Origin: Treponema sp.
GTDB taxonomy: Bacteria > Spirochaetota > Spirochaetia > Treponematales > Treponemataceae
DNA: 64,000 bases
Assembly (NCBI GenBank): GCA_016281495.1
Contig: JAEEIU010000046.1
Span: 1-64,000, forward strand
Direction: 5' to 3'
The position numbers were made by a program, and so were the translations under genes. The notes below the pieces were generated by a model. The model saw only the letters and a program-made list of their open reading frames with translations. It was not told the DNA's origin and made no database searches. Position 1 is the first letter of the stretch. Every line of letters starts with the position of its first letter. Of the stretch, positions 1-64,000 are shown in pieces.

Positions 1-237
1 GACTATGACTGCGTTTCACGTTTCTTTGTACCTGAACTAAGTATTCCTGAGGATCCGGTCACAGGTTCTGTTCACTGTATGATAACACCGTATTGGACAG
101 AGCGGCTTGGCAAAAGCAGTATCAAAGCGTACCAGGCATCAAAACGTGGAGGCGAGCTGATCTGCGAGTTAAGAGAAAACAGGGTGATTATTTCAGGAAA
201 AGTTGTAGTTTTCGCTGTTAGCGAACTTATGATGTGA
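1..237 (+). CDS. PhzF-family isomerase/epimerase, C-terminal fragment cut by the window edge
   Basis: The reading frame is open from base 1 and ends at TGA 235-237, giving the last 78 residues. The stretch EDPVTGSVHC, followed by a TERLGK segment and a QASKRGGEL segment, matches the second half of PhzF-like proteins, where the DPVTGS(A/V)HC loop lines the active site. Substrates of most PhzF paralogues are unknown, so no reaction is assigned. The start lies upstream of the window. Family identity is fairly secure; function is not. Confidence 0.8.
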   Translation, partial: DYDCVSRFFVPELSIPEDPVTGSVHCMITPYWTERLGKSSIKAYQASKRGGELICELRENRVIISGKVVVFAVSELMM

Positions 238-319
238 TTAGAAAATGGAATTATAGCGATAAATTCGAGTTTGTTGGGTAGAAACACTTTTGAAAAAAGA
301 AATAAGCTGGTAGAAATGG

Positions 320-592
320 GTGAAAACAAATGGATATAAGAGCAAGTATAGAGAACATCAGGCTGTATTGGATTTTGTTTCTCCGTTCAAGATTATAGAC
401 TTCAAGCCAAATGATGCAGAAAATTTTGGATTGATCAGAGCATATCTTGAAAAGAAAGGAATTCCTATTGGGCCATATGATATGAAAATTGCGGCACAGG
501 CCATGACAAACGATTTGATTGTGGTTACGAACAATGTCGGAGAATTTGAAAGAGTTCCCTGGATAAAAGTAGAAGATTGGACTAAGGAGTAA
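320..592 (+). pseudogene. VapC-type PIN-domain toxin remnant, N-terminus missing
   Basis: The 90-residue frame opens with GTG just after an in-frame TAG at 311. It matches only the C-terminal two thirds of a VapC ribonuclease: KSKYREHQAVLDFVSPF, then the IGPYDMKIAAQA segment with the late acidic residue, then VTNNVGEFERVP near the end. An intact VapC has about 130-135 residues and begins with a DTN catalytic motif. That motif and roughly the first 40 residues are absent, and no antitoxin lies upstream. It is therefore probably an inactive remnant; a frameshift upstream is possible but I could not reconstruct the missing part. Confidence 0.65.
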
Positions 593-593
593 A

Positions 594-635
594 GGGGGAC
601 CTAACACCGCTTCGTAGCAGGCATCAGGTCACCCC
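594..635. repeat. Imperfect palindrome between the VapC remnant and the Nudix gene
   Basis: Outer arms GGGG/CCCC and ACCT/AGGT enclose a second short stem, CCGCT-TCGT-AGCaGG, making a long interrupted hairpin. There is no T-run on either side, so it is not a typical rho-independent terminator. It begins two bases after the stop codon of the toxin remnant. The function is unknown. Confidence 0.45.
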
Positions 636-660
636 AACTTTGACACCTGGGAGAGGAAAA

Positions 661-1083
661 ATGGTAGATAAAATACAGATGGTCGGTTGTGCTTTCCTTC
701 CAATTGACAGGGAAAGAAAACAAGTATTAATTTCAAAAAGAAGCATGAAGAAAAAATACTTTCCCGGACTATGGGAAGTGATAGGTGGGAACCTCGAATT
801 TGGAGAGGATTTCAAGGATTGCATAATTCGAGAAGTTAAGGAAGAAATAAATTGCAGAATAAAGGACCTAAAGCATTTGCATTCAAGGGCAATGTATTTA
901 AACGATCTGATGTATATTACTATCGCATATTACGGAGAATTGCTTGATAAGCCAGTATTCAATAAGGACGAAATATCAGAAATAAAATGGATTGGCAAAG
1001 AAGAATTAACAGACTTTGATTTCTGTCCAGGTGATGTTGAATTATTAAAGCTGGCTTTTGCAAAACTTTATGAAGAAAGCTAA
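661..1083 (+). CDS. Nudix hydrolase
   Basis: The 140-residue protein carries a complete Nudix box: G43, then E49 after five residues, then R57-E58-V59-x-E61-E62, which bind the divalent metal and cut a nucleoside-diphosphate linkage. Substrate cannot be read from sequence; the short single-domain form and the FPGLWEVIGG lead-in resemble MutT/NUDT-like housecleaning enzymes. ATG 661 is preferred because GGGAGAGG sits just upstream; an earlier in-frame ATG at 640 lacks a good ribosome site. It lies 15 bp before the TraX-like gene and could be co-transcribed with it. Confidence 0.85.
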   Translation: MVDKIQMVGCAFLPIDRERKQVLISKRSMKKKYFPGLWEVIGGNLEFGEDFKDCIIREVKEEINCRIKDLKHLHSRAMYLNDLMYITIAYYGELLDKPVFNKDEISEIKWIGKEELTDFDFCPGDVELLKLAFAKLYEES

Positions 1084-1098
1084 AAGGTAGGAATAATA

Positions 1099-1842
1099 AT
1101 GGAAAAAGGTTTGACAGGTAATCAACTTAAAGTAATTGCCATACTTTCCATGACATTGGATCATGTAATATGCGTGCTCTTCCCGAACTACCCGACAGAC
1201 TGGTGGATAATTTTGCTTCACATACTTGGCAGGCTGGCCGCTCCTATTTTCTGGTATATGGTTGCAGAAGGATATCATTACACGCATAATCTAAAGAAAT
1301 ATCTTTTAAGACTATTTATCTTTTCTGTAATCGGGCATTTTGCATATAATTTTGCATTTGGAATTCCATTCATTCCCTTTAAGACAGGCTGTTTCAATCA
1401 AACAAGCGTAATATGGCCTCTGTTTCTCGGGGTTTTAGGCTTGTCAATTTCTGATTCACAAAAGTTAAAGCAGTGGCAGAAAACAATATTGATATTTGTA
1501 CTTGCGGCATTGGCTTTTCCTTCAGACTGGTCCAGTCCTGCTTTTCTTGTCATCTTGTATTTTGGATGGAACCGCGGAAATTTCAAAAAACAGATGATTA
1601 TGATGCTTTTGTGCATTGCGATGTATGCGACAGTTTATGCGATTTTTATCAATCCAATCTACGGAATAATTCAAATGGGCGTGGCATTGACAATTCCACT
1701 ATTGAAAAATTATAATGGACAAAGAGGCTCTTTTAAAGGAATGAAATATTTCTTTTATTTCTATTATCCTTTTCATCTTGTCATCTGTGGATTCATCAGG
1801 ATAATTGCAAATGGGGATATTGGAGTCATGATTGGTGGGTAA
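1099..1842 (+). CDS. TraX family membrane protein (putative acyltransferase)
   Basis: A 247-residue, very hydrophobic protein with about seven to eight predicted membrane spans. The N-terminus (LTGNQLKVIAILSMTLDHV, then LGRLAAPIFWYMVAEGY with a YTHN turn) is the typical TraX fold signature. F-plasmid TraX acetylates pilin; chromosomal homologues are common in Firmicutes and spirochaetes and their substrates are unknown, so I infer only membrane acyl transfer. The C-terminus keeps the FYFYYPFHL segment with a conserved Tyr-Pro. No conjugation genes lie nearby. Confidence 0.8.
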   Translation: MEKGLTGNQLKVIAILSMTLDHVICVLFPNYPTDWWIILLHILGRLAAPIFWYMVAEGYHYTHNLKKYLLRLFIFSVIGHFAYNFAFGIPFIPFKTGCFNQTSVIWPLFLGVLGLSISDSQKLKQWQKTILIFVLAALAFPSDWSSPAFLVILYFGWNRGNFKKQMIMMLLCIAMYATVYAIFINPIYGIIQMGVALTIPLLKNYNGQRGSFKGMKYFFYFYYPFHLVICGFIRIIANGDIGVMIGG

Positions 1843-1893
1843 AATAAATAACATCTTTTGTTTCTACCTAATTAAAAGATTTGGAGTTAAGAA

Positions 1894-2193
1894 ATGATTG
1901 ATAAAGATTTCTTTTTAAGTCATTGGAAAAATCCTTGGCTCGATTATGAAATACTAAATAAAGGAACCAAACTAAACAATGACGAAAGGGAAACCTTAAA
2001 TTTGATGAAAGAAATAATACATGTTTCTTATGAATGGCTTATTTCCCATGAAACTCCAATCAGCTTAAGTGAAGAAAAACAACAAGAATTAAAAGAATTA
2101 CTTAAAAACATTCAAGGTTATGAAGATTATATGTTTAAAAATGCCATTAACTATACCGGTTGGTTTGGATGGCATGAAGGATATGTAAAGTAG
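1894..2193 (+). CDS. Hypothetical protein, 99 aa
   Basis: Not recognised. The protein is soluble, rich in Lys, Glu and Asn, and predicted mostly helical, ending in an aromatic segment (YTGWFGWHEGY). A purine-rich GGAG lies about seven bases before the ATG, which supports translation. It shares strand and AT-rich composition with the accessory genes upstream. No cysteine motif, signal peptide or membrane segment is visible. Confidence 0.55.
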   Translation: MIDKDFFLSHWKNPWLDYEILNKGTKLNNDERETLNLMKEIIHVSYEWLISHETPISLSEEKQQELKELLKNIQGYEDYMFKNAINYTGWFGWHEGYVK

Positions 2194-2304
2194 TATTTGG
2201 GAAACTGCTGAGACGTCAGCCCACTAGCCTGAATGGCATCACACAAGAGTAGATTTTTCGCTAGAATCGTACTATCATGTAAAAACAAGGAAATGAGTTA
2301 AATC

Positions 2305-2706
2305 CTAAAGCCTTACTGTCTTAATATTTTCTTCCCGGCAATTTTTTACCGCGATTTGAAAGGCGTCTTCGTAAACCAACTCACCGGGAATCTCTTCTGC
2401 CTCTGACCTGTACAAATCCAAATGGTATTTTTCAGCCATCTTTAAATAAAATGTCATCTGCCTGAAAATGTCATTGCCTTTTTCGTTGTCCTTAAACCAT
2501 GTTACCGCCTTGTCAGGATTCCCTTTTTCATAATAGGGAGGAAGTGGCAGCACTTTTTCAAAGTATTCCCGATTTTTCCAGTATTCCTTTATCTCATCTT
2601 CATTCATAGTTTTTGATTCAACGAGTTTAAAAATTGCCGTAAAGATTCCCCTTGGCTGCTGGGTAATATATGCGATGTCTTTTGTGTGGATTCTATAGTA
2701 TTTCAT
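2305..2706 (-). CDS. Conserved hypothetical protein, 133 aa
   Basis: The start is placed at the ATG complementary to 2704-2706 (MKYYRIHTKD), which has GAGGAAAG directly upstream; a longer frame reaching 2835 would overlap the regulator gene and lacks that signal. The protein resembles an uncharacterised family seen in clostridia and spirochaetes, with conserved-looking TQQPRGIFTAIFKL, VLPLPPYYEKGNPDKAV and AEEIPGELVYEDAFQIAV segments. There is no membrane segment or signal peptide. It is the last gene of the hydrolase-TetR cluster, 125 bp after the regulator. The function is unknown. Confidence 0.7.
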   Translation of the reverse strand: MKYYRIHTKDIAYITQQPRGIFTAIFKLVESKTMNEDEIKEYWKNREYFEKVLPLPPYYEKGNPDKAVTWFKDNEKGNDIFRQMTFYLKMAEKYHLDLYRSEAEEIPGELVYEDAFQIAVKNCREENIKTVRL

Positions 2707-2831
2707 CTTCACTTTCCTCAAATTCAATTTTTTTTTGCTTGATAAAATCACTTTCCATAAAATTAGCCTACGACATATCTCGAACCATGTCAAGCGCCAT
2801 TTTACATATAGTCCACTTGTCTTTAAAAAAA

Positions 2832-3437
2832 TCATATCCTTATCAATTTATAGAAAGCCTCTATTTCCTGATTCACCTGAGCCACGGCTTTTTCAACTGC
2901 CCTTGTGCTAGCCGTTTTTCCGAATACATGTTCATTATAGGCGTTGAATATTATCGAACAATAAATCTTTGAATAATTTTCCTGTCCCGCTGCCTTCACA
3001 ATTCTTTTCTGGACCATCAGCTTAAATACTTTGTCACATTGTTCAAGTGGCATGTCATAAACAAGTTTTCTGTAAATCCTGTATGCCTTGGCATCGGACA
3101 AACGCTCTATTGTCAGCATTGAAATGAATTTTGAAACGTGGGAATTGCAGAAATAATCTTTAAGGAAAGATACCGAAACCATTTTCATTTCTTCCATGCC
3201 CACACTAGTTATCATAGCGAATGCCTGGTCAAAAGAAGACCTCATGCTTTCTATTAGGTCAAGAATCCTTTGATACAGTGCGTCAAGCAATGCCTGCTTG
3301 TTCTTGAAATGATAATAGAGAGCGCTTTCCTTAAGTTTCAGTTTTCCGCAGATGTCCCGGACAGAAACCGCTTTGTAGCCTCTTTTTGAAAACATATCCA
3401 GGGCAACGTTCAGCATGTTTTCTCTGTTGTTCATCAT
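2832..3437 (-). CDS. TetR/AcrR family transcriptional regulator
   Basis: The 201-residue protein has an N-terminal TetR DNA-binding domain (residues about 5-50: ALDMFSKRGYKAVSVRDI, then a KLKLKESALYYHFKNK recognition helix with the typical LYYHF end). The remaining helical region is the ligand-binding and dimerisation part and is not assignable to a known ligand. It lies 8 bp after the alpha/beta hydrolase stop codon, so the two are almost certainly co-transcribed. A perfect palindrome at 4338-4357 just after the -10 box of the operon promoter is the likely binding site, implying self-repression. Confidence 0.9.
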   Translation of the reverse strand: MMNNRENMLNVALDMFSKRGYKAVSVRDICGKLKLKESALYYHFKNKQALLDALYQRILDLIESMRSSFDQAFAMITSVGMEEMKMVSVSFLKDYFCNSHVSKFISMLTIERLSDAKAYRIYRKLVYDMPLEQCDKVFKLMVQKRIVKAAGQENYSKIYCSIIFNAYNEHVFGKTASTRAVEKAVAQVNQEIEAFYKLIRI

Positions 3438-3444
3438 TTATCCT

Positions 3445-4320
3445 TTATTTGAAAAAATCAATAATGGCGGAGTTAACTTCATGGGCCGCCTCGTGGTTTA
3501 TGCCGTGGCCCGCGTCTTCAATCCACAAGACGTTCATCTTGTAATCATTCAAAACTTTTTTTCCACCCAGAATCATAAAGGGGTCTTTTTCACCTTCTAT
3601 GTAAAGGCATTTGTCACGGATCCTTTCTATCTCTTCCTTTTGGAAACCCTTAACCTTGTGGTTCATCATGGCCTTTCTGTTAAAGCCCGTCATTAAATAC
3701 TTGAAGTGCTTAAAAACAGCATCATTTTCTGTAAAGACTTTATAATTTGAACCTGTAATCTTTTTGATAAGCTTTACAACATTTTTATCGGACGGAAAAA
3801 GGGCTTCCGGGAAAAAGATTTTTATCATTGCAAGCATAGAGCCTTTCTTGCCAAAAACTGGAAGAGCGCCCGCCATGCATATTCCCCTTATAACTCTGTC
3901 CGGCTTTTCCATCATAAAGCTTTGAGTAAGATAGGCCCCGTTTGAAATTCCCGCCATATAGACCTTTGAAAGATTCAACTTGTCAAGCGTTTCCTCTATC
4001 CAGACGGCATCGTCAAAATCTTTGTCATATCCTGAGTTTGGAATGCTTAGGCCCGGACCGCCGATTGTGTCAACCGCATAGCACCGGAAATATTTTCCCA
4101 ATTCACCGGCATTATATATCCACATCAGGGCAGAGTCATCCCCTACACCATGAAACAAAACAAGTGGAGGCGCATCTTCATTTCCAAAAACATTGATGTG
4201 AGTGATTCCATACCTTCCTTCTAAATCAACAGGACTAACCGGAATATCCCACATTTTTACCAGTTGGGAGTAAGTTTCCTTAATCAAGGCCTCGCTTTTT
4301 CTTGAATTATAAACTTTCAT
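3445..4320 (-). CDS. Alpha/beta hydrolase
   Basis: A 291-residue single-domain alpha/beta hydrolase. The oxyanion segment LFHGVGDD is near residue 55, the nucleophile elbow is G-I-S126-N-G, an acidic residue sits in GEKDPFM near 246, and the histidine is in AGHGIN near 272, completing a Ser-Asp-His triad. There is no signal peptide, so it is cytosolic. Substrate is unknown; esters or lactones are typical for the family. It is the first gene of the operon with the TetR regulator, and its ATG lies 17 bp downstream of the operator palindrome, suggesting induction by a compound it may act on (inference). Confidence 0.85.
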   Translation of the reverse strand: MKVYNSRKSEALIKETYSQLVKMWDIPVSPVDLEGRYGITHINVFGNEDAPPLVLFHGVGDDSALMWIYNAGELGKYFRCYAVDTIGGPGLSIPNSGYDKDFDDAVWIEETLDKLNLSKVYMAGISNGAYLTQSFMMEKPDRVIRGICMAGALPVFGKKGSMLAMIKIFFPEALFPSDKNVVKLIKKITGSNYKVFTENDAVFKHFKYLMTGFNRKAMMNHKVKGFQKEEIERIRDKCLYIEGEKDPFMILGGKKVLNDYKMNVLWIEDAGHGINHEAAHEVNSAIIDFFK

Positions 4321-4337
4321 GGGCTGTTTTCTCCTTT

Positions 4338-4357
4338 TACTTAACGCTCGTTAAGTA
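4338..4357 (-). promoter_or_regulatory. Probable TetR operator palindrome
   Basis: A perfect inverted repeat with 9-bp arms and a 2-bp centre: TACTTAACG-CT-CGTTAAGTA. It lies immediately downstream of the -10 hexamer of the hydrolase-TetR operon and covers the expected transcription start, the classical repressor position for TetR proteins. Binding by the protein encoded at 2832-3437 is inference from position and symmetry. Confidence 0.75.
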
Positions 4358-4358
4358 T

Positions 4359-4387
4359 ATGTTAAAGCAATGTTTTTTAATTGTCAA
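4359..4387 (-). promoter_or_regulatory. Promoter of the hydrolase-TetR operon
   Basis: On the minus strand a consensus TTGACA (-35, complement of 4382-4387) is followed after exactly 17 bp by TAACAT (-10, complement of 4359-4364). The operator palindrome begins directly after it, so bound repressor would occlude the start site. Confidence 0.7.
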
Positions 4388-4506
4388 TTGTTTTTTTCAT
4401 TAAGACTGCAAGTTGTAAAATCCGGCATAGAATTGATTATTCTTATTATAAGCAGAGGTATTGAACTATAAAATGTCTTGTGTTATCCTAAAGCAGGAGG
4501 TCCTGA

Positions 4507-6390
4507 ATGAAAGCAGTGAAAGCTCACCTTTTTTTTATAGTCTCAATCCTCATCCTTTTTTCCGGATGCAAGGGAAAGGATAAAGTTGAAGAACCCAACT
4601 CCAGTTCCGAGGCCATGGCAACAGTAAATTCGGAAATCACATACAGCAATATACCTGACAGTTTCCCGTCCGACTGGCAAAGTGACGACAAAATGATTAA
4701 GTTTTACATTGGCTCTAAAGACAAAAGCGGTATGACTGCCAACTACCAGCTTTTCTGCGGAAACGGAAGGGCTTTTGCAAGCGGACTTTTAAGACATTCT
4801 TACGGAGGAATAGATGAAGATGGAAATGTCCGCCATCAGTTCATCCTGCTTGAATCCCCTGATGAAGACAAAATTGATTTTTCTGCATCCGACGGTCCTG
4901 ATGAAAAAAAGCAGGCCATACTGGACTATCTCTTCCCCGACGGAAAGGACTGTATGATTGAATACATGCCTGACTATATGAACCTGGACAATAAGGGTGC
5001 CTTTGTCTACAAGGACTCTGCCTTTTACTTAAGAGCGTACACACAGGACCTTGCTGAATTTTCCGACACCATTATTGAAGGACTTCCCGCAACCTACCTT
5101 GGGAGAAAATTGTACACGCCCAAGGACAGGACTTGCGTTTATTCCAGGCCGGATGTAACGAGCGAAAAAATACCGGTCAAAAACATGAGCTGGCAGGCCT
5201 ACTCCAAAGACAAAAAAGTCAGGCGGCTTTATGATGATGGAACCCAACTTTTTGACTGGTACAGAGGAATTGAAATCACGGTGCTGGGAAGAACCAAGGA
5301 TTTCTATAAGGTTAACGGAAAGGAAAACAACTGGTATTATGTTGAAAAATATTCAAATCACGGCTGGGTTTTCGGAGGCGACATAGAGCCTTGGGACAAT
5401 TCACTGACGGATGAATACGGAAATTCTATCATTGAAAATGGAGTCAAGGACGGACTGATCGAGCTTAGCGAGGTTGACTATTCATCCATCCCCGACGACC
5501 TGGCTGAAATCACTTTGGGTGAGGACGACGGTTCTGCAATCTACTACAACGACGATGTTATTTATCTTGCCTACCCCTACTACTGCAATGCCTTTGCAAA
5601 ATATGACAGGAGCAGAATGGCCTACGACAAAGACGGATTCATGAAATTCAAGTACGGGCCCGGCGAAAACGACAGCTATCTTTTTATCATGGGAGGCCAG
5701 ATAAACCAGCGTTTTACAAACTTTAAGAATGACGGTGCCTTAAGCTACAGGGATGAAGAGGACGATGACCTTATGAGGTACCACAGCTATTACTTTAAGT
5801 CCATTTCGGCAAGCTCATCCTATTCTGAAACTCTTGGAGGAAGAAAAGTCGTCTATGAGCCTGAGAACCTTGAGAAGTGCTTTGAGATTGGCTGCAAGTG
5901 CCATCCCTACTGGTGGAACTACTCGCACATTCCCTGGGTTGAAGGAGCCGAGGGGAACGGAATCGGAGAATCAATCACGGTTGAGTTTACTGAGGATATG
6001 GCTGGCATGTCTGTCTTAAACGGATATACCGACATCAACAAGCTCAAGCTCTACAAGGAAAATTCCAGGCTCAAGGAAGTGCGGATGGACGACCTTGTTA
6101 ACGGAGATTCCTGGACGGTTAGTTTCGACGACAAGGTTTACTTCAACTACATAACCTTCCCCAAAAAGACGACCAAAATCAAGATGACCATAAAGAGCGT
6201 CTATGATGGAACCAAGTATTCCGACACCTGTGTCTCCGCAATCATCCCTAGCCCGACTAATCCAGTGGCCGCGAATTCAGATGATGACAAGCAATACAGA
6301 AAGCAAGTCTACGAGGATTTCAAGAGGGTCATGAGGGACTGCGATTTAGTTACGGCGGAGGAGCTGGTTAAAAGGCTTATGGAAGATTGA
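4507..6390 (+). CDS. Surface or periplasmic lipoprotein with SH3-like and NADase-type glycan-binding-like domains
   Basis: A 627-residue protein with a lipoprotein signal ending LFSG-C21. Around residues 205-300 is an SH3-like segment (CVYSRPDVTS early, a Trp-Tyr pair and HGWVFGGDIEPW at its end), a fold often used for peptidoglycan contact. Residues about 435-580 include WVEGAEGNGIGESITVEF and LNGYTDINKLKLYKENSR, which resemble the glycan-binding domain found beside bacterial NADase-type toxins. There is no catalytic domain that I recognise. AGGAGG precedes the ATG. Domain names are from memory of the families; the overall role is unknown. Confidence 0.7.
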   Translation: MKAVKAHLFFIVSILILFSGCKGKDKVEEPNSSSEAMATVNSEITYSNIPDSFPSDWQSDDKMIKFYIGSKDKSGMTANYQLFCGNGRAFASGLLRHSYGGIDEDGNVRHQFILLESPDEDKIDFSASDGPDEKKQAILDYLFPDGKDCMIEYMPDYMNLDNKGAFVYKDSAFYLRAYTQDLAEFSDTIIEGLPATYLGRKLYTPKDRTCVYSRPDVTSEKIPVKNMSWQAYSKDKKVRRLYDDGTQLFDWYRGIEITVLGRTKDFYKVNGKENNWYYVEKYSNHGWVFGGDIEPWDNSLTDEYGNSIIENGVKDGLIELSEVDYSSIPDDLAEITLGEDDGSAIYYNDDVIYLAYPYYCNAFAKYDRSRMAYDKDGFMKFKYGPGENDSYLFIMGGQINQRFTNFKNDGALSYRDEEDDDLMRYHSYYFKSISASSSYSETLGGRKVVYEPENLEKCFEIGCKCHPYWWNYSHIPWVEGAEGNGIGESITVEFTEDMAGMSVLNGYTDINKLKLYKENSRLKEVRMDDLVNGDSWTVSFDDKVYFNYITFPKKTTKIKMTIKSVYDGTKYSDTCVSAIIPSPTNPVAANSDDDKQYRKQVYEDFKRVMRDCDLVTAEELVKRLMED

Positions 6391-6436
6391 TTAATAATAA
6401 TCTAAATGAAAACAATAGATTTTAGCGAGGTTGAAT

Positions 6437-7999
6437 ATGAATAACAGAAAAAGCGGTGTTTTGCTGCACTTGACGTCCCTCCCGGGAAAAGAAGGAATCG
6501 GAACATTGGGAAAAGAGGCCTATTCTTTTGCGGACTGGCTTCACAGGGGAAATCAGACCTTATGGCAGGTTCTTCCACTTGGTCCCACAGGCTACGGAGA
6601 CAGTCCCTATGCGAGTTTTTCCACATTTGCGGGAAATCCCCTTTTGATTGATTTGGATGACCTTGTTGAACGGGGATGGGCAAAGGCTGAGGACGTCGTG
6701 GTTGCCGATTACATCAAGGAAGAAGGTCCGGTTGATTTTGGCTCCGTCGTATGGTGGAAGACTCCTGTTTTATATTCATGCGCATCATACTTCCTCCGAA
6801 ACGTAAAGCGCAAGGATTATCTTCGCTACGAGAAATTCAAAGAAGACAACAAAAAGTGGCTGGACAGCTTTGCAAGCTTTATGAGCATCAAGCGTTTTTA
6901 CGACGCAAAGGCCCAGGAAGAAAAAGTTGAGGGACCTGCAAGCACATGGAACAGATACTGGCCCAAGGACCTGGCATCCCACAAAGAGGAGGCTGTGGAA
7001 AAATGGAACCGTGACCATGAGGAAGAAATTGAAGAGATTAAGGCCATTCAGTTTTTCTTTAGGGAACAGTGGAGCGCCTTAAAAAAATACGTCAACTCCC
7101 TGGGCATACAGATCATAGGAGACATACCGATTTTCGTCGCATCTGATTCCGCAGACCTGTGGTCAAACCAAAGCCTCTTCCAGTTTGACAGAAAGAAACT
7201 TGAGCAGAAAACATGCGCCGGCGTTCCACCGGATTACTTCAGCGAGACAGGCCAGCTCTGGGGGAATCCCCTCTACGACTGGACCGCCATGAAGGCTGAC
7301 GGTTACCTCTGGTGGATGGAAAGAATCAAAAACATGCTTACCCTTGTGGACATAGTGCGAATCGACCATTTCCGCGGCTTTGATGAATACTGGCAGATTC
7401 CCTTTGGCGCTGAAAATGCTATCGGCGGTGAATGGAAAAAAGGTCCCGGCAAAGCACTGTTTGACACAATAAAAAAGGAACTGGGAAAACTCCCCATCAT
7501 CGCAGAAGACCTTGGAGTTCTTACCCCAACCGTAGAAAAGCTCCGTGATACAGTCGGCTTCCCCGGAATGAAAATACTCCAGTTTGCATTTGACGGAAAC
7601 GAATGGTCAGAAGGAAGCGCAGACAACGCATACCTCCCCCACAACATATCAAACCCCAACTCCGTCATTTACACTGGAACCCACGACAACGACACAAGCA
7701 TGGGCTGGCTTGAAAAAGGCGGAGACGGACTCAAGAGAAACCTCTGCAACTACTTTAACCTCTACGAAGACATCGACAACATGACTGTGGCACATACACT
7801 CATACGTGCGGCATTCGCTTCTACGGCGGACATTTGCATTGTTCCGCTGCAGGATGTCTACAGTCTGGGAAGTGACGCAAGGATGAACACACCTTCAACT
7901 GCGGCCGGCAACTGGAGCTGGAGGATGCCATACGGTCTCACGGACGAACGCGGTGCCTCAGAACTGGCATGGTATTCCAAATTGTACAGAAGGAATTAG
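6437..7999 (+). CDS. malQ: 4-alpha-glucanotransferase (amylomaltase, GH77)
   Basis: The 520-residue enzyme moves alpha-1,4-glucan chains between maltodextrins in the cytoplasm. It keeps the GH77 signature: LLHLTSLPG at the start, the nucleophile region VRIDHFRGFDEYW (about residue 305), the acid/base segment IIAEDLGVLTP (about 356) and the third acidic residue in GTHDNDTSMGW (about 416). ATG 6437 follows GCGAGG at good spacing; an in-frame TTG six bases earlier is less likely. No other maltodextrin genes are adjacent, and the lipoprotein gene 47 bp upstream shows no obvious link. Confidence 0.95.
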   Translation: MNNRKSGVLLHLTSLPGKEGIGTLGKEAYSFADWLHRGNQTLWQVLPLGPTGYGDSPYASFSTFAGNPLLIDLDDLVERGWAKAEDVVVADYIKEEGPVDFGSVVWWKTPVLYSCASYFLRNVKRKDYLRYEKFKEDNKKWLDSFASFMSIKRFYDAKAQEEKVEGPASTWNRYWPKDLASHKEEAVEKWNRDHEEEIEEIKAIQFFFREQWSALKKYVNSLGIQIIGDIPIFVASDSADLWSNQSLFQFDRKKLEQKTCAGVPPDYFSETGQLWGNPLYDWTAMKADGYLWWMERIKNMLTLVDIVRIDHFRGFDEYWQIPFGAENAIGGEWKKGPGKALFDTIKKELGKLPIIAEDLGVLTPTVEKLRDTVGFPGMKILQFAFDGNEWSEGSADNAYLPHNISNPNSVIYTGTHDNDTSMGWLEKGGDGLKRNLCNYFNLYEDIDNMTVAHTLIRAAFASTADICIVPLQDVYSLGSDARMNTPSTAAGNWSWRMPYGLTDERGASELAWYSKLYRRN

Positions 8000-8152
8000 A
8001 GGAGTTAAAATAGTTTGTTCATTATGCTTGTCCTAAGTAACATTCTCGACTTGATTCGAAATTTATGCACAAAAAAAACATGTCATAGATGCCGTTTCAA
8101 GTCGTGAATGACAATTTGTTTTTGTCAGGTACTTACGATTTACACCTATTTT

Positions 8153-9823
8153 TTAAGGCTTTAAAAATCCTCCGAAACACCATCCGACTGTTCCGTCCGG
8201 GATCCGCTTTGAATCCCTGTCTTTACCGCCAGGAAGAACCTCTACCTGGACCCAATTTGATGTTATTCCTTCGCTTACATCCTCTTTTCCTATCTTGATT
8301 ACCTTTACCGTAGTGTCTTTACTCATAGTTGTAATTACAGAACTATCGGCACTTTCACTTGCACGAAGCCTTAAGTTGCTGTCACAACGCAGGACAGAGC
8401 CAACTACAATACCATGACTTTCTTGCGGAATATCAGTGATAACGTCATTTTCCTCATTTTCTACCGTTTCATCATCATCGAGGAAAGCTGACCAGTCAAT
8501 GTCATTAAGAGCATCTAAATAAGAAGAATCCATTAATTCATTCCAATCATCATCTGACAAAACTGATTCAGTTTTTTTAGTTTCAAACGGTAATCCCTTA
8601 TTTGCAACATAAATCACAGCCGCTACCACACCTGCCAAAGCAACGGCCCCTATACCTATGCCAATGAAAAGCTTTTTCTTCTTGGGCGGAACTTTTCCTT
8701 CTTCATTTTCTTTTACATCACTAACCTTGGTATTTGCTTCATTGACTTGAGTTTCTTTTGGAACTTCACTTGATACAGGTTCTGCTTTGGGAGAATAATC
8801 TTTCGTTACATCGACACCTAGTGACTTGCCGCAATTCACACACATAGATGAAACTTCAGAAGAAACCTCTGTATAGCAGTATGGACAACAGTAACTTCCG
8901 GGATTATCCGTTTTCTCCGCAAAGATTCGTGAAGGAACTGATGCAAACTGATATCCATCCTTAAGGGAAATCGAGTTTATTTTCTCTTCCCGCTGGTTTT
9001 CTGTCTTTGCACTATATGCATTCATATTCTCAGGAATTACTTTTCCAGAATTGAGCCCGCCATTTTCAAGTTGTTTCTTTATTGAATAAATGTCGATATG
9101 AAGCTGATAATAAGTTGACAAATATCCATAATGATTTATGCAGTGTTTCCTTGCAAGTACATTAAAGAGAATCACAAAAATGGCCTCTCCAACAACACCT
9201 GCAAGAATAGTTATGATAATATTATCAGACAACAAGAAGACAGGTATAATTCCAGCAGCAAAACCTATGACTGCTCCAATTACACGATAAAACCATACAG
9301 TTCTGGATATGGAAGAATTCAACCCAGTTCCAAGTTTGACCAGATATTGATCTCCATATTTCGTGCTCTTTTCATCAACAGGTGATACTGTTTCTTTGCA
9401 GACAGAATATTTTACTATCGAAGCATTATTGATCATATCCAGGAAAGCAAGTGTTTTACCAAAATGCTTAACACAATATACATTAACAATTAGGGCTGCA
9501 ACAATAAAGGCAATCAGTATACAAGGAATAAATGGGGAAAGGAATTTTAAAATCGTAGAAATGATACCTTTGAATTTAAAGATTCCTATAGAGAAGAACA
9601 AGATAGACACACACAGACCAAGTCCAGCTCCAATTTTTAGAGCTAAACTAGTAGCAAGATCTTCAAGTCTTTTTATTTTTGTTTCAATCTCACTATTTGC
9701 CAATGATACAAACTTATTCCGGCAATATTCCGCATCTATCATTTTCATAGTGAATACTTGAATAACAATTCCTATACCGACTGATACCACAAAACTGATT
9801 ATTATGACAATTAGATTATCCAT
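8153..9823 (-). CDS. Membrane protein with zinc ribbon and C-terminal SH3b domain
   Basis: A 556-residue protein not assignable to a named family. The N-terminal 230 residues hold about five hydrophobic segments. A zinc ribbon follows at about 312-332 (CCPYC, then CVNCG), then a single strong membrane span near 385-405, an acidic linker, and a bacterial SH3b domain at about 470-556 (NLRLRASESADSSVI, then GWCFGGFLKP at the end). The topology suggests zinc ribbon inside and SH3b outside. AAGG precedes the ATG at normal spacing. The gene lies 11 bp after the repeat protein and is surely co-transcribed with it. Confidence 0.75.
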   Translation of the reverse strand: MDNLIVIIISFVVSVGIGIVIQVFTMKMIDAEYCRNKFVSLANSEIETKIKRLEDLATSLALKIGAGLGLCVSILFFSIGIFKFKGIISTILKFLSPFIPCILIAFIVAALIVNVYCVKHFGKTLAFLDMINNASIVKYSVCKETVSPVDEKSTKYGDQYLVKLGTGLNSSISRTVWFYRVIGAVIGFAAGIIPVFLLSDNIIITILAGVVGEAIFVILFNVLARKHCINHYGYLSTYYQLHIDIYSIKKQLENGGLNSGKVIPENMNAYSAKTENQREEKINSISLKDGYQFASVPSRIFAEKTDNPGSYCCPYCYTEVSSEVSSMCVNCGKSLGVDVTKDYSPKAEPVSSEVPKETQVNEANTKVSDVKENEEGKVPPKKKKLFIGIGIGAVALAGVVAAVIYVANKGLPFETKKTESVLSDDDWNELMDSSYLDALNDIDWSAFLDDDETVENEENDVITDIPQESHGIVVGSVLRCDSNLRLRASESADSSVITTMSKDTTVKVIKIGKEDVSEGITSNWVQVEVLPGGKDRDSKRIPDGTVGWCFGGFLKP

Positions 9824-9834
9824 TAAGCACCTTC

Positions 9835-12216
9835 CTATTCCTCATATTTCACTGATATCTTTTCCAAAGGAATTTCAAGTTCAGGCATGTTTTTAATGAA
9901 AGCCCTTTCATTACCTGTTGTTGCAAAAGTATCATCTGCTTTGTTATAATTACCATATTCAAGGTACACTTTAAGTAAATTGATTTTTGCGGTACCATTA
10001 TCGATTTTCTCCATCATACTTTGAGAAATACCTTCAAAAGATATTACCAACTCTGGTTTTGAAGACATTTCATAATAAACTCCTGAAATATAATTGTACT
10101 CCACAAGTCCCCACTTTCCTCTCATTAGTAATCTTTTAGGCTTTACAAGTTCTTTTCCGTTATTATCAATGATGTTGAATGATAAGTCATATAAAGAATA
10201 TCTTAATAACGCAAGTTTACCATTTGTTTCAACTAATTTTACACATCCGTCGTCACAATAGAATGCATTGTATATCGCAGTAGAAGATTTTTTACCAATA
10301 CCATTTTCCATGACGTTTATTGTCTGAGGATAGTTTTTTCCATTTCTCATTATAGGGTTTTCTAAAACTCTTGCATCATATTCTGTATAGAAAATATCCG
10401 TGACACTCGTGCGATATACAGCAACACCATCTACTAAATTAGCTTTTGAATTCAAACCTGACACAGAGATTTCCGGCCAATATGATGGAACAGGAAGATC
10501 CTTCCAATCATTCTTATAAGCTTTTGTATAACCAGCGTCAATAACTTCGATTACGTTTTTATATCTTTCAGATTCAGAATACTTTATCTCAGCTGTATAT
10601 GTGGCGGTCTTTTTGGCATAGTCAAGTGCTCCTTTCTTAAGCTTTCCAATAGTAAAGGCATAGCGGCCATATTCGGTTCCGAATTTCTCTGCATTAATTA
10701 AGAGATTTTTCCATTCATCATGCAGGACAAAATCATTAAACTTACCTTTACCAGGATTTCCATTTTTGATTGTTTCAGCCAATTCTGTATAATAGCCCTT
10801 AGCTTCCTCTTTTACTGATGAATCAAGATCTAATAATGTAATCTCATAGTAGGCATTAAGGGCATATGCCCACTGTTTTTTCTGCTCATAAGCTTTAGCT
10901 TTTTCCAACAAGGGTTTTATCATCTCCTTGTTTTTAGCAAGTTCTATTTCCTTACGCTCTTTTTCAACTTCAGCATTGGTTTTCTTACCTAAGCCCGCTT
11001 TTTCATTTGCCTCTCTTTCCAGCTCAACCTGTTTATTTGAAATAGTTCCTAACCCTGCTTTTTCGTTTGCCTTTCGTTCTTTTTCTACCTCGGCATTAGT
11101 CACTTTCCCCAGACCCGCTGCTTCATTCTTACTGCGTTCAGTCTCTACCTCTGCGTTTGTGAGTTTTCCCAATCCTGCCTTTTCGTTTGCGGCACGCTCT
11201 GCTCTTAAGATTTCCGCATTGGTAACTTTACCACGGCCTGCAGCTTCATTTTGTTTTCTTTCATTTTCAACCTCTGCATCGGTAAGCCTGCCGTATCCTT
11301 TCTTTTCATTTGCTGAACGTTCTGCATCAAACAATTCCTTTTCCAATGTGAGGAATTTTGATTTTGATTCAATACTGATTGTAGTATCTCTTGAAATACT
11401 GACAGCAGAAGCTATTGAAGAGAACAGAGCATCCACAAGATCACCAGAGCTTGATTTCTGAGGTTCCCATACAATCGAATCAATTACGACTGTAGAATTT
11501 GAGTTGAAGAATGACATATACTTTTTCTTTATTACCGTGGAATCATCAAAAAGAATTTTTGAAAGCGACTCCAGATTACTTTCATTTCTTATTTTTGATC
11601 CAACGGGAATTATAATGTAAAAAGATTCTGATTTATGCTTCTTATACAGTTTTTCAAATTCCTTCATCGAGTTGAATTCTTCTTTCTGCTGCTTGTACAG
11701 AGGATCTTTTGTTTTTTTAGTAAAATTATTCCAGTTGTTAAAATCATAATTATTGTACTGAACATTCAGGAATGCTACAGTATTTGGCTTTACTACTGAA
11801 ATCTTATCAAAAACATATGCTTTCCCATCATATTTAAAATCAATTTGAAAATCATCTTTATAGTAGCCACCTCTAGAATCAAATCCTATGTTGAGCCCCT
11901 CGCTCATAGGTGGATTTAAAGGATTAACAGAGACACCAAAACACTCAAAGATTTTATAAAAGTCAGCTGTACTACCATCCACGGTTGTAAAGACAGCAAA
12001 AGGAGATCCTGCTTTTACAAGGACTTGAGCATTATTCTTCTTGTACTTTTTGCAGAGATTCTGCAGTTCCTTTAGAGAAGAAAAGTCCGATTCAACGAAA
12101 TCCTTTTCATTCCCATTGTTCTTCTTGTCGAATGTCACTGTATCGGCAAACACAGCCACAGAAGCAACCACCATTGCACAGAATGCGATGATGAGTGAAA
12201 TAATTTTCTTTTTCAT
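9835..12216 (-). CDS. Secreted protein with six 20-residue tandem repeats
   Basis: A 793-residue protein with a Sec signal peptide (KKKIISLIIAF, ending near VFA-DT). Residues about 307-427 are six tandem repeats of the pattern G-x-G-K-x-T-N-A-E-V-E-x-E-R-x-x-N-E-K-A, five of 20 residues and one of 21; they are charged and probably helical. The flanking regions are unassigned; the C-terminal part mentions no known catalytic motif. The start is placed at the ATG complementary to 12214-12216 because AAGGA lies eight bases upstream; the ATG nine bases earlier would abut that signal. It heads a two-gene operon with the SH3b protein and has a strong promoter at 12374-12402. Confidence 0.75.
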   Translation of the reverse strand: MKKKIISLIIAFCAMVVASVAVFADTVTFDKKNNGNEKDFVESDFSSLKELQNLCKKYKKNNAQVLVKAGSPFAVFTTVDGSTADFYKIFECFGVSVNPLNPPMSEGLNIGFDSRGGYYKDDFQIDFKYDGKAYVFDKISVVKPNTVAFLNVQYNNYDFNNWNNFTKKTKDPLYKQQKEEFNSMKEFEKLYKKHKSESFYIIIPVGSKIRNESNLESLSKILFDDSTVIKKKYMSFFNSNSTVVIDSIVWEPQKSSSGDLVDALFSSIASAVSISRDTTISIESKSKFLTLEKELFDAERSANEKKGYGRLTDAEVENERKQNEAAGRGKVTNAEILRAERAANEKAGLGKLTNAEVETERSKNEAAGLGKVTNAEVEKERKANEKAGLGTISNKQVELEREANEKAGLGKKTNAEVEKERKEIELAKNKEMIKPLLEKAKAYEQKKQWAYALNAYYEITLLDLDSSVKEEAKGYYTELAETIKNGNPGKGKFNDFVLHDEWKNLLINAEKFGTEYGRYAFTIGKLKKGALDYAKKTATYTAEIKYSESERYKNVIEVIDAGYTKAYKNDWKDLPVPSYWPEISVSGLNSKANLVDGVAVYRTSVTDIFYTEYDARVLENPIMRNGKNYPQTINVMENGIGKKSSTAIYNAFYCDDGCVKLVETNGKLALLRYSLYDLSFNIIDNNGKELVKPKRLLMRGKWGLVEYNYISGVYYEMSSKPELVISFEGISQSMMEKIDNGTAKINLLKVYLEYGNYNKADDTFATTGNERAFIKNMPELEIPLEKISVKYEE
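10936..11298 (-). repeat. Six tandem 60-bp coding repeats in the secreted protein gene
   Basis: Five units of 60 bp and one of 63 bp encode the G-x-G-K-x-T-N-A-E-V 20-residue repeat. The units differ at many codons while the peptide pattern is kept, so the array is old rather than freshly expanded. Copy number could still vary between strains. Confidence 0.85.
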
Positions 12217-12357
12217 GTTAACCATCCTTATAAAAGAGTTTATATGTTTATTCTACTACCGCACTATGTCATTTCATGCAACACTAAGAAAGAAAATTAA
12301 AAATAATTCAAAAAGCCAAGTGAATTTTGAAAAAAACTTTCAATAGCATTTCAATAA

Positions 12358-12394
12358 ATGTGTTATTACACATATTATAAATCCAATAACACAT
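12358..12394. promoter_or_regulatory. Probable operator of the XRE regulator
   Basis: Perfect 10-bp inverted arms ATGTGTTATT (12358-12367) and AATAACACAT (12385-12394), spaced by 17 bp, flank the -10 box of the minus-strand promoter. An additional ACACAT directly after the left arm makes a second, tighter ATGTGT-N4-ACACAT palindrome. Position between the two divergent genes suggests that the XRE protein binds here. Confidence 0.65.
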
Positions 12395-12402
12395 AAAGTC
12401 AA
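12374..12402 (-). promoter_or_regulatory. Promoter of the repeat-protein operon
   Basis: On the minus strand, TTGACT (complement of 12397-12402), a 17-bp spacer and a consensus TATAAT (complement of 12374-12379). One arm of the operator lies in the spacer and the other just downstream of the -10 box, so regulator binding should block the promoter. Confidence 0.75.
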
Positions 12403-12437
12403 CTTTCAATTACACACTTTTTGTATTCTTGAATATT

Positions 12438-12800
12438 ATGAAAGAAAAGAACAAATTATTCCGGGAAAGACTTTTAGACGAGTTGAATTATCAGGGCCTG
12501 TCAAAAATTGATTTTGCAGAGCGGATTGGTATCAGTATAAACACACTCAATATGTATCTTTACCGAGGATCAATTCCTGCTGCGGATGTTGCGGTAAAAA
12601 TGGCAGCCGCCTTAAACACCACAACCGAATATTTAATAACAGGAAAAGATTTATCCACACCATCTTCTCAATCTGGCACAAAAGATGACTGGCAAAAGAA
12701 AGAAATCATACGCATCATCAATTCTCTGTCATCTTCCCAACTTAAGAGTTTTCTTGACATCGCTCGTGCATATAAAACCGGGGTTATATCAGATACTTAA
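12438..12800 (+). CDS. XRE-family helix-turn-helix regulator
   Basis: A 120-residue protein with an N-terminal HTH domain at about residues 10-65: SKIDFAERIGISINTLNMYL is the helix-turn-helix, followed by IPAADVAVKMAAALNTTTEYL, the usual end of the domain. The C-terminal 45 residues are helical and may dimerise. ATG 12438 is chosen over a TTG nine bases earlier; neither has a clear ribosome site. It is divergent from the secreted repeat-protein operon and shares its 222-bp control region, which contains symmetric repeats. Confidence 0.85.
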   Translation: MKEKNKLFRERLLDELNYQGLSKIDFAERIGISINTLNMYLYRGSIPAADVAVKMAAALNTTTEYLITGKDLSTPSSQSGTKDDWQKKEIIRIINSLSSSQLKSFLDIARAYKTGVISDT

Positions 12801-12805
12801 ACTAG

Positions 12806-12874
12806 TTACATCAGTCTTTTTGAAGAAATGGAAGCCAAGTGATTTTTTTCATCTTCCTCGCCGACTTGACCCAT
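12806..12874 (-). other. 22-codon mini-ORF opening the third, partial argG-unit copy
   Basis: An ATG with AAGGA ten bases upstream opens a 22-residue frame beginning MGQVGEEDEK. The first six residues equal those of the mini-ORF at 13002-13070, after which similarity to the argG C-terminus stops. Whether it is translated is unknown. Confidence 0.25.
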
Positions 12875-13064
12875 CGCTACCATTTCCTTAATCGTACTAA
12901 CCGCTTACCATATAGCAACGAGCCCGCTTGTGGGGGACAAGCGGGCTGCAAGTCGGCGGTGCTTGCTCCCTTGGGTCGCAACCACTAAAGCATGTAATCG
13001 TTTACTCTGTAGGCCTTTTCTTAAACGATTTACTCTCTAAGATGGCCTGTCCCTCGCCAACTTG
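12869..13064 (-). repeat. Second 196-bp unit: argG 3'-end copy plus structured element (unit B)
   Basis: Reading the minus strand from 13064, the unit starts with a copy of the last 20 argG codons and its stop. Next come stem-loop 1 (12959-12985, loop GACCCAAGGGA), the segment GCCGACTTG, stem-loop 2 (12921-12947, 11-bp stem, loop CCCCC) and a linker ending GATGGGT. It aligns without length change to unit A. Relative to argG, 13 codons differ, 11 of them synonymous. Both stems keep pairing although their bases differ from unit A. A further 13 bp of the next copy (12856-12868) follow before similarity ends. Confidence 0.8.
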
Positions 13065-13070
13065 ACCCAT
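13002..13070 (-). other. 22-codon mini-ORF repeating the ArgG C-terminus
   Basis: ATG 13070 with AAGGA ten bases upstream opens a frame encoding MGQVGEGQAIL, then ESKSFKKRPTE and stop, nearly the exact ArgG C-terminus (argG has V for L and A for S). It is either a translated small peptide or simply a copied gene end. Confidence 0.35.
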
Positions 13071-13260
13071 CGTAATCTTTTCCTTAATTGTGCTGATTGT
13101 TCACTGTATAGTAATGAGGCCTCCTGCACGGGGGCAGGAGGCCTGCAAGTTGGAGGAGACTGCTCCCTTGGTCGCAGCCTCTTTTAATTGTAATCTTTTA
13201 CTCGGTTGGTCTCTTTTTGAAGGCCTTGCTCTCTACTATGGCCTGACCTTCGCCAACTTG
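13065..13260 (-). repeat. First 196-bp unit: argG 3' end plus structured element (unit A)
   Basis: The unit begins inside argG at codon CAA of QVGEGQ and runs through the stop codon. It continues through stem-loop 1 (13156-13181, stem GAGGCTGC/GCAGTCTC, loop GACCAAGGGA), CCAACTTG, stem-loop 2 (13117-13144, 11-bp stem, loop CCCCGT) and the linker. CCAACTTG (13146-13153) is complementary to the CAAGTTGG that opens unit B; in unit B the matching pair is GCCGACTTG with CAAGTCGGC, so this long-range helix also co-varies. No U-run follows stem-loop 2, so it is not an ordinary terminator. Confidence 0.8.
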
Positions 13261-14463
13261 CTGCTCCATCATGGCCCTAACCTTAAGTGGAAGGCCGAAC
13301 AGTGTGATGAAGCCCTGGGCGTCTTTGTGGTCGTAGAGGTCGCCGGTCTTGAAGCTGGCTATGCTTTCGTTGTAGAGGCTGTATTTTGAGGCGCTTCCTG
13401 CTCCCCTGATTGCTCCCTTGCACAGCTTGACTTTTGCCCAGCCGGTTACTGTTTCTTCTGTCTTGTCTACAAATGCCATGCAGCTGTCAAAGAGTGTGGT
13501 AAACCATTTGCCGTCATAAATCAGCTCGGCAACCTTTACTGAAAGCTGCTGCTTGTAGTGGTATGTATCGCGGTCAAGGCATATGTGGTCCATCATCCTG
13601 TGCGCAAAGTACAGGATTGCTCCACCCGGGGTTTCGTAGACTCCGCGGCTCTTCATTCCGACGCAGCGGTTCTCGCAGATGTCTACAAGACCAACACCGT
13701 TTCTTCCGCCGATTTCATTCAGGGTTGTAAGGAGTTCAAGAGCTCCCATCTTCTTGTCGTTTACGGCAACCGGGATTCCCTTTACAAAGTCAATCTTTAC
13801 ATACTCGCCTTCATCAGGGGCTTCTTCCGGAACTGTGGTGTTCTTGAGCATGTGCTTGTACTGAGGCTCATTTTCCGTCTTCTCAAGTTCAAGACCCTCG
13901 TGGCTCAAGTGCCAGATGTTTTCGTCGCGGCTGTATGACTGGTCCTTCTTCATCGGAACTTCAAGTCCACGCTGTTCAAGATATGCGATTTCTGCCTCAC
14001 GGCTGTCCATGTTCCACTTGTCATCCCTCCATGCGGCGATTACCTTGATGTCGGGTGCAAATGCCTTTATTGCAAGTTCAAAGCGAACCTGGTCGTTGCC
14101 CTTTCCTGTGGCACCGTGGCAGATTGCTACAGCCTTTTCCTGGCGTGCGTATTCAACAAGAATCTTTCCAATAAGAGGACGTGCGGTTGAAGTACCCAGA
14201 AGATATTCATCCTCATATACAGCATTTGCCTTAAGAGCAGGCCAGCAGTATTCGGTGATGTATTCCTCGCGGGCATCAACTACATAACATGCTGAGGCAC
14301 CTGTCTTGAGGGCACGGGCCTTGATTGCTTCCCAGTCATCGCCCTGTCCAAGATCAATGCAGACAGCGATAACGTCGTAGTCATAGTTTTCCTTGAGCCA
14401 CGGAATGATGACCGTAGTGTCAAGTCCTCCTGAATAAGCCAAAACAACCTTATCTTTTGCCAT
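13198..14463 (-). CDS. argG: Argininosuccinate synthase
   Basis: The 421-residue enzyme joins citrulline and aspartate with ATP, the penultimate step of arginine synthesis. The ATP-pyrophosphatase loop LAYSGGLDTT is at residues 8-17, and CHGATGKGNDQVRFE and the long C-terminal oligomerisation region are typical of the family. The start is the ATG complementary to 14461-14463, preceded by AAGAGG; an upstream in-frame ATG lacks such a site. No other arg gene is visible. Its last 20 codons belong to a 196-bp unit repeated downstream. It is divergent from the aspartokinase gene. Confidence 0.97.
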   Translation of the reverse strand: MAKDKVVLAYSGGLDTTVIIPWLKENYDYDVIAVCIDLGQGDDWEAIKARALKTGASACYVVDAREEYITEYCWPALKANAVYEDEYLLGTSTARPLIGKILVEYARQEKAVAICHGATGKGNDQVRFELAIKAFAPDIKVIAAWRDDKWNMDSREAEIAYLEQRGLEVPMKKDQSYSRDENIWHLSHEGLELEKTENEPQYKHMLKNTTVPEEAPDEGEYVKIDFVKGIPVAVNDKKMGALELLTTLNEIGGRNGVGLVDICENRCVGMKSRGVYETPGGAILYFAHRMMDHICLDRDTYHYKQQLSVKVAELIYDGKWFTTLFDSCMAFVDKTEETVTGWAKVKLCKGAIRGAGSASKYSLYNESIASFKTGDLYDHKDAQGFITLFGLPLKVRAMMEQQVGEGQAIVESKAFKKRPTE

Positions 14464-14498
14464 AAAAAAACCTCTTAAAAATGTAATTTTATGCATTC

Positions 14499-14527
14499 AA
14501 TATAGCATTTTTAACATAAATATGCAA
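14499..14527 (-). promoter_or_regulatory. Candidate argG promoter
   Basis: Minus-strand TTGCAT, 17-bp spacer and TATATT (-10, complement of 14499-14504), giving a leader of about 30 bases that includes AAGAGG. The -35 match is only moderate. An ATGCA motif recurs around it, but no clear arginine operator can be named. Confidence 0.45.
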
Positions 14528-14545
14528 TATCTTTCGTCAAAACTG

Positions 14546-14574
14546 TTTACAGAATGCATGATTTTTGCTAGAAT
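14546..14574 (+). promoter_or_regulatory. Aspartokinase promoter, leaderless layout
   Basis: TTTACA, a 17-bp spacer and TAGAAT, with the -10 box ending only six bases before ATG 14581. Transcription should start at or next to the start codon. No ribosome-binding site is present upstream of the ATG. Confidence 0.65.
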
Positions 14575-14580
14575 TAGCCC

Positions 14581-15906
14581 ATGATAGTTATGAAATTCGG
14601 CGGAAGTTCTGTGGCAAACGCAGAAAGAATCCGTCACGTCGCCTCGATAATTCAGGCATATAAGGAAAGCAGGCCCATTGTTGTATTAAGTGCCATGGGA
14701 GACACAACAGACCATCTTCTGGAAGCGGCAGATTTGGCCGTAAAGGGCAAAGTGGATATTGCCAAAATTGAGGACCTCCACTTTAAGACTGCAAAGGAAC
14801 TTGACATTCAGGTTCCTGCGATTGCAGAGCTTCTTGATGAATTGAAAACCCTGCTCACCGGAATCAGCATGCTTCGTGAGCTTACAAAACGCACCAGGGA
14901 CTACCTCGTTTCTTTTGGCGAGCGCATGTCGGTCCGCATGATGGCAGCCTACCTCAACAAGCTGGGCACCGAAGCAAGGCATTATGACGCCTGGGACATA
15001 GGCATGGTAAGCGACTCAAACTACATGTCGGCTGAGCTTTTGGATGAAGTATGGCAGGAAATTCCACGCCACTTGAACTCCTACAAAAACGGCACGGACA
15101 AGGCCATCCCCATCATCACCGGCTTTATCGCCAAGGACAAAAAGGGCATCATCACTACATTGGGACGGGGCGGTTCAGACTTGAGCGCAACAATGATCGG
15201 TTCGGCACTCGGAGCGGAAGAAATACAGACATGGAAGGACGTGGACGGAATCCTTACCGCAGATCCACGCATCGTAGCAGAGGCCCACACGGTACCGGAA
15301 GTTACATACGAGGAAGCACAGGAACTTGCAATGTTCGGCTCTCAGGTACTCCACCCAAGGAGCATGATTCCTTGCCGCAAGACAGGAACTCCAGTCCGTG
15401 TAAAGAACAGCTACAACATAAAGAGTCCGGGTTCAATAATCGTGGAAGAACACCACAGCGCCCGCCCTCAGGTTACTGCAATCACAACTGTAAAGAACGT
15501 AACGCTCATAGACATACAGTCAAGCCGAATGCTGGGAGCGTCAGGTTTCCTCGCACACATCTTCAACCAGTTCCTCAAGTGGGAAATCAGCATTGACGTA
15601 ATCGCAACATCAGAGGTATCCGTATCCCTTACCGTAAACGGCAACAAGGATTTGGGAGGCCTTCTGGAAGACCTTGGCCGTGTAGCAGAAGTACGTGCGA
15701 AAAAGGGAAAGGCAATCGTCACAATCATTTGTGATGCAGGCCATTCAAGCAGCATTCTTGCGGACGTATTTGCATCACTCAAAAACGAAGGAATCAACGT
15801 GCAGATGATTTCCCAGGGTGCAAGCAAGGTGAACATAAGCATGCTTGTAGAAAATGCCGATGCAGACAGGACTGTAAAGATTTTACATTCAGCACTGTTC
15901 AAATAA
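14581..15906 (+). CDS. lysC: Aspartate kinase
   Basis: The 441-residue enzyme phosphorylates aspartate, the first step towards lysine, threonine and methionine. The kinase N-terminus MKFGGSS is at residues 4-10, TLGRGGSDLSA around 195, and TWKDVDGILTADPR follows; two C-terminal ACT-type segments (from about 300, ASGFLAHIF and INVQMISQG) indicate feedback control by an amino acid. It is a monofunctional kinase without a dehydrogenase domain. The ATG is only six bases after the -10 box, so the mRNA is probably leaderless. dapB follows after 37 bp and is likely co-transcribed. The symbol lysC is chosen by pathway context. Confidence 0.93.
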   Translation: MIVMKFGGSSVANAERIRHVASIIQAYKESRPIVVLSAMGDTTDHLLEAADLAVKGKVDIAKIEDLHFKTAKELDIQVPAIAELLDELKTLLTGISMLRELTKRTRDYLVSFGERMSVRMMAAYLNKLGTEARHYDAWDIGMVSDSNYMSAELLDEVWQEIPRHLNSYKNGTDKAIPIITGFIAKDKKGIITTLGRGGSDLSATMIGSALGAEEIQTWKDVDGILTADPRIVAEAHTVPEVTYEEAQELAMFGSQVLHPRSMIPCRKTGTPVRVKNSYNIKSPGSIIVEEHHSARPQVTAITTVKNVTLIDIQSSRMLGASGFLAHIFNQFLKWEISIDVIATSEVSVSLTVNGNKDLGGLLEDLGRVAEVRAKKGKAIVTIICDAGHSSSILADVFASLKNEGINVQMISQGASKVNISMLVENADADRTVKILHSALFK

Positions 15907-15943
15907 TCAAAAGAATTTCAAATTGAATTTTATGGGGGAAAAC

Positions 15944-16738
15944 ATGAAGATTGCTTTGGTCGGTTATGGAAAAATGGGACACATGCTGGAACAGACGGCA
16001 TTGTCACTGGGACACACTGTTGTCGCAACAATTGATCCTTTTGCACCGGATGCAAAATACAAGGTTCCTCAGGACGATGACGGAACTGCCGTGGCAAAAG
16101 CCGTAAAGGAAAGCGGAGCGGAAGGCATAATCGAATTCACTTCTCCCGCCACAGTAATCCAGAACATCACTGCCCTTCTTCCCCTAAAGCTTCCGTTGGT
16201 TGTCGGTTCAACAGGCTGGAACGACAAAATTGATTATGTCACTGACCTTGCATCAAAGACTGGCGGAACAATAATGCACAGCGCAAACTTTTCTATCGGC
16301 GTAAACATGTTCTACAAGATTGTTGAGGAAGCCGCAAAGCTCGTGAACAATTTTGATGAATATGATGCCGCAGTATGGGAAATGCACCATAACCAGAAGG
16401 CAGACAGCCCCTCGGGAACTGCAATCGACATTGCAAAACGCGTACTGGAAGGCTTTAAGCGCAAGAATGAAATCGTCACGGATGCATTCCATTCAAAGCC
16501 ACAACCAAACCAGCTGCACGTTTCTTCCACAAGATGCGGAACAGTCCCGGGCACACACACTGTTTACTTTGACAGCACAGCAGACACAATAGAGCTTACG
16601 CATACAGCCCGCAGCAGACAGGGATTTGCAAGCGGTGCCGTACACGCCCTGGAAAACTTGGATTCCCTCTTGAAAGACGGCAAGTTAAAACCGGGAAAAC
16701 TCTACGGAATGAAGGACGTCTTCCCGGGAATGTTCTAG
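15944..16738 (+). CDS. dapB: 4-hydroxy-tetrahydrodipicolinate reductase
   Basis: The 264-residue reductase makes tetrahydrodipicolinate for lysine and peptidoglycan diaminopimelate. The nucleotide loop GYGKMGHM is near the N-terminus, and the catalytic segment EMHHNQKADSPSGTA around residue 150 has the His-His and Lys plus the PSGTA substrate loop. The ATG at 15944 is chosen because GGGGGAA precedes it; a frame start at 15923 would leave that signal inside the gene. It follows the aspartokinase in the same direction, and its last four bases overlap the end of the convergent small gene. Confidence 0.95.
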   Translation: MKIALVGYGKMGHMLEQTALSLGHTVVATIDPFAPDAKYKVPQDDDGTAVAKAVKESGAEGIIEFTSPATVIQNITALLPLKLPLVVGSTGWNDKIDYVTDLASKTGGTIMHSANFSIGVNMFYKIVEEAAKLVNNFDEYDAAVWEMHHNQKADSPSGTAIDIAKRVLEGFKRKNEIVTDAFHSKPQPNQLHVSSTRCGTVPGTHTVYFDSTADTIELTHTARSRQGFASGAVHALENLDSLLKDGKLKPGKLYGMKDVFPGMF

Positions 16739-16923
16739 GCCAAAACAGCTTTCTTTGCATCCTCAACTGCATGAATGACCTTGTCGCACCATGCGTCAAA
16801 ATCAGGGTCTTCCACCTGCAGTTCTGGATGTGCCATGATGTATTCAACAGTCATCCTTACGCTCTCAGGAAGCTTTTCGTTAAGGCCCACAGACATTATC
16901 AGCCAGTTTTTCAAATACTGCAA
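16735..16923 (-). CDS. Small hypothetical protein downstream of gltD
   Basis: A 62-residue frame using TTG 16923; an ATG at 16896 would give 53 residues. No clear ribosome site precedes either. The sequence reads like a real soluble helical protein (LPESVRMTVEYIMAHPEL, then DPDFDAWCDKVIHAVEDAKKA). It fills the gap between gltD and dapB almost exactly, overlapping dapB by four bases tail to tail. Function is not recognised. It may be expressed with gltB-gltD. Confidence 0.45.
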   Translation of the reverse strand: MQYLKNWLIMSVGLNEKLPESVRMTVEYIMAHPELQVEDPDFDAWCDKVIHAVEDAKKAVLA

Positions 16924-16932
16924 GTCATTTTT

Positions 16933-18420
16933 TTAGAGATTTGAATATCCCATCAGATAGCGGTCTATTTCTGCGGCACAGGCCCTTCCCTCGGCTATGG
17001 CCCAGACTACAAGCGATTGTCCGCGATGCATGTCTCCAGCCGTAAAAACCTTATCCACATTTGTTGCATAGCTTTCCGCACTGCCGGTAGCCACAGTACC
17101 CCTCTGTCCAAGCTCAACTGAAAATGCCTTTGCCGTATATTCCTCTGCTCCAAGGAATCCTGCCGCAATAAGTACAATGTCACACGGTATCTCTTTTTCG
17201 CTGCCTTCGATTTCCTTTAGGACGCGTTTTCCGTCAACATTTACAAATTCCACCTGCACGGTAGTCAGACCCGCTACATGACCGTCCTTTACGTGAACTT
17301 CCTTTATCGTAGTCTTGTAGACCCTTGGGTCTTTTTTAAAGACTTCAATTGATTCTTCCGCACCATAATCCACCTTAAGGATCTTGGGCCACTCAGGCCA
17401 TGGATTGTCAGGAGATCTTTTTTCAGGTGGACATGCCATCATCTCCAGCTGGGTAACACTCTTGCATCCAAGACGGATTGCAGTACCGGTACAGTCGTTT
17501 CCTGTATCACCTCCGCCAAGGATCACAACATCCTTACCCTTTACGTCTACAAATTTCTTATCCTTTAATTCTGAATCCAAAAGGCTTTTTGTAACCGAAG
17601 AAAGCCAGTCAACGGCAAACATCACACCTTCGGCATCAGAACCTTTTGCAGCAAGAGGTCTGGCTTTTTTTGCCCCACAGCACAGTGCAACAGCATCGTA
17701 TTCCTCAAGAATTTTTTCCGCCTTTACATTACGGCCAATGTCTGCGTTTACGACGAATTCAACCCCCTCCGCCTTCATAAGGTTTACACGACGCTCAACG
17801 ATTTTCTTATTCAGCTTCATGTTTGGAATTCCGTACATCAAAAGGCCACCGATTCTGTCAGACCTTTCGTAGACTGTAACCGAATGTCCACGCCTGTTCA
17901 AAAGATCCGCCACCGCAAGCCCCGAAGGACCAGAACCAATCACGGCAACTTTTTTCCCGCTGCGCACTTCCGGAATCTGGGGTTTCATGTATCCGCTTTC
18001 AAATGCCTTTTCAATTATGTAAAGTTCATTGTCATGAATTGTAACGGCTTCCTGAATGTCTCCTCCGTTTCCACAGTTGCATGCCTTCTCGCACAATGCA
18101 GGACAAACCCTTCCCGTAAACTCAGGAAAACTTGAAGTCTTTAACAGCCTCCATGCCGCCATGTCAAACTGTCCCTTGTACAATGCATCATTCCATTCCG
18201 GTATGTAATTGTGAAGGGGACATCCTGTTACCATGCCCTTTAACCTTATTGCGCTCTGACACATCGGCACACCGCAGTTCATGCACCTTGCGGCCTGACA
18301 TTTTCTTTCCTCATTATTCAGATATGTGTGGAACTCCTCAAAGTTCTTTATCCTTTTCTCTGGAGGAACATCTCCGTTTGTTTTTCTTGCATACTCCAAA
18401 AAACCTTCTGCCATTGCCAT
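16933..18420 (-). CDS. gltD: Glutamate synthase, small subunit
   Basis: The 495-residue flavoprotein passes electrons from NAD(P)H to the large subunit, which makes glutamate from glutamine and 2-oxoglutarate. The N-terminus has iron-sulfur cysteines (CQAARCMNCGVPMCQ, then CPLHNYIPEW, then CPALCEKACNCG). It is followed by an FAD Rossmann motif (VIGSGPSGLAVADLL near 150) and an NAD(P) motif (VILGGGDTGNDC near 290). The start is the ATG complementary to 18418-18420, seven bases after AAGGAG; an ATG at 18426 would overlap the gltB stop but sits too close to that signal. It is translationally coupled to gltB. Confidence 0.95.
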   Translation of the reverse strand: MAMAEGFLEYARKTNGDVPPEKRIKNFEEFHTYLNNEERKCQAARCMNCGVPMCQSAIRLKGMVTGCPLHNYIPEWNDALYKGQFDMAAWRLLKTSSFPEFTGRVCPALCEKACNCGNGGDIQEAVTIHDNELYIIEKAFESGYMKPQIPEVRSGKKVAVIGSGPSGLAVADLLNRRGHSVTVYERSDRIGGLLMYGIPNMKLNKKIVERRVNLMKAEGVEFVVNADIGRNVKAEKILEEYDAVALCCGAKKARPLAAKGSDAEGVMFAVDWLSSVTKSLLDSELKDKKFVDVKGKDVVILGGGDTGNDCTGTAIRLGCKSVTQLEMMACPPEKRSPDNPWPEWPKILKVDYGAEESIEVFKKDPRVYKTTIKEVHVKDGHVAGLTTVQVEFVNVDGKRVLKEIEGSEKEIPCDIVLIAAGFLGAEEYTAKAFSVELGQRGTVATGSAESYATNVDKVFTAGDMHRGQSLVVWAIAEGRACAAEIDRYLMGYSNL

Positions 18421-18422
18421 AA

Positions 18423-21400
18423 TCATGCTCCTTTCTGAGTTATAGTCTTGAATGCTTCCATAACAGCATCTTGATAGCTGTATCCCTTTTCTTCACAGCG
18501 ACTGATTTCGTTCAGCATGCGCTTGTAATCCTTTGGAATAATTTTCTTGAAGTTAGGAATATATTCATCAAAACTGTCCAGAATCTTTTTTGCCAATGCA
18601 GAACCTGTCTCATCATAATGCTTTTGAATCAGCTTTAACAGTTCATTTTTGTCGTATGAAGTTTCAATTTCTTCAACCAGAACAAGCTGGCTGTTTATTT
18701 TCTTGTAAAGGTCATGATGAGTATCAAGAACATATGCAATACCGCCGCTCATACCCGCCGCAAGGTTCCTTCCTGTACGGCCAAGGATTACAGCTATACC
18801 GCCTGTCATGTATTCAAGTCCGTGGTCACCGCAGCCTTCTACAACCGCAGTCGCTCCTGAATTACGCACACAGAAGCGTTCACCTGCAATACCGCTGATG
18901 TATGCCTGTCCGCCTGTTGCACCAAAGAGCGCTACGTTTCCGATGATGATGTTCTTATCCGCCTCAAGCTTACTGTTCTCCGGAGGAAGCACGACAAGCT
19001 TTCCGCCTGAAAGACCTTTTCCGAAATAATCGTTTGAATCTCCATGCAGCTTCAATGTAAGCCCCTTGGGAATAAAAGCTCCAAATGACTGACCACCACC
19101 ACCAGTGCAGTTTACCACAAAACTGTCGTCTTCCAGTTTACCCGAATATTTTTTCTGTATCTCGCTTCCAAGAATTGTACCAAAAGAACGGTCCGTACTG
19201 TGGACACATACTTCATTTTTGGACAGAACTGCCGGTGTTGATTTTATTTTCTCAAATGCCGGAAGGAGTACTTTCTCATCAAGAGTTTTCTCCAGACCGA
19301 AATCAAAGACATCTTCTTTCTTAAAGTAGACGTTGCCTGACTCACCAAGTATCCTTGACATGTCAACAAGCTTTGCCCTGCTTGCATAAGGTTTTTCCTT
19401 TAGCTTAAGGAGATCGCTGCGGCCAACAAGCTCGTCAACAGTACGTACACCGAGTTTTGCCATATACTCACGCATTTCCTGTGCAATAAAGAGCATGAAG
19501 TTTTCCACGTATTCAGGTTTTCCCTTGAACCGCTTTCTTAGCTCACTGTTCTGTGTGGCAACACCAAACGGACAGGTATCAAGGTTGCACACCCTCATCA
19601 TCGCACATCCCATTGTTATGAGAGGGGCAGTTGCAAATCCAAACTCCTCGGCACCAAGCAATGACGCAATCATTACATCCCTACCGCTCATGAGTTTACC
19701 GTCGGTTTCAATGCGAACCCTTGACCTGAGTCCGTTCTGCAGTAGGGTCTGATGTGTCTCGGCAAGTCCAAGTTCCCAAGGAAGACCTGCATGATGTATT
19801 GAAGAAATAGGAGCCGCTCCCGTACCTCCGTCGTGACCTGAAATCAATATTACCTGTGCGCCGGCTTTTGCAACACCAGACGCAATTGTTCCAACTCCAG
19901 CCTCACTTACAAGCTTTACCGAAATACGAGCCTTACGGTTTGCATTCTTCAAGTCATAAATAAGCTGGGCAAGATCTTCTATTGAATAAATGTCATGATG
20001 TGGTGGCGGAGAAATAAGTGAAACACCAGGAGTGGCATATCTTGTCTTTGCAATCCATGGATAAACTTTTTTACCGGGAAGATGGCCGCCTTCTCCTGGC
20101 TTTGCCCCCTGTGCCATCTTTATCTGAATCTCCTGCGCACTCAAAAGGTATTCTTCTGTAACACCAAAGCGTCCTGAGGCAACCTGTTTAATCGCAGAGT
20201 TGTATTCTGTTCCAAGACGTTCAGGATTTTCTCCTCCTTCTCCGGAATTAGATTTTCCGTGCAGGTGGTTCATCGCCTTTGCCATGCATTTATGCGCTTC
20301 CTCAGAAATAGAACCGTATGACATGGCACCAGTCTTGAATCTTGTAACAATCTTGTCTACGCCCTCAACTTCTTCGATGGGGATTCCCTTCTCCGGATAA
20401 TTAAAATCAAGCAATGACCTTAATGTATGCGGATGAGCGTTGTCATCGACCATGGAGGAATATTCCTTGAACCTCTGGTAATCATTGTTTTGTGTTGCCT
20501 GCTGCAGGGCTATGATAATCTCTGGACTGTACAAATGATCCTCGCACATTGGACCACGGCGCATCTTGTGGTTTCCTACAGTGTCAAGGTGTGTGTTCAC
20601 AGCAAGGCCAAGCGGGTCAAAAGCACGGTTGTGATGATAGTTCACATCCTCTTCTATTTCCTTTAGCGAGATACCACCAACACGGCTCACCGTATTTGTG
20701 AAATATTTGTCTATTACCGGACGACTTATGCCAACAGCCTCGAAAATCTGTGCAGACTGATATGACTGAATTGCAGAGATTCCCATCTTGGCAGCGATTT
20801 TGACAACACCGTTCAATATGGCACTGTTATAATCATCTATGGCAGTATGATAATCCTTGTCCAAGAGTTTTTGGTCAATCAATTCTGCAATACATTCATG
20901 GGCAAGATAAGGATTGATTGCACGGGCACCATAACCCAAAATCATAGCGGCCTGATGCACATCACGTATTTCGGCAGACTCCAGAATTATTGAAATCTTT
21001 GTCCTTTTCTTTGTACGGATAAGATACTGCTCTACTGCAGAAACCGCCAGCAATGACGGAATTGCAACATGGTTTTCGTCCACTCCACGATCAGAAAGGA
21101 TTATTATGTTTGCATTATTGTGATATTTCTTTTCTATATCGTTGAACACGGATTCTATGGCAGCCTCAAGTGAAGTATTCTTATAATACAGCAGGGAAAC
21201 AACAGCCGCACGGCATCCATCCTTGTCCAGTGCCTTAATCTTCATCATGTCAACACCGGTCAAAATCGGATTGTTTATCTCCAGAACCGTACAGTTTGAA
21301 CTCTTTGCTTCCAGAAGGTTTCCATCTGAGCCAACATAAACAGTTGTATCAGTAACTATCTTTTCCCTAAGGGAGTCAATCGGCGGGTTGGTTACCTGAG

Positions 21401-22937
21401 CAAACAACTGCTTGAAATAAGAGAAAAGAGGCGGATGACGGTCGGACATAATGGCAAGGGGACTGTCAACACCCATGGAGGCTGTCGGTTCAATTCCGTT
21501 TTTTGCCATTGGAAGGATCATCTCATTTACATCCTCGTAATTCCAGCCGAAAGCCTTGTACATCCTGTCGCGTTCTTCCTGGGAATATACCGGTATTTTT
21601 TTATTTGGAATTGAAAGGTCACTTAAATGAAGAAGATTCGTGAACAGCCATTCTCCATATGGATTTGCAGAAGCAAACTGAGTCTTGCATTCATCATCAG
21701 ACACAAGCTTTTTGTTGACTGTATCAACCAACAGCATTCTGCCAGGCTCAAGGCGTGACTTGCATTTTATGTTCTCTTCAGGAATATCAAGGACTCCAAC
21801 TTCGGATGCAAGAATCAGATGATTGTCTTTTGTAATGTAATAGCGGCTAGGTCTAAGGCCGTTGCGGTCAAGTGTGGCACCAAGAACATCTCCATCGCTG
21901 AAAAGAATTGCAGCAGGTCCGTCCCACGGTTCCATCATTGTTGCCCAATAATGATAGAAATCTTTTCTTTCCTGTGTCATTGCGGCATCATGTTTCCAAG
22001 GCTCAGGAATACAAACCATAACGGCAAGAGCCAGAGGCATTCCGTTCATCATCAGGAATTCCAGGGTATTGTCAAGCATTGCAGAGTCTGAACCGCTTGC
22101 ATCTACGGCAGGCAGGACTTTTTTCATGTCGTCTTCGTTTATGTAAGATGAGGCAAGAGTTTCCTCACGTGCCAGCATGCGGTCCACATTTCCGCGTATT
22201 GTATTGATTTCTCCGTTGTGAGCTATAAGGCGGTTGGGATGAGCCCTCTGCCAGCTTGGTTGGGTATTTGTACTGAATCTTGAATGGACTATGGAAACTG
22301 CAGATATGAATCTTGAATCCTGCAGGTCACTGTAAAAACTGCGGAGCTGCTTAACAAGGAACATTCCCTTATATACGATTGTGCGGCTTGAAAATGAAAC
22401 TACATAAGACTGCAATTGGGAATGCTCAAACTGACGGCGAAGAATATACAGGCGGCGGTCAAAATCAAGGCCTTTTTTTACTCCATCAGGGCGGGCTATA
22501 AAACACTGCATGATTTTTGGCATGCATTCACGGGCCCTGTTTCCAAGAACCTGCTCGTTTACCGGAACATCCCTCCAGCCAAGGAACGGAAGACCTTCTT
22601 TTTTGGCAATGCTTTCTATCATGCGCATGGCCTGTGCACGAAGAAGCTTTTCCTGGGGAAAGAAGAACATACCGATTCCGTAGTCCCTTTCATCTCCAAG
22701 CTGAATGCCAAGAGACTTAGCCTCAGCCTTAAAGAAATCATGGGATATCTGAATCAGAATACCTACACCGTCTCCTGTTTGACCGTCAGCATCTTTTCCT
22801 GCCCTGTGCTCAAGCTTTTCAACGATACTCAAAGCGTCGTCAACTATCTTGCGGCTGGGAATGCCGTCAATACTGACAATCGCTCCGATTCCACAACTGT
22901 CGTGCTCAAACGAGGTTTCATACAATGATTTGTGCAT
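18423..22937 (-). CDS. gltB: Glutamate synthase, large subunit
   Basis: The 1504-residue ferredoxin/NADPH-type glutamate synthase large chain. Cys15 in the CGIGAIVS motif is the class II glutaminase nucleophile, implying removal of a 14-residue propeptide. A FMN-binding central/synthase domain occupies roughly 800-1200 and includes the 3Fe-4S segment CNLDTCPFGVATQ near 1117. The C-terminal beta-helix with Gly-rich turns completes the normal architecture. The ATG has AAGGGG upstream. A hairpin followed by ten U residues lies between its promoter and the start codon, suggesting transcription attenuation. gltD follows directly. Confidence 0.97.
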   Translation of the reverse strand: MHKSLYETSFEHDSCGIGAIVSIDGIPSRKIVDDALSIVEKLEHRAGKDADGQTGDGVGILIQISHDFFKAEAKSLGIQLGDERDYGIGMFFFPQEKLLRAQAMRMIESIAKKEGLPFLGWRDVPVNEQVLGNRARECMPKIMQCFIARPDGVKKGLDFDRRLYILRRQFEHSQLQSYVVSFSSRTIVYKGMFLVKQLRSFYSDLQDSRFISAVSIVHSRFSTNTQPSWQRAHPNRLIAHNGEINTIRGNVDRMLAREETLASSYINEDDMKKVLPAVDASGSDSAMLDNTLEFLMMNGMPLALAVMVCIPEPWKHDAAMTQERKDFYHYWATMMEPWDGPAAILFSDGDVLGATLDRNGLRPSRYYITKDNHLILASEVGVLDIPEENIKCKSRLEPGRMLLVDTVNKKLVSDDECKTQFASANPYGEWLFTNLLHLSDLSIPNKKIPVYSQEERDRMYKAFGWNYEDVNEMILPMAKNGIEPTASMGVDSPLAIMSDRHPPLFSYFKQLFAQVTNPPIDSLREKIVTDTTVYVGSDGNLLEAKSSNCTVLEINNPILTGVDMMKIKALDKDGCRAAVVSLLYYKNTSLEAAIESVFNDIEKKYHNNANIIILSDRGVDENHVAIPSLLAVSAVEQYLIRTKKRTKISIILESAEIRDVHQAAMILGYGARAINPYLAHECIAELIDQKLLDKDYHTAIDDYNSAILNGVVKIAAKMGISAIQSYQSAQIFEAVGISRPVIDKYFTNTVSRVGGISLKEIEEDVNYHHNRAFDPLGLAVNTHLDTVGNHKMRRGPMCEDHLYSPEIIIALQQATQNNDYQRFKEYSSMVDDNAHPHTLRSLLDFNYPEKGIPIEEVEGVDKIVTRFKTGAMSYGSISEEAHKCMAKAMNHLHGKSNSGEGGENPERLGTEYNSAIKQVASGRFGVTEEYLLSAQEIQIKMAQGAKPGEGGHLPGKKVYPWIAKTRYATPGVSLISPPPHHDIYSIEDLAQLIYDLKNANRKARISVKLVSEAGVGTIASGVAKAGAQVILISGHDGGTGAAPISSIHHAGLPWELGLAETHQTLLQNGLRSRVRIETDGKLMSGRDVMIASLLGAEEFGFATAPLITMGCAMMRVCNLDTCPFGVATQNSELRKRFKGKPEYVENFMLFIAQEMREYMAKLGVRTVDELVGRSDLLKLKEKPYASRAKLVDMSRILGESGNVYFKKEDVFDFGLEKTLDEKVLLPAFEKIKSTPAVLSKNEVCVHSTDRSFGTILGSEIQKKYSGKLEDDSFVVNCTGGGGQSFGAFIPKGLTLKLHGDSNDYFGKGLSGGKLVVLPPENSKLEADKNIIIGNVALFGATGGQAYISGIAGERFCVRNSGATAVVEGCGDHGLEYMTGGIAVILGRTGRNLAAGMSGGIAYVLDTHHDLYKKINSQLVLVEEIETSYDKNELLKLIQKHYDETGSALAKKILDSFDEYIPNFKKIIPKDYKRMLNEISRCEEKGYSYQDAVMEAFKTITQKGA

Positions 22938-22962
22938 ATCTATTCCCCTTTACAAAAAATTG

Positions 22963-23016
22963 CAAAAAAAAAACGCCACAAAAGCCATCCCATGAAATAG
23001 AATGGTTTCTGTGGCG
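22963..23016 (-). terminator. Attenuator-like hairpin with U-run in the gltB leader
   Basis: On the minus strand CGCCACA-G-AAACCAT pairs with ATGGCTT-T-TGTGGCG (two 7-bp helices with one mismatch, 22974-23016). It is followed at once by ten T residues (22964-22973), a complete intrinsic terminator shape. The only minus-strand promoter candidate upstream is at 23034-23062 and the gltB ATG is 26 bases further on, so this sits in the gltB leader rather than after a gene. No named riboswitch could be recognised. Confidence 0.7.
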
Positions 23017-23033
23017 TCTCTGCCTTTCTATCA

Positions 23034-23062
23034 GTCTTAACAAAAAGACAAAAAAATGTCAA
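23034..23062 (-). promoter_or_regulatory. Candidate gltB promoter
   Basis: Minus-strand consensus TTGACA (complement of 23057-23062), 17-bp spacer, then TAAGAC as a weak -10. The implied start lies a few bases before the attenuator-like hairpin. Confidence 0.5.
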
Positions 23063-23103
23063 TAGGAAGTCTCAAAGTTTTCCTAAGTTTTCGTGTTTTC
23101 TAC

Positions 23104-23133
23104 TAGACAAAATATAATAAATTCTGATAATAT
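23104..23133 (+). promoter_or_regulatory. Candidate infC-rpmI-rplT promoter
   Basis: TAGACA, an 18-bp spacer and TAATAT; a TATAAT also lies inside the spacer. The same TAGACA -35 occurs at three other promoters in this window. The leader would be about 70 bases. Confidence 0.45.
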
Positions 23134-23181
23134 GATACCCATGTTGTGTAATAATTGTCAGAAGGCACTTATTACAAGAGA

Positions 23182-23195
23182 GTGTTTTATAACAC
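23182..23195 (+). promoter_or_regulatory. Small hairpin just before the infC ribosome-binding site
   Basis: GTGTT-TTAT-AACAC forms a perfect 5-bp stem ending two bases before AAGGAGG. The position could tune infC translation, but no ribosomal-protein binding site can be identified with confidence. Confidence 0.35.
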
Positions 23196-23207
23196 CAAGG
23201 AGGATAG

Positions 23208-23732
23208 TTGGCAGACAATAAGGGAATGCGGGTAAATGAACAGATCCGTGTACGTGAGGTCAGACTCATTGACGATGAAGGTATTCAGAAGGGAATTGTC
23301 CCTACATTAGAGGCCCTTAAATTGGCAAAGGAGCGTGATCTCGATCTTGTTGAAGTATCGCCCAACGCAAATCCGCCGGTTTGTAAGATACTGGACTTTG
23401 GAAAATACCGGTTTGAACAGGAGAAAAAACTCCGTGACTCCAAGAAAAACCAGAAGGTATTGAAGCTCAAGGAAATTCGTATGCAGCCAAAAATCGGCTC
23501 AGGCGACCTTGACACCAAAGCAAAACATGTTCAGGAGTTCTTAAACGAAGGCGATAAGGTAAAAGTCACCATCCGTTTCCGCGGAAGGGAACTTGCTCAC
23601 ACCGAGCTCGGCTTTGATGTCCTGAAAGAAGTAGAAAAAAGACTGGAAGAAGGTTCCTATGTCATCGAAAAGGCTGCCGCAATGGACGGCCGTTTCATGT
23701 CAATGACATTGGCTTCAAAGGTCAAGAAGTGA
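23208..23732 (+). CDS. infC: Translation initiation factor IF-3
   Basis: The 174-residue factor checks the start codon on the 30S subunit. The N-terminal domain begins [16 protein letters not shown] and the C-terminal domain contains [17 protein letters not shown] and a VTIRFRGRE segment. The gene starts with TTG, six bases after a strong AAGGAGG, not with ATG; rare start codons are well known for infC because IF-3 discriminates against them and so limits its own synthesis. It heads the usual infC-rpmI-rplT operon. Confidence 0.96.
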
Positions 23733-23741
23733 GGTTTTAAA

Positions 23742-23942
23742 ATGCCAAAAATGAAGACAAAGAAGTCTGCAGCAAAACGCTACAGTCTTACAGGTACTGG
23801 CAAAGTAAAGTACAAGAAAATGAATCTTCGTCATATTTTGACAAAGAGGTCACCAAAGCGCAAGATGAATCTTCGCCATTCAGGTATTCTTTCTGAATGT
23901 GAGTCAAAGAAGATCCGCAAGCAGATGCTGCCATACGGCTGA
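23742..23942 (+). CDS. rpmI: 50S ribosomal protein L35
   Basis: A 66-residue basic protein with the L35 pattern: [13 protein letters not shown] at the start and [16 protein letters not shown] in the middle. It lies 9 bp after infC and before rplT, the standard order. Length is normal. Confidence 0.97.
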
Positions 23943-23992
23943 TTTTGCAGCGGATATTATAATTCAATTTAGATTCATAGGAGAAAAGAAAG

Positions 23993-24352
23993 ATGCCTAG
24001 AGCAATAGATGGAACAAAAAGAAAGAATCGTCGCGCAAAGATTTTAAAGCTGGCTAAAGGCTTTTATGGTGACAGAAAATCAAATTACAAGGCTGCTAAA
24101 GATGCAGTTGTAAAGTCTCTTGATCATGCCTATTCAGGACGCAAGGGCAAGAAGCGTGATTACCGCTCACTGTGGATTGCACGTATCAATGCCGCTGTCC
24201 GTGATGAAGGCCTGTCATACAGCCGCTTTATCAACGGTCTCTCAAAGGCTGGAGTTACCCTGAACCGCAAGGCTCTGAGCAACATGGCAATTGAAGATCC
24301 CATCGCTTTCAAAGCAGTGGTAGAAGTAGCCAAAAAGGCACTTGAGGCATAA
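23993..24352 (+). CDS. rplT: 50S ribosomal protein L20
   Basis: The 119-residue L20 has the long basic N-terminal helix ([15 protein letters not shown]) and the globular part with [20 protein letters not shown]. In other bacteria L20 represses its operon by binding leader RNA; no such site could be proven here. GGAGAA precedes the ATG. Its stop codon is immediately followed by the ATG of the coiled-coil gene. Confidence 0.97.
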
Positions 24353-24841
24353 ATGATTTCACTCGATCAGGTTTTATTGTTGCAGAAAAAGGTAGAAACT
24401 GCTGTAGAAAAAATCCGTGCATTAAACGCTCAGGTCCTGCAGCTTCAGTCAGAGAACGATGCTTTGCGTAGTAAATGCTCAGAGCTCCAAAATTCGCTCG
24501 CTGACAAATCGGGGTTAGTTTCTTCCCTGGAAGCAGAACAAAGCCAGATCGAGGAAACAATCCGCAAGGCACTTGACCAGCTTGATGATGTTGAAAATGC
24601 AGTTCTTGATTCTGAATCAGGACATGCACTTGAAACAGCGCAGGATGGTCAGGCTGATTTTGCCTTTACCGAAACAAAACCCGCCGAACCCAAGGCGCAG
24701 GAAGACAATTCAAAACAGAATCAGGCTGTTGCACAGGATAATGCAGCAGACACAACACCAATTCAATATACAGAAGAAAAAAAGGAACAGGCTCCTGAAT
24801 CTTCTTCTGGTGACATAAACGGTCAATTCGATATTTTCTAG
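24353..24841 (+). CDS. Coiled-coil protein, possible ZapB-like cell-division factor
   Basis: A 162-residue protein whose first 90 residues are a heptad-rich coiled coil (KVETAVEKIRALNAQVLQLQ, then SENDALRSKCSELQNSL), followed by an acidic, Gln/Pro-rich tail. Its ATG abuts the rplT stop, with GAGG just before it. It precedes zapA by 15 bp; a short coiled-coil protein next to ZapA suggests a division-ring role analogous to ZapB. That role is inference; there is no diagnostic motif. Confidence 0.65.
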   Translation: MISLDQVLLLQKKVETAVEKIRALNAQVLQLQSENDALRSKCSELQNSLADKSGLVSSLEAEQSQIEETIRKALDQLDDVENAVLDSESGHALETAQDGQADFAFTETKPAEPKAQEDNSKQNQAVAQDNAADTTPIQYTEEKKEQAPESSSGDINGQFDIF

Positions 24842-24856
24842 GCCTAAGGAATCAAA

Positions 24857-25150
24857 ATGGGAAGACTGCAGGTTGACCTTCTTGGAGCTTCTTTTTCCGT
24901 CAGGGCCAGTGAGGATGACGAGTACCTCTCTAAACTTCTTACACATTACAAGGAAATAATCTCATCACTTAAAGAATCAGGTGCAAGCGACAATCCTCTG
25001 CAGTTAAGCATACTTGCAGGAATTACGCTGACAGACGAGCTTTTTAAGGCAAAAACCCAAAATCCACAGGTTCAGGTTTCAAGTACCGATCAGGATGAGG
25101 CAGAACGCCTTACAAAACAAATGATCGAAAAAATCGACAAGGTCCTGTAA
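24857..25150 (+). CDS. zapA: Cell division protein ZapA
   Basis: A 97-residue protein matching ZapA: a small N-terminal beta part (RLQVDLLGASFSVRASEDDEYL), then a long helix containing NPLQLSILAGITLTDELFKAK. ZapA bundles FtsZ filaments at mid-cell. AAGGA precedes the ATG. Identification rests on pattern and length and is good but not certain for so small a protein. Confidence 0.8.
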   Translation: MGRLQVDLLGASFSVRASEDDEYLSKLLTHYKEIISSLKESGASDNPLQLSILAGITLTDELFKAKTQNPQVQVSSTDQDEAERLTKQMIEKIDKVL

Positions 25151-25151
25151 C

Positions 25152-25595
25152 ATGAAAATCTGGGTTGATGCGGATTCATGTCCTTCCCCTATAAGAAAAA
25201 TTGTCCTCCAGAAAGCAAGTGAAAAAAACATGCCCATTGAGTTTGCTGCCAACAGAAACATCGAGCCAGCCTTTGAATACCTTAACTTTTCAATGCATGT
25301 CTGCGATTCCAAAGAAGGGGCTGCCGACGACTATATTGTGGAAAACGCACAAAAAGATGATATAGTCGTAACACGGGACATTCCGCTTGCAAAACGCCTT
25401 CTTCAAAACAACATAAGCGTAATAAATGACCGGGGTGTAAGATTCACAGAAGACAACATTCACCACATGATGGAAGAACGGGAACTGCACATGCAGATGA
25501 TTAGTCTTGGAATTGCACCCAAGGGAAACTGGAAATCTTTTGGAGAAAATGAAATAGGAAAATTCAGGGAATGCCTTAACTCTCTCCTACCCTAG
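25152..25595 (+). CDS. YaiI/YqxD family protein (UPF0178, DUF188)
   Basis: A 147-residue protein with the family signature WVDADSCP at the N-terminus, DDYIVENAQKDDIVVTRDIPLA in the middle and GVRFTEDNI later. The fold is related to PIN/NYN nucleases with conserved acidic residues, but the biochemical role is unknown. It starts one base after the zapA stop and its 3' end overlaps the convergent HD-GYP gene by four bases. Confidence 0.9.
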   Translation: MKIWVDADSCPSPIRKIVLQKASEKNMPIEFAANRNIEPAFEYLNFSMHVCDSKEGAADDYIVENAQKDDIVVTRDIPLAKRLLQNNISVINDRGVRFTEDNIHHMMEERELHMQMISLGIAPKGNWKSFGENEIGKFRECLNSLLP

Positions 25596-26878
25596 GCTTC
25601 ATCTTCCGGAGTAAGGGCCTTGTTTATGGCTTCAAGCCTGCTGCTTATCTGCATGAATGCCTCAACCAAATCAGGATCAAACTGTTTTCCGCTCTGGGAC
25701 TGTATCTCCTGGAAGGTTTCTTCCGCCGTCCATGGCTTTTTATATGAACGCAAATGCCTTAGGGCATCATAAACATCAGCAAGCGCAACAATTCGTGCCG
25801 CAAGGGGGATGTCCTTGCCTTTAAGAGGTTTTCTCTGCTCAGGGGGAAGGATTGCCTGTCCCTGCTCAAATGAACCGAAATTGTCTATTATGCCGGGATA
25901 ACCTCTAGGGCTTCCGTCGTAGTAGGCATGATGATGCATGCACACATCCTGTGCCATTTTATCAAGCTCACTTTCAACAGGATCAAAAATCTGTGCACCA
26001 AGAATCGTATGGCCCTGCATTACCGCCCTTTCCTCATCTGTAAGGGGCCCCTGTTTTTTCAGGATGACATCAGGTATGGCAACTTTACCTACATCGTGGC
26101 TCTTTGCCGCAAGCTTAAGGTTGTCCCTGAACCTGTTCCTCTCATTCTCCGGGATTTCCATTGTAGCAGCATAGCGGTCATAGATTTCCACCGCAAAACT
26201 TGAGACACGCTCAACATGCGCTCCGGTTTCCTTAGGATCCCTGTATCCTGCCATACGTACAAGGCGTTCAATCAGCTGCTTTGTCAAATATGCGTATTCG
26301 TAAATCTGGCCTACGTTGGTTGCAAAATGAGATATGTAGAATTCTGCGTCCGTATCAAACGGAATTATATTGCCCTTTGCATCCTGGGCATTTATTATCT
26401 GCAATACACCAAGAATCTTACCGTTTGTCATGGTAAGCGGCAATGTAAGCATGGAAGTCGTATGATAGCCGGAAGTCAAGTCTGTGGCAAAACTAAAGTG
26501 GTAGGGGCGTTTTACAGTATGCTCCTCATCCTCCCATTCACTCATCGTATATGCGTCAGGAATATTGATTGTCTGCTTGCTCATGGCACAGTAACCGCAG
26601 ATTGTCTCTGAGTTTACAGGAAAAGAAAAAGCAAGATAAGGTAATTTTACACCAGGCGCAAGACGTGCCTGCTGGGTATAATTCACGCTGTAACGGATTT
26701 TTAGGGTATTTTCTTCCTCTTCGTATGAATAAATTGAGCCTGCGTCTGCATTGGCAATTTTACATGCAGATATGAGGATGTTTTCCAAAAGAATATCGGT
26801 ATCTTTGATTTTTCCAAGCTCACGCTCGATCTGGGTCATCTGTTTTAGTTTTTTTGTGTGCTCATCGTTATGTTTCAT
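25592..26878 (-). CDS. GAF/HD-GYP cyclic-di-GMP phosphodiesterase-like protein
   Basis: The 428-residue protein has an N-terminal GAF sensor domain (about 20-185; SIYSYEEEENTLKIRYS, then CGYCAMSKQTINIPDAY). A C-terminal HD-GYP domain follows (HVERVSSFAVEI, the metal motif KSHDVGKVAIPD near 256, HHHAYYDGSPRGYPG, and DVYDALRHLRSYK). HD-GYP proteins degrade cyclic di-GMP, a motility signal in treponemes. The key His-Asp and a GYP triplet are present, so activity is plausible. GAGG precedes the ATG. It is monocistronic and soluble. Confidence 0.9.
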   Translation of the reverse strand: MKHNDEHTKKLKQMTQIERELGKIKDTDILLENILISACKIANADAGSIYSYEEEENTLKIRYSVNYTQQARLAPGVKLPYLAFSFPVNSETICGYCAMSKQTINIPDAYTMSEWEDEEHTVKRPYHFSFATDLTSGYHTTSMLTLPLTMTNGKILGVLQIINAQDAKGNIIPFDTDAEFYISHFATNVGQIYEYAYLTKQLIERLVRMAGYRDPKETGAHVERVSSFAVEIYDRYAATMEIPENERNRFRDNLKLAAKSHDVGKVAIPDVILKKQGPLTDEERAVMQGHTILGAQIFDPVESELDKMAQDVCMHHHAYYDGSPRGYPGIIDNFGSFEQGQAILPPEQRKPLKGKDIPLAARIVALADVYDALRHLRSYKKPWTAEETFQEIQSQSGKQFDPDLVEAFMQISSRLEAINKALTPEDEA

Positions 26879-27018
26879 CAGATACCTCGGTCAACACCGC
26901 CTCGCAAATAATAAAAACCTCAACTTAACAGCGATTCTACATACCTAAAATCTGCTGCTATAGAACAATCGTATTTTATTAAAAAGAGAAAAAAAATACA
27001 AGTCCAACCAAAAAGCAA

Positions 27019-27645
27019 TCATGCGTTTCTTGAAGCACAAGCCTTTCGGCACAGCTTAGTGATCTCTTCCCAGTTTTCGGATTCAATAAGCTCACTCTTT
27101 ACCATCCAGGTTCCGCCAACAGCAATAACGTTGCTCCTGTGAAGGTAAGAAGCCGCATTGTCCTCAGATACACCGCCCGTCGGCAAAAACTGGACCTGAG
27201 GGAAAGGTCCCTTTAATGCATCCACAAGCCTGACTCCGCCAAGAACCTCAGCAGGGAACAGCTTAAGTACATTGATGCCTTTCATAAGGGCCGACTCAAT
27301 CTCGGTGGGGGTTGCAACTCCAGGAATCACGGGAATGTTATGCTTTGAGGCCCATTCAATAGTCGCATCGTTGGATCCCGGACTCACAAGAAACGAAGCA
27401 CCTGCAAGAACGGCACTTTTTGCCAATTCAGGACTAATGACAGTACCTGCCCCCACAGTCATCTGTGGACATGCCTTTACAATTTTGGCAATTGAAGCCT
27501 GGGCGGCCTGAGTCCTATACGTGATTTCGATTATGGGGATACCACCGGCCAGAAGAGCTTTTGCAAGGGGAACGGCTTTCTCCGCATCATCAATCTTTAC
27601 GACAGGAACAATCCTACAATCTTTAATTATCTCAAGAACATCCAT
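27019..27645 (-). CDS. eda: 2-dehydro-3-deoxyphosphogluconate / 4-hydroxy-2-oxoglutarate aldolase
   Basis: A 208-residue class I aldolase of the Entner-Doudoroff and uronate routes. Visible are the catalytic glutamate segment IIEITYRT, the phosphate-binding VGAGTVIS, and the Schiff-base lysine in VLKLFPAE, followed by FLPTGGVSEDNAASYL. The ATG at 27645 is fixed by a promoter whose -10 ends seven bases upstream; a longer open frame extending to 27891 would run through the divergent gene. No edd or uronate gene is adjacent. Confidence 0.93.
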   Translation of the reverse strand: MDVLEIIKDCRIVPVVKIDDAEKAVPLAKALLAGGIPIIEITYRTQAAQASIAKIVKACPQMTVGAGTVISPELAKSAVLAGASFLVSPGSNDATIEWASKHNIPVIPGVATPTEIESALMKGINVLKLFPAEVLGGVRLVDALKGPFPQVQFLPTGGVSEDNAASYLHRSNVIAVGGTWMVKSELIESENWEEITKLCRKACASRNA

Positions 27646-27652
27646 GACTCTA

Positions 27653-27681
27653 ATGATAACACAGTTTTTGGCTGCTGGCAA
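27653..27681 (-). promoter_or_regulatory. eda promoter, leaderless layout
   Basis: Minus-strand TTGCCA, 17-bp spacer, TATCAT, with seven bases (TAGAGTC) between the -10 box and the ATG. It lies back to back with the glycosyltransferase promoter within a 90-bp gap. Confidence 0.6.
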
Positions 27682-27700
27682 TTTATTTTTTCTTCTATGA

Positions 27701-27729
27701 TAGACAAAAAAAGGTCTATGAATTATTAT
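27701..27729 (+). promoter_or_regulatory. Glycosyltransferase promoter, leaderless layout
   Basis: TAGACA, 17-bp spacer, TATTAT, with six bases (ATCCGT) before ATG 27736. No ribosome-binding site precedes that ATG. Confidence 0.6.
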
Positions 27730-27735
27730 ATCCGT

Positions 27736-28839
27736 ATGAAAGTAGCGATTGTACATGACTGGCTTGTAAATTACGGTGGAGCAGAAAGGGTTGTAGAGCA
27801 GATGATGGCCCTTTACCCCGACGCAGACATTTATACCTTGGTTTATGACAAAAAAAAGATGGAAAGGCATTTCCCACCGGAAAAAGTCCATACATCATTT
27901 GTCCAGCATTTACCTATGGCAACAAAGCTTTACACCAAACTCCTGAGCATGATGCCCAAAGCTTTTGAGTCATTTGACCTAAGTTCATACGATCTTGTAA
28001 TAGCATCATCTTCTTCATGTGCAAAAGGCGTAATCACCTCCCCCGGCACAAAATATCTGGCCTACATACATACTCCAATGCGTTATGCTTGGGATTTATA
28101 CTTTGACTATTACAGGCGGTCCAAGGCTATAACCCGCTTTTTCATGAAAAGGCAGATTCCCGGCATAAGGTTATGGGATTATATTTCCAGCCAGAGAATA
28201 GACTGTCTGGTGGCCAATTCAAATTACATCGCAAGAAGAATAAAGAAATTCTGGAACAGGGACGCCATGGTCATCTATCCACCGGTAGACACAGACCGAC
28301 TTTCACCAAACAAGCTCCCGCCAGAGGATTTTTATGTCGTTTTCAGCCGTTTTGTCCCATACAAGCGGATTGATCTTGCAATATCTGCAGTGGGCCAGCT
28401 GAATGGAAAGCTTGTTGTGATCGGAAGCGGATCTCAGGAGAAGGAATTAAAGTCCATTTCGTCCAAATACAGGGATGCGGACATAAGGTTCACCGGAAGG
28501 ATTTCTGACAATGAGGTCAAGGATTATTTGCAAAGATGCCGTGCCTTGATTTTTTGTGCTGAAGAAGATTTTGGCATTATACCAGTGGAAGCCCAAGCCT
28601 GCGGAAGGCCTGTAATCGCATATGGTAAAGGAGGTGCCCTTGAAACTGTAATCCAGGGGAAAACAGGGGTATTCTTTAACGAGCAGACGGTTGATTCACT
28701 TGTCAATGCGCTCCAGGAATTTGAAAAGCTTGAAAAAGACGGAATTTTCAAATCAGAGGAAATCTGCCGTCATGCCGCAACTTTTTCCGCCAAAAGATTC
28801 AGGGATCAGCTTTCCAAGGCCATCTCTGAAATCAATTAG
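27736..28839 (+). CDS. Family 4 glycosyltransferase
   Basis: A 367-residue GT-B fold enzyme. The N-terminus MKVAIVHDWLVNYGGAERVV is typical of GT4 mannosyl/galactosyl-type transferases of surface polysaccharides. The C-terminal nucleotide-sugar site contains CAEEDFGIIPVEAQACGRPV (the E-x7-E pair) and GGALETV. The start is set at 27736 because that ATG matches the family N-terminus and the promoter spacing; in-frame starts at 27697 and 27718 lie upstream. It is followed by a polyprenyl-phosphate sugar transferase, so a role in extending a lipid-linked glycan is likely. Confidence 0.88.
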   Translation: MKVAIVHDWLVNYGGAERVVEQMMALYPDADIYTLVYDKKKMERHFPPEKVHTSFVQHLPMATKLYTKLLSMMPKAFESFDLSSYDLVIASSSSCAKGVITSPGTKYLAYIHTPMRYAWDLYFDYYRRSKAITRFFMKRQIPGIRLWDYISSQRIDCLVANSNYIARRIKKFWNRDAMVIYPPVDTDRLSPNKLPPEDFYVVFSRFVPYKRIDLAISAVGQLNGKLVVIGSGSQEKELKSISSKYRDADIRFTGRISDNEVKDYLQRCRALIFCAEEDFGIIPVEAQACGRPVIAYGKGGALETVIQGKTGVFFNEQTVDSLVNALQEFEKLEKDGIFKSEEICRHAATFSAKRFRDQLSKAISEIN

Positions 28840-28848
28840 GACAGATAA

Positions 28849-28877
28849 TAGACAGAAAAGCCATTTTTGTATATAAT
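28849..28877 (+). promoter_or_regulatory. Promoter of the sugar-transferase gene, near-leaderless layout
   Basis: TAGACA, 17-bp spacer and a consensus TATAAT, ending eight bases before ATG 28886, so the 5' leader would be zero to two bases. No ribosome-binding site is visible. Confidence 0.7.
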
Positions 28878-28885
28878 ATTCTCCT

Positions 28886-30310
28886 ATGGAATTAAGGGAC
28901 TATCCAGCATATTTTAAGAAACACTTCAAACGTACCAGTTCTTTTGTTTCTGGCATAGCTCTTATGCTTGTTGACGCAACGATGCTCATGTTATCAATCG
29001 GTGCCGGCTTTTTCATCGTCAACCTGATAAATCCATCCTGCATAGTTTTCAGGTCTTTTGTAAGGTATGCAGTTTATCTCCCGGAAATTCTCATTGTCTT
29101 TTATGCCGCAAGCCTCTATCCAGGCATCCTTCTGGCATCACAGGATGAGGTAAAGCGTTTTTCACTGTGCTCATTTTTCTCGTTTATAGGAATTGCCATA
29201 AGCATAAGCATAAAAAACGATCCTGACCAGATTTCAATTGCAATAGCACTTTTGGTGGCATGGCCTTTTGCAACATTCTTTCTGCCGGTTGGCCGTGAAA
29301 TAGCAAGGCATGTATTCGGACATTTCAGATGGTGGGGAGTTCCTGCGGTAATCTACAGCCATATCGGAAACGGTCATGCAGTTGTCGACAGGCTTACTAA
29401 AAAGCATCACTTTGGCTATATTCCGGCCATAATCATAAGCGACAAAACTGTATTTGCAAAGGAATACGATGGGGTTCCGGTGTTTGCACCAAGCAAGGAA
29501 ACATTTGACACAATCAAAAAACTTGGCATAAAGGTGGCAATCCTCTGCGACTATACGGTTCAGACAGAGGAAATCCTCACCTATTACCGATATGTAATCC
29601 GTGTGCCCAAAAACCAGAATACAACCAACATGTCCCTTCAGATGCGTGATTTTGGCGGAATTCTCGGCTTTTCCTCTACAAACTACCTTACAAAGCACGG
29701 TTCAGTCTTGCAAAAACGCTTCGTGGACATTTTGCTTTGCCTTATTGCCTTGCCGATTGTTCTTGTCCTTACAGTTATTATATCAATCCTCATAAAGATT
29801 GAGTCTCCGGGTCCTGTATTTTATGGCCACAAGAGAATCGGAAAAAAACACAAGGAAATCAAATGCTGGAAATTCAGGTCAATGGTTTCCAATGCAGATG
29901 AAGTGCTCAAGGAAATTCTTGCAAACGATCCTGTTCGTGCAAAGGAATGGGAAAAAGAACGTAAATTCACTGATGACCCGAGGGTGACAAAACTTGGCAA
30001 ATTCCTCAGGAAAACAAGTCTGGATGAATTGCCCCAGCTGTGGAATATCTTTATCGGAGAAATGTCCTTTATAGGACCGCGGCCTGTAACAGAATCTGAG
30101 CTTGTCAAATACGGCAAATATGCAGACTATGTCCTTACTGTTCCACCGGGATTGAGCGGAATGTGGCAGACTTCTGGACGAAGCGATACAGGCTATGAGG
30201 AAAGAATTAATCTTGATACATATTACATTCAGAACTGGTCCATATGGCTTGACATTTGGATCATAATAAAGACGATCTGGGTTGTCCTTATCGGAAAGGG
30301 AGCATATTGA
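28886..30310 (+). CDS. Polyprenyl-phosphate sugar-1-phosphate transferase (WbaP/WcaJ-like)
   Basis: A 474-residue membrane enzyme that starts a lipid-linked surface glycan by loading a sugar phosphate on undecaprenyl phosphate. The first 140 residues hold four or five membrane spans, then a nucleotide-binding-like soluble region. The C-terminal catalytic domain begins KRFVDILLCLIALP and contains SPGPVFYGHKRIG, KCWKFRSM, LRKTSLDELPQLWNI and FIGPRPV, the core of this family, ending in LSGMWQTSGRSD. The sugar is unknown. Its stop codon overlaps the next ATG by one base. Confidence 0.92.
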   Translation: MELRDYPAYFKKHFKRTSSFVSGIALMLVDATMLMLSIGAGFFIVNLINPSCIVFRSFVRYAVYLPEILIVFYAASLYPGILLASQDEVKRFSLCSFFSFIGIAISISIKNDPDQISIAIALLVAWPFATFFLPVGREIARHVFGHFRWWGVPAVIYSHIGNGHAVVDRLTKKHHFGYIPAIIISDKTVFAKEYDGVPVFAPSKETFDTIKKLGIKVAILCDYTVQTEEILTYYRYVIRVPKNQNTTNMSLQMRDFGGILGFSSTNYLTKHGSVLQKRFVDILLCLIALPIVLVLTVIISILIKIESPGPVFYGHKRIGKKHKEIKCWKFRSMVSNADEVLKEILANDPVRAKEWEKERKFTDDPRVTKLGKFLRKTSLDELPQLWNIFIGEMSFIGPRPVTESELVKYGKYADYVLTVPPGLSGMWQTSGRSDTGYEERINLDTYYIQNWSIWLDIWIIIKTIWVVLIGKGAY

Positions 30311-31935
30311 TGAAAAAAATACTGGCAGGACTGTTGTTGGCACTATCGATTATCACTGTCAATGCTCAGGAATCAAAACAGAATAAAGAAACTGCCGTAC
30401 CCCAAACAGAGAATACCGGCATAGAATACCGCATCCATGACGTCACTTATGACAGCAAGGGAATAACAAACTCTTTTGCCCTAAACAGAAATATTGAGAT
30501 TGATTACAGCAAGACGTTCAGCACGGAAGAAGAATTGAAAACCTACATCGAGTATATAATCCAGCAGCTGGAGAACACACGGCTTTTGGAGGACATAGAC
30601 GTTTCTTACGAGCTTCTTGCCCCATCAGACGGCTATATTCCCGTTGACTTAGCAATAACAGTCTCAGATTCAAGCCACTTTTTGATAATGCCAAAACCAA
30701 GCTACGATTCAAACACCGGTCTTGAGCTGGAACTGAAACTGAAGGACAACAACTTCCTGGGATTCATGAACCCCCTTAGCCTGGGCCTGAACTTTGATTA
30801 CGTTTCAGATAATGGTAATGACGATGAAAGGAACTTCAAGTTTGGATTAGATTTCAGCTATGATTTTCCATTTTCAATCGGCATAACAGAAGATACATGG
30901 ACAAATGATTTTTCTCTTGATTGGAAAGTCGGTAACTCTGCTCCTGATTTTTCTTTTTCTACTGGCATCAATGCGGCAATTCCTTTTGGAAGAAATCATC
31001 TGATAGCCGGTTTCACACAGTCTTTCACTCGCAAAGACTCCTACAAGGATTTTGGCGACAGTTTCTATTTTACAGAGGGATTTAACCTTTCTCTGCCGCT
31101 TACAATCGGACGCATAAATGACATTATTCCTGTTTCCTACACACCGGCATTTACCGTTACTTTCAACTGGGATGGTGACGGAATCAACCCTTCAAATACC
31201 AGTCTGTTAGGACCGTCAATGTCCATCAAGCAGACATTAAACATATCCAATGTGAACTGGAAAAACAATTTCCGTGACGGATATGCATTTGAGCTTTATC
31301 ATTATTTCTCATATAACTTCAACTCAACGAATTTCAGCCCATTTTTGTCCCTTACTGTCTCTGCGTTCAAGGCATTCAAATATGTCGGAATCAATTTCCG
31401 TGCTTATGGTTATGGCGTCCTGAATGACACTCAGAATAATATCGGCGGAAAGCTCCGTGGTATAGTGGATGACCAGTATTTTGATGACACTTCTCTGGGA
31501 AAACCGTTGGAATCAAATTTTGCAGTTTCATTTAACCTGGATGTTCCCATTCATATCATCACGACGGACTGGATGGGATGGGGTAAAGCCCTCTTTGGTC
31601 CGTATGATGAACTCTCCCCTACCATGCAAAAAATCTGCTGGCTTCCACACAAGATATTCCCGTATCTTGATTTTGAGCTTCAGCTTTCTCCGTTTATTGA
31701 CATAGGCCTGACAAAAAATGAGGCCACAGGAAATACTTTCGATCCAAAAGATTCTTTTGTGGCGGCTGGTTTTGAGGTTCTTGTTTTCCCGTCTCGCTTT
31801 AAGAGTTATGTTGTAAGGGGAAGTTTAGGTGTGGATGTAGGACGGAAAATGTTCTCCAGATTCCTGAATACAGATTGGCGTGACATGAATGTCAGGGCCT
31901 ACGAGATTTCAATCGGTCTTGGGCTTCACTTCTAG
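30310..31935 (+). CDS. Outer-membrane beta-barrel protein with N-terminal POTRA-like domain
   Basis: A 541-residue protein with a Sec signal peptide (KKILAGLLLALSIITVNA-QE). Residues about 35-130 read as one POTRA-like domain (IEYRIHDVTYDSKGITNSFAL, then LLEDIDVSYELLA). The remainder is alternating, aromatic-rich beta strand (FGLDFSYDFPFSIGI, FSTGINAAIPFGRNHLIAGF) ending in an aromatic-rich ISIGLGLHF tail, as in barrel proteins of the Omp85/TamA superfamily. It starts on the last base of the upstream stop codon after GGGAG, so it is coupled to the sugar-transferase gene. The family call is by pattern only. Confidence 0.65.
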   Translation: MKKILAGLLLALSIITVNAQESKQNKETAVPQTENTGIEYRIHDVTYDSKGITNSFALNRNIEIDYSKTFSTEEELKTYIEYIIQQLENTRLLEDIDVSYELLAPSDGYIPVDLAITVSDSSHFLIMPKPSYDSNTGLELELKLKDNNFLGFMNPLSLGLNFDYVSDNGNDDERNFKFGLDFSYDFPFSIGITEDTWTNDFSLDWKVGNSAPDFSFSTGINAAIPFGRNHLIAGFTQSFTRKDSYKDFGDSFYFTEGFNLSLPLTIGRINDIIPVSYTPAFTVTFNWDGDGINPSNTSLLGPSMSIKQTLNISNVNWKNNFRDGYAFELYHYFSYNFNSTNFSPFLSLTVSAFKAFKYVGINFRAYGYGVLNDTQNNIGGKLRGIVDDQYFDDTSLGKPLESNFAVSFNLDVPIHIITTDWMGWGKALFGPYDELSPTMQKICWLPHKIFPYLDFELQLSPFIDIGLTKNEATGNTFDPKDSFVAAGFEVLVFPSRFKSYVVRGSLGVDVGRKMFSRFLNTDWRDMNVRAYEISIGLGLHF

Positions 31936-31990
31936 GGAAACATCATTCACATATCGCTAATAGAAATTTCCCCATGAAGAATGATTGTCC

Positions 31991-33124
31991 CTACAGTCTG
32001 AGTGCGGCCCTGTCTGCCCAGTATGGTTCCGGGATAGATTTGCTTAAAATAGTGAACAGCTCATAGGAGAACATTGAGTATCCCATTCTTTGAGCGGTAT
32101 CAGCCAGATTATAGAACATCTCCCATACGACCTTTTCATTTCCCCAGTTGACTATGTCAGGATAAATTGAAGCAGTTTTCATGAGGTCACTTAATGTCGT
32201 GTATTTATACTCTGTCTGGCGGTCTTCCAGGGTCTCCTGAATGCGGGTAACTGCAACTATTGTTCCCAGTGCCGTACATTTAAGGGATTTGGACATATAT
32301 GTGCGTGCCGTAGCCTGATCCTGAGCCTTATTGGCAAGTTCCTCGTAATAAGATGCCAGTTTCCTAAGGGCCTCAAGACTATAGGCGCTTTCGTTCCTGT
32401 ACAGCATGAAAAAGCGTTCCACAGAGGCTTTGTCTTTACCGGCAATGACTTTTTCCATTGAATTCATAAAGGTTGTTTTTGTAAACATTGTGTCATCAGC
32501 CAGAACGTCCATAAGATATTTCTCATAATCATCGTTATGTTCAGACAAATCCGCAAGATCGTAAAGAATATCGTATCTTACAGCCGGAACAGAAAGCAAG
32601 TCAGATGCCTCATATGCCCTTTTAAGGTATACGGTTGCAAGAGATGCCTCGCCTTCAATCTTGTATACACGTCCTATAAGATAATCTGCCTCGGGATATG
32701 AGTTGTTCTGATTGATGAATTTCAAAAGAGCAGAGAATGAACCGCGGAATCTTTCCTTGCCGTATGTCTCAAGATATGAATTAACAATGGCAAGGGCATT
32801 TTTCTGTTTGGCATCCGCCATAGCCTTGGTAACATTCTTTAGTTCATCTCCGGCATTCCTTATCTGAACCAGACGCTGGGATTGGTCAAGGGTGTACTGT
32901 TCCCATTTTATCTGATCTTTTCTTTTTGCCTTTGCCTTTTCTGCCAGGGCTATACTGTTACCGTAATCACCAAAATCATAGGCATCCTGAGCTTCTTTCA
33001 GGATATACCAATAATCATCACCAGTAGGTTTCCTTACTACAAGAGAAGTCTGTGAAAAAAGCGGCAGCATTCCTCCAGCAAGGAAAACAGCCAAAAGTAT
33101 CAAAGATTTTGAAAAACGTTTCAT
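31991..33124 (-). CDS. Exported TPR-like repeat protein
   Basis: A 377-residue protein with a signal peptide (LILLAVFLAGGMLPLFS-QT). The rest is helical, with TPR-like pairs such as DYWYILKEAQDAYDFGDYGN, YPEADYLIGRVYKIEGEASL and YDLADLSEHNDDYEKYL. TPR modules mediate protein contacts; this one is likely periplasmic. It resembles conserved treponemal proteins without assigned function. The ATG is preceded by GGAG at nine bases. It converges with the barrel gene and precedes no obvious partner. Confidence 0.7.
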   Translation of the reverse strand: MKRFSKSLILLAVFLAGGMLPLFSQTSLVVRKPTGDDYWYILKEAQDAYDFGDYGNSIALAEKAKAKRKDQIKWEQYTLDQSQRLVQIRNAGDELKNVTKAMADAKQKNALAIVNSYLETYGKERFRGSFSALLKFINQNNSYPEADYLIGRVYKIEGEASLATVYLKRAYEASDLLSVPAVRYDILYDLADLSEHNDDYEKYLMDVLADDTMFTKTTFMNSMEKVIAGKDKASVERFFMLYRNESAYSLEALRKLASYYEELANKAQDQATARTYMSKSLKCTALGTIVAVTRIQETLEDRQTEYKYTTLSDLMKTASIYPDIVNWGNEKVVWEMFYNLADTAQRMGYSMFSYELFTILSKSIPEPYWADRAALRL

Positions 33125-33167
33125 CTATACACTCCGGGAAGCCTTAAATTTTGCCTAAAACCTTAGT

Positions 33168-34262
33168 TTAAAGCTCCTGCAATAAATTTCCAAATACAGT
33201 ATCGGCATCTTTAGCTTGAATTGTTTGCACTATTTTGCCTTTTTTAAAGATAATGACCTTGTCTCCTCCACCGGTAATGCCCAAATCAGCATGTTTTCCT
33301 TCACCGGGTCCATTAACAACACAACCCATCACGGCAATGGTTACATCTTTATTTAATGAAAGAAGCCTGTTCTGCCATCGGTCAACAAAAGAGTGAACGT
33401 CAAAACCAAGGCGACCACAGCGGGGACAACTGATTATGGTGACCCCACCCTTACGCTTTCCGCATTCATGCAATATCTCCCGCCCCGCAATGACCTCGTT
33501 TTCAGGGCTTGAAGAAAGACTTACCCTTATTGTTGCGCCTATCCCCTTTTCCAGCAGGGCAGAAAATGCCAGAGTAGACTTTACAATGCCGGATATGAGC
33601 GGACCAGCCTCTGTTACTCCTATATGAAGTGGAATGTCCGAAACCTCTGCAAAAAGAGTATTGGCTTCTATGGTCTCCTTTACGGAAGAAGCCTTCATGC
33701 TTACAACGACATTTTTAAAATCAAGCTCATCAAAAACCGCCACCTCACGAAGAGCGGCCTCACACAGAGCCTTTGACCTTGTGATTTTTTCATCCTCAAC
33801 CTGTTCAGCCAGGTCCCTGGGCAGGCTTCCTGTATTCACCCCGATTCTGATGGCAACATTTTTTTCACGGCAGCCATTTACAACCGCCTCCACACGCTCC
33901 CGGCTTCCAATGTTTCCCGGATTTATCCTTATGGCAGAAACCGGTCCCTCAAGACATTTTAACGCAAGCCTGTAATCAAAGTGAATGTCGGCCACAAGGG
34001 GAACATCTGTATTTGATGCAATAAGGCACAGGGATTCGGCACTTTCCATGTCAGGAACTGCAAAACGTATTATGTCGCAGCCCAGGGACTTTAGCGTGTT
34101 TATCTGCCTGATTATTTCCTGAAGTTTCCCTGGATTATCCTTTACGTCTACAATCGTGTCTTTCCACATCGTCTGCAGGGTTACGGGATTATCTCCGCCT
34201 AACAATATCTTTTTTATGCCATTACTGCCGCCAATGGAGACGACCCTTGATTTGTATTCCAC
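33168..34262 (-). CDS. ispG: 4-hydroxy-3-methylbut-2-enyl diphosphate synthase
   Basis: A 364-residue iron-sulfur enzyme of the MEP isoprenoid pathway. The N-terminal TIM-barrel has GGDNPVTLQTMWKDT and RINPGNIGS; the C-terminal cluster domain has SCPRCGR and MGCVVNGPGEGKHAD, supplying three cysteines and the Glu ligand. The start is placed at GTG (complement of 34260-34262), six bases after GAGG. A longer frame to 34304 would include the V-ATPase terminator hairpin, so it is rejected. Length fits the short bacterial form. Confidence 0.95.
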   Translation of the reverse strand: MEYKSRVVSIGGSNGIKKILLGGDNPVTLQTMWKDTIVDVKDNPGKLQEIIRQINTLKSLGCDIIRFAVPDMESAESLCLIASNTDVPLVADIHFDYRLALKCLEGPVSAIRINPGNIGSRERVEAVVNGCREKNVAIRIGVNTGSLPRDLAEQVEDEKITRSKALCEAALREVAVFDELDFKNVVVSMKASSVKETIEANTLFAEVSDIPLHIGVTEAGPLISGIVKSTLAFSALLEKGIGATIRVSLSSSPENEVIAGREILHECGKRKGGVTIISCPRCGRLGFDVHSFVDRWQNRLLSLNKDVTIAVMGCVVNGPGEGKHADLGITGGGDKVIIFKKGKIVQTIQAKDADTVFGNLLQEL

Positions 34263-34273
34263 CTTGAACCTCG

Positions 34274-34318
34274 AAAAAAAAGCCGTGGCTTTCAGCATAA
34301 ACACTGTATGACCACGGC
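34274..34318 (-). terminator. Intrinsic terminator of the V-ATPase operon
   Basis: Minus-strand GCCGTGG (34312-34318) pairs with CCACGGC (34282-34288) around a 23-base loop, followed by eight T residues (34274-34281). It lies between the K-subunit stop (34341) and the ispG start. Confidence 0.85.
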
Positions 34319-34340
34319 ATTAAGTTTATCTTGAAATAAC

Positions 34341-34778
34341 TTAGGCAATCATTCCGAAAACCATGGCAAACAAAGCTACGGATTCACAAAGACCGACAAC
34401 CATGATGTACTGTGCGAAACCTTTTCCAGTCTCACCAAGAGCATCACTACCTGCGGCTCCTGCTTTTCCCTGAGCGATTGCTGACATACACATTGCAAGA
34501 CCAGATGCAATTCCAATACCCAAGGCTGTACCTGATGCCATTTCTCCGGAAATAACCTTTGGCATCAATGTTACTTTCATAAGAAGGAAGCCGTAAATTG
34601 TCTGTGTAAGCGGTGCACCTGCAAATACAGTAAGGATAAATGGAGCCGGCTTGTTATTCAGATAACAGCGTTTCCAAGCTCCAATCGCTCCCTGTCCGGC
34701 AATTCCAATACCTATCGCTGAACCGATAGCAGCAATACCCATACAAACAGCAGCACCAATGTAACCCAAAATATCCAT
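34341..34778 (-). CDS. atpK: V-type ATP synthase subunit K (rotor ring proteolipid)
   Basis: A 145-residue protein with four hydrophobic helices (two hairpins), the membrane rotor subunit. The residues T58-Q59-x-x-Y62, Q103 and E132 match in order and spacing the sodium ligands of the Enterococcus hirae NtpK ring (T64, Q65, Y68, Q110, E139), suggesting sodium coupling. The final helix contains GLCESVALFAMVFG with the essential Glu. It is the last gene of the operon and is followed by a strong terminator. Confidence 0.95.
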   Translation of the reverse strand: MDILGYIGAAVCMGIAAIGSAIGIGIAGQGAIGAWKRCYLNNKPAPFILTVFAGAPLTQTIYGFLLMKVTLMPKVISGEMASGTALGIGIASGLAMCMSAIAQGKAGAAGSDALGETGKGFAQYIMVVGLCESVALFAMVFGMIA

Positions 34779-34808
34779 AATAATACTCCTTTAACCCTTT
34801 TTCCAGGT

Positions 34809-36827
34809 TTATTTATTTAAGTCTTTATCAGCGAAAGGCCGATATTTTACGCCGCTCCAGCTCATTCCAACGTGCGTACAGAACTCAAGCGTGTTCAAAC
34901 GAACGCCGTGAACGATTACTGAAAGAACGTTCAAAATCATATTTAATCCATGTCCGAATACCAGCAGGATTACCGCCAGGAAGAACAGTATTGCATGACC
35001 AAGAATTGGACCGGCAAGAGTGTTTACCGTACTTGAAATTGCAGCACCTGCAAGTCCAACAGCCCACAATCGGATGTAAGAAACTATATCAGAGAATACG
35101 TTCACGACACCCAACAGTACGGAAATGATGTTCTTGCAGCTTTCAAGGATTGATTTTCCGACGCTGCCCTCATAATTTGCAAAAATAAAGCTCATTGCAA
35201 AACCGATGGCGATAAGCGATACGGCAATCTTTCCTACAGGAACAGAACCGATATTTCCGAGCATCTGGAATACCTTATCATTGACAACCATTGACAAAAC
35301 AATCCAGAACATACCAATGAGCTGCAGAAGCGAACCGAGATCTCCCAGAACCTTAAGTCCTTTTCCTTCCTTAACATTTCTAACCGCCGCCTTAATATGG
35401 GCAACAGAAAGCTGTATTAGAGCCAGGGAGAAACAGAATATCTGAATATTCTGATCTTTTGTCAGACCTATTGACGGATCAGAAATCCATGGAACATTCC
35501 ACAACTTGTCTTCATAGGCATTGGAAATTACCGGTATGGAAAGGTTTTTAAGCCAATCCGGCAATTTGTCCATAGGGATTCCAAACCATGTACAGGTTAC
35601 AGCTCCCCATACAACAGTGGCAAGGGATACAAGAAGAATCAGTCCGAATACCGGAGAAACCTTCTTTTTTGACACCTTTGACTTGAGCATCATCAGCAGC
35701 ATTACAGCTGTAACAAGAAGCCCATATCCACCGTCTCCAAAAATCATTGCAAAGAAGATTGTAAAGAACATCAGGAACCAGCCAGAAATGTCAAATTCAT
35801 GATATCCCGGCACGGTACCCAAAAAGTCTGTAAGAGGATATATCATGCTTACAAACTTATTGTTCTGAAGCTTTGTCGGAACAGGATCATCATCAGCAGG
35901 ATCTGATGAAGCAAAGGCCCATTCGTTTCTCTTGCATTCTATCGCAAAATCCTCCATGGAGTCTTCCGGCACATAACCGGTTAGCCATGCCAGTTTTGCA
36001 TCCTTTTGCTTTTCTTCCTCCTCTATAGCGGCCAGAGCCTGTTCTACGGTTTCCATTTCGGTGGTCTTTGAAGGGTCTTCAGAAACTCCTTCCCTTTCCA
36101 TTCCGCTGAAAACCGTCTCAAACTCAATGTCGCTTGCAAGTTTCTGCCTGAATTCGTCAATTGAATCGCGGTATTTCTTGCTGTCAAGGAGAGTCAGTTC
36201 AATTTGGGAAATCTCATCGTCAGCGGCCTTGTTTTCCGCAAGCAGCTGGTCGGTTGACTTGTCCGGCATAGGAACTGAAAATGCCTCAGGCGGGAAATCT
36301 TCCGGACGGTCCAGAACTTCCCCATCGGAAAGCAGGAGGAAACGTGCGATTTTTCCCACGGAATTAACCATGAGGGTACGTGTCTTGTCTCCAATCAGGC
36401 TGTACTTGTCCACAGGGATTTCGTACATGTACATGAAGATGCCTTTTTCGGCAAGGTTCACAAAGTCCTGCGGATCCACACTTCCCCATTTGTTAAGGCG
36501 CTCAAGTTCCTGATTGTTCTGCCTCAGGACTTCCAGCAATGCCTTTTTCCTTTCGCCAAGGGCAACAATTTCCTTTGCCTTAACTTCCGCTTCGTTTCCA
36601 GAAAGATCAACTCCATCCTTCATGTGTTTTTTCGGAAGCTTTATCTCATCCAGAATGGATATTGCCTTGTCTGCATTTGCACTCGCTTCTTTGTATGCAG
36701 CCAAAACAGGTCCCTTTCCCTCCACTTCTTCAAGATGGATCAATCCTATCCTGCGGAGTTTTCTGAGGGACTCCTTGCGTTCAGAGTTCAGGACAACTAC
36801 GGAGACTTTCTTCATAGGTACAATCAT
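34809..36827 (-). CDS. atpI: V-type ATP synthase subunit I (membrane stator)
   Basis: A 672-residue subunit a/I: an N-terminal soluble coiled-coil arm (about 1-330) and a C-terminal domain with seven or eight membrane spans from FDISGWFLMFFTIFFAMIFGDGGYG onwards (about 340-660). The helix SYIRLWAVGLAGAAIS carries the conserved Arg facing the rotor. The start codon overlaps the D-subunit stop (ATGA), and GGAGG lies at the right distance. Confidence 0.95.
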   Translation of the reverse strand: MIVPMKKVSVVVLNSERKESLRKLRRIGLIHLEEVEGKGPVLAAYKEASANADKAISILDEIKLPKKHMKDGVDLSGNEAEVKAKEIVALGERKKALLEVLRQNNQELERLNKWGSVDPQDFVNLAEKGIFMYMYEIPVDKYSLIGDKTRTLMVNSVGKIARFLLLSDGEVLDRPEDFPPEAFSVPMPDKSTDQLLAENKAADDEISQIELTLLDSKKYRDSIDEFRQKLASDIEFETVFSGMEREGVSEDPSKTTEMETVEQALAAIEEEEKQKDAKLAWLTGYVPEDSMEDFAIECKRNEWAFASSDPADDDPVPTKLQNNKFVSMIYPLTDFLGTVPGYHEFDISGWFLMFFTIFFAMIFGDGGYGLLVTAVMLLMMLKSKVSKKKVSPVFGLILLVSLATVVWGAVTCTWFGIPMDKLPDWLKNLSIPVISNAYEDKLWNVPWISDPSIGLTKDQNIQIFCFSLALIQLSVAHIKAAVRNVKEGKGLKVLGDLGSLLQLIGMFWIVLSMVVNDKVFQMLGNIGSVPVGKIAVSLIAIGFAMSFIFANYEGSVGKSILESCKNIISVLLGVVNVFSDIVSYIRLWAVGLAGAAISSTVNTLAGPILGHAILFFLAVILLVFGHGLNMILNVLSVIVHGVRLNTLEFCTHVGMSWSGVKYRPFADKDLNK

Positions 36828-37501
36828 TTTTTAGCCTCCTTTTTTGCCCTGACAGTTCGCGTACGGGATGCTTCATGCTCGGCGGCACTTTCGTTTGCGG
36901 CATCCACTGCAGACTGCAGCTTTTTCTTTGATATCTTGCTTCTTACAACAGCAGCGACCTGCTCGTCACCAAGGAAAATACCGATTTTCTTGATGTTCGC
37001 CTTTGTCTCGGGGATCTTTACCTTTTCAAAAAGGTTTACCCTCTGGCTTGTGGTGCGGAGTTCCTGGGTCAAAAGCCTTACCTGCTCTTCCAGAACCTCT
37101 GCCTCCAAATCAAGCTCCAGCTCGCGTTCCATGCGGTCTGCGGCCATATCGATCCAAAGCGGTGTTGAGTACAAATCATAGTCGCCACGTCCAAAATCAG
37201 CGCCTTCATATACAGGAATCTTTACACCGGCTATATTGCTCCAACCCCTCTTGATGTTCCTTACGGTTACCATTTCGGGCTTAAAGACCTCTCTTTCACC
37301 AAAGACGGAAATCCATTTTTCAAAGTCTTCTTCCAGAGCCTTTTTCTCTGCACGAACGGCCTTGCATTTCTCGTCTATAGTGCGGATTTCTGACTGAAGC
37401 TGCTGTTTTTTAAGCGTAAGGGTCGGAAGATAACGCTGAAACATTTTCAACGCGTCTTTCTGTGCCTTAAGCTCATTTTTCGTCAGCTTTAACTTTGCCA
37501 T
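36824..37501 (-). CDS. atpD: V-type ATP synthase subunit D (central stalk)
   Basis: A 225-residue coiled-coil subunit: LKLTKNELKAQKDALKMFQR at the N-terminus and a long C-terminal helix (VNLFEKVKIPETKANIKKI, then the typical FLGDEQVAAVVRSKISK). It forms the rotating shaft between the A3B3 head and the K ring. An Ala/Glu/Lys-rich tail of about 30 residues follows. It overlaps subunit I by four bases. Confidence 0.95.
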   Translation of the reverse strand: MAKLKLTKNELKAQKDALKMFQRYLPTLTLKKQQLQSEIRTIDEKCKAVRAEKKALEEDFEKWISVFGEREVFKPEMVTVRNIKRGWSNIAGVKIPVYEGADFGRGDYDLYSTPLWIDMAADRMERELELDLEAEVLEEQVRLLTQELRTTSQRVNLFEKVKIPETKANIKKIGIFLGDEQVAAVVRSKISKKKLQSAVDAANESAAEHEASRTRTVRAKKEAKK

Positions 37502-37512
37502 TCAGTATCCTC

Positions 37513-38805
37513 TTATTTTGGCCAGAACTGTTCAATCAGTTCAGTTTTAAGACCAGTTTCCTCTTTTTCAAAACAGTCGGCAAGAATCTTCCAGCCGTTG
37601 TCCAAAGCATCTTCAAGCGGAATGTTTACACTCAAGTCCATCATGTTTGACTCAAACAGTGCACCGTACTTCAAGAGTTTTCCGTCCCATGCAGACATGT
37701 TGAAACCCATGGACTTCTTTTCCAGGGTATCGCGGTACTGTGCATAAAGACGAATCATACCGTCCATAAGTGCGCGGTGGTCTTTTCTTGTCTTTGAGTT
37801 GACCTGCTGCTTGAGGCGGGAAAGTGAACCAAAAGGCTCTATGTGTCCGCCCTTGAGGTAGAACTGACCTTCCGTGATGTATCCGGTGTTATCCGGAACC
37901 GGGTGTGTAACGTCATCACCAGGCATTGTTGTAACTGCCAGAATCGTTACAGAACCAGACTCTGCAAAGTCAACTGCCTTTTCGTAGCGGCTTGCAAGCT
38001 GTGAATAGAGGTCTCCCGGATAACCGCGGTTTGAAGGAACCTGTTCCTGTGTAATGGCGATTTCCTTCATGGAGTCAGCAAAATTGGTCATGTCCGTAAG
38101 AAGAACAAGAACGTCCTTTCCCTGAATTGCAAACTGTTCGGCAACTGCAAGAGACAGATCCGGAATCTTCATACATTCTACAGTCGGGTCTGATGCAGTG
38201 TGGATGAACATTACAGTCTTGCTGAGGGCTCCACCTTCTTCAAGTGTATTCTTGAAATAGAGGTAGTCATCGTATTTGAGACCCATACCACCAAGTACGA
38301 TTACATCAACTTCCGCCTGCATGGCTATACGTGCAAGCAGCTGGTTGTATGGTTCACCTGAGATGGAGAAAATAGGCAGCTTCTGAGAAACGACAAGTGT
38401 GTTGAAGATGTCGATCATCGGAATACCAGTGCGGATCATGCGGTTTGGCGTGATGCGCTTTGACGGGTTAACTGAAGGTCCACCGATTTCCACCAGATTG
38501 TCAACAAGTGCTGGTCCATGGTCACGCGGCTCTGCTGAACCGTTAAAGATGCGTCCGAGCAAGTCCTCGCTGAACGAAACCTTCATCTCATGTCCCAAAA
38601 AGCGGATCTGGTCATTTGTTGAAACACCGCGTCCACCGGCAAATACCTGGAGTGAAATTAGGTCTCCGTCAATTTTATTTACCTCGGCAAGGGATTTTCC
38701 GAACCTTGTGGTGATTTCTGCCAGCTCGTTGAGTTTTACACCCTTTGCCCTAACGGTTATAACGCTACCGTTAATGCTTTCGATTTTGCTGTATACCTTG
38801 TTCAT
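37513..38805 (-). CDS. atpB: V-type ATP synthase subunit B (regulatory)
   Basis: A 430-residue nucleotide-binding-fold subunit without a catalytic P-loop; instead [20 protein letters not shown] stands in the equivalent place. Other B-type signatures are [28 protein letters not shown] and [18 protein letters not shown]. It alternates with subunit A in the head. The start ATG shares a base with the stop codon of subunit A. Confidence 0.96.
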
Positions 38806-40574
38806 TACTCACCGTCCTTGACAAGCTCTTTAACCTCGTCGGTCAGCTGTGCGTTTTTTTCTTCAAGCAGGGCATTTATCTTTTTTTCCTGCGCCTTGAA
38901 TTCGGAACTCTCATACTTTGAATAGTTCATGTCGATGAAGTTCTGCCTGAGGTTGTTGAAGAATACACGGGCATCGTCCTTTTCCTCAAACCCAAAGTTG
39001 GAACCAAGGACTTTAAGGATTTTCTTGAATACATAGCGCTGTCTTTCAGGTGGAGTCGCACCCTCGGTCTCATCAAAGCTGTCCTGCTGCATGTAAACGG
39101 CATCCAGGAATTCGCTCTTAAGATATACGACGAAGTCATCAAGTGAAGTACCTTCTTCACCGACAACCTTCATCATCTGGTTGACCTCGGAACCCCTTCT
39201 GTAAGTGGCGCGGGCAAACTCAACCCATGACGGAGTGATTACTGAATGATACTTTGACCATGAATCAAGCGGGTCGATTGCAGGATAACGGCGTGCATCG
39301 GAGCGTTCGCGTGAAAGACCGTGGAATGCACCGACAACCTTAAGAGTAGCCTGGGTAACAGGTTCCTCAAAGTTACCGCCTGCTGGAGATACCGTACCAC
39401 CGATTGTAACAGAACCAGTCTCGCCAGTCCTAAGCTTTACAATACCGGCACGTTCATAGAATGAAGCGATTGTTGATTCAAGATATGCTGGGAATGCCTC
39501 TTCACCAGGAATCTCTTCCAGACGGCCTGACATTTCGCGCATGGCCTGTGCCCAACGGGAAGTTGAGTCTGCAAGAAGAAGAACATGAAGTCCCATCTGG
39601 CGGTAGTATTCTGCAAGTGTAACACCAGTGTAAACAGATGCCTCGCGGGATGCAACCGGCATTGAAGACGTGTTACAGATGATGATGGTTCTTTCCATGA
39701 GTGAGCGTCCGGTACGCGGATCTTTGAGCTCAGGGAATTCTGTAAGAGTTTCTACAACTTCACCCGCACGTTCACCACAGGCTGCGATGATAACGATGTC
39801 AACGTCAGCGTTGCGGCTTGTCGTGTGCTGGAGAACAGTCTTACCAGCACCGAAAGGACCAGGGATACAATATGTACCACCACGGGCAACAGGGAAGAAT
39901 GTATCGATAAGCCTAACCTTTGTTACCATTGGATCAACAGGATTAAGACGTTCCGCATAGCAGTTTACGGCACGCTTTACCGGCCACTTGAAGCTCATGC
40001 AGATGTTGACGCTCTTTCCCTTTTCATCTGTAAGGGTGGCGATTGTATCATGAATCTTATATTTTCCAGCCTTTGCAACAGACTTTACCTTGTATGTACC
40101 CAGGAAGCTGTATGGCACCTGAATCCTGTGAGTAAACGGTCCCTCAGGAACAGTACCAACGGAATCACCCGCCTGAACCTTGTCCCCCACCTCTGCGGTT
40201 GGAGTGAAGTCCCACTTCTTGTTTTCATCCAGAGCAGGAAGATAAACACCACGCTCCAGGAAGTTGCCTGAATGTTCGGCCAAAAGTGGAAGCGGATTTT
40301 GAAGTCCGTCATAAACCTGTCCCAGAAGACCAGGTCCTACTTCTACGCTCAGAAGGTCTCCAGTAAATTCAACCGTACAGTCAGTTGAAATACCCTTTGT
40401 CATTTCGTAAATCTGCATTTGTGCAGTGTTGCCGCGAACACGGATAACCTCACCCTTAAGGCTTTTTCCTTCGACTTTAACGTAACCTACTTCATTTAGA
40501 GAAACATTTCCGTTAAATTCTACAGAAACAAGGTTTCCGTTGACAGCAACTACTTTGCCTTTTGTATCAGTCAT
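38805..40574 (-). CDS. atpA: V-type ATP synthase subunit A (catalytic)
   Basis: The 589-residue catalytic subunit. The P-loop [12 protein letters not shown] is near residue 240, the non-homologous insert typical of A subunits precedes it, and [20 protein letters not shown] and [16 protein letters not shown] lie downstream. It hydrolyses or makes ATP in the cytoplasmic head. It overlaps the DUF2764 gene by four bases. Confidence 0.97.
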
Positions 40575-41119
40575 TTCTTTTCTCCAAGAATCTCATCGTA
40601 AATTTTATGGTAAGAAGCCAAACCATCATCCCGGTTGAATTTCCTCATCCGCTCTGCAAGCATAAGCCTGAGTCCGTAATTGTACACGGCGTCCACGGAA
40701 AAAATGTCAAGCGGGGCTATTTTATCCAGCACTCCCATCCTGTATTCATTCAGGAACTGTTCTGCGGAAAGCGGACTGTCCATTCCGGTTGCAGTTCTGG
40801 CAGCCTGAATCACTTCTCCATCTGTCGTAATCGGAACATCCTTAGATTCCTTTTTCATGCGCTGTGCACGGATCTGTGCAAGGGCAAAACGAAGGTTTCT
40901 TTCCTTGAGGTACCATTCGTCAAGGAATGCGGAACCTGTTGGGACATTTTCCTTTGGAGGTTCAAGTGACAGATTCATGACAGTCTCGCAATCCCTCTTG
41001 TTCATAAAGCGCGAACACAGTTCCTTGAAGGCGTCTGTGCTCATGGGAAGCTTTGCAGAGTTTTCGCTGTCTGTAGAGAATGCCGGAAGCTGCGAAACTA
41101 AATAATAGAGATGTTCCAC
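40571..41119 (-). CDS. DUF2764 family protein of the V-ATPase operon
   Basis: A 182-residue helical protein that starts EHLYYLVSQLPAF, the typical opening of this family, which is found between the E and A genes of spirochaetal and chlamydial V-ATPase operons. Those operons lack recognisable C and F genes, so this protein may replace subunit C as a link between rotor and ring. That is inference from position. The gene overlaps both neighbours by one to four bases, so it is clearly part of the transcript. Confidence 0.85.
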   Translation of the reverse strand: MEHLYYLVSQLPAFSTDSENSAKLPMSTDAFKELCSRFMNKRDCETVMNLSLEPPKENVPTGSAFLDEWYLKERNLRFALAQIRAQRMKKESKDVPITTDGEVIQAARTATGMDSPLSAEQFLNEYRMGVLDKIAPLDIFSVDAVYNYGLRLMLAERMRKFNRDDGLASYHKIYDEILGEKK

Positions 41120-41844
41120 TATTTTGTTCCTTTTGCAGCACCAGATTTTGCTGTTGCCGTCTTTTTGGCAGCCGGTTTTCTAGCGGGAGCTTTCTTTTCC
41201 GGTTCAGCTGCTGAGCTTTCTTCCGGAGCAAGTCCTGCGGCGGCCCTTTTCATAAGTTCCGTTGTGCGCGGATTCAAGTATGAACTGAACAGGCCTGCAA
41301 CTTCTTCTGCACTAAAGTCATAGAATGCACTTCCGTCCTTTGCACCGATTCTGAAACCGGAAGACAAAGAATCATCAGCCTTGATTTCCATACCCTTTGA
41401 AATCTGTGCCTTGAGTGATGCCTTGAATGCAGTTTCCAGAGTCTTTAAATCCTTTGCCGGAAGCAAAACTGTAAGGTCATTGACAGAAGGTTGTGAAGCC
41501 CATGCCTTTACCGTTTCAGGAACAAGCTTCTTGAGCATGTCCTTGTCGAAAGCCTTTGCACTTTCTGAGGAAACCAAAGCGGAAAGCTCACGGTTGATTC
41601 CATCACGGAAAGATATGAGCAAGTTGCGGCCTGCCTGAGCAATAGCATCCTCACTGGCCTTTTCCATGCGCTGGGTTTCTGCACGGGCATTCTTGATTAT
41701 TCCTTCTGCCTTTTCTTCTGCATCCTTGATTATTGAAGCGGCCTTTTTCTGAGCCTCGGAAATAATATCCTGAGCATCTGATTCTGCACTGGCCACACCG
41801 TCTCTTTTGATTTTGTCAATCAGCTCCTGTAACTGGACGTCCAT
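41119..41844 (-). CDS. atpE: V-type ATP synthase subunit E (peripheral stalk)
   Basis: A 241-residue subunit: an N-terminal coiled coil (VQLQELIDKIKRDGVASAES, then AQDIISEAQKKAASIIKDAE) and a globular C-terminal part (GSAFYDFSAEEVAGLFSSYL). A low-complexity tail rich in Ala, Lys and Pro after about residue 210 is unusual for the family. It is the first gene of the seven-gene operon; GAGAGG precedes the ATG. Confidence 0.92.
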   Translation of the reverse strand: MDVQLQELIDKIKRDGVASAESDAQDIISEAQKKAASIIKDAEEKAEGIIKNARAETQRMEKASEDAIAQAGRNLLISFRDGINRELSALVSSESAKAFDKDMLKKLVPETVKAWASQPSVNDLTVLLPAKDLKTLETAFKASLKAQISKGMEIKADDSLSSGFRIGAKDGSAFYDFSAEEVAGLFSSYLNPRTTELMKRAAAGLAPEESSAAEPEKKAPARKPAAKKTATAKSGAAKGTK

Positions 41845-41866
41845 CGTAACCTCTCTATAGTTATAA

Positions 41867-41890
41867 ATTATAGTTGAACCCCTGTTGAAC
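41867..41890 (-). promoter_or_regulatory. Possible V-ATPase operon control region
   Basis: On the minus strand a consensus TATAAT (complement of 41867-41872) lies 22 bases before the E-subunit ATG. Two GTTCAAC copies directly upstream are spaced 11 bp apart, one helical turn. No matching -35 is seen, so an activator site is possible. Weak evidence. Confidence 0.35.
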
Positions 41891-41919
41891 AGAGGCTCAC
41901 AAATTTTCTTTACATACCG

Positions 41920-42969
41920 TTAGAATGAAAAGCAATACTGTGTCACGCGGTGATATTCCTCACCTGGACGAAGTACCGTACTCGGAAATGAAGGCTCATT
42001 GGGTGCATTCGGGAAATCCTGTGTTTCAAGACAAAGCGCCCCATGCCTGTGATAAACGAAACCGTTCTTGCCTGTTTTTCCCTCGATATAGTTTCCTGTA
42101 TAAAGCTGAACTCCCGGCTGATCGGTCTTGACGCTCATTGTCCTTCCGCTGGCAGGATCCTTTACATATCCCATATCCAAAAGCTTTCCGTCTGCCTTGT
42201 AGTCCGTAAGGCAATAGCAGTGGTCGTATCCCGGTGGAACCTGATCTATGTCTTTTCCGATTAATTTTGGTTTTGTAAAGTCAAATGGAGTTCCCGCAAC
42301 CGGGATTTTCTTTCCTGTGGGAAGAGGACTTGTTGCCTCGGTTTCCAGGACAGAATCACAGTTAAGCACAAGTTCCTGATCATAAACTGTACCGCCGTTG
42401 TATCCCTTGAGGTTAAAATATGCATGATTGGTAAGGTTTATGACTGTAGGTGCATCTGTAGAAGCGATATATTCAAGTGTGATTGCATTGTCGTCATTTA
42501 AGGTGATTATCTGCTTTACGTCGAGGTTTCCGGGGAATCCCTGCTCTCCGTCCGGGCTTACTCTGCTGAAAGAAATGCCCTGGCCATATTTCGTGCTGAC
42601 CTGCTCTGCTTTCCAGATCTTTTTCTCCCAGCGGTCAAAACCACCATGCAGCGTACGGTCGGAATCATTCTTATCCAGCTTGAACTGCTTTCCGTCAAGT
42701 TCAAATGCGGCGTTTCCGATACGGTTTGCATAACGTCCTATACCGGTGCCGAAACTGCAGTCATCCTGTACAAAACCTTCCAGAGTGGAAAAACCAAGAA
42801 GTACATCTACAAAACGATTTGATGCGCATGGCAGGAGAATACTTGTAAGGGTAGGCCCAAAATCCGATACCGAAACAGACATTTTACCGTTGGAAATGGT
42901 AAAAAGCCTGACACTTTCACCGTTTGCCAACAAACCGAAATTATTATCCTTAATATTGAGAGTAGACAT
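41920..42969 (-). CDS. galM: Aldose 1-epimerase (galactose mutarotase)
   Basis: A 349-residue enzyme that interconverts alpha and beta sugar anomers. Family landmarks are GTGIGRYANRIGNA, HGGFDRWEKKIW with the first conserved His, TNHAYFNLKGYN with the second His, PPGYDHCYCL and the late ETQDFPNAPNEPSFP with the catalytic Glu. The start at 42969 is favoured over one eight codons upstream because the -10 box of its promoter ends six bases before this ATG. No other galactose gene is nearby. Confidence 0.95.
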   Translation of the reverse strand: MSTLNIKDNNFGLLANGESVRLFTISNGKMSVSVSDFGPTLTSILLPCASNRFVDVLLGFSTLEGFVQDDCSFGTGIGRYANRIGNAAFELDGKQFKLDKNDSDRTLHGGFDRWEKKIWKAEQVSTKYGQGISFSRVSPDGEQGFPGNLDVKQIITLNDDNAITLEYIASTDAPTVINLTNHAYFNLKGYNGGTVYDQELVLNCDSVLETEATSPLPTGKKIPVAGTPFDFTKPKLIGKDIDQVPPGYDHCYCLTDYKADGKLLDMGYVKDPASGRTMSVKTDQPGVQLYTGNYIEGKTGKNGFVYHRHGALCLETQDFPNAPNEPSFPSTVLRPGEEYHRVTQYCFSF

Positions 42970-42975
42970 ACCGAT

Positions 42976-43003
42976 ATTATAACGTCTTTTCACGAAATTT
43001 CAA
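42976..43003 (-). promoter_or_regulatory. galM promoter, leaderless layout
   Basis: Minus-strand TTGAAA, 16-bp spacer and a consensus TATAAT ending six bases (ATCGGT) before the galM ATG. The -35 lies inside the 3' end of the upstream coding region, so galM has its own start although it follows the motility genes. Confidence 0.6.
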
Positions 43004-43730
43004 GTGCAAAATTCACTTCCGGGATAGTTCTTCCCAATTTTGATGCTATTTCCTCTACTTTCATGCCTTGTGCAGCCAGTTCCTGCACTTCCCTGTTAAA
43101 GCTTTTCTTAATCACAAGCGGTTCTTTTGACTTTGTTATGACGGGAATGCCGTTTGATTCGTTTTGTGCGGACGTATTTTCGGACGGCTCTACCATCAGT
43201 GAAATTCTTGCCTCTTTTCCCGGCACATCTGAAGATGAATTTGCCTGCATTTGAGACGGCTTTTCACTTACAAAGAGGTCTCCCTGCTCCTGTTCCTGCT
43301 TGTAGGCCGCAACCGGGTTTCTTGATTTTGGCTTAGATTTCTTTGTTTTTGCGGGTGCCTTGGTTTTCTGTTCTTTTACCTGATTATCTATTTCTTTTAC
43401 CGGAATCTGTGGTGCAACAGGCTCTGGCCGCACGATGCGCTCATATTGAGACTGAAATGCATTTGATTTTTCCACCAGTGCAACCTCGCCCTTTAATAGC
43501 TGGATGTGACGGTCAGCTTCCTCTGAGATTTCCTTTAGCTGGCGGATTTTATCATCTATGAGGGTAATGTTTCGCTCTGCATTCCTGTTAATGTCCATTA
43601 GCATTGAGTTAAGCTGATCACGGGTTTCCTCCATGATTTTGTCGGTTGAAAAAATGTTCTTGAAACGAACGATTTGAACGAGCCACATAACCACATTGAA
43701 AACACAGAGCAGTAGAACAACAACAGCCAT
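42990..43730 (-). CDS. Membrane-anchored coiled-coil protein, SwrB-like layout
   Basis: A 246-residue protein with one N-terminal membrane helix (VVVLLLCVFNVVMWLVQIV). A coiled coil to about residue 95 follows, then a Lys/Pro-rich linker, and a C-terminal segment VQELAAQGMKVEEIASKLG that reads like a small helix-turn-helix (E-x-x-L-x-x-x-G-x-x-V-x-E-I-A). Bacillus SwrB, also encoded just after the flagellar sigma gene, has the same layout and promotes flagellar export activation. The link is by architecture and position only. Confidence 0.6.
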   Translation of the reverse strand: MAVVVLLLCVFNVVMWLVQIVRFKNIFSTDKIMEETRDQLNSMLMDINRNAERNITLIDDKIRQLKEISEEADRHIQLLKGEVALVEKSNAFQSQYERIVRPEPVAPQIPVKEIDNQVKEQKTKAPAKTKKSKPKSRNPVAAYKQEQEQGDLFVSEKPSQMQANSSSDVPGKEARISLMVEPSENTSAQNESNGIPVITKSKEPLVIKKSFNREVQELAAQGMKVEEIASKLGRTIPEVNFALEIS

Positions 43731-43732
43731 TT

Positions 43733-44068
43733 TTACCCCGTAATGTCTATATGACGACCTAGGCGTGGATCTGTAAATTCATACTGTTTTGGCGGTTCAT
43801 CCTCTTCCTGGGAGTCTTTGTTCTTTGCCTTAGCCTGCCTTTGCTCACTTGAAGAGCCGTTTCTTGCATCCTTGTTTATTGTTCCGGCCTCAGAATCTTC
43901 TTTTGCCACTTCCTGAACGGTTTTGGCTTTCTCTGAAGTATCCTGCGCAACCCTATCCGCTCCCACTTGATTTACAACCTGAGCAAGCTGGTTTTGAGAA
44001 GCGGAGAATTTTGCAACATTGTCCATCTGCGAATACATGGTGGACAAATCAATTGGTTGTATAGCCAT
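43733..44068 (-). CDS. Small hydrophilic protein in the sigma-factor cluster
   Basis: A 111-residue charged protein (AIQPIDLSTMYSQMDNVAKF at the start, then Gln/Asp/Lys-rich). It overlaps the 3' end of the FapA-like gene by 20 bases and ends two bases before the SwrB-like gene, so it is translationally linked to both. It has no recognised domain; similar small proteins occur at this place in treponemal genomes. Confidence 0.65.
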   Translation of the reverse strand: MAIQPIDLSTMYSQMDNVAKFSASQNQLAQVVNQVGADRVAQDTSEKAKTVQEVAKEDSEAGTINKDARNGSSSEQRQAKAKNKDSQEEDEPPKQYEFTDPRLGRHIDITG

Positions 44069-46013
44069 CTGGTCCCTTTATATCATCCACATTTGCGCTA
44101 TATTTGCCACGGCGGACAAATCCATTCTCCCAATAGAATGTAACGGACTTAACCTCTGTCTTAACCTCATCCTTTTCATCGCGAACAAAAATCTTTGCTC
44201 CGGCATAGACTGTACCGCTAGCATTAACCTTACCGACAGCCTTAATGTCACGAAGCCTTGTTTCTATCTGGTTGATTTCTTCGGTCATCTCCTGGCTGAG
44301 AGTATTTATTTCCTGCTTGCGTGTAATAAGGGCATTGAGGTTCTCTTCCTTTTCCTTTGGAAGGGTACGACGAATCTTGCGCTGTTCCTCAAGATGTGCG
44401 ATGTTGCGCTCGACTTCCTCAAGTTCGCTGACCATTTTTGTCTGTGTATCCTGAAGCTCAAGCAACCTTTTCTTTGCCTTTGGATCAAGACCGACCTCAA
44501 GCACTGTTTCCGTACCACCGGCAGGAGAGCCAATGTTCTTTGCGGTGATTTCCTCGGTTGCAAAAAGGTGGCCACCAACGATCTGGGCGCGCTTACCCTT
44601 AAGGACGATTTTCTTCATGGCAGTAACTTCTGAGTTAACGATACTGTCATTGATGATTACATATTCACCAGCCTCAACCTTGGCATTTTCAACGTGGTGT
44701 GCCCAGACAGACTTTGGTGTAGAAATAAAGCCTTCGTGACGACCGGATACACCCTGAGAAATGACGATGTCTCCACCTGCTTCGATGCGGCAGTTACCGA
44801 CGGCACCGTAAATCTCGACATTACCGTCTGCCTTGATGTTGAATCCATCCTCGACGTTTCCACGGACAATAACGGTTCCCATAAAGGTAACGTTTCCTGT
44901 CTTGATGTTGACGCCCTTTTCTTCGCGTACAGGTTCAACACAAATCTTGTCACCCTGCAGAAGAACTTCTCCATTACATGCGGCAAGAATCGTAACACCG
45001 TCGTCTGCAAGCTTTACGTTTACGCCAAGAGGAATATTGATGTCCTTTCCGTTTTTGGCCTCCAGATAGCGGCCCATAATCGTCTTTCCGCCTTTTCCCT
45101 GCTGTGGGAGCATCTTTTGTGCAAGAGGCTGTCCTTCCACAACGTTCTGGATGAGGTTGAGTTCCTTAAAGTCAACCTGACCGGTCTTGTTTTCCGTAAG
45201 GCGCATCTTTGTGCGGTCTGTCTCAAAATTATATGCGATATATGCATCCCTACCGTCAACAGGCTGAATTGCTGCTGCGACTTCATAAGGCACATTGTAA
45301 ACAGGATTGTCCACAAAGGCCATGATCTTATCTTCATCAATACCGGCAACAACACCCTGAATGCGCAGTTTTTGCTTGATTGCATCAGAAGAAATCTCTG
45401 AACCGCTCATGGCAGGAGGAGTGGCTGTGATTGTTGCGCTCATTTCGTCCTTTGTTATGTCAACTGCAAAAATGGCGTCTCCTGCAGGAATACGCGTAAA
45501 TGAGCCAATTTCCGTATAGTCGCCGTTTGTACCTTCCTTGCACAGCTGCTTTATGAGGTCCTCATTAATCTCTCTGGTATCAGGTCTCTTTGCCTCAATC
45601 TGAACATCAGCAGGCTTAACCGGTTTTCCATTTCCAACAGGAAGCACAACTTTGAGGTAAATGCCGTCGTTGAACCTGTGTACATAGAAGATTCCGTCTG
45701 TATCCTGAGTCTTGACTTCTTCCTCCAGATTCTCGCCTGCAAGGATCTTTTTCTTTTCCTCCATCTTTTTCTTGATGAGGTTCGGATTCTCATATATCCT
45801 CAAAACCCATGGCTTCTTGGCAACACCACCTACACCGCTAAAACCTTTTTCCAGCACTTCGTATTCAAGTTGGGAAACCTTTGCATTTAGCTGAACTGCA
45901 GCATCAGCAAGGCATTCTTCTATTGTGTAGGCACGTACTTCCACGGAGTGAATCTCCCGGTCAATTTCCAGAAGAGTCTGCATATCCTCGCGAAGTTTTT
46001 CCAGATTAACCAT
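44049..46013 (-). CDS. FapA-family protein (DUF342) with N-terminal Jag-N-like domain
   Basis: A 654-residue protein. Residues about 25-75 (VEVRAYTIEECLADAAVQLN, then LEYEVLEKGFSGVGG) resemble the Jag-N/KHN domain of RNA-binding Jag proteins. The central FapA region contains a Gly-rich polymerising beta-helix part (VTFMGTVIVRGNVEDGFNIK, VEIYGAVGNCRIEAGGDIVI), followed by a coiled coil (about 490-590). The function of FapA proteins is poorly known. GGAGG is five bases before ATG 46013. It lies between the flagellar sigma gene and two small genes. Confidence 0.85.
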   Translation of the reverse strand: MVNLEKLREDMQTLLEIDREIHSVEVRAYTIEECLADAAVQLNAKVSQLEYEVLEKGFSGVGGVAKKPWVLRIYENPNLIKKKMEEKKKILAGENLEEEVKTQDTDGIFYVHRFNDGIYLKVVLPVGNGKPVKPADVQIEAKRPDTREINEDLIKQLCKEGTNGDYTEIGSFTRIPAGDAIFAVDITKDEMSATITATPPAMSGSEISSDAIKQKLRIQGVVAGIDEDKIMAFVDNPVYNVPYEVAAAIQPVDGRDAYIAYNFETDRTKMRLTENKTGQVDFKELNLIQNVVEGQPLAQKMLPQQGKGGKTIMGRYLEAKNGKDINIPLGVNVKLADDGVTILAACNGEVLLQGDKICVEPVREEKGVNIKTGNVTFMGTVIVRGNVEDGFNIKADGNVEIYGAVGNCRIEAGGDIVISQGVSGRHEGFISTPKSVWAHHVENAKVEAGEYVIINDSIVNSEVTAMKKIVLKGKRAQIVGGHLFATEEITAKNIGSPAGGTETVLEVGLDPKAKKRLLELQDTQTKMVSELEEVERNIAHLEEQRKIRRTLPKEKEENLNALITRKQEINTLSQEMTEEINQIETRLRDIKAVGKVNASGTVYAGAKIFVRDEKDEVKTEVKSVTFYWENGFVRRGKYSANVDDIKGPDGYTTN

Positions 46014-46025
46014 CAATTCCTCCTG

Positions 46026-46814
46026 TTAGAAAATACCTTTTCTTAAACTTGTTAATTTTGCTCTAAGCCTCATATTGGCTTTTGTATGTAACTGGCTTAT
46101 GCGGCTTTCGCTTACATTCAGGACCTGTCCTATCTCACGGAAAGTCAAATCTTCGTTGTAGTAAAGTACAATAACCATTTTCTCGTTCTTTGGAAGTTCG
46201 TTTATGGCCTCGATTATTACCTTGCGGACTTCCTCACGCTCAACAATGACATCAGGATTCAAGCTTGAAGGTGATTCAATATTGTCTCCGATGGACATAT
46301 GATCGTTGTCATCTCCAGAATACCAGACGTCATTCAAGGAAAGAATGCTTGTGCCGCTTACCTTCATGATTGTGGTCTGATACTCACTTTCGGTCATGCC
46401 CATGGCCTTTGCAATCTCTGAATCTGTTGCCGTCCTTCCGAGTTTTCCCTCAAGCTCAACTATAGTGTCTTCTATCTCTCTGGATTTTTGACGCACAGAA
46501 CGCGGAACCCAATCCTGTTCACGAAGTTCATCAAAGATGGCTCCACGTATCCTTGTTACTGCATAAGTCTTGAATTTTACATTTTTATCCGGATCATATT
46601 TATTGATTGCATCCAGAAGTCCAAACTGACCATAGCCGACTAAATCATCGAACTCAACGCTGTCCGGCATTCCTACAGAAACTTTTCCCGCAACATATTT
46701 TACCAGAGGCATATATTGGCGGATAAATTTATCCCTAATGGCAGGAGACTTAGTCTGCTTAAATTCGTGCCAAAGTTCTTCTTCTGTATTTTCATCAATC
46801 AGCGAATTTCCCAT
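46026..46814 (-). CDS. fliA: Flagellar RNA polymerase sigma factor, FliA/WhiG type
   Basis: A 262-residue sigma-28 family factor: region 2 (IRQYMPLVKYVAGKVSVGMP, then DLVGYGQFGLLDAINKYDP and RIRGAIFDELREQDWVPRSV), region 3, and region 4 (LTFREIGQVLNVSESRISQL). It directs late flagellar genes. The ATG at 46814 is eight bases after AAGGG; a GTG nine bases earlier abuts that signal. Many spirochaetal genomes call it whiG. No anti-sigma FlgM gene is visible nearby. Confidence 0.93.
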   Translation of the reverse strand: MGNSLIDENTEEELWHEFKQTKSPAIRDKFIRQYMPLVKYVAGKVSVGMPDSVEFDDLVGYGQFGLLDAINKYDPDKNVKFKTYAVTRIRGAIFDELREQDWVPRSVRQKSREIEDTIVELEGKLGRTATDSEIAKAMGMTESEYQTTIMKVSGTSILSLNDVWYSGDDNDHMSIGDNIESPSSLNPDVIVEREEVRKVIIEAINELPKNEKMVIVLYYNEDLTFREIGQVLNVSESRISQLHTKANMRLRAKLTSLRKGIF

Positions 46815-46843
46815 TCTCCACACCCTTATTTTCTATATTTATT

Positions 46844-47626
46844 TTATTCTTCCCTTTTTAACGCAGTTTGAATCGCCTTTGCTATGGTAGCGGCATCATG
46901 GTCGGATGCTCTTGAACCATCAGAAAAAGCCGATCTTTCTGTATACAAAGATGTTGAACCATTGCTAGCAAAATCGCTGTCATCAACAAATGAATCTCCA
47001 TCATCCCCAAGCTCTGCATCAAAATCTGCAATATCAGGGAGTTCGTCTATCTCCGTGCTTCCATTTGAGTCAAGTCCCACATTGGAAGTGTCTATTACAG
47101 ATGCAGCAGGAGCCTTTTCTACTTTTGCATCAGAGGAGGCAAGAGGATTTGGCGTAAACTTATCTTCATCATAATCCTCAACATCAGGCATTGAACTGAC
47201 TTCTTCGGAAACAGAAGGCGCAGGACTAATAGAAGATGATGCACCTGAAGAAGCCGCGGTCGAAGCAGATGGCTCTGGCTTTGTTCTGAGTACCTGTGTG
47301 TCTTCCTGTGAAAGCCCCATTTTATTCATTGTGACCGGGAAACGCAAATCCTCACCGTCATCAGTCAAATCTTCATCAGAAATCGTGATGTCAATCTTTC
47401 CGTTATGCTTGGTGTCTGATTTTTTTAAGCCAACTGTGCCATCTTCTTTATCAAGAAATCTATCAAAAATATAATCAATCGCAATAAACAGCACTGCAAA
47501 TACGACGGCAAAGATAAGTCCCCTTAACAGCGAACGCCATAACCTGTGAGTTGCAATGATACTGATAAAAAAAGACAATACAAAGCCGAAAACAGCCGGA
47601 AATATACTTTTTTTAGGGTTCAGCAT
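46844..47626 (-). CDS. Membrane protein with acidic low-complexity cytoplasmic tail
   Basis: A 260-residue protein: two N-terminal hydrophobic helices (SIFPAVFGFVLSFFISIIA and LLRGLIFAVVFAVLFIAIDY) and a long acidic, Ser-rich tail without predicted fold. It is located between flhG and the sigma factor in motility order. No family recognised; similar proteins occur at this locus in other treponemes as far as I recall. Confidence 0.65.
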   Translation of the reverse strand: MLNPKKSIFPAVFGFVLSFFISIIATHRLWRSLLRGLIFAVVFAVLFIAIDYIFDRFLDKEDGTVGLKKSDTKHNGKIDITISDEDLTDDGEDLRFPVTMNKMGLSQEDTQVLRTKPEPSASTAASSGASSSISPAPSVSEEVSSMPDVEDYDEDKFTPNPLASSDAKVEKAPAASVIDTSNVGLDSNGSTEIDELPDIADFDAELGDDGDSFVDDSDFASNGSTSLYTERSAFSDGSRASDHDAATIAKAIQTALKREE

Positions 47627-47659
47627 GTACTATCATCCTCCATTATATAAGAGTACGGC

Positions 47660-47715
47660 AAAAACAAAAACAGGTCAAGATGTCAAGGACCAGTCTGACA
47701 AAAGTCAGGCTTGAC
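47660..47715 (-). terminator. Candidate terminator between flhG and the sigma-factor cluster
   Basis: On the minus strand GTCAAG, CTGAC-TTTT-GTCAG and CTTGAC make a nested hairpin (47682-47715) seven bases after the flhG stop. A T-rich run TTTTTGTTTTT (47660-47670) lies a little further on. The spacing between stem and T-run is longer than usual, so partial termination is plausible. Confidence 0.4.
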
Positions 47716-47721
47716 ATGAAT

Positions 47722-48591
47722 CTACCTCTTTTTCCTGCCGCCATTTACAAATTTCTTAAGGAATGTCGAAACTCCCTCTGAAGTGACATCCTCATTCTTT
47801 TCTATCCTGCTCACGATATGCTTTAAACAGATGGCCGGTCTTGAAGTCGGATTAACCACCATAAACGGCTTTTGCCTGATAACCGCCGTCTGAACAACGG
47901 AATCATCGTAAACAAAACCGATGTAATCAACCTTGTAATTCAAGAATTGAGCAACAATAGTAATGATACGTTCGGAAATACGCTTTCCCTCGTCTGCAGA
48001 ATGCACACGGTTTACCAGAAGCCTGATGTTTACCTCACGGTTCACAAGCTCGGTGGAAATAATCTTTATAATTCCGTAGGCATCAGTAATTGCAGTCGGC
48101 TCCGGGGTAGTAACGACGTAAATCTCATCCGCTGCGGCCACAAACTGAAGAACATTATTTGCAATACCAGCACCTGTATCTATAATAATTATATCAGCAT
48201 TTCCCAAAGATGCAAATTCTTTTGTAAAATATTCAAGTTCCTCTACAGAAAGGTTTGCAATCTTGGAAAATCCGTTTGCACCAGCTATGAACTTTATTCC
48301 AAATTCCGTATCAAGGATTATCTCACTCATCTTTTTCTGATGATTGATTACCTGCATAAGATTGTACCTGGGAACAATATTCAACAGAACATTTACGTTG
48401 GCCATACCCATATCGCCGTCAATCAGGATTACCCTCTTACCGATCTGAGCATATGCTATTGCCATGTTTACAGCTATATTTGTCTTGCCTACTCCACCCT
48501 TGCCGCTTGTAATTGCAATTATTCTTGTCTTGTGACTTTTGTCGTTTCCCATCAAAGTCCTCAATTCGTTAGCCTGTTCTTCCATTCCCAT
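47722..48591 (-). CDS. flhG: Flagellar number regulator FlhG (MinD/ParA ATPase)
   Basis: A 289-residue MinD-family ATPase with the deviant Walker A ITSGKGGVGKTNIA, switch I LIDGDMGMANVNVL and IIIDTGAGI. With FlhF it sets flagellar number and placement. The N-terminus has a short acidic helix for partner contact. The ATG at 48591, two bases after the flhF stop and preceded by AGAAG, is preferred; an upstream ATG would overlap flhF by 14 bases. Confidence 0.93.
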   Translation of the reverse strand: MGMEEQANELRTLMGNDKSHKTRIIAITSGKGGVGKTNIAVNMAIAYAQIGKRVILIDGDMGMANVNVLLNIVPRYNLMQVINHQKKMSEIILDTEFGIKFIAGANGFSKIANLSVEELEYFTKEFASLGNADIIIIDTGAGIANNVLQFVAAADEIYVVTTPEPTAITDAYGIIKIISTELVNREVNIRLLVNRVHSADEGKRISERIITIVAQFLNYKVDYIGFVYDDSVVQTAVIRQKPFMVVNPTSRPAICLKHIVSRIEKNEDVTSEGVSTFLKKFVNGGRKKR

Positions 48592-48592
48592 A

Positions 48593-49975
48593 TCACTTCT
48601 CATCATTTTTTTCGGATCCTTCCTCAGGTCCGTATTTTTCTATAATGTGTTCCCGATCCACATTAAATCCCTTCATATATTTTAAAAAGCACAGTGGATG
48701 AGCGCGCTGTAGGGTATGCAAAACCTGCTGACCGTCCGCCACCATTGAGATTGCCTTGTTTTTTTCAATCAAAACGGAAAGTACATTTCCAAAAGACATA
48801 GTTTGATCACATTTCGTAACAATCACGCTGCGAAAATCAAATGACTCATAATTACGTATGATATTCTCAAGATCACTTGCCTTGCAGTCGGCCGTAATTG
48901 CCAGATACACATCTGCCTTCATTCCATCAACATCAAGCAGGCTGTGCATTTTTGCGATGTTTTCCAGATCACGAGGACTGTAACCGCTTGTATCCACAAG
49001 AATGAAATCCATGTCTGTCTTGTAAGAATCGTATATTTCCTTAAGGTCACCCTGCTCGCTGCCCTTGCGGACTTCCACATCCATGATGTTGCCCCAGTGC
49101 GAAAGCTGTTCTTCCGCGCCCACACGCATCTTGTCAACTGTCACCATAAGGATTTTTGGAGGTTCTATCTTCTGTTCCTTTGCGGTAACTTTGAGTTTTG
49201 CGGCCATTTTTGCGATTGTAGTGGTTTTACCGACACCAGTTGGTCCTACAATGATAATGACATGGGCATTTTTTCTTCCCTTGCTGTTGAATTTTGGCGC
49301 GATTTGAATTGAATCAGCAATAAAGTCAATGACTGTGTTTTGGACAAGATCATAATCGTCAAGCTGTTCATATGTAAGGGCTGACTTTATGTGGGCATTT
49401 ATCTTTTCTATGAAGGACCTGGTAAAGTCGTTTGATTCAAGAGCCTCATCAACCTTTAGGATGCTTGGATGCTCTGACCTACCGTTTGCCGCCTGTTCAA
49501 TTTTGTCAAGTTTCTCGGTTATCTTTTCTATCTGCTTGGAAAGATTGGCCACCTGAAGCATGTTGGTGACATTGCTTCCTTCCGTAAGTTTCTTGATTAT
49601 TTCGTCACGGTTACTGGTAAATGAGTCTTGAAGCGGTTTTGGCTGGACATTGTTAACCGTAGGTATTTCCCTGATATAGCCCGATTTATCCTGTATTTCC
49701 GCATAGGGGGATGATGGCATGGGCCTTCCGTAATAAGCAGGTTCAGAACGTGAATACTGTTTTGGTGAAGCATATGAAAGCCTGTCATCGATGATATAAG
49801 TTACCTTAACGAGCTCCTTTTGGCCAAAGCCCAATATTCCGGGCTTTAACACCGCCTTCCATGTAAGGATTTGATAACGCTCCTGATATTTGTCATACAA
49901 CTTGCGCTTGCAGTCTTCGAGGGTTGCACCAAGCATTTCGTACTGATTAGAGTTTATCTGCTGCTCATTGTACAT
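48593..49975 (-). CDS. flhF: Flagellar biosynthesis GTPase FlhF
   Basis: A 460-residue SRP-type GTPase that recruits early flagellar parts to the cell pole. The N-terminal B domain is variable. The GTPase domain has the P-loop VGPTGVGKTTTIAKMA (about 242), VDTSGYSPRDLENI, and TKCDQTMSFG (guanine specificity). The start overlaps flhA by 11 bases; GGGGGAA precedes it. Confidence 0.95.
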   Translation of the reverse strand: MYNEQQINSNQYEMLGATLEDCKRKLYDKYQERYQILTWKAVLKPGILGFGQKELVKVTYIIDDRLSYASPKQYSRSEPAYYGRPMPSSPYAEIQDKSGYIREIPTVNNVQPKPLQDSFTSNRDEIIKKLTEGSNVTNMLQVANLSKQIEKITEKLDKIEQAANGRSEHPSILKVDEALESNDFTRSFIEKINAHIKSALTYEQLDDYDLVQNTVIDFIADSIQIAPKFNSKGRKNAHVIIIVGPTGVGKTTTIAKMAAKLKVTAKEQKIEPPKILMVTVDKMRVGAEEQLSHWGNIMDVEVRKGSEQGDLKEIYDSYKTDMDFILVDTSGYSPRDLENIAKMHSLLDVDGMKADVYLAITADCKASDLENIIRNYESFDFRSVIVTKCDQTMSFGNVLSVLIEKNKAISMVADGQQVLHTLQRAHPLCFLKYMKGFNVDREHIIEKYGPEEGSEKNDEK

Positions 49976-52118
49976 TTATTTCCCCCAAAGTCTCTACATG
50001 AATGGAATTTCCTGCAGACATAACTTCGCTTAAAGAAAGAACCGCCACCCTGTCCATTTCCCTTTCGATGGCACTATGCACCAGCAGACGGACTTCATCA
50101 GGACAAAGAATTATAGGCAAGAATGCCCTGTCCCTGACAGCCGCAACGGACGCTGAAACTGTCTCAAGGAATTTTCTGCTGTCAACAGGATCAAATCCTA
50201 CCATAGGCTTTTGACCGGGACGCTCAATTTTCTTTTCAAACAAACTTTGAGCAAGAGACTGAGACATCATCAAAACGGAAAGAACTTTATTGTCATCCAC
50301 ATACTGAAGGCAAATCTGTGCGCCAAGAGCCTGACGTACTTTTTCCATAAGGAACCATGGATCCTTTGTAAGCGGAGCATAATTGGCAAGGGTTTCAAGA
50401 ATGACAACCATGTTGCGTATGCTGACCTGTTCCTCAAGCAAGCCCTTGAGTACCGTCTCAATTTCACCGTATGTAAACTTGTGTTCACCGGTAAGGATTT
50501 CATCAACAACAACAGGATTGGTCTCCTTGATTTTATTAATGATTGATGCAACTTCCTGACGGCTAAGGATATCGGCGGCATGACTTCTGATGATTTCTGT
50601 AAGGTGAGTTGCAATGATTGTAGGCGGATCAATGACCATGTATCCTACCCTTTCCGCCTCAGCCCTCTTTGACTCTGGAAGCCATATTGCTTCCATTCCA
50701 AAAGCAGGATCAAAGGTTTTTTCACCGGACATCAGGTTCTCTTTCTTTACGCTGCCTGTATTAAGGCACATGTAATAGCCAAGCTTAAGACGGCTTTTAC
50801 CGACTTCTATGCCACGTATCTTAAATGAATATTCCTCCGGATCAATGCTCATGCTGTCACGGATTCGGATTGGCGGAACCACAAGGCCCAACTCAAGGGC
50901 TTCCTCACGGCGTATTCTTGTAACACGCTCAAGCAATTCCGCTCCTTTTTCCCTGTCAACAAGAGGAACAAGGGCATATCCAAGGTCAAGGGCAAGTGGA
51001 TCAAGGGCAACGATTGGGGACACTTCGTCAGGACTTGAACCAGTCTGCTTTTTGCTTTTTTCCGCTTTTGCATCTGCCTCTGCCTTTAACTGCTGGGCCT
51101 TTTGCATTTTCTGCATGCGGAATCCAAGATATACAAACATTATTCCAACAGGAATCAAAACAAATGTTGCCGGGCCAAAGAAAGCCACACCCATTGCAAG
51201 CAGTGCGATACCGACAATGACATATACCATTCCGCTGACGGCAAAGTTACGCTTAAGCTGATCTCCGATAAGCTCGTCTGCAGAAGAACCTGTAACAAGA
51301 ATACCGGTACCAAAGGAAAGCATAAGGGCCGGAAGCTGAGACATAAGGCCGTCACCGATTGTGAGTGTTGCATAGCTGGAGAAGGCCTCTCCCATGGTAA
51401 CATTTCCGAAAACCATTCCCGTAATGATGCCACCGATAAGGTTGACTATGGTGATAAAAATACCTGCCTTTACGTTGCCGCTTACGAATTTTGAGGCACC
51501 ATCCATTGCTGAGTAAAAGTCTACTTCACGGCGAATCTGTTCCTTGCGTCTTGTAGCCTCTTCCTCAGAGATTGTTCCTGCGTTGAATTCGTTCTGAATG
51601 TCGAACATCTTGTTGTTCATGGCATCCAATGTAAAACGTGCGCTTACCTCAGAAACACGGTCAGCACCTTTTGTTACGACAAGAACCTGAACGACAATCA
51701 ATATTACGAAGACTATAAAACCTACGACAATATTTCCACCGGTAACTATATTACCAAAAGCCTGAACCAGCCATGACTGACCCGGAAGATTGGCGGTGCC
51801 ACCTGCCGATACAGGATGCGTAAGAATAAGCCTTGTTGAAGCGATGTTGATTGCAAGACCGTATAAAGTCACAAGAAGAGTAACACGCGGAAACGATGTA
51901 AAATCTGCCGCACGTCTTGTGTAAATAACAGTCAGCAAAGTAATGAGAGCCACCGCCAAGTTAAGCGACATGGCAATATCGATGATAATCTGTGGAAGCG
52001 GAATGAACATCATGAGAACAGTCACTACTACCGCGACTGCTACTGAGTTGCTCTGAATTAAGGAAATAATTCCCGTTCCGTTACTTTTTTTTGTTTCTAC
52101 CCTTTCCCTTTCTGGCAT
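49965..52118 (-). CDS. flhA: Flagellar type III export gate protein FlhA
   Basis: A 717-residue protein: eight N-terminal membrane helices with the FHIPEP-family signature (RAADFTSFPRVTLLVTLYGL, then INIASTRLIL). A large cytoplasmic domain from about residue 370 forms the export ring (AAEIIRS-type segment LTEIIRSHAADILSRQEVAS, and FLPIILCPDEVRLLV). It unfolds and gates substrates for export. Length is normal. Confidence 0.96.
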   Translation of the reverse strand: MPERERVETKKSNGTGIISLIQSNSVAVAVVVTVLMMFIPLPQIIIDIAMSLNLAVALITLLTVIYTRRAADFTSFPRVTLLVTLYGLAINIASTRLILTHPVSAGGTANLPGQSWLVQAFGNIVTGGNIVVGFIVFVILIVVQVLVVTKGADRVSEVSARFTLDAMNNKMFDIQNEFNAGTISEEEATRRKEQIRREVDFYSAMDGASKFVSGNVKAGIFITIVNLIGGIITGMVFGNVTMGEAFSSYATLTIGDGLMSQLPALMLSFGTGILVTGSSADELIGDQLKRNFAVSGMVYVIVGIALLAMGVAFFGPATFVLIPVGIMFVYLGFRMQKMQKAQQLKAEADAKAEKSKKQTGSSPDEVSPIVALDPLALDLGYALVPLVDREKGAELLERVTRIRREEALELGLVVPPIRIRDSMSIDPEEYSFKIRGIEVGKSRLKLGYYMCLNTGSVKKENLMSGEKTFDPAFGMEAIWLPESKRAEAERVGYMVIDPPTIIATHLTEIIRSHAADILSRQEVASIINKIKETNPVVVDEILTGEHKFTYGEIETVLKGLLEEQVSIRNMVVILETLANYAPLTKDPWFLMEKVRQALGAQICLQYVDDNKVLSVLMMSQSLAQSLFEKKIERPGQKPMVGFDPVDSRKFLETVSASVAAVRDRAFLPIILCPDEVRLLVHSAIEREMDRVAVLSLSEVMSAGNSIHVETLGEINVQ

Positions 52119-52185
52119 TGCGAGTCCCCACCCACTTATAATGATAGTCTATATTAATGAAATTATCAATCAAAATTTTCAGTTT

Positions 52186-53280
52186 TTACTGATTTTTTTT
52201 CTCCATGTAGTTAATCTGGCCATAAACAGTTGCTATGGCACGCCAATATACATCTGGTATTATAGCACCAATTTGAACATCTGTATAGAGCCCACGGGCC
52301 AATGGCTTGTTTTCCACGATAGGAACGTCATTTTCCCGGGCAATCTCCTTCATGTTCAGGGCCGTACGGTCTTCTCCCTTGGCTGTAACGGCTGGAGCCT
52401 CATTAACCTCCCGTTTCCACTGAACGGCAACAGCATAATGCGTAGGGTTAGTGATGACTACGTCAGCTTCTTTTACCGCACGGGGTATGTTCTGCCTGAG
52501 CATCTCTTTCTGGGCAGAATCCAGATGGCTCTTTACCTCTGGGTCTCCGTCAAGCTCCTTCATTTCCTGCTTGACTTCCTGCTTGCTCATCTTGTTTTTC
52601 CGGCGGAATTCACGTCTTTGGACAAAGTAATCCGCTATGCCTACAAGAACCAGGAAAATACCGCATATGACAAGCATTTTAGCAGCTGTGGTTGCAAACT
52701 GCTTAAGGGCCTGCATCGGTGTGCCCACATAAAGTGCCGACAAAAGCTTGTTCATGTCCGAGCGTATGATGATAATCGCCACAATAGCGATTACGATTAC
52801 CTTGACAATTGACTTTATTATGTTGAACAGTCCAGTAAAGGAGAACAGAGTCCTGCGGAAATACTCACCGAATTTTGGGGCAACCTTCTTGAAATCCATG
52901 GCGATTGGTTTTGTTGAGAAAATAAAGCCCTTGTTCTGAACTAGGTTTGCTATTACCGCAACAACAGCCCCCACAAGGCCAAACGGTAAAAAGAGCATCA
53001 GGAAATAGCGCAGGAAAATATATGCATACTGGCCGTTATCGACCTTTGAATCATTTATGTGGTTAAAGAAGAAGCTCATCACTTCCTCAAGCTTTTGTTC
53101 AATCCATGGAGCAAGAAAGAAAAGAATAAGGACGCCAATCAAAAACACAAGGGCACCGTTCAGCTCCTGACTTTTTGCGACTTGACCTTTTTTACGGGCC
53201 TCACGCAGCCTGTGCTCGGTAGGTTCCTCTGTTTTGCCTTCATCTTCCGGACCGAACCATTTCAAGTCTACCTGACTCAT
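52186..53280 (-). CDS. flhB: Flagellar export switch protein FlhB
   Basis: A 364-residue protein with four membrane helices in the first 215 residues and a cytoplasmic domain. The autocleavage motif VITNPTHYAVAVQW near residue 275 (N-P-T-H) switches export from rod/hook to filament substrates. The N-terminus EEPTEHRLREARKKGQVAKS is typical. It overlaps fliR by four bases. Confidence 0.96.
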   Translation of the reverse strand: MSQVDLKWFGPEDEGKTEEPTEHRLREARKKGQVAKSQELNGALVFLIGVLILFFLAPWIEQKLEEVMSFFFNHINDSKVDNGQYAYIFLRYFLMLFLPFGLVGAVVAVIANLVQNKGFIFSTKPIAMDFKKVAPKFGEYFRRTLFSFTGLFNIIKSIVKVIVIAIVAIIIIRSDMNKLLSALYVGTPMQALKQFATTAAKMLVICGIFLVLVGIADYFVQRREFRRKNKMSKQEVKQEMKELDGDPEVKSHLDSAQKEMLRQNIPRAVKEADVVITNPTHYAVAVQWKREVNEAPAVTAKGEDRTALNMKEIARENDVPIVENKPLARGLYTDVQIGAIIPDVYWRAIATVYGQINYMEKKNQ

Positions 53281-54101
53281 AATGAACCTCCCGGACCAAG
53301 AATCATGAACAGTCTTCCCAACTCGCGGAATCCCTGCCTGAAGCTTTCGATAAAGAAATCAATGAACTGCGGCAATACCGTCGCAAGAACAAGAAATGCA
53401 GTCAAAATCAAAATCGGGAAACCTTCCGCAAGCAGGTTCATCTGAGGAGCTGCCTTGGAAAGAATGCCCATTGTTACGTTTATAAGGAAAAGCGTTCCCA
53501 TGAGCGGGAGAGCGATTATCAGGGCATCCCTGAACAGGGAGGTCAAGCCCGAGACCATGAAGATTGCCAGATCCTTGTTATGCACGACAATTGAAAATGC
53601 ATTAAGTGAATCAAAGCTTGAAGCAAGCCCACCGGAGAACAAAGTCTGGAACCAGTGGTTCTGCATGAAAATCAGCATCGCTATAAGATTAAGGAATTGG
53701 CCCATAAGAGGGTTTTCTACCTGACTCAGCGAATCGTATACCTCACTTGCGGCAAAACCCATCTGAAAGGCAAAAAACTGACCTGCAGTACTGAATACTG
53801 CAAAAATAAGGGAAATAAAGAATCCGATTATAATGCCTATGATGCCCTCCCCCAGAAGAAGCAGGACATACTCAAGGTTAAAGGCTCCCTCAGGCGTAAT
53901 GAAATCGGCATAGGGAGCATACATTCCATTTGTAAGTGAAATCTGAGGGAAAATCAGGTAAGCAAGATATGCTGCAAGGGTAACTTTGGCAATACGCGGT
54001 ACTGAACGTGTGGAAAAAAGAGGCAGTGTCATTATCAGCGCAAAGCAACGGACTGCAACCAAAAGGAATACAGGCGCATTAGCTACCATCGAATTCAGCA
54101 T
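53277..54101 (-). CDS. fliR: Flagellar export protein FliR
   Basis: A 274-residue integral membrane protein with about six spans, part of the FliP5Q4R1 export pore. Landmarks are FFISLIFAVFSTAGQFFAFQ, MGFAASEVYDSLSQVENPLM and APQMNLLAEGFPILIL (the conserved P-Q-[ML]-N segment). It is located in canonical order between fliQ and flhB. Confidence 0.95.
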   Translation of the reverse strand: MLNSMVANAPVFLLVAVRCFALIMTLPLFSTRSVPRIAKVTLAAYLAYLIFPQISLTNGMYAPYADFITPEGAFNLEYVLLLLGEGIIGIIIGFFISLIFAVFSTAGQFFAFQMGFAASEVYDSLSQVENPLMGQFLNLIAMLIFMQNHWFQTLFSGGLASSFDSLNAFSIVVHNKDLAIFMVSGLTSLFRDALIIALPLMGTLFLINVTMGILSKAAPQMNLLAEGFPILILTAFLVLATVLPQFIDFFIESFRQGFRELGRLFMILGPGGSL

Positions 54102-54112
54102 AGGCCGTCACA

Positions 54113-54379
54113 TTATCCCATTCTGGGGATTGATTCAAAAAGATTGATCGTAAATGTCTGCATGGTCGAGAACAGCCATCCTCCCAAAAGCGCAAGCATC
54201 AGAAGAATTATGAACAGCTTAGGTAAAAATGTAAGCGTCTGCTCCTGAATTGAGGTTGTGGCCTGAAAAATCGCAACAATCAAACCGATTATAATGGCAG
54301 CACCAAGAACCGGCGCACACAGAAGAAAAACATGCCATATTCCGTCACGCATTAAAACGGCAATATCACCAATACTCAT
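54113..54379 (-). CDS. fliQ: Flagellar export protein FliQ
   Basis: An 88-residue protein with two membrane helices (VFLLCAPVLGAAIIIGLIVA and FIILLMLALLGGWLF) joined by the conserved FQATTSIQEQTLTFLPK loop. It is part of the export pore. The ATG at 54379 is six bases after GGAGG; an in-frame GTG directly before it is less likely. Confidence 0.95.
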   Translation of the reverse strand: MSIGDIAVLMRDGIWHVFLLCAPVLGAAIIIGLIVAIFQATTSIQEQTLTFLPKLFIILLMLALLGGWLFSTMQTFTINLFESIPRMG

Positions 54380-54415
54380 CACTATCCTCCCTATTTATTC
54401 CCAAAACCCAGACAG

Positions 54416-55273
54416 CTACAATCCGACACCGCGGAAAAGCTGAGTAGTCAAAAGTCCCCATCCGTCAACAAGGACAAACAGCATCAACTTGAACGGCATG
54501 GATATCTGAACCGGCGGAAGCATCATCATACCCATGCTCATAAGTATGCTCGCCACCACCATGTCTATTATCAGGAACGGAATATATAACATGACACCTA
54601 TCTTAAACGCTGTTGTAAGCTCATGCAGGATATAGGCCGGAATCAATACATAAGTCGGAACATCTGCCAGAGTCCTTGGCTTTGTGTCAGAAACCATTGA
54701 CATGAAAGTTGTTATGTAAGAGGTATCATCAACCATCTGATTGTACATGAAAAGTCTTATCGGCCCCTCTGCGTTCTCATATGCCTGCTCAATTGAAATC
54801 TCGTTATTAGAAAGGGGCTTGAACGCCGTCTTATATACCTGGTTGAATGTAGGCCACATGCAGAAAAGAGTCATGAAAAGGGCAATACCGTTAAGCACTG
54901 CCGTTGGCGGTACCTGTTGAAGTGACAAAGCCCTCTTGATGAAATCCAATGCAATGCTGAACCTAAGGAAACATGTCGTAAGGATCAGGATGCTTGGTGC
55001 AAGGGTCAAAAGGCTCAGCAAAAGAAGAAGCTGTACGCTGAATGCAACCTGATGACCGTCCTGTGGAGCACTGGCAGAGAACTGGATGTTGGGGAAATCA
55101 ACCCCTGTTATGCGCTCGCTCATCTCTGTCGTACCCTGAGGAGACCCGTTTGGAAAATTTTCATTACCGGCAGACTGAGATGCTACCGGCAATGCACATA
55201 TAATCGCGATAAGGGCAAAGAAAACAATTTTTGGAAGTTTCTTACTGAAAAATTTTTCAAGTTCTTTTTTCAT
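54416..55273 (-). CDS. fliP: Flagellar export protein FliP
   Basis: A 285-residue pore protein with a cleavable-looking signal peptide (IVFFALIAIICALPVASQ), typical of FliP. Four membrane helices follow; LTLAPSILILTTCFLRFSIA and IPFLIIDMVVASILMSMGMM with MLPPVQISMPFKLMLFVLVD are family signatures. GAGGATAGACT precedes the ATG. Confidence 0.96.
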   Translation of the reverse strand: MKKELEKFFSKKLPKIVFFALIAIICALPVASQSAGNENFPNGSPQGTTEMSERITGVDFPNIQFSASAPQDGHQVAFSVQLLLLLSLLTLAPSILILTTCFLRFSIALDFIKRALSLQQVPPTAVLNGIALFMTLFCMWPTFNQVYKTAFKPLSNNEISIEQAYENAEGPIRLFMYNQMVDDTSYITTFMSMVSDTKPRTLADVPTYVLIPAYILHELTTAFKIGVMLYIPFLIIDMVVASILMSMGMMMLPPVQISMPFKLMLFVLVDGWGLLTTQLFRGVGL

Positions 55274-55282
55274 AGTCTATCC

Positions 55283-55957
55283 TCACCTCTCAAGACGCTG
55301 TGACTGTTTTTTAAGGGAGTCCAAAATCTGTCTTGCCGCTCCGTCCTCAAAGGCATTAGCATTCTTTGATTTGTTGACTTCATTCTTTTTCTTTTTTGGC
55401 ATGAAGAGTTCAAGCACATCCTCAAAGCTTTTTGGCCTTTCTACCTTTGCATTCTTATCTGCATAGAGGTTCATTGCCTGAATCAACTCAGGGTCATCAA
55501 TCTCGGTAATAAGGTTAACTGAATTGTCGCTTACACCAAGAAGATATGCCTTGTCTATCAATGTAACAATTTGTATTGATTTTCCCGGGCTTATTGTCAG
55601 TGAAGAAACTTTCCGCAAGAATTCATCTGTGGATTTGTCCGGATCAACAGACCTTTTCATCAGCTTAAAGATAATCCAGATAATTGCCAGAACTATGGCA
55701 AGTACAAGAATCATCCTGAAGAACACCCATACCGTTTTAAGAGGACTTGAGGTTTTCCCGTTTTCCTCCGTGGCGGTAGAACCAGGATTTTCCAAAGAAT
55801 ACTTGGATTCGTCAATTTTATTTTGACTTAAAACCTGAGACTGTTCTGTTGTCTGTGAATCAGAAGATGAATCCACCGCCTCCTGTGCAAAAGACATGGC
55901 ACAAAAGACAAATGAAAAAACGCATAATACTGCTAGAAATTTTTTTGAATTTTTCAA
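55283..55957 (-). CDS. fliO: Flagellar protein FliO (FliZ)
   Basis: A 224-residue protein with a signal-like N-terminus (KFLAVLCVFSFVFCAMSFA-QE), an acidic linker, a second membrane helix (TVWVFFRMILVLAIVLAIIW near 85-105) and a cytoplasmic beta domain (LLGVSDNSVNLITEIDDPEL). FliO helps assemble FliP. The gene starts with TTG after GGTGGGGG. A 215-bp non-coding gap with inverted repeats separates it from fliY, unlike the rest of this packed operon. Confidence 0.85.
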   Translation of the reverse strand: MKNSKKFLAVLCVFSFVFCAMSFAQEAVDSSSDSQTTEQSQVLSQNKIDESKYSLENPGSTATEENGKTSSPLKTVWVFFRMILVLAIVLAIIWIIFKLMKRSVDPDKSTDEFLRKVSSLTISPGKSIQIVTLIDKAYLLGVSDNSVNLITEIDDPELIQAMNLYADKNAKVERPKSFEDVLELFMPKKKKNEVNKSKNANAFEDGAARQILDSLKKQSQRLER

Positions 55958-55971
55958 TTTTCCCCCACCCT

Positions 55972-56007
55972 TTTTAAATTGACGCCACCCCTGAAATCAA
56001 TTTAAAA
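55972..56007 (-). repeat. Perfect 11-bp inverted repeat before fliO
   Basis: TTTTAAATTGA (55972-55982) and TCAATTTAAAA (55997-56007) enclose a 14-base loop. On the minus strand the stem ends a few bases before the GGTGGGGG ribosome site of fliO. It could be an RNA processing or translation-control hairpin; no T-run makes it a terminator. Confidence 0.5.
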
Positions 56008-56127
56008 CTAAATATGGCGCCTACGGATTCACCCTTTTCCGAAGACGCTTTTTACCAGAATAAACCGCAGATTATTACGGCAACCATCGGCAACCCGAAA
56101 ACGAGTGTTTCCGTGCAACCGATTGAA

Positions 56128-56161
56128 TCATTGAACAATCCGAATCCGAATCATTCAATGA
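56128..56161 (-). repeat. 8-bp inverted repeat just after fliY
   Basis: TCATTGAA and TTCAATGA flank an 18-base loop that contains a tandem GGATTC. It begins about 12 bases beyond the fliY stop, so it may protect or trim the upstream mRNA end. No T-run follows. Confidence 0.35.
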
Positions 56162-56172
56162 CTCAATATATA

Positions 56173-57312
56173 TTACATCTGATTTGTAACATGTTCAATA
56201 GCCGGAAGGATTTCTGTTACACGAACACCGAAGTTTTCATCGATGACCACAACTTCTCCCTTGGCAATTGGCTTATGGTTAACCAGAATATCCACAGGTT
56301 CACCGGCAAGCTTATCAAGCTCGATGATTGTACCCTCGCCCATTCCCAGAATATCCTTGATAGTCTTTTTGGTGCGACCAAGTTCTACGGTCATCTCCAT
56401 AAAGACATCCATGATCAAGCCGATGTTGCCCTGTTCGGCGGTTCCACCGTATTGCTGTAAGTTAGGAAATTGCAGAGACTGTACATTCGGTGTATTCATC
56501 ATCTGTGGCATACCCATCTGATTTTGTGCCATACCCATATTTTGCATACCTCCAACAGGTTGTTGCATTGTCATGCCCATACCCGGCATTCCAGTCATAA
56601 CCGGCTGTTGTCCCATTGGAGCTGCCGGATTAACAGGTGCTGCAGCTGGTGCTGGAGGAACTGAACCTCCACCTAATGCAGTTGCCATTCCATTTGCGAC
56701 GCTTGAGCTTACGGCTTCCCATAATGTAAATGGGCTTCCGTCTACTGTAAGCGGATATGTAAACAGGGCAAAAGATCCCTGTGGCATTCTAACCATTGCT
56801 TTTGGCTGATTGATGGCTTCGGCAGGATTTGCTGCAAGTCCCGGAATCTTACCGTCTGCACTCAAATCTGTTATTTCCGCGCCTGAGTGTGATGAAACAA
56901 GCTCGCTAACTACAGAAAGTGCCATGTCATCAAGCTCAGAATTTTCCTCTTTGTTAACAAGACTTGAAATTTTCTGTGCGAATTCCTGAGAAAGAATGAA
57001 GAGGTGATCTCCGTTCAAGCCGGTTGTGTAGTCAGCCATAACTGCAACAACCATTTCAGGAATCTTGGCCAGGAGCTGGTCTCTGTTTGCAACCTCAACA
57101 ACAGGTGCATCTACAGCGGCATCCGCTCCTGTCATTGTAGAAATATTGCCGGAAAGCTTGTCCTTTAATCCGTCTGCAAATTTCTGCAATGTAGCGATAT
57201 CTATTGATGAACTACCTCCAGCTGAAGACGCCCCAGCGGACGGCAGACCTCCCATATCAACACCGGACAACAGTGCATCGATTTCTTCCTGTGATATTGA
57301 TCCTTCACTCAT
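56173..57312 (-). CDS. fliY: Flagellar motor switch protein FliY
   Basis: A 379-residue switch protein. The N-terminus SQEEIDALLSGVD resembles the CheY-binding tag of FliM. A CheC-like middle region spans about 60-200, a Met/Gln/Pro/Gly-rich linker lies around 215-280, and a C-terminal FliN/SpoA domain (GLIMDVFMEMTVELGRTKKT, then LVNHKPIAKGEVVVIDENFG) forms the C-ring base. FliM-like tags on FliY occur in spirochaetes and Bacillus. It overlaps fliM by four bases. Confidence 0.92.
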   Translation of the reverse strand: MSEGSISQEEIDALLSGVDMGGLPSAGASSAGGSSSIDIATLQKFADGLKDKLSGNISTMTGADAAVDAPVVEVANRDQLLAKIPEMVVAVMADYTTGLNGDHLFILSQEFAQKISSLVNKEENSELDDMALSVVSELVSSHSGAEITDLSADGKIPGLAANPAEAINQPKAMVRMPQGSFALFTYPLTVDGSPFTLWEAVSSSVANGMATALGGGSVPPAPAAAPVNPAAPMGQQPVMTGMPGMGMTMQQPVGGMQNMGMAQNQMGMPQMMNTPNVQSLQFPNLQQYGGTAEQGNIGLIMDVFMEMTVELGRTKKTIKDILGMGEGTIIELDKLAGEPVDILVNHKPIAKGEVVVIDENFGVRVTEILPAIEHVTNQM

Positions 57313-58343
57313 AAAGATTCTTCTCCTTCAGCTGTTAACTCTTCAAATTCATCTTCGTCACTTGCTTTTATCTTCTCGATAATCTGTACTGCTCTTTTCT
57401 TTCCTATGACACCTGGCTGACAGTAGAATTTTTTCTGGCTGCCAACGCTAAGTACCAGCGGATCGGTAATTTTGGTCGTGTTAAACCTGATTACGTCACC
57501 AATGTGCAGGTTCAGGACATCCTTAATCGGAACGTTCATGCTGCCGACTTCTGCAATCAGCTCCATGTCAACGTCAGAAAGTTTTTCCTTCAAAGTTCCA
57601 AGATACTGTGTTGTAGAACTTCTTCTTACGGAACTGAACCAGAACTGTGATGAAAGCTTTGAAACGATAGGTTCAATTGTAATGTACGGGATACAGATGT
57701 TCATCATACCCGCTTCTTCACCAATCTTGATCTCCAATGTTACAAGGATGACCATTTCACTTGGCGGAACAATCTGCGCGAACTGCGGATTTGTTTCAAT
57801 CTGCTGCAATCTTGGCCTAAGGTCGATTACCTGTGTCCAAGCCTCACGCATGTTTGCAAGAATACGGACAATGATTCCTTCCATAACTGACTGCTCAATG
57901 TCTGTAAGGTCGCGGTTGACTTTTCCACCCGTGTCACCGGAACCACCAAACAAGCGGTCAATCATTATAAAGGTAATTTCAGGAGCAATCTCAAGAACAG
58001 CGTTACCCTTTAAAGGATCCATATTGATTACAGCCAGGGTTGTAGGAGTTGGAATTGAACGAATGAATTCTTCGTATGTAAGCTGATCTACGGATGCAAC
58101 GTGCACGTGTACCAATGTCCGCAACTGAGCTGAAAGGCTTGTAGTTGTAAGACGGGCAAAAGTTTCATGCATGTTGGAAACAGTACGAATCTGTTCCTTT
58201 GAGAATTTATCCGGTCTTCGGAAGTCGTAAATTTTAATACGTCTGGTGTCCGATACCGGCTTAAAATCATCGGAATCATTGTCGCCAGAACTGATTGCCT
58301 GCAGGAGCTGATCTATTTCATCCTGCGATAAAACTTCATTCAT
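57309..58343 (-). CDS. fliM: Flagellar motor switch protein FliM
   Basis: A 344-residue protein: the CheY-binding tag VLSQDEIDQLLQAIS at the N-terminus, a CheC-like middle domain (TYEEFIRSIPTPTTLAVINM, LFGGSGDTGG), and a C-terminal SpoA domain (VPIKDVLNLHIGDVIRFN). It sets the direction of rotation with FliG and FliY. Length is normal. Confidence 0.96.
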   Translation of the reverse strand: MNEVLSQDEIDQLLQAISSGDNDSDDFKPVSDTRRIKIYDFRRPDKFSKEQIRTVSNMHETFARLTTTSLSAQLRTLVHVHVASVDQLTYEEFIRSIPTPTTLAVINMDPLKGNAVLEIAPEITFIMIDRLFGGSGDTGGKVNRDLTDIEQSVMEGIIVRILANMREAWTQVIDLRPRLQQIETNPQFAQIVPPSEMVILVTLEIKIGEEAGMMNICIPYITIEPIVSKLSSQFWFSSVRRSSTTQYLGTLKEKLSDVDMELIAEVGSMNVPIKDVLNLHIGDVIRFNTTKITDPLVLSVGSQKKFYCQPGVIGKKRAVQIIEKIKASDEDEFEELTAEGEESL

Positions 58344-58367
58344 TCCCTATCCCACCTAAGCTGTCTT

Positions 58368-58922
58368 TTACTGCTGTACTACGTCCAATGTTGTAAAACG
58401 GACATCACGGATACTCGTGTCGCTCAGGATTTCATCATTAATCTGGTCACGAATATTCTGTCTCAAGATTTCTTCGTTCTGTGGCTTCAAGTCCATAGAT
58501 GTCTGCTCAGAGAAGAAACGTCTCAAGAAGTCTGTAATTTCGATACGACGGTTTGTGATTTCTGTGGAAGCGGCCTTGTCGTCCTTCTTATAACCCAAGG
58601 CAACTTGAACAACTACGCTGGAAGGAATCTCTTCGTCAGTGTTTGTGCGGATCTGATCAAGAGATGTATACCAGTCGTATACTTCACGCTTGGTTGTATA
58701 CACCTGTCCGATTGGACCGTTGTCAGTCTGCTTCTTGCCGCCTTTTCCTATAAAGTATACAGCACACCAAACTACCGTAACGATGAAGATGACAGCCGCA
58801 AGAGCAATCAAAATCCATTTCAGCAGCTGGGGAAATGCACCCTTCAGGCCACCTGATTTCTTAGAGGTGGTTGCGCCTTCTTCCAAGTCTCCAATATCGT
58901 CTGCTGCGTTATCGTCTGCCAT
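58368..58922 (-). CDS. fliL: Flagellar basal-body protein FliL
   Basis: A 184-residue protein: an acidic cytoplasmic N-terminus, one membrane helix (LLKWILIALAAVIFIVTVVW) and a periplasmic domain that ends with LRQNIRDQINDEILSDTSIR. FliL supports the stator. The ATG at 58922 is five bases after GGAGG; a TTG twelve bases earlier lies inside that signal. Confidence 0.92.
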   Translation of the reverse strand: MADDNAADDIGDLEEGATTSKKSGGLKGAFPQLLKWILIALAAVIFIVTVVWCAVYFIGKGGKKQTDNGPIGQVYTTKREVYDWYTSLDQIRTNTDEEIPSSVVVQVALGYKKDDKAASTEITNRRIEITDFLRRFFSEQTSMDLKPQNEEILRQNIRDQINDEILSDTSIRDVRFTTLDVVQQ

Positions 58923-58994
58923 AATTTCCTCCAAATTAGAAAAATGCTTCTTAATTATTTATCGGCATTTCGTATTTTAAAGTATAGCATATTT

Positions 58995-59714
58995 TTAAAA
59001 ATGCCCTTCATCCAAGATTACTATATCAACTCTGCGGTTATATGCCTGACCTTCCGGCGTGCTGTTGTCAAACTGCGGCCTTGTGTCTGCATAACCCGCT
59101 ATAGAAAAATTGGATTCACTTACACCCAATGAACTCAGATAATGAAGCACTTCCGCGGCTCTTGCGGCAGAAAGCTCCCAGTTGCTTTTGAATGAAGAGT
59201 TTACAGATACCGGATTGTCATCTGTATGGCCTTCAATTCTATATCTGAATTTACTGATTTCGGGATCAGAGAAAAAGCTGACAAGATTCAGCAATGTATC
59301 CCTGTTCTCCTCAATGTTCAAATCTGCGCTGCCCTGCTCAAAAAATGTATCAGACAGCAGAGAAATGACAAGTCCCCTTTCATCACTTGTAACTGTGATG
59401 CGGTTTGTCTTTACATCCGGACTGAATATTGTAACTGCCTTTTTCTTTGCAGTTGCAAGCATCGTTCCCCTTTCGGAAGAAGGCAATGCACTTACCGTAT
59501 TTCCCAAATCAGAAAGCTTGCCCGGATTCAGTGACTGATTACCACCAGTACGAGTATTTGTAATTGCAGCCTGTAATGCCGCCATCTGTACTGCATCTGA
59601 CTCCGAAGGATCATAAAGCATGACGAAGAAACACAACATAAGTGTAATCATATCGCCATAAGTTCCTTGCCACGCGGTTGACGGCTTACCAGGCTCTTTC
59701 TTCTTTCTTGCCAT
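58995..59714 (-). CDS. motB: Flagellar stator protein MotB
   Basis: A 239-residue stator subunit: a short basic N-terminus, one membrane helix (TYGDMITLMLCFFVMLY) whose Asp22 is the ion-carrying residue, a plug-like segment, and a C-terminal OmpA-type peptidoglycan-binding domain (YRIEGHTDDNPV, then NWELSAARAAEVLHYLSSLG). AGAGGTAGACT precedes the ATG. Confidence 0.95.
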   Translation of the reverse strand: MARKKKEPGKPSTAWQGTYGDMITLMLCFFVMLYDPSESDAVQMAALQAAITNTRTGGNQSLNPGKLSDLGNTVSALPSSERGTMLATAKKKAVTIFSPDVKTNRITVTSDERGLVISLLSDTFFEQGSADLNIEENRDTLLNLVSFFSDPEISKFRYRIEGHTDDNPVSVNSSFKSNWELSAARAAEVLHYLSSLGVSESNFSIAGYADTRPQFDNSTPEGQAYNRRVDIVILDEGHF

Positions 59715-59731
59715 AGTCTACCTCTTGCGCA

Positions 59732-60514
59732 CTAGTCTTTTAATACTTCGGGTTCAACAACTTTCTTGTCTTTCGGGCTCAAATACGTGAGCAGCTTTGT
59801 TGCCAAGATACGCGGGTTGTCACCAGTCTGAATTGAAAGGACTCCTTCCAGAATCATTTCCTTGGCGTTCATCTCGCGGTTATTCTGCCATTGAAGTTTC
59901 TGAGACATAGGACCAAACAACCAGTTTGCAAGGAAAGAACCGTACAAGGTCGTAACCAAAGCAACAGCCATGTTAGGACCAAGCGAACTCTTGTCCTCCA
60001 AGTTGTTCAACATACCGATCAAACCGATAACGGTACCCATCATACCAAAACCTGGGGCGAAACCTGCCCACTGGGTAACAACGTTTATCCATTCCATGTG
60101 GCGTGACTCAACCTGAGCCATCTCACTTTCCATGATTGAACGGATGGCCGCTCCATCATGACCGTCGACCATCAGGCGCAAGCCGGATCGAAGGAATTTA
60201 TCATCAAGATCATCAAGTCCGTCTTCCAAGGCAAGAATACCTTCACGGCGGGCTTTTTCACTAAGGGCTACCATTTCACGGACAGTACGTGCTTCACCGT
60301 AATCGTACTTCTTAAAACACCTTCCGAGGATTTTCCATACACCGATAGCCTGTTCAATTGGAGCAACAATCCACAGAGAGAAATACGAACCTCCTACCGT
60401 TACGAAAATAGACGGTATGTCGAAAATATCTCCCAGAGAACCACCGGAACTGAACACACCCAGCATAATCATGGCAAGACCGCCAACGAAACCTATTAAT
60501 GACGCAAAATCCAT
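59732..60514 (-). CDS. motA: Flagellar stator protein MotA
   Basis: A 260-residue protein with four membrane helices. The cytoplasmic loop YGEARTVREMVALSEKARRE contains the charged residues that contact FliG, and APGFGMMGTVIGLIGMLNNL is the third-helix proline region. It forms the ion channel with MotB. It is in canonical position after flbD. Confidence 0.96.
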   Translation of the reverse strand: MDFASLIGFVGGLAMIMLGVFSSGGSLGDIFDIPSIFVTVGGSYFSLWIVAPIEQAIGVWKILGRCFKKYDYGEARTVREMVALSEKARREGILALEDGLDDLDDKFLRSGLRLMVDGHDGAAIRSIMESEMAQVESRHMEWINVVTQWAGFAPGFGMMGTVIGLIGMLNNLEDKSSLGPNMAVALVTTLYGSFLANWLFGPMSQKLQWQNNREMNAKEMILEGVLSIQTGDNPRILATKLLTYLSPKDKKVVEPEVLKD

Positions 60515-60590
60515 TTTAGAGAAAATCCTCCCTTTTCATTACTCAGAACGGCAATGATATGACAACAGCATAAAAGTCTGGAAATTCAAG

Positions 60591-60788
60591 CTATAATTCC
60601 TGATTAAATCCGCCTATCCGCTTTCTATACTCGACAATCTTGTCCACTATTTCCTGCGGAGCCTCGGTAACCACGACTTTTTTCCCAGAGAGAAGGGTCA
60701 AAGTAAGATCAGGATTCTGTTCCATACTTTCGATCTGGTGAGGATTTATCCAGTACTTTTTACCATTCAATCTGGTTACTTCTATCAT
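60591..60788 (-). CDS. flbD: FlbD family flagellar protein
   Basis: A 65-residue protein with the FlbD pattern IEVTRLNGKKYWINPHQIES, then the EQNPDLTLTLLSGKKVVVTE segment. Its role is unclear; it sits before motA in spirochaetes. Here it is the first gene of the transcript, and the hook gene flgE that usually precedes it in treponemes is not next to it. The ATG has no ribosome site and lies eight bases after a -10 box. Confidence 0.92.
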   Translation of the reverse strand: MIEVTRLNGKKYWINPHQIESMEQNPDLTLTLLSGKKVVVTEAPQEIVDKIVEYRKRIGGFNQEL

Positions 60789-60796
60789 ATCTCTAT

Positions 60797-60825
60797 ATAA
60801 TGTACGCTATTGAAAAAGTCGTCAA
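60797..60825 (-). promoter_or_regulatory. Candidate promoter of the motility operon, near-leaderless
   Basis: Minus-strand TTGACG, 17-bp spacer and CATTAT (complement of 60797-60802), eight bases before the flbD ATG. The -10 matches four of six consensus bases. This is a housekeeping-type promoter, not the sigma-28 type. Confidence 0.5.
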
Positions 60826-60963
60826 GTATCTTTCAACGTTTTTCCGTACATTTTTTCCTCTTCTTGTTTATCGGAATTTTAATTTTCCAACTTGAGATAC
60901 AATTTTTCCATATTTTGACTATTACGGCACAGATTCAAGATGTCCCCAGAAATTCCACCAGAC

Positions 60964-60992
60964 TAGACAATATTCTCAAAATCAGTTATAAT
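60964..60992 (+). promoter_or_regulatory. Promoter of the omega-miaA genes
   Basis: TAGACA, a 17-bp spacer and a consensus TATAAT, about 25 bases before the start of a leader that contains GAGG. It shares the TAGACA -35 with three other promoters here. Confidence 0.7.
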
Positions 60993-61024
60993 AAGCTACT
61001 CTTTTAGTATTAGAGGTAATGTCA

Positions 61025-61228
61025 ATGATTTTTCCACTTGAGAATCTTGTAAAATTTAAGGGCAGTATTTATGAAATAACTGTTGCGGCCAGCCGTCGTG
61101 CCTATCAGCTTGCAATGGTAAAAGACCCCCTTATCGAAGAAAACGATGACAAGGTTGTAAGCCTTGCAGCCCGTCAGCTTTTCACAAACGAAGTTCAGTA
61201 CAGAATTGAACAGAAAACAGAGCAATAA
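61025..61228 (+). CDS. rpoZ: RNA polymerase omega-subunit-like protein
   Basis: A 67-residue protein with the omega pattern YEITVAASRRAYQLA, then DDKVVSLAARQLF. Omega assists assembly of the RNA polymerase beta-prime subunit. ATG 61025 is eight bases after GAGG; an ATG six bases earlier is too close to it. miaA follows two bases later, so both are co-transcribed. Confidence 0.8.
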   Translation: MIFPLENLVKFKGSIYEITVAASRRAYQLAMVKDPLIEENDDKVVSLAARQLFTNEVQYRIEQKTEQ

Positions 61229-61230
61229 AC

Positions 61231-62184
61231 ATGGATAAAAAAGGGCAAATACCGGCTATAGTCATTTTTGCCCCGACAGCTAGCGGAAAGACTGCTTTGG
61301 TCCAGAGAATTTTTGGAGAAGGCAGTCTTTCTCGTTTTAAAGGTGCCGGAGAAATCATCAGCGCAGACAGCCAGGCCGTATACAAATACATGGACATAGG
61401 AACCGCCAAGCCCACACAGGAGGAAATGGCTTCCCTACCCCATCATCTGGTTGATGTGGTTGAACCGGACAAACAGTTTGGTGCGGGAGAATTTTTAGAA
61501 GAAGCGGACAGAATCTGCAGGAAAATCCATGAACGCGGAAAGCTCCCGGTAATCGTAGGAGGAACAGGCTTTTACATAAGGGCCTTTTTACTGGGACTTC
61601 CACCCACCCCCATCAGCGACCCTGTCATGAGGGATAAAATAAAGCAAAGGTTAAGCTCAGAGGGGAATGCCGCCCTATACCACGAGCTAAAGCAGATTGA
61701 CCCTGAATATGCAAAAAAAATTGACCTGCATGACGGCTACAGGATATGCCGTGCCCTGGAAGTATACTACAGCAGCGGAAAAACACTCAGCTCATACATG
61801 ATACCTGTTGAAAAGCGCTCAGAATATTCATTCTGCACGATAATACTGCAACGTGACCGCAAGGAATTGTACGAGCGCATAGACCAGAGAGTCCTCTCCA
61901 TGTTCAGGAAAGGCCTCAGGAATGAGGTTGAAAAGCTAAAGCAGATGGGATACGGAAAAGACAGCCCCGGAATGAAGGCCATAGGCTACAGGGAATTTTT
62001 TGACGGACAAAGCCAGGATGAAGATGCCTTGATCCAGAGAATCCAGCACAACAGCCACCGCTATGCTAAAAAGCAGTACACATACATGAACGGTATCTCA
62101 GGGACAGAAGTTCATGCAGACGACTTGAATGCAGTAGAAAACATAATCAGCGATTTTACAGCCGCAAACAAATCCATCCTATAA
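61231..62184 (+). CDS. miaA: tRNA dimethylallyltransferase
   Basis: A 317-residue enzyme that adds a dimethylallyl group to A37 of tRNAs reading U-starting codons. The P-loop APTASGKTALV is near residue 10, ISADSQAVYKYMDIGTAKP follows, then PVIVGGTGFYIRAFLLGL, and a C-terminal YAKKQYTYM segment. Length is normal. The last six bases overlap the end of the convergent histidine kinase gene. Confidence 0.96.
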   Translation: MDKKGQIPAIVIFAPTASGKTALVQRIFGEGSLSRFKGAGEIISADSQAVYKYMDIGTAKPTQEEMASLPHHLVDVVEPDKQFGAGEFLEEADRICRKIHERGKLPVIVGGTGFYIRAFLLGLPPTPISDPVMRDKIKQRLSSEGNAALYHELKQIDPEYAKKIDLHDGYRICRALEVYYSSGKTLSSYMIPVEKRSEYSFCTIILQRDRKELYERIDQRVLSMFRKGLRNEVEKLKQMGYGKDSPGMKAIGYREFFDGQSQDEDALIQRIQHNSHRYAKKQYTYMNGISGTEVHADDLNAVENIISDFTAANKSIL

Positions 62185-63561
62185 CCTGTTTTCCAGCGGG
62201 ATGGTGATGATGAACGAGGAACCTTTTCCCAATTCAGATTCTACATCAATTTTCCAGCCGTGGGCATCGATGACAGTCTTTACAACAGAAAGGCCTATTC
62301 CCATTCCCTGCTCCCTTCTTGAATTGCTTGCACGGTAAAAGAGGTCAAATATCCTCTGCAAGTCCTTTTCCGCCATACCGATTCCCGTATCGCAGACGCA
62401 AACCTTTACAGAGTCCTTCTCCTGCATGCAGCTTATACTTATTGTATCACCGTCCTTTGTATAACGCAGGGCGTTGCTGAACAGGTTTTCAAGAACGCGG
62501 TTTACAAGATTCCTGTCCATCGGAACCATCAGGTTTTCGTCCACGTCAATCTCTATGACTATATTCCGCTTATAAACCTCTGCCGTAGATTTTGAGGAGG
62601 AGGCAAAATTTTCCAGCAGAGGCTTAAGGGAAATTGGTTCAAGTGTCTGCAGCCAGTCGGCATTATTCAGCTTAACATAATTGATAAGGTCGTTTATCAT
62701 GAATTCAAGCTGATCGGCCTTTGTTTCCACTATGCCGAGTGATTTTTTTATCTCGTCCATGTCGTTGACAACACCGTCCGTGATTGCTTCCGAATAACCT
62801 TTTATCAGTGCAACGGGTGTCCTTAAGTCATGGCTTATTCCCATTATGAATTTATTGCGTCTTTCCTGATCATCCTTTAACGAAATCCTCATGCGCTCAA
62901 GGCTTTCTGTAAGGGAAGTGATCTCATTGCTCTTTCCTCTGTGCCTGGGCTGCTCCAACCTTGTATCAAGGGCTCCGTCCGCGATTTTCTGGGTATTCTG
63001 CTGCAGTAGCGTTATGGATGATGATATTGTCCTTGACAGCCTGATTATGAGGGTGATGCAGAATACCTCAAAGACAAGGATTCCTATAAAAATCGGGAAA
63101 ATAAATCGGTCCAGCTTTTTGTTGTGGTTCCCCTTTACCCTTGAGCGGCTTATGACAATCAGTTCCGGCTCAAAGGCATCGAAAAAAGACCTTCTTTCAG
63201 GCCTGGGAGACTGCATCTGGTAGTCATATTCTGAATTGGTAGTTATGATCAGGCTCCATATCTCACCGGGAGCGACATGAGTGCCCGCCTTGAGTTCCGG
63301 TATGTTTGAAATCAATATGCTGTAGTCATAATAGATTGCAATCTGGACTGAGGGAGGAATGTTCTTTATCTCATTTCGGATCATCTCCCAGTCATCCTCA
63401 CTCAAGTCGTATTCTTCCATGCGCCTGATTTCTTTGTACCCCTTTAAGAGCCTCCTTTCACTGGACGTTGCATAGTGATAAACAGGCAGCGCTATAATCG
63501 ATACAAGAGGAATGAGAATTATGCCTAGAATCAGAATGTTAAGCTGTGTCCGTATCTTCAT
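62179..63561 (-). CDS. Sensor histidine kinase
   Basis: A 460-residue membrane kinase: a membrane helix at 7-27, a periplasmic sensor of about 120 residues, a second helix near 155-175, HAMP, then HisKA with the phosphorylated His in ISHDLRTPVALIKG (about 240). The ATPase domain has NRVLENLFSNALRYT, CDTGIGMAEKDLQ and GMGIGLSVVKTVI. The signal is unknown. It follows the response-regulator gene by 36 bp as its partner; GGAGG lies rather far (14 bases) from the ATG. Confidence 0.93.
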   Translation of the reverse strand: MKIRTQLNILILGIILIPLVSIIALPVYHYATSSERRLLKGYKEIRRMEEYDLSEDDWEMIRNEIKNIPPSVQIAIYYDYSILISNIPELKAGTHVAPGEIWSLIITTNSEYDYQMQSPRPERRSFFDAFEPELIVISRSRVKGNHNKKLDRFIFPIFIGILVFEVFCITLIIRLSRTISSSITLLQQNTQKIADGALDTRLEQPRHRGKSNEITSLTESLERMRISLKDDQERRNKFIMGISHDLRTPVALIKGYSEAITDGVVNDMDEIKKSLGIVETKADQLEFMINDLINYVKLNNADWLQTLEPISLKPLLENFASSSKSTAEVYKRNIVIEIDVDENLMVPMDRNLVNRVLENLFSNALRYTKDGDTISISCMQEKDSVKVCVCDTGIGMAEKDLQRIFDLFYRASNSRREQGMGIGLSVVKTVIDAHGWKIDVESELGKGSSFIITIPLENRL

Positions 63562-63597
63562 GGCTGGTGGAAAAACCTCCTTTTGTTTTATGCCGGG

Positions 63598-64000
63598 TTA
63601 TTTTTCAAACTTATAGCCCATTCCAAATAGCGTCGTTATGAACTTTGGATGGGACGGATCATCCTCGATTTTTTTCCTGAGCCTCTGGATGTAAACCGCA
63701 ACCGCAGTTATGTCACCGTACTGGCTTTTCCATACATGATTGTATATGACCTCCGGTGTAAGCGACTGGCCCGCGCTTCTTACAAGGAATTCAAGAACCT
63801 CATACTCCTTGGTGGAAAGGGGTATCTTCTCCGAGCCTTTTTTAAGCACGCAGCTGTTGCAGTAAAGGGTAAAGTCACCGAATGTGATTGTCTCCTCTAC
63901 GGAAGCCTCAGTTGCAGAAAGACGGTTCAGCTTTGCCTGTACCCTGGCCACAAGAACCCTGGGGCTAAAAGGTTTTGTAACAAACTCATCTGCACCATAA
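63598..64000 (-). CDS. OmpR-family response regulator, N-terminus beyond the window
   Basis: The visible 133 residues begin in the last part of the receiver domain (GADEFVTKPFSPRVLVARVQ, with the conserved Lys-Pro). They continue into a winged-helix DNA-binding domain (PLSTKEYEVLEFLVRSAGQS, then VIYNHVWKSQYGDITAVAVY and LRKKIEDDPSHPKFITTLFG). The phospho-acceptor Asp lies outside the window. It is the partner of the kinase downstream. Targets are unknown. Confidence 0.93.
   Translation of the reverse strand, partial: YGADEFVTKPFSPRVLVARVQAKLNRLSATEASVEETITFGDFTLYCNSCVLKKGSEKIPLSTKEYEVLEFLVRSAGQSLTPEVIYNHVWKSQYGDITAVAVYIQRLRKKIEDDPSHPKFITTLFGMGYKFEK

Follow-up and report, generated by a model that had tools for sequence, protein, structure and literature searches.

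A putative accessory block in Treponema in which a CI-like regulator with a phased operator faces genes for an exported and a membrane protein

Between malQ and argG of a Treponema sp. genome, two large genes of one orientation face a divergent XRE-type regulator gene, which raises the question of whether they form part of a general envelope or stress system of treponemes or of an exchangeable accessory unit. By the window we mean the whole stretch of DNA that was analysed (64,000 nucleotides, contig JAEEIU010000046.1); the genome that carries it, G000, is 3.2 Mb in size. The following features define the locus:

6431-7999 and 13198-14496: flanking genes malQ and argG, respectively
8000-13195, no strand assigned: inserted block between malQ and argG, delimited by blastn against the relative G009 (L138) and by GC contrast
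8153-9823, minus strand: gene B, membrane protein with zinc ribbon and SH3b domain, 556 aa
9835-12225, minus strand: gene A, exported repeat protein, 796 aa
12438-12800, plus strand: gene R, XRE/CI-like regulator, 120 aa, HTH_3 and Phage_CI_repr matches over their cut-offs

A and B thus lie on the minus strand and R is divergent from both. A preliminary description had placed A and B 11 bp apart opposite an XRE gene, and the 9824-9834 gap and the HTH_3 match of R bear this out.

Comparison with G009, the closest relative found (malQ 96%, argG 98-99%, and lysC 97% identical), revealed a block of 5.2 kb at about 8000-13195. In blastn searches, G009 DNA matches the window up to position 8000 and again from 13196; malQ and argG are spaced by 58 bp there and the block is absent, i.e., the site is empty. 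The GC content of A, B, and R is 35-38%, versus 49% for malQ, argG, and lysC. Among 14 argG stretches compared, malQ adjoins argG in three (G009, G017, and G001). The block's open reading frames of at least 80 aa are A, B, and R, frames overlapping A or B, and frames reaching into malQ or argG; no integrase or structural gene is among them, and neither a methylase nor a known defence gene was found in the block. Across the window, Rfam gave 0 matches over the gathering score.

Two further observations concern the surroundings of the block. Beside argG, a 196-bp unit consisting of the argG 3′ end and a hairpin is repeated (12846-13064 and 13165-13260, ca. 74% identity), and one displaced copy is still readable as the argG C-terminus. 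The 400-bp stretch that holds these argG-like repeats has no second copy in the genome, and the repeats may mark an old insertion hot spot. Before malQ, positions 4507-6390 encode a lipoprotein-like protein with an NADase-type discoidin (glycan-binding) domain, whose G009 counterpart (45% over 282 aa) occupies the same place.

A Sec-type signal peptide, recognized by eye, covers residues 1 to about 27 of A; behind it come two related N-terminal modules, the repeats, a TPR-like hairpin with a beta stretch, and a further beta region at the C-terminus:

10951-11310, minus strand: six 20-residue repeats (residues about 306-425), five found by pattern and the first, degenerate copy by eye
10513-10938, minus strand: TPR-like hairpin and beta stretch (residues 430-571), from the structure model, pLDDT mostly 60-88

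The export signal and the six repeats of the preliminary description were therefore recovered. The repeats recur in relatives of A, in 2 to 10 copies by pattern; since, in addition, A and B are paired in two further genomes, the observation is more than chance. No Pfam or NCBIfam family was matched by A over cut-off, and Pfam revealed no FGE-sulfatase domain in it, while some of its relatives do carry this domain. The structure model, built from four sequences, has a mean pLDDT of 53 and is poor outside a few stretches. A Foldseek search with residues 520-783 returned nothing at E 0.001 or better; similarity of this segment to beta domains of binary-toxin translocases (best VIA, Z up to 7.7) was regarded as probable noise, given the low confidence of the region and rmsd values of 3.4-5.5. 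Searches of PDB sequences with A, B, and R yielded nothing useful.

Matches of some kind to A were found in 60 of 200 genomes of the genus, mostly to its C-terminal half, the TPR-like/beta part being the most widely shared; the N-terminal half was found in G000, G105, and G184. The named records with A relatives are rumen-type Spirochaetaceae/Treponema metagenome bins. In polymorphic toxins the conservation pattern is the reverse, the C-terminal part not being the widely conserved one, and this reading of A was ruled out. Because FGE cargo is present in sister cassettes (see below), we also considered A as the target of a diversity-generating retroelement. This, too, was rejected: RVT_1 (reverse transcriptase) was found in one of five genomes searched (G093), on a contig other than that of its cassette, and had no match in G000.

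For B, two regions could be delimited:

8816-8902, minus strand: zinc-ribbon-like stretch (residues 308-336) with two CxxC pairs, DZR sub-threshold
8159-8380, minus strand: SH3_3 domain (residues 482-555), Pfam E 1.9e-9, 38 bits over a cut-off of 27

Hydropathy indicates about six membrane segments, five N-terminal and one at residues 383-409. The membrane/ribbon/SH3b architecture proposed earlier for B is thus supported by the segments, by SH3_3, and by both CxxC pairs, which are kept in relatives, whereas the ribbon itself stays below the Pfam cut-off for DZR (12.9 bits of 27.3, E 0.13). The orientation proposed with it, ribbon inside and SH3b outside, is predicted from Lys/Arg-rich stretches. 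Outside SH3b, B has no Pfam or NCBIfam family over cut-off; the earlier assignment of both proteins to no known family accordingly holds for A and for this part of B, but not for the SH3_3 domain. The structure model (two sequences, mean pLDDT 39.5) is unusable except around SH3b. The membrane/ribbon part is present near full length in four of 200 genus genomes (G000, G105, G184, and G093). In G093 no SH3_3 was found in B, the domain there residing on a neighbouring lipoprotein, so SH3b is not constant in B. Matches of some kind, mostly to the ribbon, occur in 17 of the 200 genomes. In a family sample, the membrane/ribbon part matched in 11 of 274 genomes, in one of 20 genera. The SH3b part has many relatives among other proteins of the genus: B has 8, 14, and 11 matches in G000, G009, and G028, respectively, most of them to residues about 470-555, with the best 42-56% identical.

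The regulator's listed frame opens at TTG 12429; the ATG at 12438 gives a protein of 120 aa that agrees with its relatives. R scores 38.6 bits with HTH_3 (E 1.1e-9, Pfam cut-off 23) and 25.9 bits with Phage_CI_repr (Pfam cut-off 22), and among phage regulator families it matches phrog_8 (E 1.7e-15). The NCBIfam RstR cut-off was not reached (31.2 of 80 bits). Pfam matched neither the C-terminal peptidase/oligomerisation domain of long CI proteins, in keeping with the length of R, nor a recognizable sensor domain. Near-full-length relatives (49% identity or more) are present in 22 of the 200 genus genomes, G000 included, and matches at E 1e-22 in 15 of 291 genomes of an order-wide sample, three of them outside the genus. 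The R loci are spread over several different chromosomal sites. Profile searches and structure prediction, suggested in the preliminary description as a check, therefore gave SH3_3, HTH_3, and Phage_CI_repr, but no family for A and weak models.

The region between R and A contains the following elements:

12374-12402 (read 12402-12374), minus strand: promoter of A-B, TTGACT-17-TATAAT, 11/12 consensus match at a conserved position
12359-12416, minus strand: operator array of TGTGTAATTG, TGTGTTATTG, and TGTGTAATAACACA, about 21-23 bp apart, from a four-genome alignment and 25 R loci with shuffles
12226-12300, minus strand: leader before A with the element GCATGAAATGACATAGT, a related element being present in five other cassettes

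A strong promoter had been claimed for the operon. The consensus match and the conservation of the region between genomes speak for it; the score alone proves little, since the scan found 20 promoter-like sites versus 16.8 (sd 4.1) in shuffled sequences. When R-cargo intergenic regions of four genomes were aligned, about 60 bp could be matched, comprising repeated half-sites of the TGTGTAAT type, a −35, and a −10; the same arrangement recurs beside more distant R relatives. We defined half-sites as TGTAAT or TGTTAT, required pairs to be spaced by 20-24 bp, and used dinucleotide shuffles as a control. A phased pair was found in 18 of 25 R loci (34 pairs in total), versus a mean of 0.16 loci and at most three in shuffles. 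Among controls, 3 of 202 other ORFs in the same loci had such a pair, as did 0 of 8 other XRE genes of G000, for which distances were measured upstream of the HTH match and not of the gene start. The 34-base form of the operator occurs in seven of the 200 genus genomes, once in each, and the reversed pattern in none; a regulon of R in trans was ruled out by the single such site in G000. In the window the half-sites overlap the A-B promoter, and repression is the simplest inference because they cover it.

The leader element (GCAT, purines, ATGA, AGAGT-like) was located upstream of the first cargo gene of six A/B-type cassettes, whichever type of regulator heads them (see below):

L083:6235, L161:5359, L081:11207, L085:9745, L070:2638, and L009:3926: positions of the leader element

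A conserved RNA hairpin was rejected as its explanation: among five leaders folded, that of G105 alone was clearly better than shuffles (z −3.86), and the leader before A in the window has no significant fold.

What stands behind R varies between loci:

G000 and G105: A and B
G093 and G083: repeat-FGE-SH3b lipoproteins
G125: FGE protein
G203 and G148: LRR lipoproteins
G097: fn3 lipoprotein
G279 and G346, also within the G189 operon: acyltransferases
G190: 8xMP membrane protein
G410: lipocalin-like lipoprotein
G034 and G135: REase-ARP, not envelope cargo
G088 and G073: FBP aldolase and NTPase-like protein, respectively, not envelope cargo

The first cargo gene encodes an exported or membrane protein, as judged by a hydrophobic N-terminus, in 16 of 21 R loci versus 283 of 767 background ORFs (p 3e-4); the 21 are those of the 22 genus loci in which the first gene divergent from R was read, G189 and the three loci outside the genus not being among them. 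Only 10 of the 210 pairs among these first cargo proteins are similar at E 1e-3. The REase-ARP, FBP aldolase, and NTPase-like genes count against an all-envelope reading. In the REase-ARP loci (L125:8386-9150 and L130:6968-7738) the nuclease, as first cargo, is followed by exported small proteins. Elsewhere (L133:4915-7373 and L086:2603-4405), Cys-rich small proteins that are alike at the start lie beside genes that by eye resemble radical-SAM genes, one pair adjoining an R relative and the other near a B-like gene; they are possibly peptide-modification clusters.

These distributions bear directly on the opening question. The A+B pair, whose neighbourhood the preliminary description had proposed to compare across treponemes, was seen in three genomes of the genus (G000, G105, and G184). 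Because B is rare, A and B were seen together in these three genomes, the block is missing from G009, and R relatives precede many unrelated genes, the A-B-R block looks like an exchangeable accessory island, and the same findings do not support a general, conserved system in place of the envelope or stress function suggested earlier. One might still propose that B senses the wall through SH3b, that A repairs or braces the envelope, and that R represses both until damage is sensed. The predicted A/B topology, the SH3_3 domain, and the regulated operon structure would fit such homeostasis, but a B found near full length in 4/200 genomes and absent from G009, R relatives that drive unrelated genes, and the lack of a recognizable sensor domain in R make it unlikely.

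Regulators and cargo also appear in different combinations. At the gltP-radA site, the R proteins of G083 and G093 are 99% identical and their repeat-FGE-SH3b cargos 77% identical to each other. The G128 cargo at this site is 97% identical to that of G093, yet it is under another XRE, which has no detectable similarity to R (E 0.27) and is 100% identical to the XRE that precedes a B-like protein in G141. The flanks are 95-99% identical where compared (the G128 contig stops before radA), and from 69 bp ahead of the cargo start G128 again matches the DNA of both G083 and G093. A+B are preceded by R in G000 and G105, and by another XRE in G184. The genomes are largely draft assemblies of many contigs, and binning errors are a possible source of apparent exchange.

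In the A family (33 ORFs, five of them at contig ends, with two each from G083 and G128), a divergent XRE lies upstream of 13 of the 28 ORFs with readable context versus 92 of 658 background ORFs, where three of the 13 (L104, L110, and L111) are in loci chosen through R or its operator, the A gene of G184 was counted as "other" despite its divergent upstream XRE, and the background includes loci chosen for R. The remaining 15 have no adjoining divergent XRE.

Taken together, the data make it fairly probable, in our judgement, that the block is an accessory chromosomal island in which a self-contained regulatory head (R and its operator) drives interchangeable, mostly envelope cargo, here A and B. 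At the sequence level, this reading is carried by R itself, the half-sites phased across the divergent promoter, the close spacing and shared direction of A and B, the empty site in G009, and the varied combinations of head and cargo. Its scope is limited by the non-envelope cargo, by the seven of 25 R loci without a phased pair and the 15 A-family genes without an adjoining XRE, both of which count against it, and by the weak models. More tentatively, a pool of heads and a pool of mostly envelope cargo might recombine at fixed chromosomal sites in rumen-type treponemes, perhaps via the conserved leader, giving switches of a heteroimmune kind, so that several surface cassettes could be carried per cell without cross-regulation.

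Under the head-and-cargo reading, dimers of R would occupy half-sites spaced by about two helical turns and so cover the promoter of A-B, probably that of R as well; if repression rather than activation is assumed, the cargo would stay silent or weakly expressed until the level of R drops. The Sec route would take A to the periplasm or the cell surface. B would sit in the inner membrane with its ribbon inside and SH3b in the periplasm, probably gripping peptidoglycan, and would work with A. Because the head would be a closed repressor-operator unit, a different XRE head could take its place with no harm to the cargo, and heads of this kind could drive other surface genes as well. The benefit would likely lie in altering the envelope conditionally and from strain to strain, as lysogenic conversion does, with phage, competitor, or host fibre as candidate partners.

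The resemblance of R to phage repressors suggests another origin, namely a decayed prophage or satellite, with R as its immunity repressor of the CI/RstR kind and A-B as leftover conversion genes. The Phage_CI_repr and phrog_8 matches, the low GC, and the repeated argG 3′-end-like fragments next to the block, which recall an old insertion site, agree with such a remnant. We nevertheless assign it little probability: no integrase or structural gene is found among block ORFs of at least 80 aa, R loci occupy several different chromosomal sites, and in viral contigs a peptide-pattern scan confirmed no relative of A or B and no exact copy of the leader element was found. A system against phages or competitors that acts in the envelope, by exclusion or as an effector with its immunity partner, would suit an accessory, patchy, and regulated locus, with REase-ARP in two R loci and 8xMP in one, but is very unlikely given 0 PADLOC families for A and 0 for B and a C-terminal part of A that is widely conserved, the reverse of polymorphic toxins.

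If the island with an exchangeable head is real, it would offer gut spirochetes a simple route to surface change, in which one regulator-operator head is combined with exchangeable envelope genes. The group concerned has little genetics, and a precise operator and repression are predicted here. The analysis also points to unnamed envelope protein families, namely that of A, marked by the 20-residue repeats, and that of the membrane/ribbon region in B. No description of the A-B-R module was found in the open-access papers searched. The core of the preliminary description survives, namely an exported and an envelope protein encoded together behind a divergent XRE gene, to which a conserved operator-promoter is now added, and no described system that fits was found.

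Several known systems share parts of this design. Like RptR (PMC12255303) and other repressors or controllers found in restriction systems and defence islands, R is a small DNA-binding regulator of accessory genes, and the REase-ARP nuclease in two R loci adds to the likeness; unlike them, the window block contains no methylase or known defence gene, and most R cargo is exported. B has the SH3_3 domain of SH3b proteins at its end, but combines it with a zinc ribbon and about six membrane segments and is encoded beside A. FGE domains have the C-type lectin fold and occur in lipoprotein targets of T. denticola retroelements, such as TvpA (PMC4891356). Sister cassettes resemble these Treponema surface lipoproteins in that FGE-sulfatase-domain proteins occur there together with SH3b and the 20-residue repeats also seen in A, while A has no FGE domain and G000 no RVT_1 match; the link to variable surface proteins covers the sister cassettes and not A itself. 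In the immunity regions of phages with CI/RstR repressors and multi-site operators, phage genes lie beside the repressor, whereas none lie beside R, the cargo is mostly envelope, and the RstR cut-off is missed. The organization is nevertheless alike: a small HTH protein, divergent genes, and several phased sites over a promoter. In heteroimmune phages, whole regulator-operator blocks are exchanged, which resembles the exchange of heads observed here.
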